From contig VBQC01000002.1 in NCBI GenBank assembly GCA_005887825.1, positions 1 to 51,881 of the forward strand: a DNA stretch of 51,881 bases, written 5' to 3'. Shown here piece by piece: positions 1 to 51,881 of this stretch. Both the position numbers and the translations under genes were made by a program. The notes below the pieces were generated by a model that saw only the letters and a program-made list of their open reading frames with translations, ran no database searches and was not told where the DNA came from. The DNA comes from Verrucomicrobiota bacterium (GTDB taxonomy: Bacteria; Verrucomicrobiota; Verrucomicrobiia; Chthoniobacterales; UBA10450). Each line of letters begins with the position of its first letter. Position 1 is the stretch's first letter.

Positions 1-348
1 TGCGGTCGAATTCATCAGTTTTCGACCCAGAAGAAAAACGAGCGCCACAGTTGCGGCGTTTACCAAAAGCAAGCCCAAATGAATTCCAGTGATTGTTTGT
101 CCGAAGATCGACATGATCAAAGCGTAAGCAGCATAAGTCCCGGGAAACTTCATGTTGTAAGCCAGTTTGTACGGGGGGATACCTTGCAACATGAGTTGGC
201 CCGCATACGCGTATTCGCCTTCGTCGCGCTCCAGCGGAACACCCAGGAGTCGAATTCGGATAGCGAGCGTCAGGCCAAAAGCGATCGCCGCTAAAACCCA
301 CCGCGCGACGCGCACGAGTTTGTCAGGATTGAAGATCGTGTTTGTCAC
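1..348 (-). CDS. GT-C/ArnT-like membrane glycosyltransferase, N-terminal part (runs off window)
   Basis: Reading the minus strand from a GTG at 348 gives 116 residues without a stop to the window edge, so the gene is 3'-truncated by the window. An in-frame TAG lies 9 bases upstream of the GTG, so this is the only reasonable start. A first membrane helix (about residues 14-32) is followed by a periplasmic-type loop with the acidic motif LERDEGEYAYAG. That motif is typical of the GT39/ArnT/PMT superfamily, whose members move sugars from polyprenyl-phosphate carriers. Two more hydrophobic stretches follow. The Asp-Glu pair in the first loop is the usual catalytic/metal site of this fold. Donor and acceptor cannot be told from this part. 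It is divergent from the next gene, which is also a GT-C type protein. Confidence 0.72.
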   Translation of the reverse strand, partial: MTNTIFNPDKLVRVARWVLAAIAFGLTLAIRIRLLGVPLERDEGEYAYAGQLMLQGIPPYKLAYNMKFPGTYAAYALIMSIFGQTITGIHLGLLLVNAATVALVFLLGRKLMNSTA

Positions 349-539
349 TTGAAAGCGCTATCGAACGCAAAGACTGCGGTCGCAGGTAAGCGATTTGCAC
401 CACACTGCATTTTCGTCAAATGACACCCTATGTGAGTATGGCAGCCCAGGGAAAGCGCCGCGTTACAAAACTTAGACTAACATCGTCTGATCGTGCCGTT
501 TGCCCATTGGGATTGGAAATTGTCTGAGTAAAATCAATC

Positions 540-2606
540 GTGCAGAAAATCGCTGAACGCCCGTTATCATCGCGTACTCGCGCCTGGCTTTTCGGCCTGC
601 TCTTGGCCGCAGTGACGGTCTTCATGTACCAGCCTGCGTGGAATGGTGGCTTCATCTGGGATGACGATGCTTATGTGACAAATAACGAGCTGCTGACCGC
701 GCCCGATGGTTTACGGCGGATTTGGTTTTCACTGGACTCGCCTTCGCAGTATTTCCCGCTGGTTTATAGCACGTTTCGCATCGAGCACGCGCTCTGGGGG
801 CTGAATCCAACGGGTTATCATTGGGTCAATCTTCTGCTTCATGTTGCCAACGCGCTGCTGGTGTGGCGACTGCTGGCGCGCTTGCGTGTGCCGGGTGCGT
901 GGCTGGCAGGAGCGATTTTCGCTCTGCATCCGGTGCAGGTGGAATCAGTTGCCTGGATCACGGAACGCAAAAATGTGCTGATGGCCTTTTTCTTCCTGCT
1001 GACGCTCCTTGCATGGATCGCGTTTGTTGACGAGTGGACGAAGCGGCCATGGCGCTTTTATGCCCTGGCATTGGTCCTTTATGTACTGGCGCTTTCGGCC
1101 AAGACAACGGCCTGCACGCTGCCGGCGGCGTTGCTCTTGATTCTTTGGTTGCAGAAAAAACCGATCAGCTGGCAAAGAATTCTTCAGGTCATTCCGTTTT
1201 TCTTTCTTGGATTGGGGATGGGCTTGGTCACGGTATGGTGGGAACGCTACCATCAAGGCACGAGTCGAACGCTCTTTGCATTCTTGAGTCCGATTGAGCG
1301 CTTCCTTATCGCGAGTCGCGCGGTTTGGTTTTATCTGAGCAAACTCATCTGGCCATCCAATCTGACTTTCATTTATCCAAAATGGAACATCTCGCCCGCG
1401 CATCCCCTGGATTACGTATGGTTGCTGGCGGGAATCGCGTTATGTGCGGTGATCTACTTCGCGAGGCGTTACGTGGGGCGCAGCGTCGAGGTCGCGGCCG
1501 CATTTTTCGTCGCGACGCTTAGTCCAGTCCTCGGCTTTATCATGCTCTACACATTTCGCTACACGTTTGTGGCAGACCATTACCAGTATTTGGCGAGCAT
1601 TGGACCAATTGCGTTGGCTTCGGCGGGTGTCGCCACGCTAGCTTGCACTTTTAAGCGGAGTCGCCCTCTGATTTTGAGCGCGGCGGGGTGTGTGACCGTA
1701 ACTTTAGCACTACTGACGTGGCGACAAGCCGCGATGTATGCTGACATTGAGGCCCTCTGGCGGACGACGCTAAAAGGAAATCCAGAATGCTGGATGGCTC
1801 ACAATAATTTGGGCATTGCACTTTTCCAGAAAGGTGACACCGACGATGCCATTGCTCATTACCGGACAACCTTGGAGATGCAGCCGGATTTTTGGGATGC
1901 GGAGTACAATCTTGGCATCGCCCTTCTGAGCAAAGGGCAAGTGGACGAGGCAATCGCCCATTGTAGCAATGCCGTCAGGATCGCGCCAAATGATCCAGAT
2001 GCTCAGGTCGCTCTTGGCAACGCACTCCTTCAAAAAGGGCGAATTGATGACGCGATTGTTTATTACCAAAAGGCGCTGTCAATACGACCTGAATACTTCC
2101 TTGCCCACCATAGTCTTGGCCATGCCTTTCTTGAGAAAGGCGAAATCGACGCTGCGATCTCCCATTGCCGCGCTGCGTTGTTGATTCAACCTGAAAATGC
2201 AGATGCACACACAAACCTGGCCATTGCCCTCGATGAAAAAGGCCAGACAGCGGAGGCCATTCAACATTACCAAAAAGCGTTGGAGATTTCTCCACAGTCC
2301 ATTTCCGCCCTAACTAATCTGGCGTGGTTACTGGCTACGTGTTCCAACGCGTCGTTCCGGAACGGGACCAAGGCGCTTGAGCTTGCCAGGGAAGCTGATC
2401 AACTTTCAGGCGGTACCAACACGTTTGTGCTGCACGCATTGGCAGCCGCGTATGCGGAGAGTGGGCAATTTGGAAAGGCTATTGAAATTGCGCGGGCTGC
2501 GATGCAATTAGCACAGACGCAAGGCGACAACTCCCTGGCCGGGGCGCTTCAGCAAGAAATTGCGCTTTATGAGTTGGCGTTGCCCTATCGCGAAACGCCG
2601 AAGTAG
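540..2606 (+). CDS. TMTC-like multi-spanning membrane protein with C-terminal TPR repeats
   Basis: A 688-residue protein. The N-terminal ~400 residues are polytopic: a helix at about 14-30, then the luminal/periplasmic motif FIWDDDAYV near residue 41, then about ten hydrophobic segments. The acidic motif after helix 1 and the text HPVQVESVAWITERKN are characteristic of the TMTC/DUF1736 branch of GT-C glycosyltransferases. The C-terminal part (about 415-620) holds at least five tandem TPRs, each with the pattern A-x-x-N-L-G-I-A-L-x-x-K-G. The likely role is protein or envelope glycosylation, with the TPRs binding the substrate; this is inferred from the family. The start is a GTG, and the next in-frame ATG lies inside helix 1. 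No strong ribosome binding site is visible. It is divergent from the preceding GT-C gene. Confidence 0.8.
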   Translation: MQKIAERPLSSRTRAWLFGLLLAAVTVFMYQPAWNGGFIWDDDAYVTNNELLTAPDGLRRIWFSLDSPSQYFPLVYSTFRIEHALWGLNPTGYHWVNLLLHVANALLVWRLLARLRVPGAWLAGAIFALHPVQVESVAWITERKNVLMAFFFLLTLLAWIAFVDEWTKRPWRFYALALVLYVLALSAKTTACTLPAALLLILWLQKKPISWQRILQVIPFFFLGLGMGLVTVWWERYHQGTSRTLFAFLSPIERFLIASRAVWFYLSKLIWPSNLTFIYPKWNISPAHPLDYVWLLAGIALCAVIYFARRYVGRSVEVAAAFFVATLSPVLGFIMLYTFRYTFVADHYQYLASIGPIALASAGVATLACTFKRSRPLILSAAGCVTVTLALLTWRQAAMYADIEALWRTTLKGNPECWMAHNNLGIALFQKGDTDDAIAHYRTTLEMQPDFWDAEYNLGIALLSKGQVDEAIAHCSNAVRIAPNDPDAQVALGNALLQKGRIDDAIVYYQKALSIRPEYFLAHHSLGHAFLEKGEIDAAISHCRAALLIQPENADAHTNLAIALDEKGQTAEAIQHYQKALEISPQSISALTNLAWLLATCSNASFRNGTKALELAREADQLSGGTNTFVLHALAAAYAESGQFGKAIEIARAAMQLAQTQGDNSLAGALQQEIALYELALPYRETPK

Positions 2607-2706
2607 CTTGAGCAGTGACTAACTTTTATCGCGTATGCGACAAAAAGCTTGCGTGCGATGTGGCAGTGGCTTCCAGCCAATCTCTTATCGGCAGAGCTAT
2701 CGGTCG

Positions 2707-3981
2707 TCAGAGCTCGTTGCGCAGGATGTTGAAAACGGTTGTGTTATCGAGCACGCCTTGCAATGCCTCTGTTCCAGGCCCGCTGCCAAACGCAACGACG
2801 TCTTCGACAGTGCCCAACGCGGATTTCGTGTAGAATGTCGCTGGCTCCGGCTGTTCTGCTTCGGGTTGTTCGCCATTGTCTCCGTTCAGCTTGCCAGGTA
2901 TTTTCGCCGCTCCGTACGATTTTGTGCCATTCGGACCGGTTGCCCACGTAATCCAGGGCTGGCCGGCCGAGTTAAATCCCAGCAAGGCGATGCCGCTGTC
3001 TTTCCGAAATGGAAATCCATTTAAGCTCAATCCGCCGATTGCGGCATCGCCGGAGACAATGATGGTCGATTTGGGCCCGGCATAATTTCGTGCAACGGCG
3101 ACTGCGCGATCCAATTCAACCACTTGGCCGAGCGTTCTTTCACCATTGTTTTCCTGCGCCGCCGTGCGCATTAGTCCTGCATCGACCACGAGCATGTATC
3201 CGCCAGTGTTATATTGAAGTAATTCGATCGCCCGACGTACCATATCCGAAAGACTCGGTTGCTGGCTCCGCTCTTCGACTTGGTTCACGAATGCAAGGTC
3301 CACTTTGCTAAAAGCGCCGAAAAGTTTCGGCCGACGCCATGCGGGAATCGCTTCCAACTCGGCTCGCGTTCGAACAATGTCGAAACCGTTGCTACGAAGC
3401 TCGAGTAAGAGATCGCGCCGGTCCTGTCTCTCTCCGTCCTTTGCAGTGGGAAGGAATTGTGCCGCACCGCCACCCATTGCGATGTCGATCTTTCCTCCAG
3501 CAACGAACTCAGCTGCGATCTTCTCGACATCGCTCGGATCGGACGGGTGCGCGTAAAAAGCCGCGTTCGTCGGGTCAGTTAGTTTCACATCTGTCACCAG
3601 ACCAGTGGCTCGTCCATGTTCGCGTGCCAATTCAATGATGCTCGTGATCGGTTTCCCATCGCCATTGATCGCGATCGCGCGGTTGATCGTTTTGACGCCT
3701 GTTGCAATTGCAGTTGCGGCGGCTGCTTGATCCGGAGCGGCGAAATCTTTCGAGTAATTCGTTAGCAAAGCTGCACGAGGCATGGAATCCAGGCTCAGGT
3801 GTGTACCTGCCCCACCGGCGTACGCACGCGTCGGGGCAAGCCGTGCCGGCGTAAGGCCTTCTCCAACAAACAAGATAATTCCGAAAGGTTTTCGAATGAC
3901 CCAGTGCTGAAAATAAAGCACGCCTAGTCCGGCAAAGGCCAGCAAACAGAAAAGCGCCAGCAACTGGTTGCGCCATTTCAT
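2707..3981 (-). CDS. Alkaline phosphatase-fold protein lacking the catalytic residues (pseudoenzyme)
   Basis: 424 residues from the ATG at 3981, which has AAGGAAGGGA directly upstream; an alternative ATG at 4017 adds 12 residues. An N-terminal membrane anchor (about 5-24) is followed by a protein that aligns along its length with PhoA-type alkaline phosphatases: ILFVGEGL, ATAIATGVKT, TGLVTDVKLTDPT, and a C-terminal GPGTEALQGVLDNT. The functional positions are changed throughout. The metal-binding GDG is GEG (residue 41). The nucleophile motif DSA is DQA (84-86). THAT is TDPT. The VEG-xx-D-xx-H metal loop is VDAGLMRTAAQ (266-276). The ADH motif is GDA (311-313). The final metal His region reads GTVED instead of HTxED. 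Phosphatase activity is therefore unlikely. A binding or regulatory role on the outer face of the inner membrane is an inference. It is convergent with the TPR gene. Confidence 0.85.
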   Translation of the reverse strand: MKWRNQLLALFCLLAFAGLGVLYFQHWVIRKPFGIILFVGEGLTPARLAPTRAYAGGAGTHLSLDSMPRAALLTNYSKDFAAPDQAAAATAIATGVKTINRAIAINGDGKPITSIIELAREHGRATGLVTDVKLTDPTNAAFYAHPSDPSDVEKIAAEFVAGGKIDIAMGGGAAQFLPTAKDGERQDRRDLLLELRSNGFDIVRTRAELEAIPAWRRPKLFGAFSKVDLAFVNQVEERSQQPSLSDMVRRAIELLQYNTGGYMLVVDAGLMRTAAQENNGERTLGQVVELDRAVAVARNYAGPKSTIIVSGDAAIGGLSLNGFPFRKDSGIALLGFNSAGQPWITWATGPNGTKSYGAAKIPGKLNGDNGEQPEAEQPEPATFYTKSALGTVEDVVAFGSGPGTEALQGVLDNTTVFNILRNEL

Positions 3982-4231
3982 TCCCTTCCTTGTAGTGGGG
4001 GTCTGTGACCGTCGCAAATATCGCCCGGCAAATAATGCAACTCTGAACGCTTTCGGGCTTTGGAATAAGGCGGTACGTCGGACAAGATCGTGTCACATAT
4101 GTAACATCAATCTGTCCTGCGCGTTGCCGCTGTCCAAAAACAGAAACGGCCAATAGGGCCCTCTCTACAGAAGAAAGCAGAAGAAAGAAGCGCTTGTCGA
4201 TCTTCGCAATCGTCGGCAAAGTGCCCTGCAT

Positions 4232-5785
4232 ATGGCCGGCCCCGTTATGCTGATTATTCGCGATGGCTGGGGCATTAATCCCGGTGGTCAGGAAAAACGG
4301 GAAGAAAACAGCGATGCAACTCTTCTTGCCCGAACGCCGTTTCACAACGGGCTCTACCGGAAGTATCCAGGCGCCAAATTGAGCGCGAGCGGCACCGATG
4401 TCGGTTTACCTAAGGGCCAAATGGGCAACTCCGAAGTTGGCCATCTTAACCTGGGAGCTGGCAGGATCGTTTATCAGGATCTGACGCGAATTAACAAGGC
4501 CATAACGGACGGCGAATTGACGCCCAACGCCGTACTGCGGGAAACTCTTGCCGACACGCGCGGCCACCGGCTTCACTTGCTCGGGCTGGTTTCCGATGGT
4601 GGCGTTCACAGCCATTACTTGCACATGATCGCGCTTGCGAACGCCGCGCGGGAATCAGGCGTTGCGGAGATTTTGATTCACGCGTTCACGGATGGGCGGG
4701 ATACGTCTCCCACTGGCGGGGCTGGGTTTTTGAAAAAGTGCGAGGAGGATCTTGAGAAGAGCGGCGGGCGGATCGTCACCGTCGTAGGACGATACTTCGC
4801 GATGGATCGCGATCGGCGTTGGGACCGCACGAAAAAGGCTTGGGATGCGATCGTTCTCGGACGCGGCGAAATTTGTAAGACGTCCCCCTCTGCCGCTGTG
4901 GGTCGGCAATATAAAAATGGTAAAACCGATGAGTTCATGCCGCCGCTGATTTTTTCTTACGCAAATGAACAGCGCGTCTGTGATGGCGACTCCGTTTTGT
5001 TTTTTAATTTTCGTGCAGATCGGGCGCGGCAATTGTCGCAGGCGTTTTTGCTTAAGGACTTCGATGGTTTTGATCGCGAAGTGTGGCCGCAAGTCCATTT
5101 CGTCACTCTCACGCAATACGACGTGACTTATCCTTCGCCGTTCATTTTTGAGCCCGCCAAGCTCGCGCACATTTTAGGCGAAGTCGTAAGCGCCGCGGGC
5201 AAATCACAATTGCGCATCGCCGAGACGGAAAAGTATGCGCACGTGACTTACTTTTTTAACGGTGGGATCGAGCGCCCTTTTCCCGGCGAAGACCGAAAAC
5301 TTGTGCCTTCGCCAAAAGTCGCGACCTACGACCTTCAGCCGGAGATGAGCGCGCGCGAGGTTACCGACGAAGTCCTCGCGCGCATAGCAAATTACGATTT
5401 AATCGTTCTTAATTTCGCCAATCCGGACATGGTCGGCCATACCGGAATTCTGGAGGCTGGAATCAAGGCCGTCGAAACCGTCGACGATTGCATTGCCCGC
5501 ATTATTCCCAAGCTTCTCGATCTCGGCGGCAAATGCATCGTCACGGCGGACCACGGAAATTGCGAGCAAATGCGGAACCCTGATGGGTCGCCGAACACTG
5601 CGCACACGAGCAACGTTGTGCATTTCATCTACGTCGCGAAAGATGCCGCACAGTTTCGCTGCGAAGATGGAATCCTCGCCGACATAGCGCCCACGCTCCT
5701 ATTTCTACTCGGACTGCCGCAACCGAGGGAAATGACCGGGCACAATTTGCTCGTGCCAGTTTCGCAGGACGCGCCAGTCAGTTAG
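4232..5785 (+). CDS. gpmI: 2,3-bisphosphoglycerate-independent phosphoglycerate mutase
   Basis: 517 residues, the usual length of the metal-dependent iPGM family, which interconverts 3- and 2-phosphoglycerate in glycolysis and gluconeogenesis in the cytoplasm. The start MAGPVMLIIRDGWG carries the first metal-binding Asp. The phosphoserine nucleophile lies in GQMGNSEVGHLNLGAGR (Ser at about residue 67). HAFTDGRDTSP, the FNFRADRARQL segment, the C-terminal NFANPDMVGHTG and VTADHGNCEQM supply the remaining substrate and Mn ligands. All expected motifs are intact. It stands alone on the plus strand; its 3' end just reaches the stop of the convergent gene. Confidence 0.97.
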   Translation: MAGPVMLIIRDGWGINPGGQEKREENSDATLLARTPFHNGLYRKYPGAKLSASGTDVGLPKGQMGNSEVGHLNLGAGRIVYQDLTRINKAITDGELTPNAVLRETLADTRGHRLHLLGLVSDGGVHSHYLHMIALANAARESGVAEILIHAFTDGRDTSPTGGAGFLKKCEEDLEKSGGRIVTVVGRYFAMDRDRRWDRTKKAWDAIVLGRGEICKTSPSAAVGRQYKNGKTDEFMPPLIFSYANEQRVCDGDSVLFFNFRADRARQLSQAFLLKDFDGFDREVWPQVHFVTLTQYDVTYPSPFIFEPAKLAHILGEVVSAAGKSQLRIAETEKYAHVTYFFNGGIERPFPGEDRKLVPSPKVATYDLQPEMSAREVTDEVLARIANYDLIVLNFANPDMVGHTGILEAGIKAVETVDDCIARIIPKLLDLGGKCIVTADHGNCEQMRNPDGSPNTAHTSNVVHFIYVAKDAAQFRCEDGILADIAPTLLFLLGLPQPREMTGHNLLVPVSQDAPVS

Positions 5786-6525
5786 AAGGATCGACAACGC
5801 TCGGCCGCTACGCCGTCGGATGTGATTTCCAAGTGTCGATTCAGCGTTCGCGTTCCGGCCGCGGCGATTCGCTGCAGCAGGTGTAATCGCATCTCGGGCC
5901 TGTTTTCCTGTCGCATCGGCTTGCGTGCGAGCGTTAGCGTATCATTCGATTCTACAAGGGCACCCCATCCAACCGGAATTTCTGAATCGCGAAACAATTC
6001 GCCTGGCAGCACTAGAAAAAAGAAATTCGCGCAGCGATAGCGGATCAGTTTGTCGAACTTCGTGCAATCATAGAGGCGATTTTGCAGCGCGTTCAGCTCA
6101 CGCAAAACGCGCGCATAACCGCGGTGCCCGATCGCCGTGAAATCATATGAATCGAATTCCGGAAAGAGCGAATCGGTAATCCGCAAATTCGGATAGTGCA
6201 CACGCAAGCGTGCTTCGAGAATTTGGCGGCGCTGACAGATTGTTTCGAGGCGTTGGCGCGCTGCCTCGCTGCGGCAATTATCCCTTCGCAAATCAGAGAG
6301 GGCTTGCTTGCATTCAAAAATCGCTGTCGATCCGATCGTTTTTGGATGTGGCCGATAAGCGGCCACGTCGGCGCGATATCGGCATTGAGGCAACCTGACT
6401 TCCATCGCGCAAGCGGAATAGCCGTGCGCTTGGGCCCAGAGAAAAGCAAGACGTTTCAGCTGAGCGTGCCTCGCGGTTTCCCCCTGCGAGTTCGTTACTC
6501 CGACACCCATTTCGCGAGTTCGCAT
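5782..6525 (-). CDS. PD-(D/E)XK nuclease-like protein (MmcB-like)
   Basis: 247 residues from the ATG at 6525, which lies inside the last codons of hemB (overlap about 30 bases); an ATG at 6510 is a second possible start. The N-terminal half has the PD-(D/E)XK arrangement: MEVRLP (Glu42), a YRADVAAY strand (Asp53) and IFECKQALSDLRRD (Glu71-x-Lys73). The last segment resembles the MmcB/DUF family of putative DNA-repair nucleases. The remainder is charged and helical, with a FFFLVLPGELF strand near residue 180. I infer a nuclease or nuclease-derived fold; the substrate is unknown. The tight overlap with hemB suggests translational coupling rather than a shared function. The gene converges on gpmI with a 4-base overlap of the stop regions. 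Confidence 0.75.
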   Translation of the reverse strand: MRTREMGVGVTNSQGETARHAQLKRLAFLWAQAHGYSACAMEVRLPQCRYRADVAAYRPHPKTIGSTAIFECKQALSDLRRDNCRSEAARQRLETICQRRQILEARLRVHYPNLRITDSLFPEFDSYDFTAIGHRGYARVLRELNALQNRLYDCTKFDKLIRYRCANFFFLVLPGELFRDSEIPVGWGALVESNDTLTLARKPMRQENRPEMRLHLLQRIAAAGTRTLNRHLEITSDGVAAERCRSF

Positions 6526-7481
6526 GCCCAATAGGTAACGATAATGTCCGCGCCCGCGCGTTTCAGCGCAGTCATGACCTCGAGAACAGCAGCGCGCTCG
6601 TCTACGATTCCTTTTTCGGCGGCCGCTTTGATCATCGCGTATTCGCCGCTCACATGATAAACGGCGGTCGGCTTGCCAAAGCGTTGGTGCATCCGCCACA
6701 GGATGTCGAGGTACGGCAGAGCTGGTTTCACCATCACGATGTCCGCTCCCTCATCGATATCCAGAGCCACCTCACGCAGCGCTTCATCTGCGTTCGCGTA
6801 GTCCATTTGGTAGGAACGACGATCGCCAAATTGCGGTGGGCTCTCGGCGGCCTCGCGAAAGGGGCCATAAAAAGCCGACGCAAACTTGGCCGCATAACTC
6901 ATAATTCCAGTTTGATCGAAGCCGTTCGTATCGAGCGCTTCGCGAATAGCGCCAATGCGACCATCCATCATGTCGCTCGGCGCTACCATGTCCGCGCCTG
7001 TTGCCGCGTGGGAGAGCGCGGTTTTGACGAGAAGCTCGATGGTCTCGTCATTAAGAACATGGAAATGATCTCCATCGATGCGCGTGACACCGCAGTGACC
7101 GTGGCTCATGTATTCGCACAGGCACACATCGGTGATGGTAACGAGGTCTGGGCATTTCGCCTTAATGGCTCGCAGCGCTTTCTGAACAATACCTGTTTCC
7201 ACATACGCGCCGCTGGCTTGTTCGTCTTTGTGCTCCGGAATCCCGAAAAGCAAGACAGCTTGCAGCCCGAGATCCTGAGCGCGCTGCGCTTCATCGACAA
7301 TTTCCTTCAGGGAGAGCTGGAAAACCCCTGGCATGCTCGCAATCGGACGGCGCTGTTTCAATTTTTCGCTTACAAAAAGCGGGAGAATAAAATCGTGGGC
7401 GCTTAATTGTGTCTCGCGGACAAGGTTCCGCAGGGCAGGGGAGCGCCGCAAACGGCGCGGGCGATGCACCAATCTTCTCAC
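6495..7481 (-). CDS. hemB: Delta-aminolevulinic acid dehydratase (porphobilinogen synthase)
   Basis: 328 residues from a GTG start. The family condenses two 5-aminolevulinate molecules to porphobilinogen in tetrapyrrole (heme) synthesis. RPRRLRRSPALRNLVRET is the standard N-terminus. TDVCLCEYMSHGHCG contains the three cysteines of the zinc-binding class. SYAAKFASAFYGPFR and VMVKPALPYLD each carry one of the two active-site lysines. DYANADEALRE and YHVSGEYAM are also conserved. The length is normal. The downstream nuclease-like gene starts within its last codons. The upstream region (7482-7743) is shared with the divergent coaX. Confidence 0.97.
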   Translation of the reverse strand: MRRLVHRPRRLRRSPALRNLVRETQLSAHDFILPLFVSEKLKQRRPIASMPGVFQLSLKEIVDEAQRAQDLGLQAVLLFGIPEHKDEQASGAYVETGIVQKALRAIKAKCPDLVTITDVCLCEYMSHGHCGVTRIDGDHFHVLNDETIELLVKTALSHAATGADMVAPSDMMDGRIGAIREALDTNGFDQTGIMSYAAKFASAFYGPFREAAESPPQFGDRRSYQMDYANADEALREVALDIDEGADIVMVKPALPYLDILWRMHQRFGKPTAVYHVSGEYAMIKAAAEKGIVDERAAVLEVMTALKRAGADIIVTYWACELAKWVSE

Positions 7482-7512
7482 GGATGAAGGTACCCGGTTG
7501 AGGGAAGCGTCG

Positions 7513-7532
7513 CAAGCCCGCTGCGGGGCTTG
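7513..7532. repeat. 7-bp hairpin in the hemB/coaX intergenic region
   Basis: CAAGCCC and GGGCTTG form a perfect 7-bp stem around the loop GCTGCG, 32 bases upstream of the hemB start. No T-run follows, so it is not a typical terminator. The rest of the 262-base gap (7482-7743) shows no gene. It contains a TGTCATTCCGAGCGGAG phrase near 7616 that looks like intergenic repeat material. No sigma-70 promoter could be defined with confidence. Confidence 0.35.
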
Positions 7533-7743
7533 ACGGGGGCGGAGCGTTCTATACAGCGCGTCCGTGGAGGACTCTCGCTCTGTATGGTTGGCTGGCGCAG
7601 CAATGACTCTTTTTTGTCATTCCGAGCGGAGTTTTGCGACTGCCAAACGGAGTCAAAGACCCTCTCGCTACTGAAAGAATAATGAGCGAATAATAGTGAG
7701 CGCTGTCGCGAGTTCGCTCGACGTGATAACAGCTTCTACAAGG

Positions 7744-8478
7744 ATGACCGATTATCTCTTAGTCGATATCAGTAATTCATACACTAAGCTGGTGTTTGCG
7801 TCGACCACGCGGATTTCGACCCCTGTGCGGATTGCGACGAGCAAGCTTTCAAGCAGTGTCGTTGCGAGATTTCTGAGAAAGCGAGAGGTGCGAAAAGTAG
7901 TCGTTTCCTCGGTGGTGCCCGCAAAAAACCCGGCGATTTCAAAGGCCGCCCGAAAAGTGGAGGTGCTCTGGCTGGATTCGACGCGAAAACTGGGAGTAGG
8001 AATTGATTATCCCAAGCCGAAATCGATTGGCGCCGACCGGCTGGCGAACGCCGCGGCAGTTACAGCTCTTTACGGATTTCCCGCTATAGTGGTCGATTTC
8101 GGCACGGCGGTGACTTTCGACATTGTTTCCGATCGCCGCACTTACATTGGCGGAGTGATCGCGCCGGGGCTAGAAGCAATGACGAATTTTCTTTATCAAC
8201 GAACGGCGCTCTTGCCACGGCTCTCTTTGAAAGAGCCGCGACGCGCGATCGGTAAATCCACAATCGAGGCGATGTTATCCGGCGCCGTCTTTGGTTACAG
8301 GGGGTTGGTTCGGGAAATTGTTGCGCGGATCAGAGCAGAACAGTTTCCGCGCAAAGAAATTTACACCGTAGCAACAGGCGGTTACGCCCAGCTGATCGCC
8401 GCACCGTTGCCGGAGATCGCCGCGGTTCGCCCGCACCTGACTCTGGAAGGATTGCGGATCGTCGCGAATTTGAATTGA
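7744..8478 (+). CDS. coaX: Type III pantothenate kinase
   Basis: 244 residues from the ATG at 7744. A GTG at 7696 would add 16 residues not found in the family, whose members begin directly with the first ATPase strand, here YLLVDISNSYTK. It phosphorylates pantothenate, the first step of coenzyme A synthesis, and belongs to the ASKHA fold. Phosphate-1 (DISNSYTK), the SIGADRLANAAA pantothenate/phosphate segment, VVDFGTAVTFD (phosphate-2), YIGGVIAPGLEAM and VATGGYAQ (adenosine) are all visible. Note Asp-Ile-Ser where most CoaX have Asp-Val/Ile-Gly; this is a small deviation. It is divergent from hemB. Confidence 0.93.
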   Translation: MTDYLLVDISNSYTKLVFASTTRISTPVRIATSKLSSSVVARFLRKREVRKVVVSSVVPAKNPAISKAARKVEVLWLDSTRKLGVGIDYPKPKSIGADRLANAAAVTALYGFPAIVVDFGTAVTFDIVSDRRTYIGGVIAPGLEAMTNFLYQRTALLPRLSLKEPRRAIGKSTIEAMLSGAVFGYRGLVREIVARIRAEQFPRKEIYTVATGGYAQLIAAPLPEIAAVRPHLTLEGLRIVANLN

Positions 8479-8599
8479 TCAATCCGGAGGGGCGGGTCCG
8501 ACTTGGCCTCCCATTTTTCCGAAGCGGGCTGAAAATCACGGCGTCTCATACAACTTTGGACTTGTCAGGAGCCGCGATCGAAGCTTCACTCCCTACTTC

Positions 8600-11500
8600 A
8601 TGAGAATCTGGAAGATTGCTGCGATCGCGGGGTTAGCCCTCACGTCCTTCGCAGCAGATAATGTCGCTCCGACCAAATCCGAGTTGGAGGAAATGTACAA
8701 CAAAGCGTTCCGGGCGTTCGACGGGAACAATTTTCCGGAAGCGTTAAAGGAACTTGACTCGATCGATGCCCGCCAGCCCGATCTTGCCGCGTCGAAAAAT
8801 TTGCGTGGTGTCATCCTGATGCGGCAGGGCGAGTATGATAAGGCAGAAGGAGTATTGCTCGAAGCGGGCCGGATCGATCCCAAGTTTTGGAATGCGCGCT
8901 TCAACCTGGCGGAAATCCCGTTTCTCAAAAAAGATTGGGCGGAGGCGCGAAACCGTTTTCAGCAGCTGCTTTCCCGCAGTGAATCCGATCTGGCCAGCGA
9001 AGCTTCGCAGCTTATTCAGTACAAGATTCTTTTGACTTATCTGCTCGAGGGGAAAGAAAACATGGTTGATTCCATGCTGGCGAAGTTGGAACTTTCGCGC
9101 GATACACCTGCCGTTGACTATGTGAAAGCAGCCGTTGCGCTCCAACACAAGAATCAAAAAGAAGCAAAAGATTTGATGGACGCAGCGGAAAAGAATTTTT
9201 CGCCGCAACTGAACAAGCTTTTCGCAGAATCGCTGTACGAAATCGGGTGGCTGGAAAAGCGAGCTGGCGAGGCGCGGCCTTCATTGCCACTGATGACGAC
9301 TGCCGAGCGCTTGGAAAAAACGAAGGCGGTGGCTCATTCGAAATTCGAGCAAGCGCAGCAGGCGTTGCGGCAGCGCGATTTGGCGGCCGCTCGTAAATCA
9401 ATCGATGAAGCGGATCAGGCGGAGCCGAACCAGCCGGCGACTCTTAATTTACGTGGCGAGATCCTGATGGAGCAGAAGGAGTTTGACGGTGCTGAAGGGG
9501 CCTTCAAAAAAGCAGCCAAGGTCGATCCAAAATTCCGCGAAGCGCAATACAACCTCGCGCAAATTCCATTTAAGAAGAAAGACTACGCAAAGGCGCGGGA
9601 GCGTTTCGAAGCGCTGTATGATCGAACTCCAGGGGGCGATAAGAATCAGGCGGCAGAACTCATTAAATTCAAAATTTACATGACGCTCTTGCTTGAAGGA
9701 AAGGAGAGTCGCGCACACGCGATGATGGAGGAGTTCCAGTTCACGGGCGATACGCCCGCGCTCTATTATGCCCAGGCGGCGTGGGAGTTTAAACATAACA
9801 ATCCAGAGAAGGCAGCCGACTGGACTGCCTCAGCGACGAAGATTTATTCCCCAGCGCTCAACAGCGTTTTCGCCGACGCTTTTTATGACGTTGGCTGGAT
9901 GAAAGGCCCAGAGGCTGCGCCGGCGCCCGCGCCCGCGTTTGACACAGGCAGTGTCATTGCGTCGCAAGCAGAGAGCAGCCCGGCTGTTGAACCAAGTCCT
10001 ATCCCCGACAGTGTTTTTGCTGCAAACAAACAGACAGACACATCAACGGGCCAATCTTTTGCTTCTTTGGCCCCGGCGACGAATCCGCCTGTTACTGGGA
10101 TGAAATCTACAAGTGAGGCGAAAGGAACGGCTGAACAGCCTCCGGTTTCCGCATCGAACGAGTCGGTGACATCGGGATCAAGCCGTCAGCCTGAGGAAGC
10201 ACCTGCAGGTGCAGTTTCGGGGCCGTCTTCTGGCGCGGGTTCGACATCTGTAGCAGCCGCGCCTTCCGAAGCGCCAATCGCTTCAACTGTTCCCACCGGA
10301 CAAAATGACCAGGCAGCAGCGGGCGAAACAAAATCATCCGGCGCGCCCGCTGTGGCCACAAGCCCCCGTGCGTCCAACATCTCACAGCCTGGCACTGCCG
10401 GGATGGCGAGTCGGCGAACGTGGCTTGTCGGTGGATTCCTGTTAGCCGGTATCTTTCTCTTGGCTTGGGTGGTCGTTCCCGGGCTTCGCCGCTCCATATT
10501 TAATGTCTCGACGTCCTGGAAGAGCAAGTCCGCCGCCAACTCCCGCGTGTTTAAACCAAGCGTGACGCCGAGCGTGGCCCTGGCGAAAAGGAACGGTCGT
10601 CAGGGCAACGGCTTTTTTGGCGGCCCCCGTCAGGTCTCGCTGCGATTAACGGCATCGAAACCTTCATTGGGCCGCACCGTACTGCCTTCAGCAAAACCGA
10701 GCGGTGCTCCTGACCAGCTGGCGGATGTGGTAGGCAAAGCGTCACAAACGACCGCGTACCACAGAGGGGAAGCACATCGCGAATTGACGCCTGTCACTGA
10801 GCCGGTTTTTGAGTCATCCGTAAAGGCAGTTGTCGAACAAATCGCGGAGACCTTGCGGCCGAGTGTCCCGGAATTCCCGCTTGCTAAGCCAACCTTTGAG
10901 TCATCGGGAGCACCGGTCGTTGAGCAAACAGCAGAGAGCTTCCGGCCTGGAGTTCCGCAGACGCCTGAAACCGCTGAGGTTCCAGCAATCGGTGCATTAA
11001 GCCGACCTCCTGCAATAGTACCGGAAGAGCCGATCGGTGAGTCATCAGGAGGGCCAGTCGTCGAACAAACGGCAGAGAGCTCGCGGTCTGGAGTTCCGCA
11101 GACGCCTGAAATTGACGAAGTTTCGGCAATCCGTGAACCAGCCGAGCTTTCTGTGATCACGACAAAAGAGCCGAGTAAGATTCCCAGAGGTGCGGAAGCC
11201 GCACGGCCTGCCAAGGCAAAGGCAGAACCAAGCGGAAAGGTTAAACCGATCGAGCATGAGCAGCCTGTTTCGCACCAGCCAACTTTGGCTGCGATCAAAT
11301 CCTCCGTTGCCGAAGCGGTCACCAAACGCGCGTCTAATTTGCCTACTGCGATTTCCACTAAGCCCGTATTTCCGCAAACAACCACACCCGCAACCATGCC
11401 TGAAACAACCGAAATCCCGACCGCTCCAGCAAACAAACCTTCATCTGCCACCGTGGCCAAACCGCAACCCGCCGCTACGATGCAGACATCCGTGCAGCTC

Positions 11501-12061
11501 ACATTTTCTTTCGAGATCGCAGCCGTGCAGTTGACCTCGAGCTTCAAAATGGGTGTCCTAAAGGTGCGTCCCATATCCAAGCTTGTCACAATGCGTTTGC
11601 CTGCGTCTCAGCAGCCTCAACTTGGTGTGAATCTGCAGGTCAGTTTTGAAATCGCAAAGGTTCAGCCCTCGGGAGGCGCCCTCGGCACGATTCGGATGAT
11701 TCCCTCTCAACAGAGGCCAACTACGACCGGTTCGCCCTCATTTACAGTCGCCGGATTGCAAGTCGTCCCTAATTTCGAGACCGCGCCAGTCCAACTAACG
11801 CCGTCGCAGCAGGGCCGGGCTTCTGTTTTCGTTACAGTCCCGTTCCAAATTACGACGATCGAGTTTGCGCCGTCGCTCGAAATTGCGGCCGTAGTCCTAA
11901 ATTCGAATTCAAAACAGGTTCGCGTTCAGTTGCCTGGCGCGGGACCGAATCAATCTGAAGGACCGCCGATGTTCGAGATTGCGAATTTGGAGCTCAACGA
12001 AAGCGGCGACATCGGAACGATGCAGCTGAATCTCCTCGGCCAGGGCCCGAAGCGAGCGTAA
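8600..12061 (+). CDS. Large TPR protein with central membrane segment and novel repeat tail
   Basis: 1153 residues. A signal peptide (about 1-19) is followed by two homologous TPR halves, about 28-225 and 250-430. Both share the phrases LNLRGEILM/KNLRGVILM, AEGVLLEAGRIDPKF/AEGAFKKAAKVDPKF and LAEIPFLKKDWAEAR/LAQIPFKKKDYAKAR, so this is an internal duplication. A Pro/Ala/Ser-rich linker (about 435-600) leads to one membrane helix at about 607-628. The following 330 residues are low complexity and contain a degenerate duplication (SSGAPVVEQTAES and SSGGPVVEQTAES, each followed by VPQTPE). The last ~190 residues carry repeated strand-like units such as FSFEIAAVQL, VSFEIAKVQP, PSLEIAAVVL and MFEIANLEL. 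No known domain is recognised in the tail. A cell-envelope scaffold is an inference. Confidence 0.8.
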   Translation: MRIWKIAAIAGLALTSFAADNVAPTKSELEEMYNKAFRAFDGNNFPEALKELDSIDARQPDLAASKNLRGVILMRQGEYDKAEGVLLEAGRIDPKFWNARFNLAEIPFLKKDWAEARNRFQQLLSRSESDLASEASQLIQYKILLTYLLEGKENMVDSMLAKLELSRDTPAVDYVKAAVALQHKNQKEAKDLMDAAEKNFSPQLNKLFAESLYEIGWLEKRAGEARPSLPLMTTAERLEKTKAVAHSKFEQAQQALRQRDLAAARKSIDEADQAEPNQPATLNLRGEILMEQKEFDGAEGAFKKAAKVDPKFREAQYNLAQIPFKKKDYAKARERFEALYDRTPGGDKNQAAELIKFKIYMTLLLEGKESRAHAMMEEFQFTGDTPALYYAQAAWEFKHNNPEKAADWTASATKIYSPALNSVFADAFYDVGWMKGPEAAPAPAPAFDTGSVIASQAESSPAVEPSPIPDSVFAANKQTDTSTGQSFASLAPATNPPVTGMKSTSEAKGTAEQPPVSASNESVTSGSSRQPEEAPAGAVSGPSSGAGSTSVAAAPSEAPIASTVPTGQNDQAAAGETKSSGAPAVATSPRASNISQPGTAGMASRRTWLVGGFLLAGIFLLAWVVVPGLRRSIFNVSTSWKSKSAANSRVFKPSVTPSVALAKRNGRQGNGFFGGPRQVSLRLTASKPSLGRTVLPSAKPSGAPDQLADVVGKASQTTAYHRGEAHRELTPVTEPVFESSVKAVVEQIAETLRPSVPEFPLAKPTFESSGAPVVEQTAESFRPGVPQTPETAEVPAIGALSRPPAIVPEEPIGESSGGPVVEQTAESSRSGVPQTPEIDEVSAIREPAELSVITTKEPSKIPRGAEAARPAKAKAEPSGKVKPIEHEQPVSHQPTLAAIKSSVAEAVTKRASNLPTAISTKPVFPQTTTPATMPETTEIPTAPANKPSSATVAKPQPAATMQTSVQLTFSFEIAAVQLTSSFKMGVLKVRPISKLVTMRLPASQQPQLGVNLQVSFEIAKVQPSGGALGTIRMIPSQQRPTTTGSPSFTVAGLQVVPNFETAPVQLTPSQQGRASVFVTVPFQITTIEFAPSLEIAAVVLNSNSKQVRVQLPGAGPNQSEGPPMFEIANLELNESGDIGTMQLNLLGQGPKRA

Positions 12062-12145
12062 ATTCAGTAGGCTCATCGACGGGACAGGAACAGCCAGGTT
12101 ATCTCCTTCGCCCAGCGCCGGGAGGACGCTGTTCGCTCAGTTTGC

Positions 12146-13264
12146 TTAAACATGTCTGCCGACTCGGCCCCGATTTAGGGAACGCAGTTGCTTCGGCAGA
12201 AACTCGCCATCGCGGCGAATCAATTTCCCGTCGAAGTAGATTTCCCCACCGCCGTATTCGGGTCGCTGGATGTTTACCATGTCCCAGTGGACCTGGCTCC
12301 GATTCCCGTTGTCCGCTTCTTCGTACGCTTGTCCCGGAGTAAGATGAAACGAGCCGGCAATTTTCTCATCGAACAATATGTCTCGCATCGGCTGCAGGAC
12401 CCGGGGATTAAATCCAAGTGAAAATTCGCCGATGTAGCGGGCGCCGGGATCTGAGTCGAGGATCTTGTTCAGCTTTCTTGTTTCGTTGCTCTTCGCATCG
12501 ATAATCTTTCCATTCTTAAACTCCAGACGGATGCCATCGAATCCGATGCCCTGGTAAATACTCGGCGCGTTGAACGTCACCTGGCCCTCCACGGAATCCT
12601 TCACCGGGCAGCTAAAAACTTCGCCATCGGGAATATTGCGATCGCCACCGCAGATCACCGCCGGAATTCCCTTGATACTGAAACGCAGATCGGTTCCGGG
12701 CCCCTTGATTTCGACGCGATCTGTCTTTTCCATTAATCGCTTAAGCGCCTTCATGCCCGGCTGGAGTTTGCGATAATCCAGCGTGCAGACTTCGAAATAA
12801 AAGTCTTCAAAGGCTTCCGTGCTCATTCCGGCAAGTTGTGCCATTGACGGCGTCGGCCAGCGTAAGACCACCCATTTGGTTTTTTTCACTCGTTGGTCCT
12901 GCACGGGGCGCATTTTCTTGGCGAGCAATTTCATCTTCTCGGGTGGCACGTCGGATAATTCGGTGATGTTGCTGCTTCCACGCACGGCGATGTATGCATC
13001 CATTTTTTTCATTCGCGCCAGTTCATGGCTTGCCAAGAGATTCAACTGTCGATCGGATGCTTCGAGCGCGAGCGCGCGGTTGACTCGGGCGTGCTGAGTC
13101 TGTACAAAAGGGATGCCTCCGGCCTCACGTGCCGCTCGAATGAGTGCAATCGTCATTTCGTCAGGGGTGTCAAATGCTTCAATCAACACGGCTTCGTTCC
13201 GTTCGAGCCGGATGGAATATTCCACAAGAAGTTGGGCGAGATTGTCAAAACGGGCGTCGTGCAT
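12146..13264 (-). CDS. M29-family aminopeptidase (aminopeptidase T-like)
   Basis: 372 residues, normal for the family. M29 enzymes are cytoplasmic dinuclear metallo-aminopeptidases. Motifs seen are [20 protein letters not shown], with the first glutamates, [23 protein letters not shown] and the C-terminal QVHWDMV, where His and Asp complete the metal site. These match the AmpT/AmpS pattern. It starts at the ATG at 13264. It ends the co-directional minus-strand run that begins at 20822, but 120 bases separate it from rsmB, so it may have its own promoter. Substrate range cannot be read from sequence. Confidence 0.92.
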
Positions 13265-13384
13265 AGACGCTTATGATTCCACTCACAACACGAGATGCAA
13301 CTGTGGTTATGACGTTCTGTTGACAGGTTCGTTATTGGTCATTTCGGCCGCGCAGCCTTTCAACAAAGCCAGCGGCTTATGGTT

Positions 13385-14644
13385 TTAGAACTGACAAGTA
13401 TTGATGAGGCGCGCGGCAAACGCGCCATCGAAATGATCTCGAAACGGAAGGCAGAACTTTTCGTCCGCAAGCCGCATCCGTGGAAATTTATTTAGCAAAC
13501 GCTCGACGAGCTGCTCATTTTCCTCTGGTTCGAGGCTGCACGTCGAGTAAACGAGAACGCCGCCCGGTTTTAACAAGCTGATCGCGGAGCGCGTAATCTC
13601 AAATTGTTCGTCCGGCATTCGGAGCAGATCTCCGGGCCGCAGTCGCCATCGCACGTCTACCCGGCGTCGCATCACTCCGGTGTTGCTGCAGGGCGCGTCA
13701 ACCAGGACGCGATCAAATGGCGCGATCGAAACGAGCTCTTTTGGAAGGTAGCCGTGTGTCCAATCGTGATGCAAACTTTGGACAATCCGTGCGCCGAGGC
13801 GCGCCATGTTGTTTTTCAGGATTTGAAGTCGCTCTGGATCGCGATCGCATGCCACGATTGTTCCCCGGTTTTTCATGAGCTGGGCGACGTAGGCGGCTTT
13901 TCCACCTGGCGCGGCGCATGCATCGAGGATTTTTTCTGTGGGTTTGGGATCAAGAAGCTGGCAGGTGATCACTGTGCTCGGATCTTGAACATAGCAATGG
14001 CCATAGTTGAGAGCGTTCTCAGGCAATCCATCCAATTCTACGAACTCAGCATTGCGTACCAGCGGCCGCGACTCTGGATACTGTTGCAGGAATTTTTCGC
14101 GATCGATTTTTAGCCGATTAACTCGCCCGTAAACTGGCGACGGCAGATTATTCCATCTGCATAACTCGTCCGCAGCTTTGGCGCCGAAGTGCCGTTGCCA
14201 GCGCTCGACTAGAAACTGCGGATGCGAGGTTCGAACGAACAGGGGCTGCGCGTCCCCTCGCGTAAGCAGTTCATCCCGCCGCCGTGCAGCATTGCGAAGC
14301 ACGCCATTGATTACCGCGCGTTGCCTCTTCGGCGCCAGTTCGACGGTTTCGTAAACCGTCGCGTGCGGAGCTGTCTTGAGGAAGAAAAGTTGATACAAGC
14401 CAAGTCGCAAAACCTCACGAAGGTCAACCTCTACTCGGGAAGCGCGCAGGCAGCTGATCCAAAAATCAAGCAACGTTAAGTTGCGTAGCACGCCGTAAAA
14501 CAGTTCGAGAGCAAATGCCCGATCTGACTGAGTAAGCTTCGCGTTTGCAAGAAATTCCGAGATGACGGAATCGGCAAAGCGTTTTTCTCTTCGCCACCTG
14601 CGCAGCGCCGCCAGCGCAATTCGGCGAGCAGAGAGCTGCGCCAT
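13385..14644 (-). CDS. rsmB: 16S rRNA m5C967 methyltransferase (RsmB/Sun family)
   Basis: 419 residues. It transfers a methyl group from S-adenosylmethionine to a cytosine of 16S rRNA. An N-terminal NusB-like RNA-binding domain (about 1-140, with SDRAFALELFYGVLRN) is followed by a Rossmann methyltransferase domain. The SAM-binding segment is ILDACAAPGGKAAYVAQL. The two catalytic cysteines are in VDAPCSNTGVMRRRVD (motif IV) and VYSTCSLEPEENE (motif VI). All are intact. The gene begins 17 bases after the stop of ugd and is probably in the same transcript. Confidence 0.95.
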   Translation of the reverse strand: MAQLSARRIALAALRRWRREKRFADSVISEFLANAKLTQSDRAFALELFYGVLRNLTLLDFWISCLRASRVEVDLREVLRLGLYQLFFLKTAPHATVYETVELAPKRQRAVINGVLRNAARRRDELLTRGDAQPLFVRTSHPQFLVERWQRHFGAKAADELCRWNNLPSPVYGRVNRLKIDREKFLQQYPESRPLVRNAEFVELDGLPENALNYGHCYVQDPSTVITCQLLDPKPTEKILDACAAPGGKAAYVAQLMKNRGTIVACDRDPERLQILKNNMARLGARIVQSLHHDWTHGYLPKELVSIAPFDRVLVDAPCSNTGVMRRRVDVRWRLRPGDLLRMPDEQFEITRSAISLLKPGGVLVYSTCSLEPEENEQLVERLLNKFPRMRLADEKFCLPFRDHFDGAFAARLINTCQF

Positions 14645-14661
14645 AAATCCCAGGGTAAAGT

Positions 14662-15975
14662 TTATCCCGGCTTTACGCTGGCCCGCCCAATCGAATGGTA
14701 ATGAAAGCCCAGGTGTCTCATCGTTTCGGGATCCAGCAGGTTTCGCCCGTCAAAGACGATTGGTGTCATCATTTTTTCCTTCACAACAGCCAGATCGACA
14801 TTAGCAAATTCATTCCATTCGGTGGCGAGGATCAGCGCTTCGGCATTGTGCACCGCCTCGAGAGCGGACGGAGCGAATTCGGTGCCGGCGATCATTTTTA
14901 CGGCCTGGGCCTTTTCCATTCCTTTCGGATCATATGCAACCACATGCGCTCCTTCGCGCAGCAAGTGTGCGACCAGCTCTATCGCAATAGACGAACGAAC
15001 ATCGTCTGTATCGGGCTTAAACGTGAGTCCCCAGACTGCAATTCGTTTTTCTCGCAAAACCCACAGCGTTTCTCGAATCGTCTTCAGAAAACGCTCTTTT
15101 TGGGAGGTATTTATTCGTTGCACTTCCTTCAGCAAATTGAATGGAACACCGAGCCGTTCGCTGATTGTGATGAATGCAGCAATGTCTTTCGGAAAACACG
15201 AGCCGCCGTATCCGATCCCCACATTGAGAAAATCGCGGCCAATGCGGTGATCCATCCCAATCCCATCCGCGACTCTTTCGACATCTGCGCCGCTCGCCTC
15301 GCAAATCGCTGAGACCGCGTTAATGTATGAAATTTTCAGCGCGAGGAAAGAGTTTGCGCAATGTTTGATTAGTTCGGCGCTGTTAATATCAGTCACGAGG
15401 ATCGGCGCCATGAATGGCTCATAGACTTTCTTCATGAGATCAATGGCATGCTCGCTTTGCGCTCCAATCACGATGCGATCCGGATGCATCAGATCGGCAA
15501 CCGCACAGCCTTCACGCAAAAACTCAGGATTACTAACAACATCGAACTTTGCGCCGTGGCGATTGTATCTCTTGATCGATTCAGCCACTTTTTCGCCTGT
15601 CTTTACAGGCACCGTGCTCTTGTCGACAATTACCCGATAGTCAGTCATTACCCCCGCGATTTCCCGCGCGACTTTCTCGAGAAAACTAAGATCGACATCG
15701 CCATCTGGCTGCTGGGGAGTGGGAACGGCGATAAAAATGATCTGCGAGTTGTCCACGCCTTCCTTGATGCTGCCGGTGAAACGCAATCGCTGCGCGGAGA
15801 CATTGCGATGAATTACTTCTTCAAGGCCGGGCTCATATATCGGCACGTGGCCGCCTTGCAGCAGTTTGATCTTCTGCGCGTCGTTATCGACGCAAATGAC
15901 GTTATGGCCGACATCGGCGAAGCACGCGCCGGTCACAAGACCAACGTAACCCGAACCGATAATTGCAAGATCCAT
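14662..15975 (-). CDS. ugd: UDP-glucose 6-dehydrogenase
   Basis: 437 residues from the ATG at 15975; an upstream ATG at 16008 adds 11 residues that the family lacks. It oxidises UDP-glucose to UDP-glucuronate with two NAD+, supplying uronic acid for surface polysaccharide. The Rossmann start LAIIGSGYVGLVTGACFAD, VPTPQQPDGDVDLSFL and STVPVKTGEK belong to the NAD domain. GYGGSCFPKDIAAF carries the catalytic cysteine at about residue 260. WGLTFKPDTDDVRSS marks the UDP-binding domain. The position between lptD and rsmB puts it in an envelope-biased run. Confidence 0.96.
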   Translation of the reverse strand: MDLAIIGSGYVGLVTGACFADVGHNVICVDNDAQKIKLLQGGHVPIYEPGLEEVIHRNVSAQRLRFTGSIKEGVDNSQIIFIAVPTPQQPDGDVDLSFLEKVAREIAGVMTDYRVIVDKSTVPVKTGEKVAESIKRYNRHGAKFDVVSNPEFLREGCAVADLMHPDRIVIGAQSEHAIDLMKKVYEPFMAPILVTDINSAELIKHCANSFLALKISYINAVSAICEASGADVERVADGIGMDHRIGRDFLNVGIGYGGSCFPKDIAAFITISERLGVPFNLLKEVQRINTSQKERFLKTIRETLWVLREKRIAVWGLTFKPDTDDVRSSIAIELVAHLLREGAHVVAYDPKGMEKAQAVKMIAGTEFAPSALEAVHNAEALILATEWNEFANVDLAVVKEKMMTPIVFDGRNLLDPETMRHLGFHYHSIGRASVKPG

Positions 15976-16060
15976 AAGCGATGGAACGGCGGGGCGACTC
16001 AATCGCAACGCCAGGGGCGCAATGAACTCAATGGGCTTAACATTGTTTGCGCACTTTTGT

Positions 16061-18367
16061 TCATTGTCCCTCGGAGGTGGGATCGAAATTCAAATCGAAT
16101 CCAAATTTCGGGAATGCCTTGAGCGTTACGGTAAATAGAACACCGTATTCTTTCACACCGGCGTTGTCGCGTATCACTCCCCCGAACGATGCGACCCAGC
16201 TCGTCAAATCGCGGTAAATAGCATAGCGCTGCTGCTCCAGAGTGTCGGTCGCGGCTTCATATTGTTCCTCGATTCCAACCCCCCAGTTATCATTGAGGCG
16301 ATAATATCCGCCGACGACAAACAAGCTGCTATTGTCAAAGAAAGGATTGTCGTTCAAGTAGCGATGCCCAAAGTTCAATTGCAGATTGGCCATCGGTTGA
16401 ATACTCGCGACCGTATCGACTTCAGTAAAACCCTGGGCAAAAGCCGGTACTTGAGAGTTAATCGAAATCGATACCCATGGCAGCGGTGAAAAGCGGATAT
16501 TATTAAAGAAATTTGAGTAATCCGTGCGGTCATATGGATTGTCGAAGTTCACGTCAAAGAAGGTATCGAGTTCAAACCAGGTGACCGTTTTGTCATCACG
16601 CCGTGTCTCCAGGCGGTTACGAACACCGACTCGCCAGACTGTCCAACTATCGATTGAATCGATCGGGGTGAACTGTGGAAAGTCGATCGCGCGCAGTTGC
16701 GTCGACGGTTGAAACCGATCGAATCCCAAAATTGACGTGGGGTTCGGCCCATTTTCTGAGACATAGGAAAAGTTCGTGAATGGTTGGATAACATGCATCA
16801 GTCCATCCAACCCCAACGCGCGGCTTTGTACGTCCTCCCATGTTCGCGAGATCTTGAAAGAGGCTTCGGCACCTGTGTTAAAAACCGTGCGAAATGTGTC
16901 TCCGTCGAATTTGACTGGGTTAGCCAACGTCGGGGGCGGGAGAATAAAGTCAGGCACGAGCGGATTTGAGGGTGGCACGAAGGTTGTCGACCCCAGGTCG
17001 AATGTCTTACCATAATAGGTGCCACGAAAGCCAACCCGTGGCACAATGGAAAGCCATCCAAAGTAAGTGTTTGGATAAGTAAGTTGATGGAAGGTGTCGA
17101 AACGATCGGTGCCATAATTCTCGAAACCTGAATCCTTAGGGAATTGTAGCCGCAAATTAGCAAAGCCGGTCTCGCCTTCATAAAAAATGGGTCCCTCGAA
17201 AAGCGCGTGACGCTTAACGTCCAATACCACTTCCGGTAAACGTTCTGTTGTGCTGAAAAATTCGTTTGCCTGAAAACGCACGATCCCTGTCAGGGTATAA
17301 AATGGGTCCGTTTTCGTCAGTGCGATCACATTGTCCGGAACAGGATCGATGCGAAACTCACCCTGATAGAAGTCTTGCATAACAAACGGATCGCTCAGCT
17401 TGGTCAGATTAGCGATGCCGTAGATGTCGTCGGTAAAGTTCGTCCGATCTTCCAAACTAAGACGGTATCGGCCGGTAGGAACATCCTTTCGTGGCAGGGC
17501 CGTGTTATTCTGCAGCGGGTCTTGGTCCTGAATATAATATGTTTTGAGATTGGCGTAGCTGTTGTCGTCCTTGCCATATTCAATATGCGGTTCGAAACCG
17601 AAGGCCACGCCACGTTGCTCCCGATAATCGAGGCGAACCCGGGCCTTAACATGTTCCGTGATTGGAAATGTCACTTGAGTAAGAAGCGATGGCCCCCATT
17701 CGCTCAAGTACGCTGGTGAAACTGTAAAACTGAACGCGTCGTTGAGCGATTGATACAGATAAGGCCACCAAAAAATGGGCACCTTTCCGACGTACATCGT
17801 GACATACTGAAAAATCACCCGATCTTTTTCATACACGCGAATCTTTCGCGCCTGAAGATGGAAATCGGGCGTCGATGCATCGTGCGTCGTAAACGTTCCG
17901 TTCTGTACGAGGTAAGCGTTCTCAGAGATTTCGCTCACATTTTGGCCGCTCAGGAAATAAGGCTGCGATTCAGTTCGCATGTTGGTCGCGCGAATCTGTT
18001 TCGTGTCGACGTTATAAATGCCGCTATCGGCATGGTAGAACGAACTATTCTGGTCGGGCTGTTCATCGTTGTGCCTCTTGGAGCGCTCAGTGGGGATCGC
18101 CGTTGTCGGTTTATCGCGGTAGATCCGCACGTGGCCTCTCAGTTCCACCTCATGTGTGGTCGAATTGTATTGCGCGTAATCGGCGTAGATGTCTGTGTCG
18201 CCCACGTGAATGGCGACGTTGTCCCGCGCTGTGGCCACCCCGTTTTCATACGTAGTTTGCCCGGTTGACGTGATTTCAATCGGAGCATTCTCAGGAGTCT
18301 TGATTTCTCCTCTGATAAAACCGGCGCCCGCAAGAAGAGCGACGAGCAACAAAACCGGCTTTCGCAT
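16061..18367 (-). CDS. lptD: LPS-assembly protein LptD (OstA/Imp)
   Basis: 768 residues from the ATG at 18367, chosen because MRKPVLLLVALLAGAGFIRG is a clear signal peptide. A longer reading from 18472, whose ATGA overlaps the preceding stop, adds 35 non-secretory residues. LptD inserts LPS in the outer leaflet of the outer membrane. The N-terminal ~110 mature residues form the OstA jellyroll (GVATARDNVAIHVGDTDIYA, ELRGHVRIYRD). The rest is the beta-barrel part, with VGKVPIFWWPYLYQSL, alternating aromatic strands and a final strand ending FDLNFDPTSEGQ. I see no lptE next to it. The neighbours are the ketosynthase pair upstream and ugd downstream. Confidence 0.9.
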   Translation of the reverse strand: MRKPVLLLVALLAGAGFIRGEIKTPENAPIEITSTGQTTYENGVATARDNVAIHVGDTDIYADYAQYNSTTHEVELRGHVRIYRDKPTTAIPTERSKRHNDEQPDQNSSFYHADSGIYNVDTKQIRATNMRTESQPYFLSGQNVSEISENAYLVQNGTFTTHDASTPDFHLQARKIRVYEKDRVIFQYVTMYVGKVPIFWWPYLYQSLNDAFSFTVSPAYLSEWGPSLLTQVTFPITEHVKARVRLDYREQRGVAFGFEPHIEYGKDDNSYANLKTYYIQDQDPLQNNTALPRKDVPTGRYRLSLEDRTNFTDDIYGIANLTKLSDPFVMQDFYQGEFRIDPVPDNVIALTKTDPFYTLTGIVRFQANEFFSTTERLPEVVLDVKRHALFEGPIFYEGETGFANLRLQFPKDSGFENYGTDRFDTFHQLTYPNTYFGWLSIVPRVGFRGTYYGKTFDLGSTTFVPPSNPLVPDFILPPPTLANPVKFDGDTFRTVFNTGAEASFKISRTWEDVQSRALGLDGLMHVIQPFTNFSYVSENGPNPTSILGFDRFQPSTQLRAIDFPQFTPIDSIDSWTVWRVGVRNRLETRRDDKTVTWFELDTFFDVNFDNPYDRTDYSNFFNNIRFSPLPWVSISINSQVPAFAQGFTEVDTVASIQPMANLQLNFGHRYLNDNPFFDNSSLFVVGGYYRLNDNWGVGIEEQYEAATDTLEQQRYAIYRDLTSWVASFGGVIRDNAGVKEYGVLFTVTLKAFPKFGFDLNFDPTSEGQ

Positions 18368-18468
18368 GGCGGACGCCGAAGGTACTGCATCAAAGGCTTC
18401 ATGCAAAGCCAAAAGCACCCTGCGCTGAGCTCCAGAACGTTGGCAAACTTGAAGAATTGAGTCGAGAG

Positions 18469-19599
18469 TCATCGAATTGACAATCGCAAGCCTGCCACTT
18501 GCTGATTGACTCCGCAGCTTAAAACAATGGTGTGGCGCGCTCCCGCTACTGGAATGCGCAAAGGCGATATCCGCAACGGAATTGTTGCTTCTGCGTGAAG
18601 CAGCGGCGGAAGCTCTCCACAGCGCAAAGCTTGGCTTCCCAAAATGACCTGCCAGAGTCCCGCAGCACCGACGCTTTCACCCAGCGCTGGCTTCGCTGTA
18701 TAGACAAATGCATTCGGGATAATCCCCTGTACGGCTCCGCATTCCGCCTTATCGATAAATGTGCCGTTCGCGCTCGAGATAACAAAATCGATTTTGGCTT
18801 GGCTGAGGTCGTAGAGAATTTGCTTTATTTTTCCTTCTGTTTCCGCCCGTGTCCGGTAATGCCCGCCAGCTTGAGTCGCTTCAATTATTATCGGGCCATC
18901 TCGCCCAATCAGGATTGCTCCCGCCCCTTCGCTCAAAATCATTCCTCGATCGATTCTGGCGAACGGCTCCACCGGAGGCGCTAAACGGAGCAGACGCCAT
19001 CGCCGATACGCGTCGCACAACAGCCAGTCGACTTCTTCCGCCCCCACGACCAGGCAATAGTCCAGCGCCTCATTCGTCATTAGATCCTCGGCCATTTTTA
19101 TTGCCATGAGACCCACCGCGCTATCGCCCACCAGAGTGTAGGTTGCGCCGGTGATGCCGAGAATCGCTGCGAGATGGCTTGCCGGCGCGTTGAAGACCGT
19201 TTCCGGAAACAAGAGCGGACTGGCCGATTGCGCGCCCGTCTCAACGATGTCGCGATAAAACCGCTTCGTGTAAATCACCCCGCCATTTGAGATTGCGAAA
19301 ACGAGCGCAATTCGCTGCGCGCTCTGCGAATCGGGCTTTACTCCTGCGGCTTCCAACGCCTCCACACCTGCGGCCGCTGCAAAACGCGAAATCACACTGG
19401 CCCGGCGGAGGCGTGGATGAGCGGCCGAACTGGCTAGTGCGGATTCAGGAACGTGAAAAACGCTGTAACATTGATCGCCGAATTGATCCGTAATTTTTTC
19501 CGCGCGCGCCTCCTCACCCTGCAGCAAACGTTCCCACACCGGATCAACGCCGCTCCCAAGGGGCGTAATCCACCCCATGCCGGCGATTGCCAGATTCAT
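18469..19599 (-). CDS. Ketosynthase-like chain-length-factor homologue without the catalytic triad
   Basis: 376 residues with the thiolase fold of beta-ketoacyl-ACP synthases: MNLAIAGMGWITPLGSG at the start, SEGAGAILIGRDG in the middle, SVGAAGLWQ and IVLSCG at the end. The catalytic Cys-His-His is absent. The active-site TACASG is GDSAVG (Cys to Ser), NAHGT is SANGT (His to Asn) and GHSLGAAG is GESVGAAG (His to Glu). It is translationally coupled (ATGA at 19596-19599) to a complete ketosynthase, which is how KS-alpha/KS-beta (chain-length factor) pairs of type II polyketide and aryl-polyene systems are arranged. I infer that it is the non-condensing subunit that shapes the product chamber. 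No carrier protein or reductase is adjacent. Confidence 0.85.
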   Translation of the reverse strand: MNLAIAGMGWITPLGSGVDPVWERLLQGEEARAEKITDQFGDQCYSVFHVPESALASSAAHPRLRRASVISRFAAAAGVEALEAAGVKPDSQSAQRIALVFAISNGGVIYTKRFYRDIVETGAQSASPLLFPETVFNAPASHLAAILGITGATYTLVGDSAVGLMAIKMAEDLMTNEALDYCLVVGAEEVDWLLCDAYRRWRLLRLAPPVEPFARIDRGMILSEGAGAILIGRDGPIIIEATQAGGHYRTRAETEGKIKQILYDLSQAKIDFVISSANGTFIDKAECGAVQGIIPNAFVYTAKPALGESVGAAGLWQVILGSQALRCGELPPLLHAEATIPLRISPLRIPVAGARHTIVLSCGVNQQVAGLRLSIR

Positions 19600-20822
19600 G
19601 CCTCGAATTTACGCATCAGAATCGACGCGTTCGTCCCGCCGAAGCCGAAGGAGTTCGAAAGAACCGTGCGCAGAACCGCGGACTGCGCTTCGTTCGCTAC
19701 AACGTTTAGATCGATATCTTCATCTGCAGCGTGAAAATTGATGTTGGGAGGAAGAAATTGATGCTGGAGGGCCAGGAGGGAGATGATCGCTTCGATAGCG
19801 CCGGCTGCCCCTAATGAATGACCCATCATGCTCTTGGTCGAGCTTACCGGCACGCGGTCAAATAACGCGCTGATTGCTTTGCCTTCGGCTGCGTCGTTAA
19901 AGGCCGTAGCTGTTCCATGCGCATTGATGTAGTCGACTACGTCCGCTGAAATGTTAGCGCTCCCCAAGGCTCGCTCCATCGCCTGCCGCGGTCCGATACC
20001 GGAGGGATCCGGCTGCGTCATGTGAAAATTATCAGTGGAAATGCCGTAGCCGATTATTTCCGCGAGAACGCGCGCGCCACGCACTCGAGCAGCATCGAGG
20101 TTCTCCAAGGCCAGAACCGCCGCGCCTTCACCGAGAACCATGCCAGTGCGATCTCGATCAAACGGACGGCATTTCTCTGGCGTCGAGGCTCGAAGCGAAT
20201 CAAAGCCGACGAAGACAAGCTCCGAGAGTGCGTCATACCCACCCGCCAGCAGTCGTTGATAGCGACCTGATCGCACACACTCGAAGGCGTGACCGATCGC
20301 GTTTGTGCCCGAGGCGCAGGCATTCGCAATGACCTGGCATGGCGCAGAAATTCCGAATGCCTCTTGCGCATCAATTACCGGCTTTTGCGCGGGATAGTTC
20401 GCGATCCAGGTCGGCGAACGTCGTAAGCTGCTGTTTCGATTTAACGAGCGAAAATAATCCTCGCCGTAAGACATGCCACCACTCGTTGTTCCAACGACTG
20501 TTAACTCGGGTTTGAATTGCGGCTCTTGCGTCAGCGCTTCTCCCAGCGCTTGAATCACCATGTGCGATGCACGATGCCGCCGTCGGGCGTGAGCTCCGTT
20601 ACACCGCCTCTCGAGCAGACGCTCATCGGGCAGTTGACCCGCAGTTTTGCATCGACATCCAGTTACCGAAAATCGCGTTACTCCATTGACGCAATCGCGC
20701 GCCTCGCGCAACGAATCGAGCGTTTCGCTCAACCCGAATCCCAGCGGGCTGACCACGCCCGCAGCCACCACCGCGACGCGGGCAGCGCCCCTTTTCTCAT
20801 TCGTATCATTGGATTTAGCCAT
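19596..20822 (-). CDS. Beta-ketoacyl-ACP synthase (FabF-like, condensing subunit)
   Basis: 408 residues. It would condense malonyl-ACP with an acyl chain. The catalytic Cys is in VIANACASGTNAIGHAFE, the first His in INAHGTATAFNDAAE and the second in STKSMMGHSLGAAGAIE, so the triad is complete. RPFDRDRTGMVLGEGAA and NSFGFGGTNASILMR are also typical of FabF. It overlaps the following catalytically dead partner by 4 bases, suggesting a 1:1 heterodimer. It is not in a standard fab cluster: there is no fabD, fabG or acpP nearby. The pair is therefore more likely a specialised fatty-acid, polyene or polyketide synthase than the housekeeping FabF. It is the first gene of the minus-strand run. Confidence 0.92.
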   Translation of the reverse strand: MAKSNDTNEKRGAARVAVVAAGVVSPLGFGLSETLDSLREARDCVNGVTRFSVTGCRCKTAGQLPDERLLERRCNGAHARRRHRASHMVIQALGEALTQEPQFKPELTVVGTTSGGMSYGEDYFRSLNRNSSLRRSPTWIANYPAQKPVIDAQEAFGISAPCQVIANACASGTNAIGHAFECVRSGRYQRLLAGGYDALSELVFVGFDSLRASTPEKCRPFDRDRTGMVLGEGAAVLALENLDAARVRGARVLAEIIGYGISTDNFHMTQPDPSGIGPRQAMERALGSANISADVVDYINAHGTATAFNDAAEGKAISALFDRVPVSSTKSMMGHSLGAAGAIEAIISLLALQHQFLPPNINFHAADEDIDLNVVANEAQSAVLRTVLSNSFGFGGTNASILMRKFEA

Positions 20823-21006
20823 TTTTCGACAAGGAAAAATTGATTCCTGATTCTTATTGCATTCTTAAAAGAAGCATTTTACTAGTCACGAAACGGAAAA
20901 ACGGAAGCTCGGCAGTTGGTGGATTGTCAGTTGAGTTTATTCAGTGGCGATTTGAAATCCGATAAGCGGGAACAGTGACCTGGCTGCGTTTTCCAGAATA
21001 AACTCA

Positions 21007-21372
21007 ATGGGAACTAAATTATACGTAGGCAATCTTTCCTTCAATACGACGGAGAACGAACTGCAGGAGCTTTTTTCACAAGCTGGCGCCGTGCAGGAAG
21101 TCACTCTCATGCAGGATAAATTCACCGGCAAGTCGCGTGGCTTTGCTTTTGTGACGATGGGTTCGGAACAGGACGCTCAAAATGCCATTTCCAAACTCAA
21201 CGGCCAAACCGTTGAAGGCCGGCCACTGACTGTGAATGAGGCCCGCCCGCGAGAGGCGCGACCACCCGGTGGTGGCGGACGCGGATATGGCGGGGGCGGG
21301 GGCGGCTATGGCGGCGGCGGCGGCGGGTACGGTGGTGGCCGCCGCGATGGTGGCCAGCGAAGAGGCCATTAA
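21007..21372 (+). CDS. Glycine-rich RNA-binding protein with one RRM
   Basis: 121 residues. One RRM fold fills residues 1-80. RNP2 is KLYVGNLSF and RNP1 is [10 protein letters not shown], both with the aromatic residues that stack on RNA bases. The tail (about 85-121) is Arg/Gly-rich with repeats of GGGGGYGGG. This architecture is the small bacterial Rbp/cold-inducible type that binds RNA in the cytoplasm. The ATG at 21007 follows a 184-base intergenic region. It is divergent from the ketosynthase gene. Confidence 0.95.
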
Positions 21373-21400
21373 GATTCGGAAGAGCCGATCGGCAGAGAAT

Positions 21401-21484
21401 TGGGCAGGGCTGGATTCGAACCAGCGAAGGCGTAAAGCCAGCAGATTTACAGTCTGCCCCGTTTGGCCACTTCGGTACCTACCC
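21401..21484 (-). tRNA. tRNA-Tyr (anticodon GTA)
   Basis: The minus strand folds as a class II tRNA. The acceptor is GGGTAGG with CCTGCCC (one G-T wobble) and a discriminator A. The D-arm region CCGAAGTGGCCAAACGG is followed by an anticodon arm with GTA in GGCAGACTGTAAATCTGC. A long variable arm (TGGCTTTACGCCTTC) precedes the T arm GCTGG-TTCGAAT-CCAGC. The long variable arm and GTA anticodon identify bacterial tRNA-Tyr. CCA is not encoded. It lies convergent with and 28 bases after the RRM gene. Confidence 0.95.
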
Positions 21485-21833
21485 GTCAATGCGAGCGTTG
21501 ATATAGGCTCGCGCTGTGCGCCTCGCAAGTGGTTTGGACGTCGGCGCGCTGCTGTAGCCGTCACGCTGTTCGCCGTGGCAAATCCGCCTTTCGCGGCCGG
21601 GCGACGCAATCTATGGTTTTGCGAATTTGACGACAGGGGGCTCCGAAATAAAACCGCTGTCTTTCAACCGAAGAAGTTGGCAATCGTGCCGGCTACGTAG
21701 CGCTTAGCTTTGCGCACGGATCGCTGCCTCGTTCAATTCGAACTTTGCTGGTCCTTGTCTGCACCAAAATCAGGGTTCGCCGGCTTGCCAACGCCATTGA
21801 CCTTCCAATTCGAGCAAGTTACTCTGCCAAATC
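21485..21833. other. Non-coding stretch after tRNA-Tyr
   Basis: About 350 bases with no supported gene: open frames here are short and show no conserved pattern. It must hold the tRNA-Tyr promoter (minus strand) and the promoter of the small membrane protein gene (plus strand), but I could not single out convincing -35/-10 boxes. Confidence 0.4.
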
Positions 21834-22016
21834 ATGGCGCTGTTGCGCGGGCTCTTTTGGTTCGTTCTGTTTATTGTTCTGGCTTTTTGCTTTGTCGTGT
21901 TATTCGAGTACGGACCACACGACTTTACCAATGGGTGTCAGAAGGAATTCGCCCGGGTGAAATCATTCGTCGTGAAGCAGACGGAGAAAGTTGAGAAATC
22001 GAAGAAGCAGCGCTGA
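21834..22016 (+). CDS. Small single-pass membrane protein, function unknown
   Basis: 60 residues. Residues 5-25 (RGLFWFVLFIVLAFCFVVLF) form one strongly hydrophobic helix. A polar, Lys-rich tail then contains EFARVKSFVVKQTEKVEKSKKQR. The sharp hydrophobic/charged division and the positive C-terminus suggest a real inner-membrane peptide rather than a chance frame. It stops 4 bases before the stop of the convergent mqnD. No family is recognised. Confidence 0.6.
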   Translation: MALLRGLFWFVLFIVLAFCFVVLFEYGPHDFTNGCQKEFARVKSFVVKQTEKVEKSKKQR

Positions 22017-22019
22017 TTT

Positions 22020-22916
22020 TCATTCGACGAACTCCACTTCGATTGCAGCGTCAATGTAGCCTTTATCGCGCGCGTCGCCCAGGAACTTGCGGATCGCCGC
22101 GCGTCCAATCCCGCCGTAATCGCGAGTAAATTCGTTCACGTACATTCGGATGAATTTGCCCGCGAGGTCCGCGTTCATGTCGCGTGCATAAGGAAGCGAA
22201 TGGCGCACAGCCTCCTCCCGATGCGCCAGACCAAACTCGATGCTTTCGCGGATAATCTCGAGCAGATCGTGCTGCATTGCCTTCGGGATGTCCTTGCGCA
22301 GGACATTGCCGCCAAGCGGAAGCGGCAAACCTGTTGCGTGCTTCCACCATTCGCCGAGATCGATCACTTTCTGAAAACCGGACCGCCCATAAGTGAGTTG
22401 GCCCTCATGAATGATTAAACCGGCATCGGCGCGACCGTCGTTTACCGCGTCGAAAATTTGATCAAAAGGGACGACAACAAACTCGAATTCTCCAAGGAAA
22501 AGCTGAAGCGCAAGAAATGCGCTCGTCATCTTTCCCGGCACCGCGATTTTCCTTCCGCGTAGAAAATCCCGTGCCGCCGATTCGTGGAGTGCCCCCCATT
22601 GCTCCGGCGTTGGATGTTGGATGTTGAATGTTGGATGTTTTCGGATAACGACCGGCCCATACCCATCGCCCATGCTGGCCCCGCAGGGCAGCAACGCATA
22701 GCGTTTACTCACATATGCATATGCATGGATTGAGATCGCTGAAATGTGCAGTTCGCCCCGGAGCGCGCGTTCATTCAGCGTCTGAATATCTTCGAGGCGA
22801 TGTTCGAACCGATAGCCACGGAGATCGATCTTGTTTTCCGCCATCGCATAGAACATGAATGCGTCGTCTGGATCAGGTGAATGACCCAGCGCAAAAACAC
22901 CGCGCTCCGCCGCCAT
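22020..22916 (-). CDS. mqnD: 1,4-dihydroxy-6-naphthoate synthase (futalosine menaquinone pathway)
   Basis: 298 residues. MqnD converts cyclic dehypoxanthinyl futalosine to 1,4-dihydroxy-6-naphthoate and has a periplasmic-binding-protein fold. The N-terminal LGHSPDPDDAFMFYA, DIQTLNERAL, GYGPVVIR, KIAVPGKMTSAFLALQL, ADAGLIIHEGQLTY and GLPLPLGGNVLRKD are family motifs. Between GYGPVVIR and RKIAVPG there is an extra segment of about 25 residues, partly encoded by four tandem 7-base repeats (22610-22637). This lengthens a surface loop without breaking the frame. No other mqn gene is in the window. Confidence 0.94.
   Translation of the reverse strand: MAAERGVFALGHSPDPDDAFMFYAMAENKIDLRGYRFEHRLEDIQTLNERALRGELHISAISIHAYAYVSKRYALLPCGASMGDGYGPVVIRKHPTFNIQHPTPEQWGALHESAARDFLRGRKIAVPGKMTSAFLALQLFLGEFEFVVVPFDQIFDAVNDGRADAGLIIHEGQLTYGRSGFQKVIDLGEWWKHATGLPLPLGGNVLRKDIPKAMQHDLLEIIRESIEFGLAHREEAVRHSLPYARDMNADLAGKFIRMYVNEFTRDYGGIGRAAIRKFLGDARDKGYIDAAIEVEFVE
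22610..22637. repeat. Four tandem TTGGATG heptamers inside mqnD
   Basis: TTGGATG is repeated four times in tandem, with one base changed in the third copy (TTGAATG). It lies in the coding region of mqnD, where it encodes part of HPTFNIQHPT on the minus strand. A 7-base period shifts frame with each unit, so copy-number change would disrupt the gene unless it occurs in steps of three. Confidence 0.85.
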
Positions 22917-23084
22917 GGCCGGACGCTATCCGTTTCATCCGTTGCTGCAAACGGGGCGCCGCCGGTTGCGGGCTCTTTTTTTCCTTCCCTGTGCGCCGAT
23001 TTACACCGCTTCGGAGCTGGCGCGACAGCTGCCCGCACTAAATCATGCAAGGCGCGGCGAGGTATGATGAAATCGTGCCTGACA

Positions 23085-23110
23085 CCGGGATCAGCGATCC
23101 CGGCTACAAC
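23085..23110. repeat. REP-like palindrome, CCGGCTACA family, single arm
   Basis: CCGGGATC-AGC-GATCCCGG is a palindrome with 8-bp arms, followed by the family tail CTACAAC. It lies in the 261-base gap between mqnD and parB (22917-23177). It is one half of the element seen complete at 24138-24212 and 51001-51071. The rest of the gap shows nothing coding. Confidence 0.8.
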
Positions 23111-23177
23111 AGAAGGCCAGTGGAAAATAGATCATTGCGGTTTGCGTTAACTGCGCTGCTTCGGTAGCCTCAGGCGC

Positions 23178-24074
23178 ATGGCAAGATCCGGTCTTGGCAA
23201 AGGCCTTGGAGCACTCATTGGCACTCCCGCTGTCCCGAAACGAGCGGATGCGGTCGAATCGGGCGAGAGAGTCCACCAGATTGATCTGGTAGGCATCGTC
23301 CCCAGCGCATTGCAGCCGCGTAAGGATTTTGGGCGCGAGGCGTTGCAGGAACTGATCGATTCAATTCGGCAGCACGGCATTATTCAACCGCTCATTGTCC
23401 GGCAGGTTGGCGCGCGATTTGAGCTGATCGCGGGTGAACGGCGCTGGCGCGCGGCACAGGAGGCCGGTCTTACTCAAGCACCGGTGATTATTCGAAGCGC
23501 GAGCGACATGGAAGTGCTCGAACTATCGCTCATTGAGAACTTGCAGCGCGCCGACCTGAACCCGATCGAAGAAGCACAAGGCTACGCCAGATTAGCCAAT
23601 GAATTTGGCATGCGGCAGGAGGACATCGCGCTAAAAGTGGGGCGGAGTCGGGCGGCAGTAGCCAATGCGATGCGATTACTTGATCTGCATCCGCAGGTGC
23701 AAGTCTGGCTTGCTCAGGATTTACTTTCGGTCGGTCACGCAAAAGTCTTGCTTGCATTAAAAGCGCCGGAGGAACAACTGTTGGCTGCTGAAACGGTTCT
23801 GCGTCGGAACGCCACGGTCCGCTCCACAGAACGATTGGTGGCCCGCCAGCTTGGAATCGGACGTTCCCGGCGAAGGTCCCGACGCGTCGGGACCGAACAA
23901 GGGGCTGCGTCTGCCGCAATCGAAGATTTACAGAATCGATTGCAAGAACAGCTTGCGACGCACGTGACTATTCACCACGGAGAGAAACGTGGGCGAATTG
24001 AGATCGAATACTACGGAAACGACGATCTCCAGCGGATTCTTACTGCTCTCGGACTGACGCCGAGCGAGAGCTGA
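23178..24074 (+). CDS. parB: Chromosome-partitioning protein ParB
   Basis: 298 residues. The N-terminal RSGLGKGLGALIG is the ParA-interaction motif. The CTPase/ParB domain follows with LQPRKDF, IRQHGIIQPLIVR and the signature GERRWRAAQEAG. A helix-turn-helix comes next (EDIALKVGRSRAAVANAMRLL). The C-terminal dimerisation segment begins near 245 (AIEDLQNRLQEQLATHV). ParB spreads from parS sites and loads SMC. The usual parA partner is not adjacent: mqnD lies upstream on the opposite strand. No perfect parS site was found by eye in the window. Confidence 0.95.
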   Translation: MARSGLGKGLGALIGTPAVPKRADAVESGERVHQIDLVGIVPSALQPRKDFGREALQELIDSIRQHGIIQPLIVRQVGARFELIAGERRWRAAQEAGLTQAPVIIRSASDMEVLELSLIENLQRADLNPIEEAQGYARLANEFGMRQEDIALKVGRSRAAVANAMRLLDLHPQVQVWLAQDLLSVGHAKVLLALKAPEEQLLAAETVLRRNATVRSTERLVARQLGIGRSRRRSRRVGTEQGAASAAIEDLQNRLQEQLATHVTIHHGEKRGRIEIEYYGNDDLQRILTALGLTPSES

Positions 24075-24117
24075 CTTCGCTGCGCTCCGTGGCGTTGACG
24101 CGCTAAATCGTTAAACT

Positions 24118-25149
24118 GTGAATCGAGTCGCAATTACTGTAGCCGGCATCGGTGATGCCGGTTTTGCAAACCTGCGCGGTGCGGACCGGGATCACCGATC
24201 CCGGCTACAACGACGCTGGCCGGCGTTTTCTTTCCTTCTTCGATTGCGTCGCTCTGCTCTCGCTCCTTTCGTCGTTCTTTTCGTTGTCTTGACACTGAGC
24301 GCTGAGTCGCCGGGTGCGCCGCAGGCGAAGATTTGGGAAGAGTTTTCCGGTGAGAAAGCTTTGGCTCATGTTCAGCGGCTCGTTGATCTCGGGCCGCGTC
24401 CGCCCGGGTCTGGGGCGATCGAAAAATCCAGGGATTACATCGAGAATCAGCTCCGACTCTCGGGTTGGCAGGTGACGCGGCAGGCGTTCACGGACGACAC
24501 GCCACGCGGCAAAGTTCAGTTCCTGAATCTCATTGCGCGATTCCCGGGGCAGCGGAGCACCGGGCCCTCGTTTTTGTTGTGTTCCCATTACGATACAAAG
24601 ACGTTCGACACGATCCGCTTTGTCGGAGCGAACGATGGCGGTTCGAGCACTGGCTTGCTGTTGGAATTGGGTCGGGTGCTCGGGCGGCATCCAAATCTGG
24701 CTGCAAAGATTGAGCTGGTATTTTTTGACGGCGAGGAAGCGTATGAGCATTTTTCCGAGCACGACGGCCTTTACGGGAGCCGGTATTTTGCCAGGCAGCT
24801 TGGTGGCAGCGGCGCCAAACAATTTCGGGGCGGAATCTTATTCGACATGGTTGGCAACCGTTCTCTAAAGATCACTTTGCCAGCTGATTCGCCCGCGGAA
24901 ATGGCACGAGACGTTTTTGCGTCAGCAGAGGCACTCAAATTACGAAGTCATTTTACTTACCTGGACCGGGAAATGATCGACGACCACATGCCTTTGAACG
25001 AAATCGGAATTCCGACGATCGATGTGATTGACTTTAGTTTCCCCTGGTGGCACACGGCCGAGGATACGATGGATAAGCTCAGCGCGCAGAGTCTCCAGAT
25101 CGTCGGCTCGGTCGCCGCGTATTACCTGTCTGAATTTGCGCTAAAATGA
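24118..25149 (+). CDS. M28-family metallopeptidase / glutaminyl-peptide cyclotransferase-like, secreted
   Basis: 343 residues from a GTG. The first ~38 codons are supplied by a palindromic repeat (24138-24212), so the true start is uncertain; a TTG at 24244 would begin just before a signal-peptide-like stretch (LAPFVVLFVVLTLSA). The body matches the M28 zinc hydrolase fold of the glutaminyl cyclase branch: LCSHYDTK, GANDGGSSTGLLLELGR, VFFDGEEAYE, DDHMPLNEIGIPTIDVID and PWWHTAEDTMDKL hold the metal and catalytic residues. QC enzymes form N-terminal pyroglutamate; simple aminopeptidase activity is the alternative. It starts 43 bases after parB. Confidence 0.85.
   Translation: MNRVAITVAGIGDAGFANLRGADRDHRSRLQRRWPAFSFLLRLRRSALAPFVVLFVVLTLSAESPGAPQAKIWEEFSGEKALAHVQRLVDLGPRPPGSGAIEKSRDYIENQLRLSGWQVTRQAFTDDTPRGKVQFLNLIARFPGQRSTGPSFLLCSHYDTKTFDTIRFVGANDGGSSTGLLLELGRVLGRHPNLAAKIELVFFDGEEAYEHFSEHDGLYGSRYFARQLGGSGAKQFRGGILFDMVGNRSLKITLPADSPAEMARDVFASAEALKLRSHFTYLDREMIDDHMPLNEIGIPTIDVIDFSFPWWHTAEDTMDKLSAQSLQIVGSVAAYYLSEFALK
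24138..24212. repeat. Complete TGTAGCCGG...CCGGCTACA palindromic element at the start of the M28 gene
   Basis: The head arm 24138-24161 is a hairpin beginning TGTAGCCGGCATCGG. The tail arm 24185-24212 is a hairpin ending CCCGGCTACAACG. They are inverted relative to each other with a 23-base spacer. The same arms recur at 23085, 25169 and 51001. If the GTG start of the M28 gene is used, the element is translated (VAGIGDAGFANL...). Confidence 0.85.
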
Positions 25150-25168
25150 AACGCCGATCTTCTGGGCG

Positions 25169-25199
25169 GACCCGGGGTCACCGGTCCCCGGCTACAACG
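25169..25199. repeat. Tail arm of the CCGGCTACA palindromic family
   Basis: A GC-rich palindrome centred in CCGGGGTCACCGGTCCCCGG is followed by CTACAACG, matching the tail arm of the element at 24185-24212. It sits in the 262-base gap 25150-25411. A second, shorter remnant (GGCCCCGGCTACAG) is at 25276-25289. Nothing coding is seen in the gap. Confidence 0.75.
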
Positions 25200-25411
25200 A
25201 TGCGTTGTTCGCGTGAAGCGAGGCGGGGTTATAACGCTTATGCAATTCTAGAAGACCGCCAAGAAACAGCTGATAGGCCCCGGCTACAGACACAGGCTAA
25301 CTTTTTTGGCGCTTCAGGAATCGAGAATCCACAAACTTCTGTATTGCCTGCGGACGCTTTTGCCCGCAGTTTGACCAGGAATTCCCACCTCGAACGCAGC
25401 GCCTGACTTTA

Positions 25412-26521
25412 ATGCCCCATTCAAAGCGCCAAAAGATTGGAGTGATCGGCCTCGGAATCATCGGGCGCGGAGTGACTGCAAATCTTCGCAGCAAAGGGTT
25501 TCAGGTCTTCGTTTGGAACCGGACGCCGCGCCCTGTTCCAAATTTTGTAGGCTCACCGGCCGAACTGGCGGAGATCTGTGATTACATCCAGATTTTTGTT
25601 TCCGACGACGAAGCTTTGCTGCAGACCGCCCACCAGCTCAGTGAAAAACTCGCACCGCGGCACATCGTTATTGCGCATTCGACGGTGACTCCGGATTCCA
25701 TGCGGGCCGCGGCGGAAATTGTCGAAAGTCGCGGCGCGCGCTTTATCGAGGCGCCGTTTACAGGCAGCAAGATTGCGGCGGAAAAGGGCGAATTGGTTTT
25801 TTACGTTGCCGGCGACGAGGCAACATTGCAGGAGGCACGTCCTATTCTCGAAGCGAGCAGCAAAGAGATCATGAAGATCGGCGAGCTTGGCCAGGCGACG
25901 GCGATGAAAATCGCAACCAACATGGTCACGGCCGCGAGCGTCCAGGCCACTGCGGAAGCTTTGGGGCTGATCCAGGCTTTAGGTTTGCCCCTGGAAAAGT
26001 TCGTCGAGGCGATGAAGGGGAATGCGAGTCATTCTACGACTTTGGCAATGAAAATGCCGAAAATGATCAAGCGCGATTTTGAGCCGCATTTTTCCACAAA
26101 GCATATGCTCAAGGATATGCAGATCGCGAATCAGCTTGGTTTGTCGAACTACCTCGACCTTGGAGTGACCGCCGCTGCCCGCGACCAATTGCTTGAGCAA
26201 ATGCAGTGGGGTTATGGAGACGATGATTTTTCCGCGGTCGCGCGCAAATATTTGCCCGAAACTGAATCGACTGGTCACGAGGAGCCTCGACTGGCAGAAC
26301 GGGAGGAGCAGACCAGCGCTGAGGCAACCGCGCCAGCGCCGGAGGTAGCGCCCGTCTTAGCCCAGATGTCCTTGCCGCCTTCGGTCGCTGCGGCGGTCGT
26401 CGCCTCGGCCGGTGCCGGAGAGGCTAAGGAGGCGATACCAGCGCGTCGCGGCTTTCTCACGCAGCTATTGCGCCGCGCTCGGCAACTTCTAAAACAACCC
26501 GTCTCGTCCAAAGAGGGATGA
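25412..26521 (+). CDS. Beta-hydroxyacid dehydrogenase (HIBADH/6PGDH superfamily) with extra C-terminal tail
   Basis: 369 residues. The N-terminal Rossmann motif is IGVIGLGIIGRGV. The substrate loop FTGSKIAAEKGELVFYVAGD and catalytic-lysine helix GQATAMKIATNMVTAASVQA identify the beta-hydroxyacid dehydrogenase superfamily (3-hydroxyisobutyrate, tartronate semialdehyde or glyoxylate/succinate semialdehyde reductases). WNRTPRP after strand 2 suggests NADP(H). After about residue 285, where the family normally ends, there is an Ala/Glu/Pro-rich linker and a basic helix (FLTQLLRRARQLLKQ). The substrate is unknown. Its stop overlaps the start of ygfZ (ATGA at 26518), so the two are translationally coupled. 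Confidence 0.9.
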   Translation: MPHSKRQKIGVIGLGIIGRGVTANLRSKGFQVFVWNRTPRPVPNFVGSPAELAEICDYIQIFVSDDEALLQTAHQLSEKLAPRHIVIAHSTVTPDSMRAAAEIVESRGARFIEAPFTGSKIAAEKGELVFYVAGDEATLQEARPILEASSKEIMKIGELGQATAMKIATNMVTAASVQATAEALGLIQALGLPLEKFVEAMKGNASHSTTLAMKMPKMIKRDFEPHFSTKHMLKDMQIANQLGLSNYLDLGVTAAARDQLLEQMQWGYGDDDFSAVARKYLPETESTGHEEPRLAEREEQTSAEATAPAPEVAPVLAQMSLPPSVAAAVVASAGAGEAKEAIPARRGFLTQLLRRARQLLKQPVSSKEG

Positions 26522-27435
26522 CGCCGCCGCTTCAGATAAAGCAAGACGCCTTTCTTGATTTCTCCGGACGCACAAAGCTTCGTGTTACGGGCAATGACAG
26601 GCTTCGTTTTCTGAATGGGCAGGTTACGAATGACGTGCGCAAGGCTGGCGAAGCAGTCGCAGTTGAGGCGTGCGTGCTCAACGCGAAAGGCAAGATGAAC
26701 GCGCACATTTTCGTTTCCGCGGCGCCGGACTGCTTTTGGCTCGATGCCGATCGTGAACTTCGAGAAGCACTCCCGGTCAGACTGGAGCGGTATGTAATCG
26801 CCGACGACGTTCAGATTGAAAACGTCACGGATCGATTATCGGTCTTTCATGTCTTGTCGCGAGCGGCGCCGAACCTAAGCGACTGCAGAATTGTTTCATT
26901 ACGCCGCTTCGCCGAGCCGGGATGGGATATATGGGCGGACGCAGCGGCGCATGATGATGTTTCGCGACAATTGTCGTCGACGTTTGACCACCTCGATCCT
27001 GCGACTGCGGAGATCATGCGAATTGAAGAAGGCATTCCCCGCTGGGGGCGCGAACTGACGGAAGAGATTATTCCAATCGAGGCCAACCTGGAAGAGCGCA
27101 CCGTCGATTATGAGAAAGGTTGCTACATTGGCCAGGAAGTAATCTCGCGAATCAAGATGTCCGGTCAGACCAATAAGCGATTATCCGGGTTGATTTCCCT
27201 GGATGGTGTCCCGCTTCAGGGTGGCATGAGACTCGCCTCCGCGCCGGAGAAAGGCAAAGAAGCCGGCTGGATCACGAGCGCAACGCGCAGTGAGAAAATC
27301 GGAAAGGAAATCGCGCTCGGTTATGTGAAACGCCGCTTTAATAGTCCCAGCGGAAAGCTGGATGCGCTCGCGCCGGAAAATTCCGGCGCAGTGGCAGCAA
27401 TTCCAGTTGAAGTGGTCCCGCTTCCATTTCTATAA
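26518..27435 (+). CDS. ygfZ: YgfZ/GcvT-like folate-dependent Fe-S maintenance protein
   Basis: 305 residues. YgfZ helps build or repair certain Fe-S enzymes using tetrahydrofolate. The protein has the GcvT fold: FSGRTKLRVTGNDRLRFLNGQVTNDV at the N-terminus, then RIEEGIPRWGRELTEEIIP. The signature YEKGCYIGQEVISRIKMSGQ contains the conserved cysteine of the K-G-C-Y-x-G-Q-E motif. The C-terminal beta domain (LGYVKRRF) is present. It is coupled by a 4-base overlap to the dehydrogenase gene and followed 152 bases later by a SufR-like regulator, which fits an Fe-S theme. Confidence 0.92.
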   Translation: MTPPLQIKQDAFLDFSGRTKLRVTGNDRLRFLNGQVTNDVRKAGEAVAVEACVLNAKGKMNAHIFVSAAPDCFWLDADRELREALPVRLERYVIADDVQIENVTDRLSVFHVLSRAAPNLSDCRIVSLRRFAEPGWDIWADAAAHDDVSRQLSSTFDHLDPATAEIMRIEEGIPRWGRELTEEIIPIEANLEERTVDYEKGCYIGQEVISRIKMSGQTNKRLSGLISLDGVPLQGGMRLASAPEKGKEAGWITSATRSEKIGKEIALGYVKRRFNSPSGKLDALAPENSGAVAAIPVEVVPLPFL

Positions 27436-27439
27436 AGCC

Positions 27440-27457
27440 CCGCGATTCGTTTCGCGG
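27440..27457 (+). terminator. Weak hairpin after ygfZ, possible terminator
   Basis: CCGCGA-TTCGTT-TCGCGG forms a perfect 6-bp stem 5 bases after the ygfZ stop. A T-rich tract appears only about 15 bases later (TTTTGTAATTTCTTTTG). The distance makes it a doubtful intrinsic terminator. Confidence 0.35.
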
Positions 27458-27587
27458 CCGCATGTGCCATGTTTTGTAATTTCTTTTGTTTTTGGCAGTT
27501 GCGTAAATTTTGAGCTTGCGTTTTGAAGATTGCTGCGTGTAAAGTCCGCACTCCAGTATTTTTGTCACTCAATCGTCACTCTTATTT

Positions 27588-28226
27588 ATGAATCAACGCT
27601 TAATCGCAGAAATTGGCCGTACCCAGCGGCTCGAGATTGTTAACTCGCTCAAGCGCAGCAGAGGAATGTCCGTCAACGAGCTCGTTGACAAAATGAAGAT
27701 GAGCTACATGGGCATCAAGCAGCATTGTCTCACTCTTCAGCGCGATGGTTATCTGGATACCTGGCGCCGCCCGCAAAAGATGGGTCGCCCGGAAATGGTT
27801 TACCGCCTTACCCGCCGCAGCCATGATCTTTTTCAGGCCGATAGCCATCAGTTTACCCTCGACCTGTTGAAATCAGTCCAGGACATTTACGGGCCAAACG
27901 CGCCGGAGAAGCTCCTTTACAATATCTTCGAAAAAAAGACCGCGGCGCTCAAAGCCAGGGCGAAGGGGCAAACAGTGGCCGAACGCGCCAAATGGCTCGC
28001 CCACGTCCGCGATGGTGAGGGCTACATGGCCCAATTTACCAACGGAGACGAGGGCGGACCCCGGATTGTCGAATGTCATTCGCCGATTTTGAATTTGCTG
28101 GACCGTTATCCGATCGTTAGCCGCTTTGAGCAGGATATGTTCGAAGCCATTCTCGGCACTCGCGTGCGCCGACAAATGATTCGCAACTCGGGGCTGTACG
28201 AGTGCGCGTTTTATTTCGCGGTGTAG
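27588..28226 (+). CDS. SufR-like winged-helix transcriptional regulator
   Basis: 212 residues. The N-terminal winged helix (about 12-75) reads GMSVNELVDKMKMSYMGIKQHCLTLQRDGYL and ends with GRPEMVYRLT, as in the SufR/DeoR-like repressors of Fe-S genes. The C-terminal domain aligns with the Fe-S sensor part of SufR. Cys163 (ECHSPI) and Cys206 (YECAFYF) are at expected ligand positions. The middle ligand position reads PIVSRFEQ, with Ser instead of Cys, so cluster binding may be altered. The ygfZ gene upstream supports a role in Fe-S homeostasis. The target operator is not known. Confidence 0.8.
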   Translation: MNQRLIAEIGRTQRLEIVNSLKRSRGMSVNELVDKMKMSYMGIKQHCLTLQRDGYLDTWRRPQKMGRPEMVYRLTRRSHDLFQADSHQFTLDLLKSVQDIYGPNAPEKLLYNIFEKKTAALKARAKGQTVAERAKWLAHVRDGEGYMAQFTNGDEGGPRIVECHSPILNLLDRYPIVSRFEQDMFEAILGTRVRRQMIRNSGLYECAFYFAV

Positions 28227-28251
28227 TACCGCCGGTTATCTTCTTCGGATC

Positions 28252-28288
28252 ACCGAGATTTTTGCTTTCGCAGGCAGCGAATCTCGGT
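28252..28288. repeat. 9-bp inverted repeat between the SufR-like gene and glgE
   Basis: ACCGAGATT (28252-28260) and AATCTCGGT (28280-28288) are perfect inverted copies separated by 19 bases, ending 13 bases before the glgE start codon. It could terminate the regulator transcript or form a hairpin in the glgE leader. No T-run follows. Confidence 0.55.
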
Positions 28289-28301
28289 TGATTCATGGCC
28301 C

Positions 28302-30272
28302 ATGCCTCGGGCCTTTCCTTCCGCGGTCATCGAGAACTTGCAGCCTTTGATCGACGGCGGGCGCTATCCGGTTAAGCGCGTCGTTGGCGAAGATCTTGTT
28401 GTCGAAGCGGACATTTTTAAGGATGGACACGATGTGGTTGCCGCCGTCCTGAAATGGCGCGTTCTCGGAAAGCGCGCCTGGCGTGAAACGCCCATGATTT
28501 TCGTCGATAACGATCGCTGGCGCGGTGTGTGCACTCTTTACGATGAGGCCCTCCACGAATACACCGTCGAAGCATGGACAGACACTTTTCGTAGTTGGCA
28601 GGGCGAGTTCGCCGCCAAATTTGAGGCTGGCATTACCGCCCTGCGGAGCGAAGCAATGGAAGGCGCTGCTTTGGTCGAAGCTGCTGCCCAGCGGGCGCGC
28701 GACCGGGCAGATGCGGCGCGTTTGCTGGAATTTTCCGAGCAAATCTCCACGGCTGCCAATTCAGAAATTAATGCCATCGCACAATCCGGCGAGCTTGAGG
28801 TGCTGATGGCGACTTATCCGGATCGCTCCAACGCGACGCAATATGCTCCAGCTCCACGCGCTGTTATCGATCGTCCAGCGGCGTTGATTGGCGCTTGGTA
28901 TGAATTTTTCCCGCGCTCGGCAGAAGGCCGCGGCGATCGCGGTTCGACTTTCCGCGATTGTTTGCCACGGGTGGAAGACGCAAAGGCGATGGGCTTCGAC
29001 GTCATTTATTTTCCGCCGATTCATCCCATTGGGCACACCAACCGCAAGGGCCGCAATAATTCGATTACCTGTGAACCTGGCGACCCGGGCGTGCCCTGGG
29101 CAATTGGCAGTGAAGCGGGCGGACACAGGGCGGTCGAGCCTTCACTCGGGACGCTGGCCGATTTCGACTGGCTTGAAAAACAGATACGAAATCGCGGAAT
29201 GGAAATCGCGCTCGACTTCGCGCTCAACTGCTCACCCGATCATCCTTACGTCAAAGAGCATCCCGATTGGTTCTACAAGCGCCCGGACGGCACGATCAAG
29301 TACGCGGAGAATCCGCCGAAAAAGTACGAAGACATTTATCCACTGAACTTTCGGTGCGAAAACTGGCGCGAGCTATGGGCAGAGATGAAGAGCATTGTGC
29401 TGTTTTGGGCCGAGCGCGGTGTGCGCATCTTTCGGGTCGATAATCCGCACACCAAACCCGTCGCTTTCTGGGAGTATTTGATCAAAGGTGTCCGCGAGAA
29501 ATATCCCGACGCGGTCTTTCTAGCCGAAGCATTCACCAGGCCGAAAATGATGAAAGCGCTGGCCAAAGCCGGCTTTAGTCAGAGCTATACCTATTTCACG
29601 TGGCGAAATTCTAAACGTGAGCTCATCGAATATTTTACGGAACTGACGCAAACCGAGATGAGCGAATATTTTCGCCCTAATCTTTGGCCGAACACGCCGG
29701 ACATCCTGCCGTTTGTGCTTCAGGACGGCGGTCGGCCAGCGTTTATGATTCGGGTGGTTCTCGCCGCAACGCTCTCAACTCTCTACGGCATCTACAGCGG
29801 ATACGAACTGTGCGAGAACGAGGCTTTGCCGGGTCGTGAAGAGTATCTCGATTCCGAAAAATACCAATTCAAAGAGCGCGATTGGAACGCGCCGGGAAAC
29901 ATCAAGGACTGGATCGCGCAGTTAAATAAAATCCGAAAAGAAAACCGCGCGCTTCAGCTTTACACGAATTTGCGATTCTACCCCGCCGAGAATGACGCAA
30001 TTCTGTTTTATGGCAAGATGACCGCCGCGCGCGATAACATCATTCTCGTCGTCGTGAACCTCGATCCGCATCGGACCCAGCATTCTTTCGTCGATGTGCC
30101 CATTGATCAGTTCGGACAAATGGAGAGCGATGCCTATGAGGTGCACGATCTGCTCAGCGGCGCCCGTTACATCTGGCGCGGCCGCCGAAATTACGTCGAG
30201 CTCGATCCAGAAATTCAGCCGGCCCATATTTTTCGGGTGCGGCGCTGGGCCAGCGGCGATCGATTCGTTTAG
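28302..30272 (+). CDS. glgE: Alpha-1,4-glucan:maltose-1-phosphate maltosyltransferase
   Basis: 656 residues, typical of GlgE (GH13_3), which extends alpha-1,4-glucans from maltose 1-phosphate. The N-terminal beta domain (about 1-100, DIFKDGHDVVAAVLKWR) and a helical insert precede the TIM barrel. Barrel motifs are YFPPIHPIGHTNRKGRNN, ALDFALNCSPDHPYVKEHP, the nucleophile in FRVDNPHTKP (Asp about 380) and the acid in FLAEAFTRP (Glu about 409). DNPHTKP, in place of DNPP of other GH13 enzymes, is specific to GlgE. The partners treS, pep2/mak and glgB are not in the window. An ATG at 28295 lies in another frame; 28302 is used. Confidence 0.95.
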   Translation: MPRAFPSAVIENLQPLIDGGRYPVKRVVGEDLVVEADIFKDGHDVVAAVLKWRVLGKRAWRETPMIFVDNDRWRGVCTLYDEALHEYTVEAWTDTFRSWQGEFAAKFEAGITALRSEAMEGAALVEAAAQRARDRADAARLLEFSEQISTAANSEINAIAQSGELEVLMATYPDRSNATQYAPAPRAVIDRPAALIGAWYEFFPRSAEGRGDRGSTFRDCLPRVEDAKAMGFDVIYFPPIHPIGHTNRKGRNNSITCEPGDPGVPWAIGSEAGGHRAVEPSLGTLADFDWLEKQIRNRGMEIALDFALNCSPDHPYVKEHPDWFYKRPDGTIKYAENPPKKYEDIYPLNFRCENWRELWAEMKSIVLFWAERGVRIFRVDNPHTKPVAFWEYLIKGVREKYPDAVFLAEAFTRPKMMKALAKAGFSQSYTYFTWRNSKRELIEYFTELTQTEMSEYFRPNLWPNTPDILPFVLQDGGRPAFMIRVVLAATLSTLYGIYSGYELCENEALPGREEYLDSEKYQFKERDWNAPGNIKDWIAQLNKIRKENRALQLYTNLRFYPAENDAILFYGKMTAARDNIILVVVNLDPHRTQHSFVDVPIDQFGQMESDAYEVHDLLSGARYIWRGRRNYVELDPEIQPAHIFRVRRWASGDRFV

Positions 30273-30359
30273 CAATCTGGCGAGCTCATTTGTGTTTGAT
30301 CTCTCAGTTGCGCGTTTGCATCGGCTGATCGCTCCGCCTATCGTTACCAAATTTCTGGC

Positions 30360-31133
30360 ATGAAAATTTCGTTCCTGCTGTTTGCTGCGCTTGCAGGCGC
30401 ACCTTCTCTGCTCGCACAAGAGGCCACCCCGCCCCTGGTGCCCGATGTTCCCCACTCACAAACGATCCTGGACACGCTCGTTAACGCGGGGCCAGTGATG
30501 ATCCCGCTCTTTCTCTTATCAATCTTTTCCGTCGCGCTCGTGATTGTTTACTTGATGACGATCCGCCGTGGCGCGGTGGTTTCGAGCGGTTACATGGCGA
30601 CGGCCGACGCACTTTTGCGCAAGCGTGATTATCTTGGATTGCTTGCCGTTTCCAATCGGCATGGCGAAGCGATCGCGCGAGTCGTGCAAAAAATCCTCGA
30701 TTTCACAACCAAGAATCCGCATGCGGATTTCCAGCAGCTCCGCGAAATTGCCGAGACGGAGGGATCGCGAGTCGCGGCGAGTGTGAATAATCGTGTTACT
30801 TATCTCGCCGATATCGGAATGATCGCACCGCTGCTCGGCCTGCTTGGCACGGTCTTCGGAATTATCCACTCCTTCGGCGCACTTGGAGCCGATATTGGAT
30901 CAGCGCGTTACATCGCTCTCTCGCGAGGGATCAGTCAGGCGCTGGTGAACACGGCCGCCGGGCTGGCCATCGGTATTCCGGCGATGATGTTCTACGCTTT
31001 TTTCCGCGGAAAAGCCCAAAAGTTGATCTCGGAATTGGAAGCTGCTTCCACGCATGTTTTGGCTTTGCTTTCGTTGCAGTACGGCAAGCGGGGAGTCGAG
31101 CGAACCCCTGTGCTAATCGAGGACGAACTATAA
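30360..31133 (+). CDS. MotA/TolQ/ExbB proton-channel protein
   Basis: 257 residues. A signal-peptide-like segment (1-20, ending LLAQ) is followed by three membrane helices: about 45-65 (MIPLFLLSIFSVALVIVYL), 155-175 (IAPLLGLLGTVFGIIHSFGAL) and 195-215 (ISQALVNTAAGLAIGIPAMMFYAFF). GLLGTVFGII and ALVNTAAGLAIGIPA are the ExbB/TolQ pore signatures. It would use proton-motive force with the ExbD partner to energise an outer-membrane or envelope process. It forms an operon with the next two genes (gap 48 bases, then a 4-base overlap). Confidence 0.92.
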   Translation: MKISFLLFAALAGAPSLLAQEATPPLVPDVPHSQTILDTLVNAGPVMIPLFLLSIFSVALVIVYLMTIRRGAVVSSGYMATADALLRKRDYLGLLAVSNRHGEAIARVVQKILDFTTKNPHADFQQLREIAETEGSRVAASVNNRVTYLADIGMIAPLLGLLGTVFGIIHSFGALGADIGSARYIALSRGISQALVNTAAGLAIGIPAMMFYAFFRGKAQKLISELEAASTHVLALLSLQYGKRGVERTPVLIEDEL

Positions 31134-31181
31134 GCTGCCCATTCTCGCGGTAATTCGCAAGATCCACATCTTCTTTGTAAT

Positions 31182-31589
31182 ATGAATCTGCGTGGTCGCG
31201 CGCCCCTGCATCATCCCGGTATTCAACTGGCGCCGCTGGTCGATGTCCTATTGTTATTGTTAATTTTTTTCCTGCTAACGTGGAACGCGGCCCGCACTGA
31301 GAACGAACTGGATGTCAAGGTGCCAAAGGCTTCGGCTGCGAAAGAAAAAAGCGCGCCAATTGGAGATGTCGTCGTCAATGTAAAAGCGGATGGCAACGTT
31401 GTCGTGAATCGCCGAACTTTGAGCGGACCGGAATTGACCGAGTTGCTGAAAAGTTTGGTTCAACTAAATCCCGAGCAAGCCGTGGTGATTCGCGGCGATG
31501 AAGCTGGCGCTTACAAAAGTATCATTGGTGTCTTAAACATTTGCACCGAAGCAGGAATAACCAACGTGGCTTTCGCGACGGCAAAATGA
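31182..31589 (+). CDS. ExbD/TolR biopolymer transport protein
   Basis: 135 residues with one N-terminal helix (about 18-34). The helix contains the proton-carrying aspartate in LAPLVDVLLLLLIFF. The periplasmic domain has the typical ending VVIRGDEAGAYKSIIGVLNICTEAGITNVAFAT. It is the stator/rotor partner of the upstream ExbB/TolQ homologue. Its stop overlaps the start of the TPR gene (ATGA at 31586). Confidence 0.93.
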   Translation: MNLRGRAPLHHPGIQLAPLVDVLLLLLIFFLLTWNAARTENELDVKVPKASAAKEKSAPIGDVVVNVKADGNVVVNRRTLSGPELTELLKSLVQLNPEQAVVIRGDEAGAYKSIIGVLNICTEAGITNVAFATAK

Positions 31590-34048
31590 GAACCGCGCGC
31601 AGCGCAACCGGTCTGTTGGGGCTGGCAATGCTTTCGATGGCGAGCGCGTCCCTCGGTCAATGGCAGCCTGAAGTGCGTCGCGCACGGCCCATAGATGAGC
31701 CGCCGGTTGCGCGCGCGGTTCCGTTGGAGGAACCAACCGCAAGATCGTCTCGCCCGCTAGCGGACGATTCTTCCGAACCGTCAGCGCGAGAAAGCGAAGC
31801 GCCTGACCGCCGCCAGCTCGATTACGCGAACGCGCTTTTCACTCGCAAACTTTATGATCTTGCGATCCCGGAATATCAAAAATATCTCGATGATTATCCG
31901 GGGCTTTCTGGCCGGGCCAACGCTTATTTTTCGCTGGCCGAATGCTATCGAAATCTCAATCGCCTGTCGAGCGCTCGCACAAACTTCCAGAAAGTACTGA
32001 ACGACTACGGCGATAGTGAATTTGCCGGACCCGCCGCTTACGCTCTCGCTGAGACGGCGTTTACACAAAAGGACTATGCCGCGGCCCTTCCGCTCTTTCA
32101 TCGGTCTGCCGCGAAATCAAAGGAATCGGCAGTGGCGCTTTCGGCGCGCTATTTCGAAGCGCGTTGTCTTGAGGTTCTCGGACGCAAAGAGGAAGCCTCC
32201 GATATTTATCTGGAGGTTGCCGAGGCTGGAAACCCGAATCCCTATCGCGAGGATGCACGATGGACAGCGGCATCCATTCTCGTTGGACGAGGGAGAAAAA
32301 TGGATGCGCTAAAGCAATACGAAGCTCTCTCGAACGAAGCGCAAAAACCCGCTTTAAAAGCCGAGTCAGCGGTGCGCGGGGGCATGATTGCTCTCGACCT
32401 GGTGCAAGCCGCGAAAGGCAAAGTCGACAAGGCAATGGTCGATAGAGCCACAACCTTATTGCAAAAAGGCCGTGCCCTCCCTGAAGCCGGAAAATTCCGC
32501 GCCATCGCACAGGTTGGTTTGCGTCGGCTGCAATATCAGACCGGCCAATACGCGCAATTGCTCGCCGATTATAAGAAAGAGCAGGAGAAACTTCCGGAAG
32601 CGGCCCAGGCCGAGGTGTTGTTGCTCGCAGCAAACAGCGAGCGGCAACTCGGTCACTCAAAGGAAGCTGAAGCGCTGTATCACCAGATTATCGCGAACCA
32701 TCCGGATCGAGAGGAAGCAAAGGACGCTGCCTATCAGCGACTGATCAACGTATACAACTCCGATCCATCGGCGTTGCTCGCCGAAGTGAAAGAATTTCTC
32801 GCAACGAATCCAACAAACGAACGCGCCGACCAGGCGAAGCTTTTAAAAGCCGAAGCGCTCTACAAACAACAGAATTACACCCAAGCGGCGTCAATTTACG
32901 GAGAGCTGCGTGCCTCTGAGCTTTCCCCAAAGCTGCGTGCCGAATCTGCCTACAAGCTTGGGTTGTGTCATGTGCAGACGAAGAACACTCCCGGTATTAT
33001 CGAAGCTTTTACCTATTACATGCAGACATTTCCAGATAACCCGCAAGTGCCTGCCGCATTGGCTCAGCGGGCTTTGGCTTACGAGCAGGACAAAAACTAC
33101 GATGCTGCACTTTCCGATCTGAGCACGATCCTCACCAAGTATCCCAACGCGCATGAGCGGGAAGCAACGCTGCAGTTAAAGGCTTTGATCCTTGGGCAAC
33201 AGGAAAACACGAAAGGCATGGTCGAAACCTTTCGCCAGTTTTTGAAAGAATTCCCGAAGAGTTCTGTCGCAGCGCAGGCGCAATACTACATCGGCAAGGC
33301 TGCGTTTGAGGCGAAGGACTATAAAACGGCGCTGAAGGCGCTCAATGCTGCCCGGCAACTGAATAAGGAGCAGTATTATAATCTCGCCTCGCTTCGGCTC
33401 ATTTTGTGCCAGTTTTATTTGAGAGATCGGCCTGCTCTCACCAAAGAGGTGAACGATTTCATGGCGAACAGTCCGAACGTGAATGTCCCGCCAGAGGTCC
33501 TCGAATGGCTCGGAATCGAATACTACAACGAGAAAAATTTCCAGGCCGCGGAAAAATATCTGAGTGCGCTTGGAAAGATCGATAATCGCGGCAGCGTTAA
33601 GCCCGATTTCTTGTTTTACCTGGGAGACACCGCTACGAAGCTGAAAAACTTACCCGAAGCAGAGGATGCATTCGGCAAGTATTTGCAGGTCGCCAAAGAT
33701 CCCGCGGGAAAGGCGAAAGTGTTGCTGGCGCTCGGCGGGGTCAAGATCGGCGTCCACAAACCCGACGACGCTCAAAAGATTGCCGAGGAAATCATGGGGT
33801 TGCAACCGGAGGGTCGTGTGAACGCTGAAGCGCGTCTGCTGGCAGGCGAGGTTCAACTGGAGCGCGGACATTTCGATGACGCCGGCAAGGCTTTTAAGGG
33901 TGTCGCTTTGCTTTATGATGATCCAGCTATTACGCCTCGTGCGTTGGACAAGGCGGCGTTGGCATATCGGCAAGCCGGTAAAACCGAGGAAGCAGATCGG
34001 CTGATCCGGGAGCTACGCGAAAGATATCCGAATTACGCCGGCAGTTAA
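31586..34048 (+). CDS. Large periplasmic TPR protein of the ExbB/ExbD operon
   Basis: 820 residues from the ATG at 31586, chosen because it overlaps the exbD stop and begins a clean signal peptide (residues 1-24, ending SASLG). After a Pro/Arg-rich linker, nearly the whole protein is TPR-type helical repeats, including YANALFTRKLYDLAIPEYQKY, AEALYHQIIANHP and AKLLKAEALYKQQNYTQAAS, resembling the TPR parts of YbgF/CpoB and BamD-like proteins. Coupling to an ExbB-ExbD motor suggests it links the motor to an envelope task, as CpoB does for Tol-Pal. No TonB, TolB or Pal is adjacent. Confidence 0.85.
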   Translation: MRTARSATGLLGLAMLSMASASLGQWQPEVRRARPIDEPPVARAVPLEEPTARSSRPLADDSSEPSARESEAPDRRQLDYANALFTRKLYDLAIPEYQKYLDDYPGLSGRANAYFSLAECYRNLNRLSSARTNFQKVLNDYGDSEFAGPAAYALAETAFTQKDYAAALPLFHRSAAKSKESAVALSARYFEARCLEVLGRKEEASDIYLEVAEAGNPNPYREDARWTAASILVGRGRKMDALKQYEALSNEAQKPALKAESAVRGGMIALDLVQAAKGKVDKAMVDRATTLLQKGRALPEAGKFRAIAQVGLRRLQYQTGQYAQLLADYKKEQEKLPEAAQAEVLLLAANSERQLGHSKEAEALYHQIIANHPDREEAKDAAYQRLINVYNSDPSALLAEVKEFLATNPTNERADQAKLLKAEALYKQQNYTQAASIYGELRASELSPKLRAESAYKLGLCHVQTKNTPGIIEAFTYYMQTFPDNPQVPAALAQRALAYEQDKNYDAALSDLSTILTKYPNAHEREATLQLKALILGQQENTKGMVETFRQFLKEFPKSSVAAQAQYYIGKAAFEAKDYKTALKALNAARQLNKEQYYNLASLRLILCQFYLRDRPALTKEVNDFMANSPNVNVPPEVLEWLGIEYYNEKNFQAAEKYLSALGKIDNRGSVKPDFLFYLGDTATKLKNLPEAEDAFGKYLQVAKDPAGKAKVLLALGGVKIGVHKPDDAQKIAEEIMGLQPEGRVNAEARLLAGEVQLERGHFDDAGKAFKGVALLYDDPAITPRALDKAALAYRQAGKTEEADRLIRELRERYPNYAGS

Positions 34049-34145
34049 ATCGAGATTTTGCGCGCGCCCTTAGCCGCGTCCCTATTGATGTGTGGGATCG
34101 ACAAACATAATTGCTAACGCGCAGTAGATTTGATTGGATCCGCGC

Positions 34146-34805
34146 ATGGTACGGTTTCGTTCTCTCCTCGCAGAATTTATTGGAACATTCGCGCTGATCT
34201 TTGTCGGCATCGGTGCGATTAAGACCGCGGGGCATGATGTGCTTGCCGTCGCGCTCGCTCACGGTCTCACAATTGGGGCGTTTGTCTCCGCGACGCTGCA
34301 CATCTCGGGAGGCCAGTTAAATCCGGCGGTAACGTTCGGCCTCGTTTGCGGCGGTCATATGAAATGGACGAACGCACTCCCCTACTGGATCGCGCAATGT
34401 CTCGGCGGAATCTGTGCTGCTTTGATTTGTCGCGGTCTGTTCGGGCGCGATGTCGTCATTAATGGTACTCCCCAGCTTGCCATCAATCTTGCCGCGTGGC
34501 AGGGAATTTTGGTCGAAGGGATTCTCACTTTCTTTCTCGTGTTTGTGGTTCATGGCACCGCTGTTGACGAACGGGGGCCGCGGCGCGTCGCCGGGCTCGT
34601 TATCGGAGCGACAATCACACTGGACATTCTGTTTGGAGGAACGCTTACCGGTGCGGCAATGAATCCCGCGCGTGTGTTCGGTCCGGCCGTTGCAGCAAAT
34701 TTTTGGCACGACCATTATGTTTATTGGATCGGACCGTTAGTAGGCGGAGCGCTGGGCGGTTTTGTTTATCGGCTTTTGATCGAACGACGACCCGCGACAG
34801 CTTGA
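34146..34805 (+). CDS. Aquaporin / MIP-family channel
   Basis: 219 residues from the ATG at 34146; a TTG at 34134 would add four residues. Six membrane helices and two half-helices with the NPA boxes GGQLNPAVTFG (about 59-61) and GAAMNPARVFGPA are present. Arg after the second NPA (selectivity filter) is conserved. The helix-5 filter position, His in water-specific AqpZ, appears to be Ile in LDILFGGTLTGAAMNPAR, a pattern closer to TIP-like proteins. Transport of water and possibly small neutral solutes is inferred. It is 97 bases after the TPR gene and is the last gene before the inferred inversion endpoint. Confidence 0.92.
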   Translation: MVRFRSLLAEFIGTFALIFVGIGAIKTAGHDVLAVALAHGLTIGAFVSATLHISGGQLNPAVTFGLVCGGHMKWTNALPYWIAQCLGGICAALICRGLFGRDVVINGTPQLAINLAAWQGILVEGILTFFLVFVVHGTAVDERGPRRVAGLVIGATITLDILFGGTLTGAAMNPARVFGPAVAANFWHDHYVYWIGPLVGGALGGFVYRLLIERRPATA

Positions 34806-34935
34806 GAGAATAACCCAGCGTTTTGTATTCCCTCAGCGCTGATTGATTCGCCGCACACTTCGTGAAGGAGAGAGGCGGGAGACGGCGCGAAACAGATAGA
34901 AGATACTAAACCCGCTGGCCGCACTGACTAAAAGT

Positions 34936-35463
34936 CTATCTTCCGATCATTGCGAGCGTTGCAATCGGCAGCGGCCCGAGAAATTCTTTTGGATTCTCAA
35001 CTTGCAAAACCGGGCGGGCCAAATGCGCAATGAGAAGACTTGTATCCGGCATAGGAGCAATTCCGGCTTGGGCGGTGATTTCACATTCGGCTAATTGCTC
35101 AATTACGCGCGAGACCTTCGCGGTCAGATCGCGATGGTCAGTAAATTGGAGGGTGCAAACGCCCGGCGCAGTCGCTTCTACAAACGGGCTGAGCGTAAAC
35201 GCGAAGTGAAGTAACATTTCCTGGATCGATTTTTCCTGCGCGTACGCGCGCGCTTTGATTATGATCTGCAAATATCGGGCCAAGGCCTGGCTTGGTGTCA
35301 TTCCTTTGCAAATGCCGGCTTTTTCCGCAGCCTCGTTCAGTTGAATGATAACCGGTTTCTTTCCCTGTTCCTCAATTAACGCCACGGGTTTTGCGCGCAG
35401 TTCCTGCTGATGCCGTATTGCGGCCTGCAAATAAAACTTCGGCAAATAAATCGTCGCAAACAT
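34936..35463 (-). CDS. imuB: ImuB, N-terminal fragment (split Y-family-like mutasome protein)
   Basis: 175 residues from the ATG at 35463, which overlaps the imuA stop (TGATG) and has GGAGGA upstream. It matches the N-terminal third of ImuB, the non-catalytic Y-family polymerase homologue that bridges the mutasome and the beta clamp: FATIYLPKFYLQAA, GMTPSQALARYLQI, LLHFAFTLSPFVEATAPGVCTL and AGIAPMPDTSLLIAHLA. Homology runs to EFLGPLPIATLA and then stops after AMIGR. The continuation of ImuB (EILHKWGIHTLGQLAAL onward) is found on the other strand from 46939. A full ImuB is about 480-530 residues, so this is a broken or split gene, probably by inversion. Whether the fragment is functional is unknown. 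Confidence 0.88.
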   Translation of the reverse strand: MFATIYLPKFYLQAAIRHQQELRAKPVALIEEQGKKPVIIQLNEAAEKAGICKGMTPSQALARYLQIIIKARAYAQEKSIQEMLLHFAFTLSPFVEATAPGVCTLQFTDHRDLTAKVSRVIEQLAECEITAQAGIAPMPDTSLLIAHLARPVLQVENPKEFLGPLPIATLAMIGR

Positions 35464-36131
35464 CAACTTACTCCTCCGATTTCGGTGTTCTCTCGGTGGA
35501 GGTGTGATCGCTCCACGCGAATTCGCAGCCGTGAAATCGCGTTTTCCTCTTCAAAACTTCCCAGTGTCCAGGAATTTTCGAGAACAATTTTCAGTTGTGC
35601 GCTACTGACCATCCCTAGCCGTGTCAGGACCAGACATGCGGTTGGGGCTGATTCGACCAGCCGTTGCAAGCGATACCAGCTCGTCTGTGAAATTTTGCGC
35701 AATTCTTGCGGTGCATTGAGCACAAGATCGACAATCACCAGCGGAAAATTTCCATCGCGCAAAAGCAGATCAGCCGCTTTGATCGCTTCGAGAGCTTTGG
35801 TGCAACGCACCCAGAGAAGATAGCTCAAACACCCATTGCCTGGTCTGCCTGACCCAGAGGGATCAAACGAATCCCGCCCATCGATTAGAGCGAGGAAATA
35901 GCGATTACGATGCGCGGCTTGGAGAAGCGCGTGAATAAGCGAGGCGCTGCCGGCGCTGATTTGCGCACTGATTAATTCCGTGATCGCCCCTTTGGGCAAG
36001 CCTCCGCCAATCACTTGATCGAGAAAAGATAAACCGGTGATGAAACGACGCGTCGCCGCTGGCACAGGCGTATGCGTAAAGCGCTCCGCCAGCAGTTTCC
36101 GAAGATCGACAATCTTGCCGCGCGCAATCAT
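35463..36131 (-). CDS. imuA: ImuA, RecA-like mutasome protein
   Basis: 222 residues. ImuA is a RecA/SulA-like accessory factor of ImuB and DnaE2 in SOS mutagenesis. Visible are TGLSFLDQVIGGGLPKGAITELISAQISAGSASLIHALL, where the Walker A region is degenerate (no GK[ST]), YFLALIDGRDSFDP, LLWVRCTKALEAIKAADLLLRD and LVIVDLVLNAP. An apparent LexA operator lies 30 bases upstream (36161-36176). It is coupled to the imuB fragment by overlap (TGATG). Upstream on the same strand lie the toxin-antitoxin pair and lexA. Confidence 0.9.
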   Translation of the reverse strand: MIARGKIVDLRKLLAERFTHTPVPAATRRFITGLSFLDQVIGGGLPKGAITELISAQISAGSASLIHALLQAAHRNRYFLALIDGRDSFDPSGSGRPGNGCLSYLLWVRCTKALEAIKAADLLLRDGNFPLVIVDLVLNAPQELRKISQTSWYRLQRLVESAPTACLVLTRLGMVSSAQLKIVLENSWTLGSFEEENAISRLRIRVERSHLHRENTEIGGVS

Positions 36132-36160
36132 TCGAAGAAAATATGGCAGGCTCCGCTATT

Positions 36161-36176
36161 ATGTTCAAGCGAACAT
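36161..36176. promoter_or_regulatory. Putative LexA operator upstream of imuA
   Basis: ATGTTCAAGCGAACAT, with core GTTC-N4-GAAC, ends 30 bases from the imuA ATG. Its reverse complement (ATGTTCGCTTGAACAT) is identical over all 16 bases to the site upstream of the imuB C-terminal fragment at 46895-46910, and the GTTC/GAAC core recurs upstream of lexA. Confidence 0.75.
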
Positions 36177-36184
36177 CATGACAT

Positions 36185-36604
36185 TTAAGATGAACGCACC
36201 CGTCCGATCTGTTTTAGTAGAGTGCGTAACCGCGTCGTCGTTTCCTCGCGGTCCAACCGGTGCGCCGCGACATCGAGGACAAACGCTTCCCATTCGTTGG
36301 TCTTCAACTTCGCATTCGGCAATAAATCGTTACTCTCAAGAAAAACCAAACATGCGGCGAGCGCGGTTCGCTTGTTTCCGTCTACGAATGGATGATTTCG
36401 GCAAAGGTAAAAAAGATATGCTGCTCCAATCTCAATTGGATTCGAAATGAGCGGTTTCCCCATCATCGTTGCTTGGGGCGCTGCTACGGCCGATTCCAAT
36501 AATGCTTCGTCTCGAATACCCCGCCCTCCTCCATGCGCGGACAATACTTCCCGGTGAATGGCTTTTACAGCCGCGACCGTCAGGTGCTTGATTGATTCGC
36601 TCAA
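36185..36604 (-). CDS. doc: Doc-type toxin (Fic/death-on-curing family)
   Basis: 139 residues. The motif NHPFVDGNKRTAL is the Doc form of the Fic signature (HxFxDxNKR). Doc kinases phosphorylate EF-Tu and block translation. The N-terminus (AVKAIHREVLSAHGGGRGIRDEALLESAVAAP) is also typical. The start is TTG at 36604, which overlaps the antitoxin stop (TTGA). This gives co-translation with the antitoxin. It lies between lexA and imuA in the same direction. Confidence 0.9.
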   Translation of the reverse strand: MSESIKHLTVAAVKAIHREVLSAHGGGRGIRDEALLESAVAAPQATMMGKPLISNPIEIGAAYLFYLCRNHPFVDGNKRTALAACLVFLESNDLLPNAKLKTNEWEAFVLDVAAHRLDREETTTRLRTLLKQIGRVRSS

Positions 36605-36828
36605 GCCAGGCGTTTAAAAAGAGCGGAGTTCTTCTTGATCAATCGCTTCGCCGCTACCGCTGCTGTTTTTGGGGCAATGGTTGGGCGAACTGGTGTGAGA
36701 ACGATCGAGCCACCCTCGTGAACAGTCACGTTGACTTCATCGCCCACCTTCAACCGCGCAAGATCCATCAGCGCTGCATCGAAGATGACGCCCTGAGAAT
36801 TTCCCACCTTCGAGATCGTCTTAGTCAT
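36601..36828 (-). CDS. AbrB/MazE-type antitoxin
   Basis: 75 residues. The N-terminal swapped-hairpin domain reads TKTISKVGNSQGVIFDAALMDLARLKVGDEVNVTVHEGGSIVLTP, characteristic of AbrB/SpoVT/MazE DNA-binding proteins. The basic C-terminal tail (AVAAKRLIKKNSALFKRLA) would bind the Doc toxin. The gene directly precedes and overlaps the toxin, the usual antitoxin-first order. It probably also represses its own operon. Confidence 0.9.
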   Translation of the reverse strand: MTKTISKVGNSQGVIFDAALMDLARLKVGDEVNVTVHEGGSIVLTPVRPTIAPKTAAVAAKRLIKKNSALFKRLA

Positions 36829-36935
36829 AATGTAATACTATGTTTTACCTGAGCATTCGCAACCGATTTTGAGCTCTGGCTTCCTGCCGCGCGCCATAGC
36901 CTGCGGAAAAAGCGGCTGCTCCGATCTATCCTGTC

Positions 36936-37553
36936 TCAGTGTCTCTTCCGCCGCTCTTGTTTGCGGATCAAGGACACCATCACGCCTTGAATCTTCAACT
37001 CGCGCGCAGGAGTCAAATTTGGGTACCGCGGGTTTTCGGCTTTCAAATAGGGCCGGCCATGCTCGACTACGTAACGCTTCAAAGTCGTTTCGCCGTCGAT
37101 TAACGCCGCCACGATATCGCCGTTGTGCACCTCCTTGCTGTCCTCCAGAATCACGATGTCGCCATCGATAATGTGAGCGCCGATCATCGAGTCGCCACGG
37201 ACACGCAAGGCGAACTTTTCTCGATTTTTTAAAACATTGGCCGAGCGCGTATCGAGCGAGACGTGGCCCTCGATGGTCTGCTCAGTCAACGCCGACATCC
37301 CTGCCGGGATTTGCCCGTAAATCGGAATATCGGTGATCCTGACTTTCATGGCTGGAGTAATCAACGCCCGGGCTTTGCGTGCATGACGGTCGAGAAAACC
37401 TTTCCGCTCGAGCGCGGCGATGTACTGCATTACCGAAGTCTGACTGGCGAACCCGAAATGAGTTTGGATTTCGCGCGTGCTCGGCGTAATCCCTGTCTCG
37501 CGTTGCTCGCGCTGGATAAAATCGAGCACGTTTTTCTGCCGCTCCGTTAGCAT
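36936..37553 (-). CDS. lexA: LexA repressor
   Basis: 205 residues. The N-terminal winged helix contains GITPSTREIQTHFGFASQTSVMQYIAALERKGFL. The cleavage site is Ala84-Gly85 (QIPAGMSA). The self-cleavage dyad is Ser122 (VRGDSMIGAHI) and Lys159 (DGETTLKRYV). All residues needed for RecA-stimulated autocleavage are present. A GTTC-N4-GAAC palindrome lies 34 bases upstream of the start, consistent with autoregulation. It heads the co-directional series lexA, antitoxin, toxin, imuA, imuB-N. Confidence 0.96.
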   Translation of the reverse strand: MLTERQKNVLDFIQREQRETGITPSTREIQTHFGFASQTSVMQYIAALERKGFLDRHARKARALITPAMKVRITDIPIYGQIPAGMSALTEQTIEGHVSLDTRSANVLKNREKFALRVRGDSMIGAHIIDGDIVILEDSKEVHNGDIVAALIDGETTLKRYVVEHGRPYLKAENPRYPNLTPARELKIQGVMVSLIRKQERRKRH

Positions 37554-37586
37554 GGTTTATATTGGCAAAATCATCGAACCGTGCAA

Positions 37587-37598
37587 GTTCAAATGAAC
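37587..37598. promoter_or_regulatory. Putative LexA operator upstream of lexA
   Basis: GTTCAAATGAAC, core GTTC-N4-GAAC, lies 34 bases from the lexA start and between lexA and the divergent DUF2059-like gene. It shares the core and spacing with the sites upstream of imuA and imuB-C. Confidence 0.7.
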
Positions 37599-37730
37599 AG
37601 ATGGCTTCGGACGACTGGTGTTTTAGTTCTCAGTCTGTGTGCTTCATTGCAGCGAAATCACGAACTAAAATGGAATGCAGAGAAGTTAAAGCTTCCACGC
37701 AGCATAGTGATTCGCTACATTCTTGTGTTT

Positions 37731-38258
37731 ATGATTAGATCAGGTTTGTTTGTTGTCGCGCTGTTTTGTTTCGTTGCGTCCCCGATTGTCTTCGCCGCGG
37801 ATAACACGCCCAGCGAAGCGTCCATTAAACAACTCCTCGATGTGGGCCAAGCTCACAAATTGCTCGATGCCATGGTTGCGCAAATGGATGCCTATATGAA
37901 ACAAGCCATGCAACAAGCGACCCAAGGCCAGCGCATTACCCCGGAGATCCAAAAAGATATCGAAAGACGTCGGGCTGAAATGATGGCCGCCATGAAGGAA
38001 CTTATCGATTGGAATAAGCTGGAGCCAATGTACGTGCGCATTTACCAGAAATCGTTTACGCAAGGGGAGATTGATGGGTTAATTGCGTTTTATAAGACCT
38101 CCACTGGCCAAGCGCTTCTAACCAAGATGCCGGTGGTGATGCAAAACACGATGAACGAACTGCAGCAAATGATGCAGCCGATGATGCAACGGATCGGGCG
38201 GATGCAGCAGGAGGTTGTAGCGGAAATCCAAGCGGAAAAGAAGAAGAGCGGCGGCTAA
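37731..38258 (+). CDS. DUF2059-like secreted protein
   Basis: 175 residues from the ATG at 37731, chosen because MIRSGLFVVALFCFVASPIVFAA is a signal peptide (cleavage near residue 23); frames extending upstream to 37581 add unrelated residues. The mature part is helical, Met/Gln-rich (AYMKQAMQQATQGQRI) and carries the DUF2059 pattern: MYVRIYQKSFTQGEIDGLIAFYKTSTGQALLTKMPVV. The function of this family is unknown; a periplasmic location is predicted. It shares its upstream region with lexA, including the operator-like palindrome, and could be SOS-influenced. Confidence 0.85.
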   Translation: MIRSGLFVVALFCFVASPIVFAADNTPSEASIKQLLDVGQAHKLLDAMVAQMDAYMKQAMQQATQGQRITPEIQKDIERRRAEMMAAMKELIDWNKLEPMYVRIYQKSFTQGEIDGLIAFYKTSTGQALLTKMPVVMQNTMNELQQMMQPMMQRIGRMQQEVVAEIQAEKKKSGG

Positions 38259-38307
38259 TGGGCCACGCTAGAACAAATAGCTCTGACCCGGCGATCGCTC
38301 GTTTCGA

Positions 38308-38679
38308 TTAAACAGCGAAACTCTCGCCACAGGAGCAGTGCGCGACGGCGTTTGGGTTCGTTACTTTGAAGCCGCCTTTTTGCAGGTCCTCGCTGTAATC
38401 GAGTACAGATCCGCTGACAAAGAGCGCGCTCTTTGGATCGACAACGAGACGGATGTTCGAGGTCGGAACGAGAATGTCGCGCTCTTTCGGGCCGTCCACC
38501 AAATCCATGACATATTGCAGTCCCGAGCATCCGCCGCCGACCACGCCCAGGCGTAAGGCGCCATTTGGCTTGCCCTTTTCCTCCAGTAGCGATGCCAGTT
38601 TGCGCGCCGCACTCTCAGTGACGCTGATCAGGCGCTCATTGCCGATTTTATAATTGATTGCCGTCGATTCCATCGTCAT
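38308..38679 (-). CDS. A-type iron-sulfur carrier protein (IscA/ErpA family)
   Basis: 123 residues. The three cluster ligands are present: Cys51 (GGGCSGLQY) and Cys115/Cys117 (HCSCGESF). These proteins carry [4Fe-4S] or [2Fe-2S] clusters to apo-enzymes. ISVTESAARKLASLL and DPKSALFVSGSVLDY are standard. It follows the dus gene by 9 bases on the same strand. No iscS, iscU or suf gene is next to it. Confidence 0.95.
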   Translation of the reverse strand: MTMESTAINYKIGNERLISVTESAARKLASLLEEKGKPNGALRLGVVGGGCSGLQYVMDLVDGPKERDILVPTSNIRLVVDPKSALFVSGSVLDYSEDLQKGGFKVTNPNAVAHCSCGESFAV

Positions 38680-38688
38680 CGAAGAGAA

Positions 38689-39720
38689 TTAGGAAAGCAG
38701 AAACGCAGGAGTCGGCTTTTCAACTTTTTCCCGCTCCGTACTCGTAATTTCTTGATTCAAAATATTTTCTTCCGCGATCACCTCAACTTCGGCCAGCGTC
38801 GACACGTGTGCAAAGTTCTCACGCAACCGTTTCGCATTGGACATGGTCCGCGAGTAAGCCATCAGGCGCGCGCGCATCGATCGAATCGCGGGTTCCTCCG
38901 CGCCCCATTCGCGAACCGCGAGCTGGCAATGGCGCAGAATCAGGTTCCACTTTTCCGACAAGCTGGGTGCATCCATAATCTGTCCACTGGCGAGATGCTC
39001 TTTGATCTGATTGAAAATCCATGGGGCGCTCATGGCCGCGCGACCGATCATCGCGCCCGCGACTCCGGTTTCACGGCGTCGTTTCGCAACTTCGGCGGCA
39101 CTGGATAGGTCGCCGTTCCCGATAACCGGAATTGGAACAGCAGCAGCAACTTCACCGATGATATTCCAATCCGCAGCGCCAGCATAACCTTGCGCGCGTG
39201 TGCGACCGTGCACAGTTATCGCCGTGATTCCTGCATCAACGAGCAGGCGTGCTACATGAGCGGCGTTGATCGAATCGGCATCCCAGCCAATCCGAATCTT
39301 GGCCGTCACCGGCACAGGCGCGACCGCCCGAACTACCGCGGTCGCTACGCTGGCCAAAGCCGGACAATCTTTCAACAACGCGGAGCCGCCATTTCTGGCA
39401 ACCACTTTGTTGACGGGACAACCGAAATTTAGATCAATGAAATCTGGACGCACCCAATCAACGACTTGGCACGCCGCTTCCGCCATGTGTTGGGCATCGG
39501 CGCCAAAGAGTTGCACACCGATTGGCCGTTCGATCTCATCAAAGTCGAGGTATTCACGGGTCCGCGCATTGCGGCGGAAAATTCCTTCGGCAGAAACGAA
39601 TTCGGTCGTGAGAACGTCGGCGCCATATTCTTTGCAGAGCTGTCGGAAAATTTTGTCCGACACCCCAGCCATCGGCGCGAGGTAAAGCGGAAATTGTTCG
39701 AAAAACCAGGGAAGAAGCAT
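38689..39720 (-). CDS. dusB: tRNA-dihydrouridine synthase (DusB-like)
   Basis: 343 residues. It reduces uridines in tRNA D-loops with FMN and NADPH. The FMN-binding start is PLYLAPMAGVSDKIFRQLC. DFIDLNFGCPVNKVVARNGGSALL holds the catalytic cysteine. VTAKIRIGWD, TVHGRTRAQGYAGAADW and VIGNGDLSSAAE with GAMIGRAAMSAPWIF complete the barrel. The final ~90 residues form the helical RNA-binding domain. It is in a cluster LptF/G, small protein, dus and iscA-like with 4-9 base spacings. Confidence 0.94.
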   Translation of the reverse strand: MLLPWFFEQFPLYLAPMAGVSDKIFRQLCKEYGADVLTTEFVSAEGIFRRNARTREYLDFDEIERPIGVQLFGADAQHMAEAACQVVDWVRPDFIDLNFGCPVNKVVARNGGSALLKDCPALASVATAVVRAVAPVPVTAKIRIGWDADSINAAHVARLLVDAGITAITVHGRTRAQGYAGAADWNIIGEVAAAVPIPVIGNGDLSSAAEVAKRRRETGVAGAMIGRAAMSAPWIFNQIKEHLASGQIMDAPSLSEKWNLILRHCQLAVREWGAEEPAIRSMRARLMAYSRTMSNAKRLRENFAHVSTLAEVEVIAEENILNQEITSTEREKVEKPTPAFLLS

Positions 39721-39729
39721 CTCGATCTT

Positions 39730-40239
39730 TCAACGATGTGCCGCGGTCTGGAGCAGGTTCGCGACTTCGTTTTGCACGTTTTCCAATTCGTCCAGCCGTA
39801 ATTGCGGATCGGGCACGATGAATACATCGCCAGTCGCGCCGTGTTCGTAAATCAAAAGTCGGCCCGTCCCAGCTTGTTCGGTCTTAATTTGCTTCAGAAC
39901 ACGTTTGCGCTCGAGCATGGCAGCGAGGACGTAGCACGCATTCGCCGGCGGGTTCTCCGATGCAATTAAACGGCGAAAGAGCTGCTCCGCATTCTCTTTT
40001 GCCAGAGGCTCGGCCGGTGGCGGCGCCAGAGGTTCATAGCGTGATTTCCAAAATGAAAACGGCTGAATGTTCTCGTTGCGGATCCGCCACGCCTCTTCGC
40101 TCAAGTCCTGGCGTCGATAACCATCGGTGTCGTAAAATAGCAGGGTGTAGAAATACTCGCCGGCGGCAAAGGGTCGATGGGTCACGGCGCAGGCATCCGC
40201 CCGATGCTTGATCGCCCATTCGTTCGGGAGAGGGTTCAT
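39730..40239 (-). CDS. Conserved hypothetical protein coupled to LptF/LptG
   Basis: 169 residues from the ATG at 40239, which overlaps the stop of the permease gene (ATGA, 40236-40239); longer upstream readings lie over the permease and are not supported. The N-terminus (MNPLPNEWAIKHRADACAVTHRPFAAGEYFYTLLFYDTDGYRRQDLSEEAW) has paired Cys/His positions that could form a small metal or structural site (HRADACAVTHRPF). The middle is helical (CYVLAAMLERKRVLKQIK). The end, YEHGATGDVFIVPDPQLRLDELENVQNEV, is ordered. I recall similar uncharacterised proteins only from Verrucomicrobiota. Function is unknown. Confidence 0.75.
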   Translation of the reverse strand: MNPLPNEWAIKHRADACAVTHRPFAAGEYFYTLLFYDTDGYRRQDLSEEAWRIRNENIQPFSFWKSRYEPLAPPPAEPLAKENAEQLFRRLIASENPPANACYVLAAMLERKRVLKQIKTEQAGTGRLLIYEHGATGDVFIVPDPQLRLDELENVQNEVANLLQTAAHR

Positions 40240-41375
40240 CGCGCAACTATACGTCGCGCGGTGAAAAGATGAAAGCCGGGCGCTTCGCGGTTGGAAGCGC
40301 GCAGATAGAGCAGATAGAGACCAATCGCGGCGAAAAGAACGTTCGGCGTCCAAGCCGCGACCCAGGGAGAGACACGGTCGCCTTCGCCGAGGGCCAGGAA
40401 AAGATGTACTAAAAAGTTCATCGAAAAGACGAGAAAAACCGCAGCCGCAACACTTGATAGCACGCCCCGGCGCGAATAGCCGATTCCGAGCGGGGCCGCG
40501 ATCCAAACAACAACCAAACAAGTCCACGGCAGGGCAAGGCGATACTGCAGATGCGTGCGAAACGGCGCGAGCAAAGTAGCGGGAAAATCCGCATTGAAAT
40601 GCAAATACTCCAGCAGTTCTGGCAAGCTTAGGAATTCTGCGCGCTCATTTGCGCTGCTGAGCCGGAACGGGGTTTCGCTCCAATGCTCGACCTTGAGCGA
40701 GGGATAAATCTGCTCGTCAACGATATTTCCCGTATGATCATAGTGAACGACTTTCACGTTCTCCAGATCCCAGGTTTTCGTTTCCGGGCGGTAAAAGGCG
40801 CGCGTCGCCAGATAATTCGTAACGATATTGTCGTTGGCGTCCTGTTGAAGCACCTGAACGCTATTAAACGTATTGCCGTGGGGGAGAAAACTCTGAATGA
40901 ACCAGGTGCGCAAATCGGTTCGGTTACGAAAGATTTGTCCCGAGACATAGCGCTCGGGACGCGCCTGCGCTTCCGAGAGAAATGTTTTGCGCGCCATTTC
41001 CGCGTGCGGCGCTAGCGAATAATTTAGCGCCATGCTCGCTGCCACCGTGAGCAGCCCCATGCCGATCAATGGCAGGAGAACGCGCGGGAGACTTACGCCC
41101 GCGGTCAACATGGACACAACTTCGTTCGCGCGCGACATGCGGCCCAGCGTAAAAAGCAGCGCGAGCAGGAGCGAAACTGGCAGGAGAATGATGAAAACCT
41201 GTGGGACCTGCGTCGCATAATAACGACCGACGAGAAAAAGACTGATATGCTCGTCGAGAAAGGTCGAAATGTTGTCGCTGATATCGAAAATGAGCCAGAT
41301 GGAGATAAAACCGGCGATGCAGTAAAGATAGACCTGCAAGAAATTACGAATGACGTAGCGATCCAGGAGTCTCAT
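40236..41375 (-). CDS. LptF/LptG family LPS-export permease (YjgP/YjgQ)
   Basis: 379 residues. MRLLDRYVIRNFLQVYLYCIAGFISIWLIFDI is the typical first helix. Helices near 60-80 and 100-120 follow (LLPVSLLLALLFTLGRMSRANEVVSMLTAGVS). A periplasmic beta-jellyroll (about 130-260) comes next, then three C-terminal helices (LPWTCLVVVWIAAPLGIGYSRRG). With LptB this would form the ABC transporter that extracts LPS and passes it towards LptD (encoded at 16-18 kb). Whether it is LptF or LptG cannot be decided, and no second permease lies nearby. Confidence 0.9.
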   Translation of the reverse strand: MRLLDRYVIRNFLQVYLYCIAGFISIWLIFDISDNISTFLDEHISLFLVGRYYATQVPQVFIILLPVSLLLALLFTLGRMSRANEVVSMLTAGVSLPRVLLPLIGMGLLTVAASMALNYSLAPHAEMARKTFLSEAQARPERYVSGQIFRNRTDLRTWFIQSFLPHGNTFNSVQVLQQDANDNIVTNYLATRAFYRPETKTWDLENVKVVHYDHTGNIVDEQIYPSLKVEHWSETPFRLSSANERAEFLSLPELLEYLHFNADFPATLLAPFRTHLQYRLALPWTCLVVVWIAAPLGIGYSRRGVLSSVAAAVFLVFSMNFLVHLFLALGEGDRVSPWVAAWTPNVLFAAIGLYLLYLRASNREAPGFHLFTARRIVAR

Positions 41376-41565
41376 CGGGATTTTCGAATGTCGATCCGCG
41401 AATTACGATAGCATCTGGTTGGAGTATAGGCATCCTGCCTGTCCGGCGCGCGGGCTTCCGAGCCTGCGAAACGGCGCAGCGACCAAACCGGATAATTTCT
41501 GTCGTCTTTCGGCATCCGGAAAAGACCGCTATGCTGATTGAGTCTCAGAACCGGGCTATCTCCAA

Positions 41566-43545
41566 ATGATCGCGCTGAAAGATTCTCTGGGCACCGAATT
41601 TGTCGAACGCGTTCGCGCATTTTTTTCCGACAACGGGCCGCTCTCGAAGGCGAAGAATTTCGAGTTTCGCCCGCAACAACAGGAAATGGCGGCAGCCATA
41701 GCGCGGGCGCTGGAAGAAGAGCGGCATCTTGTCGTTGAAGCGGGCACAGGCGTGGGCAAATCGCTCGCCTATCTCGCTCCGGCGATTTTGTTTGCGATCG
41801 AGCAGCACAAAAAAGCGATCGTTTCCACCCACACGATCAATCTTCAGGAACAGCTTCTTTACAAAGATATCCCCATTTTAAAGAAGATTTTGCCCGTTGA
41901 ATTCGAAGCGGCTCTCATGAAAGGGCGGCAAAATTATCTCTGCCCACGACGACTGGAACGCGCGCTTCAGCAGCAAAATGAGCTTTTCACTGGCCCGGAG
42001 CAAAATGAGCTGACCAGACTCGCCGAATGGGCGGGCACGACCCGTGACGGCTCGCTCAGCGATCTATCAGTCGAGCCTGATCCAAAAGTTTGGACCCAGG
42101 TTTGCAGCGAGCCGCATATCTGCACGACGAAAAGTTGCGGACAATCGAATTGCTTTTACCAGCAGGCACGGAAACGGCTTCTCTCGTCGGACGTGATTGT
42201 CATCAATCACACTTTGCTCTTCATGCTTCTGGGAAGTCCGGACCAACAGGCAGAGCGGGAAAGCGGTTATCTTTTTCCAAACGACTTCATCATTTTCGAC
42301 GAAGCCCACACGGTGGAACAAGTCGCCTCGCGCCAGATTGGCATCGGCATCTCGCAGTACGGTCTGAGATCGACAATCCAACGGCTCTACAACGCGCGCA
42401 CCCGCAAGGGCCTGTTCACGGTCATGCGAGACGCAACCGGGGTGAGACTGGCGGCGGAGCTTGTCGATCGAGTAGAGCAGTTTTTCGCCGCGATTGAATC
42501 GTGCTCGGATTTCCGGAAAGGGCGCGAATTTCGTGTTCGCACGCCAGAGTTTGTTCCGGACACGATCACTGGACATTTGACCGCGTTGCAGGCGCGGATC
42601 AGCGATGTGGCGAGACGTGCCGATGATGAGTTTCTCAAGGCGGAATTGCAGGAGCTTGGCCGGCGGATTCGCGATGCACGCGACGGCACAGCCATTTTCC
42701 TGGAGCAAAGCGCCCGCGAACATGTTTATTGGGTGGAGCGCACCGGCAAGACCGCACAGTTTCTCTCGCTGAACGCGGCGCCCATCGACCTTGCGCCGGT
42801 GCTGCGCCGCATGATTTTTCGCGAAGACTGCTGCTGCGTCATGACGAGCGCAACGCTCTCAGTGGGCCGCTCTGATCTCGCTTATATCCGGAAGCGCATC
42901 GGGGCAGACGAAGCCGAGCCATTGTTGCTCGGGAGTCCGTTCGATTTTCGCACGCAGATGAAAATGTTCATCGTACAGAAAATGCCCGACCCGCGAGACG
43001 CCGGCTACGAGGAAGCACTCGAGCATTGGATCGCGCATTTTGTCGAGGAAACGGACGGACGCGCCTTTGTTCTTTTCACAAATTATCGCGGTATGCAGCA
43101 GGTGGCCGATCAAATGCGGGAATTTTTCGCAAACAAGAAAATGAACCTTCTTTTGCAAGGCGGGGGCGCTCCACGGGGTCGTTTGCTCGAACAATTCAAA
43201 ACCACGCCACGCAGTGTGCTCTTTGGAACCAACAGTTTTTGGATGGGGGTAGATGTTCCGGGCGAGGCGCTCTCCAATGTGATTATCACGCGGCTGCCTT
43301 TCGCCGTGCCGGATCATCCGCTCATCGAAGCGAAACTTGAACTAGTCGAGGAGCGGGGCGGCGATCCGTTCACCGAATATTCGTTGCCGGAAGCAATCCT
43401 AAAACTTCGCCAAGGCGTCGGCCGTCTGATCCGAACAAAAAGCGATCGCGGTATCATTGTCATTCTAGATAACCGGATCGTGACCAAACCGTACGGGCGC
43501 GCATTTCTGCAAGCGCTACCGAAGTGTCCAGTGAAAATTATTTAG
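41566..43545 (+). CDS. dinG: DinG-family ATP-dependent DNA helicase
   Basis: 659 residues of the XPD/DinG superfamily 2 helicases. Walker A is VVEAGTGVGKSLAYL (about 55-70). Motif Ia is VSTHTINLQEQL. The Fe-S cluster cysteines are in NYLCPRRLE (about 126) and VCSEPHICTTKSCGQSNC (about 178-195). The DEAH box is FIIFDEAHTVEQ (about 244). Motifs V/VI are FGTNSFWMGVDVPGE and LRQGVGRLIRTKSDRG. All are intact. It would unwind DNA or R-loops during repair. The last 29 codons are repeated after the downstream MMPL gene (45750-45836). No LexA-type palindrome was seen upstream. Confidence 0.93.
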   Translation: MIALKDSLGTEFVERVRAFFSDNGPLSKAKNFEFRPQQQEMAAAIARALEEERHLVVEAGTGVGKSLAYLAPAILFAIEQHKKAIVSTHTINLQEQLLYKDIPILKKILPVEFEAALMKGRQNYLCPRRLERALQQQNELFTGPEQNELTRLAEWAGTTRDGSLSDLSVEPDPKVWTQVCSEPHICTTKSCGQSNCFYQQARKRLLSSDVIVINHTLLFMLLGSPDQQAERESGYLFPNDFIIFDEAHTVEQVASRQIGIGISQYGLRSTIQRLYNARTRKGLFTVMRDATGVRLAAELVDRVEQFFAAIESCSDFRKGREFRVRTPEFVPDTITGHLTALQARISDVARRADDEFLKAELQELGRRIRDARDGTAIFLEQSAREHVYWVERTGKTAQFLSLNAAPIDLAPVLRRMIFREDCCCVMTSATLSVGRSDLAYIRKRIGADEAEPLLLGSPFDFRTQMKMFIVQKMPDPRDAGYEEALEHWIAHFVEETDGRAFVLFTNYRGMQQVADQMREFFANKKMNLLLQGGGAPRGRLLEQFKTTPRSVLFGTNSFWMGVDVPGEALSNVIITRLPFAVPDHPLIEAKLELVEERGGDPFTEYSLPEAILKLRQGVGRLIRTKSDRGIIVILDNRIVTKPYGRAFLQALPKCPVKII

Positions 43546-43623
43546 ATCTAACCCGCAATGTTGCACGAGGTGACCCCGGCCTTTCGACTGGCCACAATTT
43601 CCTAATCGTCCAGCGTTGGAGCG

Positions 43624-45753
43624 ATGAAACTTAGCACTGCAGTTTCGAAGATGGCGGTCCGGTTAGGAACGCACTGGTGGATGCTCGCGCTGACGGTCGT
43701 TTTGTTCGTGCTGGTGGCGGCTCTTGTCGATCTCAAGCCGGTGGTGGATGAGAATTTTTTCTTTTCAACCAGTGATCCCCAATTCCGCCAATCTAAAAAG
43801 ATCGAGCAGCGTTTTCCGTCGCGGCCTGAAGTTATCCTGACTGTGTCGTCCCGGAATATTTCGTCACCGCGCTACCTCGGTCGGATCCAAAAACTCACTC
43901 AACAGGTCAACACGATCGATGCGGTTAGCGCCGTTAAAAGTTTGACCGCAGGACCGAAGAATTTTGCAGACGCGTTGGCGAGCCCATTTTGGAGCCGCCT
44001 CCTGATCGCTCCGGACCGCAAATCCAGCAATGTCATCGTGTTCATGGAAGGCAAGGACACCGAGAAGTCGATCAAGCATCTCGAGCAAATCATGCACGAG
44101 CTCGATGAGAAAGATTTTCGAATTCATATCGCCGGTCCGCCTTATGTCGTTGAGATGATCCGGCGGAGTCTGGCCCACGACTTCTGGTACTTCAGCCTCA
44201 CCGCGGTCGTTTTGTTTGGGGTGACAATGGCGGTGATGTTCCGATCCGGTCGGGTATTTCTGGGAATGCTCGCGACCTGCACGAGCGCCGTTTTGTTGAC
44301 GTTGCTCCTCCAGTCAATGTTCGGCAAAAAGATCGGCATCCTCACTGTGAACCTCGGCACGATCGTGTTTGTCGTGGCGTTGTCGCACTTGGTTTACATG
44401 ACCTTCAACTGGCAGACACTCGCCGACCGGATGGGGAAGAAATCGCCCGATCTCGCGGCAGCCGCGCGGCGCATGACATTTCCCGCTTCGTTTTGGTCAA
44501 TGGTTTGCGCGTCGCTCGGGTTCGGCAGTTTGTTGATCGTCCAAGCCAAGCCGTTACGCGAACTGGGATTCGGCGGCGTGCTTGGGACGGTGGTGGCATT
44601 GATCTGCGCTTACGTGATGTATCCGTCGTTCCTGCGCTGGGCTGTGCCGCGCAAAACCAAGCTCTTGGAGGCAGAACCTTCCGACACATTTTGGTCGCGG
44701 CCGTTTGTGCCGTTGTCGCTGGCCGTCATTCTCCTCAGCGCCGGCCTGGGATTTGGGCTGAAGCAAGTAAACACCGACCCGAGCCTTCTCGATTATTTCA
44801 AGCCCCACCGGGAACTGCGCGACGGATTGGAATACGTCGACCGCACCGGCGGCTCGAGTCCGCTCACATTGGTCGTGGCCGCCGCCGACGGCAGCAAACT
44901 GAACACCGACGCTGCCTACCGGAAGATGTGGACGCTGCAAGGAGGGCTGGAGAATTACAAACCTGTCGGGGCTGTGATTTCACTTCCGACTCTCCTGGCT
45001 GAAGGCGATCGAACGCCGTTCTCCTTTTTTCTGAGCTACGAAAAGATGATGGAGATCATGGAGCAGCCCAAGTACGCGCGCGTCGCTAAGAGTTTTGTGA
45101 ACGACGATCGCACGCAAGCCGTGTTCCTCCTTCGGATGATCGAAGGCCGTCACGACAAACACCGGCTCGAAGTCGTCGACGATCTTCGCTCGATCGCGCG
45201 CAAGCACGGATTCAAGACCGCTCTCGTTGGCGGCATTTACTATTTGCAAGGTCGACTGGCGGCGCTTGTCGCTTCCAGTTTGGTAACCGGCCTTTTCTGG
45301 CTGAATGTTTTGTTCATCGGGATAGCGTGGATCGTCGCCTGGTCCGTCCGCGGGGCGGTGGCGATGATCGTGAGCTTGACTCTCGTGCCCCTGTGCATGC
45401 TTGGCGGCATCGGCTGGCTGCATGTACCGATGGATGTCATCTCGGCGCCGGCCACGAACGTTTGCATCGGCATAGCCATCGACTCGATGATTCATCTTGT
45501 CTTTGGCGTTCGCCGCGCGCAACGCGACGGAAAGAAAGGCTGGCCGGCCTGGGTAGCCGGACGCGAAGAACAATGGCGCGGGATTGTTTATTCGGACGTG
45601 ATTTTCGCCGCCGGCTTTGCCATTTTCGTGCTCTCCGATTTTCCGCCGACGCAGCGTTTCGGTGTGGTCGTGCTCGCCGGCCTAATCATCGACATCCTGG
45701 CAAACCTGTTCGTGTTGCCGCTACTCGGTGGAGCTCAGTGGAAAAAGAAGTGA
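43624..45753 (+). CDS. MMPL/RND-superfamily lipid or hydrophobe transporter
   Basis: 709 residues with about 12 membrane helices in two halves. Each half has a helix, a large periplasmic domain and a group of five to six helices. The first loop is about residues 40-175 (ENFFFSTSDPQFRQSKKIEQRFPSRPEV). Typical MMPL features are VALSHLVYMTFNWQ in the first half and CIGIAIDSMIHLVFGVRRAQ, with the proton-relay Asp, in the second. The family exports lipids or hopanoid-like molecules using proton-motive force; cargo is unknown. It begins 78 bases after dinG. Its stop codon lies inside a duplicated copy of the dinG tail. Confidence 0.9.
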   Translation: MKLSTAVSKMAVRLGTHWWMLALTVVLFVLVAALVDLKPVVDENFFFSTSDPQFRQSKKIEQRFPSRPEVILTVSSRNISSPRYLGRIQKLTQQVNTIDAVSAVKSLTAGPKNFADALASPFWSRLLIAPDRKSSNVIVFMEGKDTEKSIKHLEQIMHELDEKDFRIHIAGPPYVVEMIRRSLAHDFWYFSLTAVVLFGVTMAVMFRSGRVFLGMLATCTSAVLLTLLLQSMFGKKIGILTVNLGTIVFVVALSHLVYMTFNWQTLADRMGKKSPDLAAAARRMTFPASFWSMVCASLGFGSLLIVQAKPLRELGFGGVLGTVVALICAYVMYPSFLRWAVPRKTKLLEAEPSDTFWSRPFVPLSLAVILLSAGLGFGLKQVNTDPSLLDYFKPHRELRDGLEYVDRTGGSSPLTLVVAAADGSKLNTDAAYRKMWTLQGGLENYKPVGAVISLPTLLAEGDRTPFSFFLSYEKMMEIMEQPKYARVAKSFVNDDRTQAVFLLRMIEGRHDKHRLEVVDDLRSIARKHGFKTALVGGIYYLQGRLAALVASSLVTGLFWLNVLFIGIAWIVAWSVRGAVAMIVSLTLVPLCMLGGIGWLHVPMDVISAPATNVCIGIAIDSMIHLVFGVRRAQRDGKKGWPAWVAGREEQWRGIVYSDVIFAAGFAIFVLSDFPPTQRFGVVVLAGLIIDILANLFVLPLLGGAQWKKK

Positions 45754-45836
45754 TCCTCGACAACCGGATCGTGACCAAGCCCTACGGGCGCGCCTTTCTG
45801 CAAACGCTGCCCAAGTGTCCAGTCGAGATTGTTTAG
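45750..45836 (+). pseudogene. Duplicated tail of dinG (last 28 codons)
   Basis: Translated in its own frame it reads VILDNRIVTKPYGRAFLQ followed by TLPKCPVEIV and a stop. This differs from the end of the intact dinG (VILDNRIVTKPYGRAFLQ, then ALPKCPVKII) at only three residues, while many third codon positions differ. Most changes are synonymous, so the copy diverged while still coding. It is joined directly to the 3' end of the MMPL gene and has no start codon of its own. Confidence 0.9.
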
Positions 45837-45907
45837 ACTTCGTCGGCGACGTGGCGCGATGCACGGCGTCGAGCGCCCAACAATTGAGTGACCGTTCACG
45901 GATAAAC

Positions 45908-46005
45908 GATGAAACCCGATGGTTCGCAACAAGCTGACCCGGCTAGGCACCCATTGGTAGATGCTCGCCGTTCACGGTCGTTTTGTTCGTCTTGGCTGCC
46001 ATCGT
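45908..46005 (+). pseudogene. Decayed 5' remnant of a second MMPL gene
   Basis: The segment resembles the first ~35 codons of the intact MMPL gene, including TRLGTHW against VRLGTHWWML and the shared bases CGGTCGTTTTGTTCGT. A TAG replaces the second Trp codon and a one-base insertion follows, so it cannot be translated. Homology fades after about 46005. The position, about 70 bases after the duplicated dinG tail, mirrors the intact dinG-MMPL spacing and shows a former tandem duplication. Confidence 0.8.
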
Positions 46006-46136
46006 AATTTTCAGATTGGCGGAGAATTGGATTCATTGGCGAATAACTGGGTTGGCAATAACACTGTGAGCAGAACTGCCAGCCTTTTATATGGCCGTTG
46101 AATCATTCTCCGGAGGACTGAGACTAGCGGTCAGTT

Positions 46137-46748
46137 ATGCAAAGGACGAACCGCATTCATGAGCTGATGGAAAAAGCTATTCTTGCGCTTCCACGCCATC
46201 GGTGCCGTCGCGCAACGAAAAAGAAGCTCGCTGCCGCTGCATATGCGATGACAGAAGTTAATAACACGCGCAAAAAGCTCGAAAAATACGGTATGTCGGA
46301 TGTCCTATGCCTCTATGACGCAGCGCAATTCTGCATCATGTTCGACGCTGATCTGACGGTTCTCGCTCGTGATATGTGTTGCACTTCGGATTGGTGGCAG
46401 AGTCGACTTTATGGCCGCTTACTGGCTATGACGATCGTAGAGTGTGTCGAGGATATTCCGGCCGTTTTAGGCAAACGATTTCGTGAATCCCTCCAATCCG
46501 TTGTGGCAGACCATAGTCAACGTCAGCGCTTATCAGCGACCAGCAAAAGTCTATCAGAATTCCGCCACAACGTAAACGTGCAGCTTGAGGTGATCGACAA
46601 ACTCGACCTCAAAAAACTCACCGCGTTGGCGAGTGAACTTAACAATCTTCTCGGCGGCCTTTCGCGGGCGATGGCTGATATTTTCATGAACATCAATATC
46701 GTTCGAGAGACGTTGAAAAGTTTTGCCAAGCAGCCGTGGGGGATATGA
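46137..46748 (+). CDS. Hypothetical all-helical protein at a rearrangement junction
   Basis: 203 residues; no family recognised. No membrane segment or signal peptide is seen. The predicted character is alpha-helical: a basic N-terminus (PRHRCRRATKKKLAAAAYAM), a Cys/Trp-containing centre (VLARDMCCTSDWWQSRLYGRLLAMTIVECVEDIP), then a long amphipathic C-terminal half (LDLKKLTALASELNNLLGGLSRAM) that could be coiled coil. GGAGGA lies about 18 bases upstream of the ATG, rather far. It sits between the MMPL remnant and the imuB C-terminal fragment, at the right end of the inferred inversion. It may be an accessory insertion. A HEPN-like fold is possible but unproven. Confidence 0.6.
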   Translation: MQRTNRIHELMEKAILALPRHRCRRATKKKLAAAAYAMTEVNNTRKKLEKYGMSDVLCLYDAAQFCIMFDADLTVLARDMCCTSDWWQSRLYGRLLAMTIVECVEDIPAVLGKRFRESLQSVVADHSQRQRLSATSKSLSEFRHNVNVQLEVIDKLDLKKLTALASELNNLLGGLSRAMADIFMNINIVRETLKSFAKQPWGI

Positions 46749-46894
46749 AGTCTCAGCCGTGGCGAAATGTTCGGTGGAGATTGTTTTGAGAATTCCGATG
46801 TATCGGCTTTGGGTGCAGGTAGACGATTGGTTGGCGCTGCCAGTATAATCGATCATGCGAGTTGGCAGGACCGCGAGTCCAGCAACAGATCGGA

Positions 46895-46910
46895 ATGTTC
46901 GCTTGAACAT
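46895..46910. promoter_or_regulatory. Putative LexA operator upstream of imuB-C/dnaE2
   Basis: ATGTTCGCTTGAACAT lies 28 bases before the ATG of the imuB C-terminal fragment. It is the exact reverse complement of the 16-base site upstream of imuA, and shares the GTTC-N4-GAAC core with the site upstream of lexA. In-frame TAG and TAA codons separate it from the coding start, so it is non-coding. Confidence 0.75.
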
Positions 46911-46938
46911 ATCCCAAGTTTAGTACTAAATTGAGCGC

Positions 46939-48096
46939 ATGAAGCGCTCTGCTGAGTCGAATTCTGCGGCGGCCAAAAATCGAGAAGACGAGATTCATCA
47001 AATATTAGAGATCCTGCACAAGTGGGGGATTCATACTCTCGGACAGCTCGCCGCACTTGATAAGGAGCAGCTCGGTGCCCGGCTTGGTCCGGAAGCGGTG
47101 CGAATGTGGGAACGGGCGAACGGGCAATCCAATCGGCTGCTCAAACTGGTCCGACCGCCTGAGGCATTCGAGGAAAGCTTCGAATTTGAACACGAAATTG
47201 AAACGGCCGAGCCGCTGCTCTTTATGCTGCGTCGCTTTTTGGAGCAGCTTTCCTTGCGACTGAGCGCGATCTATCTCGTCACAAAAGAACTGACTTTGCG
47301 GATTACTTTTGCCAATCCGCCACGGGTCCGCACACAGGACGGATTCGTTCGGAGGCGAAACGGATTCGCGGCGGCGAATACGCAGATTTACCAACGCGTT
47401 TTCAAAATTCCGCAGCCGACGAACGATGTCGATCTTCTCTTTCGGATGCTGCATACACACTTGGAGAATTTCAAATCGGAGCATGCGATTACTGCGGTCT
47501 CGCTGGACGCGCAGCCAACAAAACCTCCAAAACAGCAATTTGGATTGTTTGAAACGACATTACGCAACCCGAATCAATTATCTGAAACACTCGCGCGTTT
47601 GACTGCTCTGCTGGGCGTCGATCGAGTCGGCACGCCTGTTTTGGAGGAAACGCATCGGCCGGATGCATTTCGAATTCAGCCATTCGCGTGGAATGTTTCG
47701 ATGAGGTTTGCAGCCGACACCCATTCGGCTTCGCTGAGGGCAGGCTTATCTGCCTCTACAGAAGAGAAGAAGGAGGCGCCAGGCGTTGCGCTGCGCCGAT
47801 TTCGACCGCCTACATCTGCAACGGTTTTCATTTCGGAAAATGTTGCGGCGCATTTTCAGAGCAAAAAAATCAGCGGCAAACTTGTCGATCAACGTGGCCC
47901 TTATCTGGCTTCCGGGAATTGGTGGGATGAAAAGATTTGGTCGCGAAGTGAATGGGATTTGCAATTGGAGAACAACGTTTTGGTTCGCTGCCACCAGAGC
48001 CCGCCTTCGCTGAAGCTTCCGCCTACGCTCGCTTCGGCGCGACGAGCCGGCGTGGTAGGCATCGAAAAATGGGAGGTCGATGGGATTTATGATTAG
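46939..48096 (+). CDS. imuB: ImuB, C-terminal fragment
   Basis: 385 residues. After about 17 leader residues it begins with the ImuB helix-hairpin segment EIHQILEILHKWGIHTLGQLAAL, exactly the point where the N-terminal fragment at 34936-35463 stops. It continues through LVRPPEAFEESFEFEHEIETAEPLLFMLRRFLEQLSLRL, the little-finger-like region, and ends with the conserved PHP-proximal part: ALRRFRPPTSATVFI, GPYLASGNWWDEKIWSRSEWDLQLENNVLVR and WEVDGIYD. Within the family motif before ALRRFRPP there is an insertion (about residues 256-280) from repeat DNA. The ATG has its own LexA-type operator upstream. It is 166 bases before dnaE2. It may work in trans with the N-terminal fragment or be a remnant. 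Confidence 0.88.
   Translation: MKRSAESNSAAAKNREDEIHQILEILHKWGIHTLGQLAALDKEQLGARLGPEAVRMWERANGQSNRLLKLVRPPEAFEESFEFEHEIETAEPLLFMLRRFLEQLSLRLSAIYLVTKELTLRITFANPPRVRTQDGFVRRRNGFAAANTQIYQRVFKIPQPTNDVDLLFRMLHTHLENFKSEHAITAVSLDAQPTKPPKQQFGLFETTLRNPNQLSETLARLTALLGVDRVGTPVLEETHRPDAFRIQPFAWNVSMRFAADTHSASLRAGLSASTEEKKEAPGVALRRFRPPTSATVFISENVAAHFQSKKISGKLVDQRGPYLASGNWWDEKIWSRSEWDLQLENNVLVRCHQSPPSLKLPPTLASARRAGVVGIEKWEVDGIYD
47724..47747. repeat. Repeat fragment inside imuB-C, shared with the gap before dnaE2
   Basis: TTCGGCTTCGCTGAGGGCAG and the next four bases match 48162-48185 at 21 of 24 positions. Here it is in frame and encodes SASLRAGL, within a segment absent from usual ImuB proteins. Confidence 0.65.
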
Positions 48097-48105
48097 CCGT
48101 CGCTT

Positions 48106-48202
48106 TGTAGCGGCGCTCTATGAGGGTCGCATTCTTCGGTGGAGGATCGAGCGACGGTCCCTTCGGCTGCGCTCAGGGCAGGCTCCGACCGCCGCTATAG
48201 CA
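48106..48202. repeat. Palindromic intergenic element between imuB-C and dnaE2
   Basis: The element starts TTGTAGCGGCGCTCTATGAG and ends GACCGCCGCTATAGCA, so its ends are inverted copies (TGTAGCGGC / GCCGCTATA). The centre contains TTCGGCTGCGCTCAGGGCAG, which also occurs in imuB-C. It fills most of the 166-base gap and may separate or modulate transcription of dnaE2. Confidence 0.65.
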
Positions 48203-48262
48203 AAAGATCGCTGATGAAGGCCCGATTCAACGATTCAACGCTTTAACGCTTCAACGAAACAC

Positions 48263-51200
48263 ATGCCTTACATTGAACTTCATGCGTGTAGCGCGTTTAG
48301 CTTCCTGCGCGGCGCTTCGTTTCCGGAGCAATTGGCCGAGACTGCAGCCGAATTGGAAATGCCGGCAATGGCATTGCTCGATCGGAATGGCGTTTACGGA
48401 GCCCAACGGTTTTCGGTTGCAGCACGCGAGCAAAATATTCGACCGATTATTGGCTGCGAGCTCAGCATGGAAGATGGCGGTATGCTCCCCGTGCTCGTCG
48501 AAAACCGAACAGGCTACAGGAATCTCTGCGAATTACTTACCCAGGCACATTTGCAAAGTGAGAAAGGACAGTGCGCAGTGCGATGGGAAGAGCTGCCGCA
48601 ATTTTCGGAAGGTTTGGTGGCGTTTCTGGGTAGCGCACGCGTCTCGCGCGCTGGCGAGGGCGTCCTCGCCATCGCGAACTTTTCTAGACGTGCGAAATTG
48701 ACAGCGAGTGGGGAATCTTTTGAAAGATTGTTTCGGCGCGACGCCAAAACCAACACGCGAGACGCGTGCGCTACCCAGAATTCTGCAAACCGCGCGCAAT
48801 TCCTCATCAACACTTTCGGTCGCGACAAGGTGTTCGTGGAAATTCAGCGGCATTTCCTTCGCGGAGAGGAGCGCATCAATCGCCAACTTGTCGATGTTGC
48901 GAATTATTATCGATTGCCGCTGGTAGCGACGAACGGTGTGCAGTACGCAAAATCCTACGGCCGTGAGGTCCTTGATGCTTTCACCTGTATTCGTGAGCAC
49001 ACTCACCTGGACGTCGCTGGGAAATTGCTCACTCAAAACAGCGAGCGGCATTTAAAGAGCGAGGCGGAAATGCGCGAACTCTTTCGCGATCTGCCCGAAG
49101 CAATTGAAAACACGTCGCGCCTGAGTGAGCGGCTCACCTTTTCGCTGGAGAATCTTGGCTATGAATTCCCCGAATTTCCAGTGCCGGCCGGTCACTCGAT
49201 GGATTCTTTCCTGCGCACGATCACATGGTTTGGCGCGCAACAGCGTTATGCGGCGATCAGCACCGCGGTAAAACGAAAGCTCGAAGACGAACTCGCGCTC
49301 ATCAGCAAGCTCGAGTTCCCAGGCTATTTTTTGATTGTCTGGGACATCGTGAATTTCTGCCGCGAACACAACATCATGGTGCAGGGGAGGGGCAGCGCCG
49401 CGAACAGCGCTGTTTGTTATTGCCTCGGCATCACGCCCGTCGATCCGGTGAGCAGTCATCTCGTCTTCGAACGATTCTTAAACGAGAGCCGAAAAGGGTG
49501 GCCGGATATCGATCTCGATCTTCCGAGCGGCGATCGAAGAGAGGCTGTGATCCAGGAAATTTATCGCCGCTATGGCAAACACGGCGCGGCCATGACCGCG
49601 AACGTCATCACTTATCGCGGCCGGAGCGCCGCGCGGGAAATCGGCAAGGCGTTAAATTTTTCGCTGAGCATTCTGGATCGCTTCTCACACTTGTTCGCGA
49701 ACGGCGATTTTCCGCACACGCTCGATCTCCAATCGCAGATAGAGCAGGCTGGTTTGCCCAAGGAACATCCGCGCATGCCGGCTTTCGTCAGGCTGTATCA
49801 GGCGATTTATGGTTTGCCGCGACATCTTGGCCAGCATTCCGGCGGGATGATTATTTGCCAGAACAAGCTGAGCTCGTTTGTGCCGCTGGAGAACGCGTCG
49901 ATGCCGGGACGCGTCGTGGCGCAATGGGATAAGGACGATTGCGAAGATCTCGGCATCGTGAAAGTCGATTTGCTCGGGCTCGGGATGATGTCGGTGATGC
50001 AAGATGCGTTTGAGCTGTGTCGCGAGCGGGGGCGCCCCATCGATCTTGCGCACATTCCAAACGATGACGCCGCCACCTTTGAAATGATGCAGAAAGCCGA
50101 CACGATTGGCGTATTTCAAATTGAAAGCCGCGCACAGATGGCGACTCTCCCGCGGATGAAACCGAAATGTTTTTATGATGTGGTCATCGAAGTGGCGATC
50201 ATTCGGCCGGGACCAATCCAGGGTGATATGGTGCATCCATATCTCGCCCGCCGCGCCGGACGCGAGCCGGTCACGTATTTCGATCCGCGATTGGAACCAA
50301 TCCTGGGACGCACCCTCGGTGTCCCTTTGTTTCAGGAACAAATGCTCCAGATCGCGATGATCATGGCCGATTTTTCCGGAAACGAAGCCGAGGAGCTACG
50401 GCGCGCCCTCAGTTTTCATCGCTCGGAGGAACGAATGCAAAAAGTGAGTTTAAAATTACGCGCGGCGATGGAACGCAAGGCCGTCGCGCCTGACAAGATC
50501 GACAAAATTATTCACTCGATTACATCATTTGCGCTTTACGGTTTTCCGGAATCGCACGCAATCAGCTTCGCAATTCTCGCCTATGGCAGCGCCTATTTGA
50601 AAGTGCATCGCGCGGGGGAATTTTACGCCAGCCTTCTTAATAATCAGCCGATGGGTTTTTACACCTCGGCGACGATTGTGAAAGATGCCCACCGGCATGG
50701 GATCAAGATCAAGCCGGTATGTGTTATGCAATCGAACTGGCGCTGCGTGGTCATTTCGGATGACAGCGTGCGACTGGGATTTTGCGTGGTAAATGGATTG
50801 CGCCAGGAACACGCAGATGAACTTGTACGGCAACGCCAGGATCGGCAATTCAACTCGCTCGAAGATTTCAAGCGGCGTGTGCCGCTTTCCAGAGAGGAAC
50901 TCCGCACGCTTGCGGAACTCGGCGCGCTCAATTGTTTCGCCGCTCACCGGCGCGCGGCGATGTGGCGGGTAGAGGAGCAAGCGCCAGAGGCGCTGTTTGC
51001 TGTAGCCGGGATCGGTGATCCCGGTTCAACGATTACGCTGTTCCCGACCGGGACCGATCCCGGCTACAACGTGCCACTTGCGCCAATGACGTTGCCCGAA
51101 CGAGTCCGCGCCGATTACGAGACAATGAATCTGACGACCGGGCCCCATCCGATGAAACTTTTGCGAGCAAGTTTGCCTAATATTTGGCGGGCGATCGATC

Positions 51201-51499
51201 TGCCGCAGGCGCCTCATGGGGCAACGATCCAGATCGCCGGCAATGTGATTTGCCGTCAGCGGCCGGGGACAGCGAAGGGATTTGTTTTTATCAGTTTGGA
51301 AGATGAGACCGGCGTCTCAAATGCGATTGTCGAGCCTGAGTTGTTCGAACGATTTCGCCTCTTAATCACTGAAGAAGCATTTCTGCTCATCGAGGGCGAA
51401 GTGCAGAATTCTGATGACGTTGTTTTGATTAAAACGCGCGACATCAGACCGCTCGCGCATCAAGAACTCGCCGGCAGCGAGTCGCATGATTTCCACTAA
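48263..51499 (+). CDS. dnaE2: Error-prone DNA polymerase DnaE2
   Basis: 1078 residues of the class C polymerase family, the catalytic subunit of the ImuA-ImuB-DnaE2 mutasome that copies damaged DNA. The N-terminal PHP domain starts YIELHACSAFSFLRGASFPEQL. The polymerase core has QGRGSAANSAVCYCLGIT and the catalytic aspartates in GWPDIDLDLPSGDRRE (about 414-418). FQIESRAQMATLPRMKP, RRALSFHRSEERM and ALYGFPESHAISFAILAY are DnaE2 hallmarks. A C-terminal OB fold (TIQIAGNVICRQRPGTAKGFVFISLEDETG) ends the protein. Two repeat elements are inserted in frame: one in the PHP domain (48624-48780) and one in the linker before the OB domain (51001-51071). The frame is intact, so the enzyme may be functional. 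It probably shares the SOS promoter upstream of imuB-C. Confidence 0.95.
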   Translation: MPYIELHACSAFSFLRGASFPEQLAETAAELEMPAMALLDRNGVYGAQRFSVAAREQNIRPIIGCELSMEDGGMLPVLVENRTGYRNLCELLTQAHLQSEKGQCAVRWEELPQFSEGLVAFLGSARVSRAGEGVLAIANFSRRAKLTASGESFERLFRRDAKTNTRDACATQNSANRAQFLINTFGRDKVFVEIQRHFLRGEERINRQLVDVANYYRLPLVATNGVQYAKSYGREVLDAFTCIREHTHLDVAGKLLTQNSERHLKSEAEMRELFRDLPEAIENTSRLSERLTFSLENLGYEFPEFPVPAGHSMDSFLRTITWFGAQQRYAAISTAVKRKLEDELALISKLEFPGYFLIVWDIVNFCREHNIMVQGRGSAANSAVCYCLGITPVDPVSSHLVFERFLNESRKGWPDIDLDLPSGDRREAVIQEIYRRYGKHGAAMTANVITYRGRSAAREIGKALNFSLSILDRFSHLFANGDFPHTLDLQSQIEQAGLPKEHPRMPAFVRLYQAIYGLPRHLGQHSGGMIICQNKLSSFVPLENASMPGRVVAQWDKDDCEDLGIVKVDLLGLGMMSVMQDAFELCRERGRPIDLAHIPNDDAATFEMMQKADTIGVFQIESRAQMATLPRMKPKCFYDVVIEVAIIRPGPIQGDMVHPYLARRAGREPVTYFDPRLEPILGRTLGVPLFQEQMLQIAMIMADFSGNEAEELRRALSFHRSEERMQKVSLKLRAAMERKAVAPDKIDKIIHSITSFALYGFPESHAISFAILAYGSAYLKVHRAGEFYASLLNNQPMGFYTSATIVKDAHRHGIKIKPVCVMQSNWRCVVISDDSVRLGFCVVNGLRQEHADELVRQRQDRQFNSLEDFKRRVPLSREELRTLAELGALNCFAAHRRAAMWRVEEQAPEALFAVAGIGDPGSTITLFPTGTDPGYNVPLAPMTLPERVRADYETMNLTTGPHPMKLLRASLPNIWRAIDLPQAPHGATIQIAGNVICRQRPGTAKGFVFISLEDETGVSNAIVEPELFERFRLLITEEAFLLIEGEVQNSDDVVLIKTRDIRPLAHQELAGSESHDFH
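48624..48780. repeat. 157-bp inverted-repeat element in frame in the dnaE2 PHP domain
   Basis: The 31-base arms 48624-48654 and 48750-48780 are inverted copies with two mismatches (TTCTGGGTAGCGCACGCG... and ...CGCGTGCGCTACCCAGAA). Inside the left part a second hairpin, TGGCGAGG-GCGT-CCTCGCCA (48652-48671), is perfect over 8 bp. The element is translated as GSARVSRAGEGV...TRDACATQN, about 52 residues that other DnaE2 proteins lack at this loop. No transposase is encoded, so any movement would be non-autonomous. Confidence 0.88.
51001..51071. repeat. TGTAGCCGG...CCGGCTACA palindromic element in frame in dnaE2
   Basis: The head 51001-51024 (TGTAGCCGGGATCGGTGATC then CCGG) and the tail 51047-51071 (ACCGGGACCGATCCCGGCTA then CAACG) match the element at 24138-24212. 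It encodes VAGIGDPGSTITLFPTGTDP in the linker between the polymerase core and the OB fold. Confidence 0.85.
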
Positions 51500-51501
51500 C
51501 G

Positions 51502-51541
51502 CTGTAGCCGCTTCGCTGTGCGAAGCGCTGAACCGGCTAAC
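51502..51541. repeat. Hairpin after dnaE2, possible terminator of the palindromic family
   Basis: TGTAGCCG at the left and CGGCTAACA at the right enclose the stem CTTCGC-TGT-GCGAAG, starting 2 bases after the dnaE2 stop. The outer ends recall the TGTAGCCGG family but the core differs. It lies between the convergent dnaE2 and gnd genes and could stop transcription, although no T-run follows. Confidence 0.55.
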
Positions 51542-51583
51542 ACAAATGCGCGTCGCGTCGCGCCCAGAGGTCGACGGCCACAG

Positions 51584-51881
51584 CTATTCTCCAGCGTGAT
51601 GGGGGGCTGGTGTTTTAGGTTCGGTTGGTCTTTCAGCTGGTTTTTGATCTGATTCGATCCATTCGGTGTGAAAGACGCCGGGCTTATCGATGCGCTCATA
51701 AGTGTGCGCACCGAAGAAATCGCGCTGCGCTTGCAATAGATTCGCAGGCAAACGCACCTGGCGATAACTATCGAAGTAAGCGAGCGACGCCGAAAACGCA
51801 GGGACCGCTACGCCGTGCTTAATGGCTGTTGAAACAGCGACGCGCCAATTGCGCTGCATCTTCCGGATGATCTTCGTGAAA
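51584..51881 (-). CDS. gnd: 6-phosphogluconate dehydrogenase (decarboxylating), C-terminal part (runs off window)
   Basis: The minus strand encodes 98 residues from the window edge to a TAG at 51584. FTKIIRKMQRNWR, GVAVPAFSASLAYFDSYRQ, LPANLLQAQRDFFGAHTYER and PGVFHTEW are the conserved C-terminal domain of the long-chain Gnd that oxidatively decarboxylates 6-phosphogluconate in the pentose phosphate pathway. The tail QRDFFGAHTYER forms part of the partner's active site. A Pro/Lys-rich extension follows (about 20 residues). The start and NADP-binding domain lie outside the window. Confidence 0.93.
   Translation of the reverse strand, partial: FTKIIRKMQRNWRVAVSTAIKHGVAVPAFSASLAYFDSYRQVRLPANLLQAQRDFFGAHTYERIDKPGVFHTEWIESDQKPAERPTEPKTPAPHHAGE

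Follow-up and report, generated by a model that had tools for sequence, protein, structure and literature searches.

A membrane-anchored alkaline phosphatase homologue of Verrucomicrobiia with a conserved fold and a largely replaced active site

A gene on the reverse strand of the analysed DNA of a Verrucomicrobiota bacterium (a stretch of 51,881 nucleotides, referred to as the window) encodes a homologue of alkaline phosphatase (AP) in which the nucleophile, the phosphate-binding arginine, all three ligands of the first zinc and the histidine of the second zinc are replaced. The protein, designated pseudo-AP, is shared by relatives across the class Verrucomicrobiia and is maintained by strong purifying selection. 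It is probably an ancient anchored pseudophosphatase whose catalysis was lost once in the class and which would now be a non-catalytic binding or scaffold module. PF00245, to which the protein belongs, is a known family, and pseudoenzymes are a known kind of protein. The initial annotation had also read the gene as a pseudoenzyme, and had proposed an orthologue search, a dN/dS analysis and structure prediction as checks; the retained fold, the catalytic losses common to the orthologues and the purifying selection all point in the same direction.

Gene and protein

The draft genome comprises 3.06 Mb in 367 contigs, of which C234 is the window. The coordinates of the determined features are presented in Table 1. 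The reading frame was found to be intact, as had been claimed, with the ATG at 3981, the stop codon at 2707–2709 and a product of 424 aa. The start is backed by the N-terminus MKWRN or VKWRN, common to the orthologues. The ribosome site had been described as good; GGAAGGGA does lie immediately 5' of the ATG, but the spacing is short.

The protein matched PF00245 over residues 35–422 with an E value of 2.8e-55 and 188.4 bits, the curated cut-off of Pfam being 24.4, and all 67 members of alignment A3 matched the same family. The closest PDB sequences were those of solved APs. With the NCBIfam PhoA equivalog NF007810, the score was 119.4 bits, which is below the curated cut-off of 540.

Table 1. 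Positions of the features in the window; residues of E. coli PhoA are given as equivalents.
Feature	Position	Strand	Evidence
Pseudo-AP gene (424 aa + stop)	2707..3981	-	PF00245 188 bits; orthologues in 47/58 relatives; AF2 pLDDT 90.1
Q85, equivalent of S102; preceding D84, equivalent of D101	3727..3729	-	Q39, S25, A12, E5 and others among 91
E41, equivalent of metal ligand D51	3859..3861	-	E in 65, D in 25, of 91
D136-P137-T138, equivalent of D153-A154-T155; Mg-site residues kept	3568..3576	-	T155 in 80/91
VDAGLMRTAAQ: E322 to D267, D327 to R272, H331 to Q276	3151..3183	-	PhoA alignment
D312-A313: D369 kept, H370 lost	3043..3048	-	PhoA alignment
G390, equivalent of Zn ligand H412	2812..2814	-	N29, G24, P11, V9 and others; H once in 91
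Putative N-terminal transmembrane signal-anchor (about residues 5–28 of MKWRNQLLALFCLLAFAGLGVLYFQHWV)	3898..3969	-	Model helix, omega, family-wide hydrophobic segment
Low-confidence insertion, residues 356–375, just before the former H412 loop	2857..2916	-	pLDDT < 50; omega 0.23 at 353–382
Cofactor-independent phosphoglycerate mutase, divergent neighbour, also of the alkaline phosphatase superfamily	4232..5785	+	Head-to-head in 67 pseudophosphatase loci

Predicted fold and membrane anchor

The AlphaFold2 model of pseudo-AP had a mean pLDDT of 90.1 and a pTM of 0.88. The VIA-align comparison with human placental AP (1ew2) resulted in a Z of 51.0 with an rmsd of 2.3 Å over 377 residues; the structural Z values were about 46–48 with the structures of E. 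coli PhoA and 45.5 with 1alk. The model thereby strongly supports an intact AP fold and, together with the PF00245 match, bears out the earlier statement that the PhoA framework is preserved.

The description of the protein as membrane-anchored also held. Residues 2–28 form a helix in the model, and a strongly hydrophobic segment ending 15–18 residues before the D51 position was detected in 111 of 111 inactive family members, whereas the N-termini of active-looking relatives are mostly signal-peptide-like. R4 and N5, which would lie on the cytoplasmic side of the anchor, are invariant. The topology would place the anchor in the inner membrane and the AP domain in the periplasm. A search of the window genome for a second protein with the same anchor gave no convincing match (best E = 0.08).

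Lost and kept residues of the active site

Residue equivalences were assigned by alignment to the numbering of E. coli PhoA, the sequence of which was checked at known numbered residues. The R166 and H412 columns are loop positions, where the exact aligned residue is approximate.

The initial annotation had stated that all key residues were replaced, which was confirmed for the nucleophile, R166, the ligands of Zn1 and the histidine of Zn2, but not for the Mg-site set, D101, D153 and D369. The change of DSA to DQA is a true loss of the nucleophile, with Q85 in place of S102; a serine was present at this position in just 25 of 91 relatives, and the D101 equivalent is invariant (91/91). The phosphate-binding R166 corresponds to P149 in the approximate alignment, no arginine being located there, and arginine occurred in 1 of 91 sequences. 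The Zn1 ligands D327, H331 and H412 were all lost, the equivalents being R272, Q276 and G390. The last of these positions, also noted earlier as changed, is G390 or the adjacent leucine; the loop carries an insertion and contains no histidine at this point. Of the Zn2 ligands D51, D369 and H370 (E41, D312 and A313), D369 was kept, as it was in 57 of 91 relatives, and H370 was lost; thus, in the reported change of ADH to GDA, the aspartate is the retained one.

Other reported motif changes proved to be milder. The replacement of GDG by GEG does affect D51, but the change to E41 is conservative. In the loop that had been given as VEG-D-H turned into VDAGLMRTAAQ, D327 and H331 are lost, but E322 is replaced conservatively by D267, and 83 of 90 sequences have aspartate at position 322. 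The reading of TDPT as a loss from THAT was not upheld: TDPT keeps D153 and T155, and E. coli reads DAT at this site. The Mg site formed by D51, T155 and E322 (E41, T138 and D267) is conservatively retained in pseudo-AP and in 78 of 91 sequences. Compared with random core triplets, the Mg triad was not significantly more conserved (p = 0.15).

All six key residues S102, R166, D327, H331, H370 and H412 were present in 8 of 8 canonical sequences. In contrast, none of the six remained in 59 of 90 relatives from Chthoniobacterales, and no relative of this order among the 91 aligned kept more than two. Variability at these six positions now exceeds that of randomly drawn core positions (p = 0.003); the variability percentiles of S102, R166, D327, H331, D369, H370 and H412 were 61–86. 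The near-invariant polar residues of pseudo-AP are R124, Q256, N278, E281 and D394.

Two combinations of residues were distinguished in the former metal centre: E51 with R327 and D369 in 47 sequences, and D51 with K or R at position 369 in 23. The pattern tracks clades, and one family (f4) breaks it. As a lead, the alternation hints at side-chain charge replacing the lost zinc in the core.

Orthologues and phylogeny

Homologues were found in 47 of 58 related genomes. Within the genus, most were 78–86% identical; for most of the remaining families of the order, the identity was about 45–55%. Named records assign homologues to Candidatus Udaeobacter, Chthoniobacteraceae, Terrimicrobiaceae and other Spartobacteria/Chthoniobacterales. 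A class-wide profile search detected the anchored protein without an active site in at least 8 other families of Verrucomicrobiia. The sequences fetched from f8, f16, f19, f93, f103, f105, f109, f113, f118 and f123 had no active site and a similar N-terminal anchor; the f123 sequence, a fragment, was not included in the trees. Family f88 and a second gene of some members of the order look active, having the full catalytic set.

In a phylogeny built from 79 sequences, a single branch with a support of 100/97 set the inactive ones apart, and it was recovered in all bootstrap trees. With the active-site columns and the N-terminus and anchor masked, one inactive clade was again obtained (98/91, 98% of bootstrap trees), and in both trees the close active sequences fell outside it. 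Since the inactive sequences form one clade when rooted on the canonical enzymes, catalysis would have been lost a single time. The losses are common to the orthologues, none of which keeps a canonical active site, and the replacement residues at the lost positions differ between them.

Searches of several near-complete genomes from f2, f5, f11 and part of f8 did not detect the gene, which indicates that it is dispensable over evolution. One metagenome bin of the same genus contained, on a 6-kb contig, a second copy with 65% identity (L046, G005:C19), which is probably due to mixed binning. In two metagenome-assembled copies (L007, L029/L116), a single stop or frameshift was observed, which could be an assembly error or a recent loss. 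In the order, there is also a separate PF00245 branch (L049, L050, L051, L052), which keeps D51, S102, R166, E322, D327 and D369, has N at 331, S at 370, D at 412 and E/G at 153/155, and matches the solved APs weakly; by its residues, it is possibly an AP subfamily with altered metals.

Selective constraint

The pairwise NG86 omega within the genus was about 0.10 (87 pairs, dS below 1.2), meaning purifying selection, and in matched pairs from the same genomes it was 0.104 for pseudo-AP versus 0.067 for the adjacent phosphoglycerate mutase, an enzyme of glycolysis. The most constrained parts were residues 1–33, containing the transmembrane part (omega 0.05), and residues 331–352 (0.02); the insertion region was the least constrained. 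The earlier argument against simple decay is in agreement with these values and with the losses common to the orthologues. That the gene is decaying and persists by chance, or is an artefact of assembly, is practically negligible as an explanation: stops or frameshifts occur in the few metagenome-assembled copies mentioned above, but nearly every one of about 110 sequences across class-level divergence is intact, and these intact frames, the omega and the fixed spacing of the anchor rule it out.

Genome context and other phosphatases

The 67 loci in which pseudo-AP and phosphoglycerate mutase stand head-to-head span the family and portions of two further ones; elsewhere in the order, the arrangement is not present. 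The intergenic region 3982–4231 is a head-to-head promoter region common to the two genes. The divergent pair is conserved in the family, and the two products, both of the alkaline phosphatase superfamily, would act in different compartments.

A functional link through the gene neighbourhood was considered and rejected, the neighbours beyond phosphoglycerate mutase being non-recurrent; in other families these were uricase, OHCU decarboxylase, thymidylate kinase, sigma-54, histidine phosphatase and others. As phosphoglycerate mutase is itself absent beside many order-level orthologues, the context suggests no partner.

On the reverse strand at 5785–6546, a 254-aa protein adjoins delta-aminolevulinate dehydratase and is conserved in the family (about 43 loci). 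It had no Pfam or NCBIfam match; the 'ECKQA' after an 'ADVAAY' stretch, noticed by eye, suggests a PD-(D/E)XK-like nuclease.

The window genome contains no other PF00245 gene. Among 34 genomes of the same genus, no canonical PF00245 gene was found, the extra matches being split or second copies of pseudo-AP. PhoD was absent from the window genome and was present in 3 of the 23 searched genomes of the genus.

Discussion

The proposed course is a single loss of catalysis in an ancestral member of the class Verrucomicrobiia, whose lineage bears a non-cleaved transmembrane anchor as well. The AP domain would face the periplasm, tethered to the inner membrane, and would act near it as a rigid module for binding or scaffolding. 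The residual Mg-like site (E/D51, T155, D322) may bind a cation for stability or for the docking of a ligand. As the most constrained parts, the transmembrane and juxtamembrane residues and residues 331–352 are the likeliest partner contacts. A binding or regulatory role in the periplasm, as originally suggested, would be compatible with this picture. More tentatively, the class-wide family of single origin might have become a dedicated part of the verrucomicrobial inner membrane with a structural or assembly function, its partner being bound via the conserved transmembrane helix, and might represent the first described lineage of PhoA-family pseudoenzymes.

Judging from the residues, the phosphatase activity has presumably been lost. 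Residual activity is nevertheless possible on sequence grounds, considering the serine at 102 and the D369 retained in part of the relatives, the PhoA single-ligand mutants H331Q, H412N and D369N with crystal structures in the PDB, and PDB entry 1alh, the title of which suggests a one-zinc mechanism.

Among the alternatives, a sensor of phosphate or another ligand, with the old pocket binding a small, possibly phosphorylated or cationic, molecule and signalling through the conserved transmembrane helix, is unlikely. Very conserved transmembrane and juxtamembrane sequences with the invariant R4 and N5, and the residual Mg-like site, would fit such a role. However, the phosphate-binding arginine and the zinc ligands are gone, the pocket residues differ between orthologues, and there is neither a cytoplasmic output domain nor a linked kinase or regulator gene.

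That the protein is still an enzyme, acting on another substrate with migrated residues or by a single-metal mechanism at the Mg site, appears slightly less plausible than the sensor. Migrated catalytic residues are known among pseudoenzymes (PMC10211241), the Mg-site triad is conservatively kept, the equivalents of D101, D153 and K328 are often kept, and five polar residues are near-invariant. Against this, the nucleophile and zinc positions drift and have no fixed polar residue, the triad does not stand out from random core triplets, and most of the conserved polar residues occur also in the canonical relatives or are structural.

Regulation of a canonical PhoA through mixed dimers is highly improbable. 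AP enzymes of the PhoA fold are dimers, and some members of the order carry an active-looking PF00245 gene as well. However, no such partner was found among the 34 genomes of the genus, and PhoD is rare in those searched, by which the mixed dimer is largely ruled out there.

Pseudo-AP can be compared with known systems. With PF00245 APs (E. coli PhoA and other bacterial APs, human placental and tissue-nonspecific APs), it shares the whole-domain fold, the motif order, D101, D153, T155 and, in the genus of the window, D369. In contrast to these, it does not have the nucleophile, R166, D327, H331, H370 and H412, possesses a transmembrane anchor where they have a signal peptide that is cleaved, and contains the low-confidence insertion before the H412 loop. 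The active-looking relatives of the class (L173/L174 of f88; L047, L187, L188, L191, L192 and L195 of the order) score highest among the sequences with a retained active site, at 214–356 bits against the family profile; unlike pseudo-AP, they have the full catalytic residues and mostly signal-peptide-like N-termini, and fall outside the pseudo clade. The eukaryotic pseudophosphatases STYX, MK-STYX, PTPRK D2 and MTMR13 have similarly lost catalytic residues of a phosphatase fold, are kept by selection and have non-catalytic roles (PMC8269279, PMC9640194, PMC10211241), but they belong to tyrosine-phosphatase folds of eukaryotic signalling, unrelated to the AP fold. In the open-access literature, a coverage outside which most subscription journals lie, no description of a PhoA-family pseudoenzyme was found.

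Pseudo-AP is easily mislabelled as a working phosphatase, and the form without the active site spans a class of soil and freshwater bacteria. Genomes of freshwater Verrucomicrobia have been annotated with phoA (PMC5615132). Since the aligned members all match PF00245, phosphorus-cycle surveys can count them as phoA, and the products of the genes counted in this way very likely release no phosphate. In the window genome, the only PF00245 match is of this kind. With a single ancient loss of catalysis, an anchor and long conservation, the family would offer a clean system for studying the function of an enzyme fold without its chemistry.
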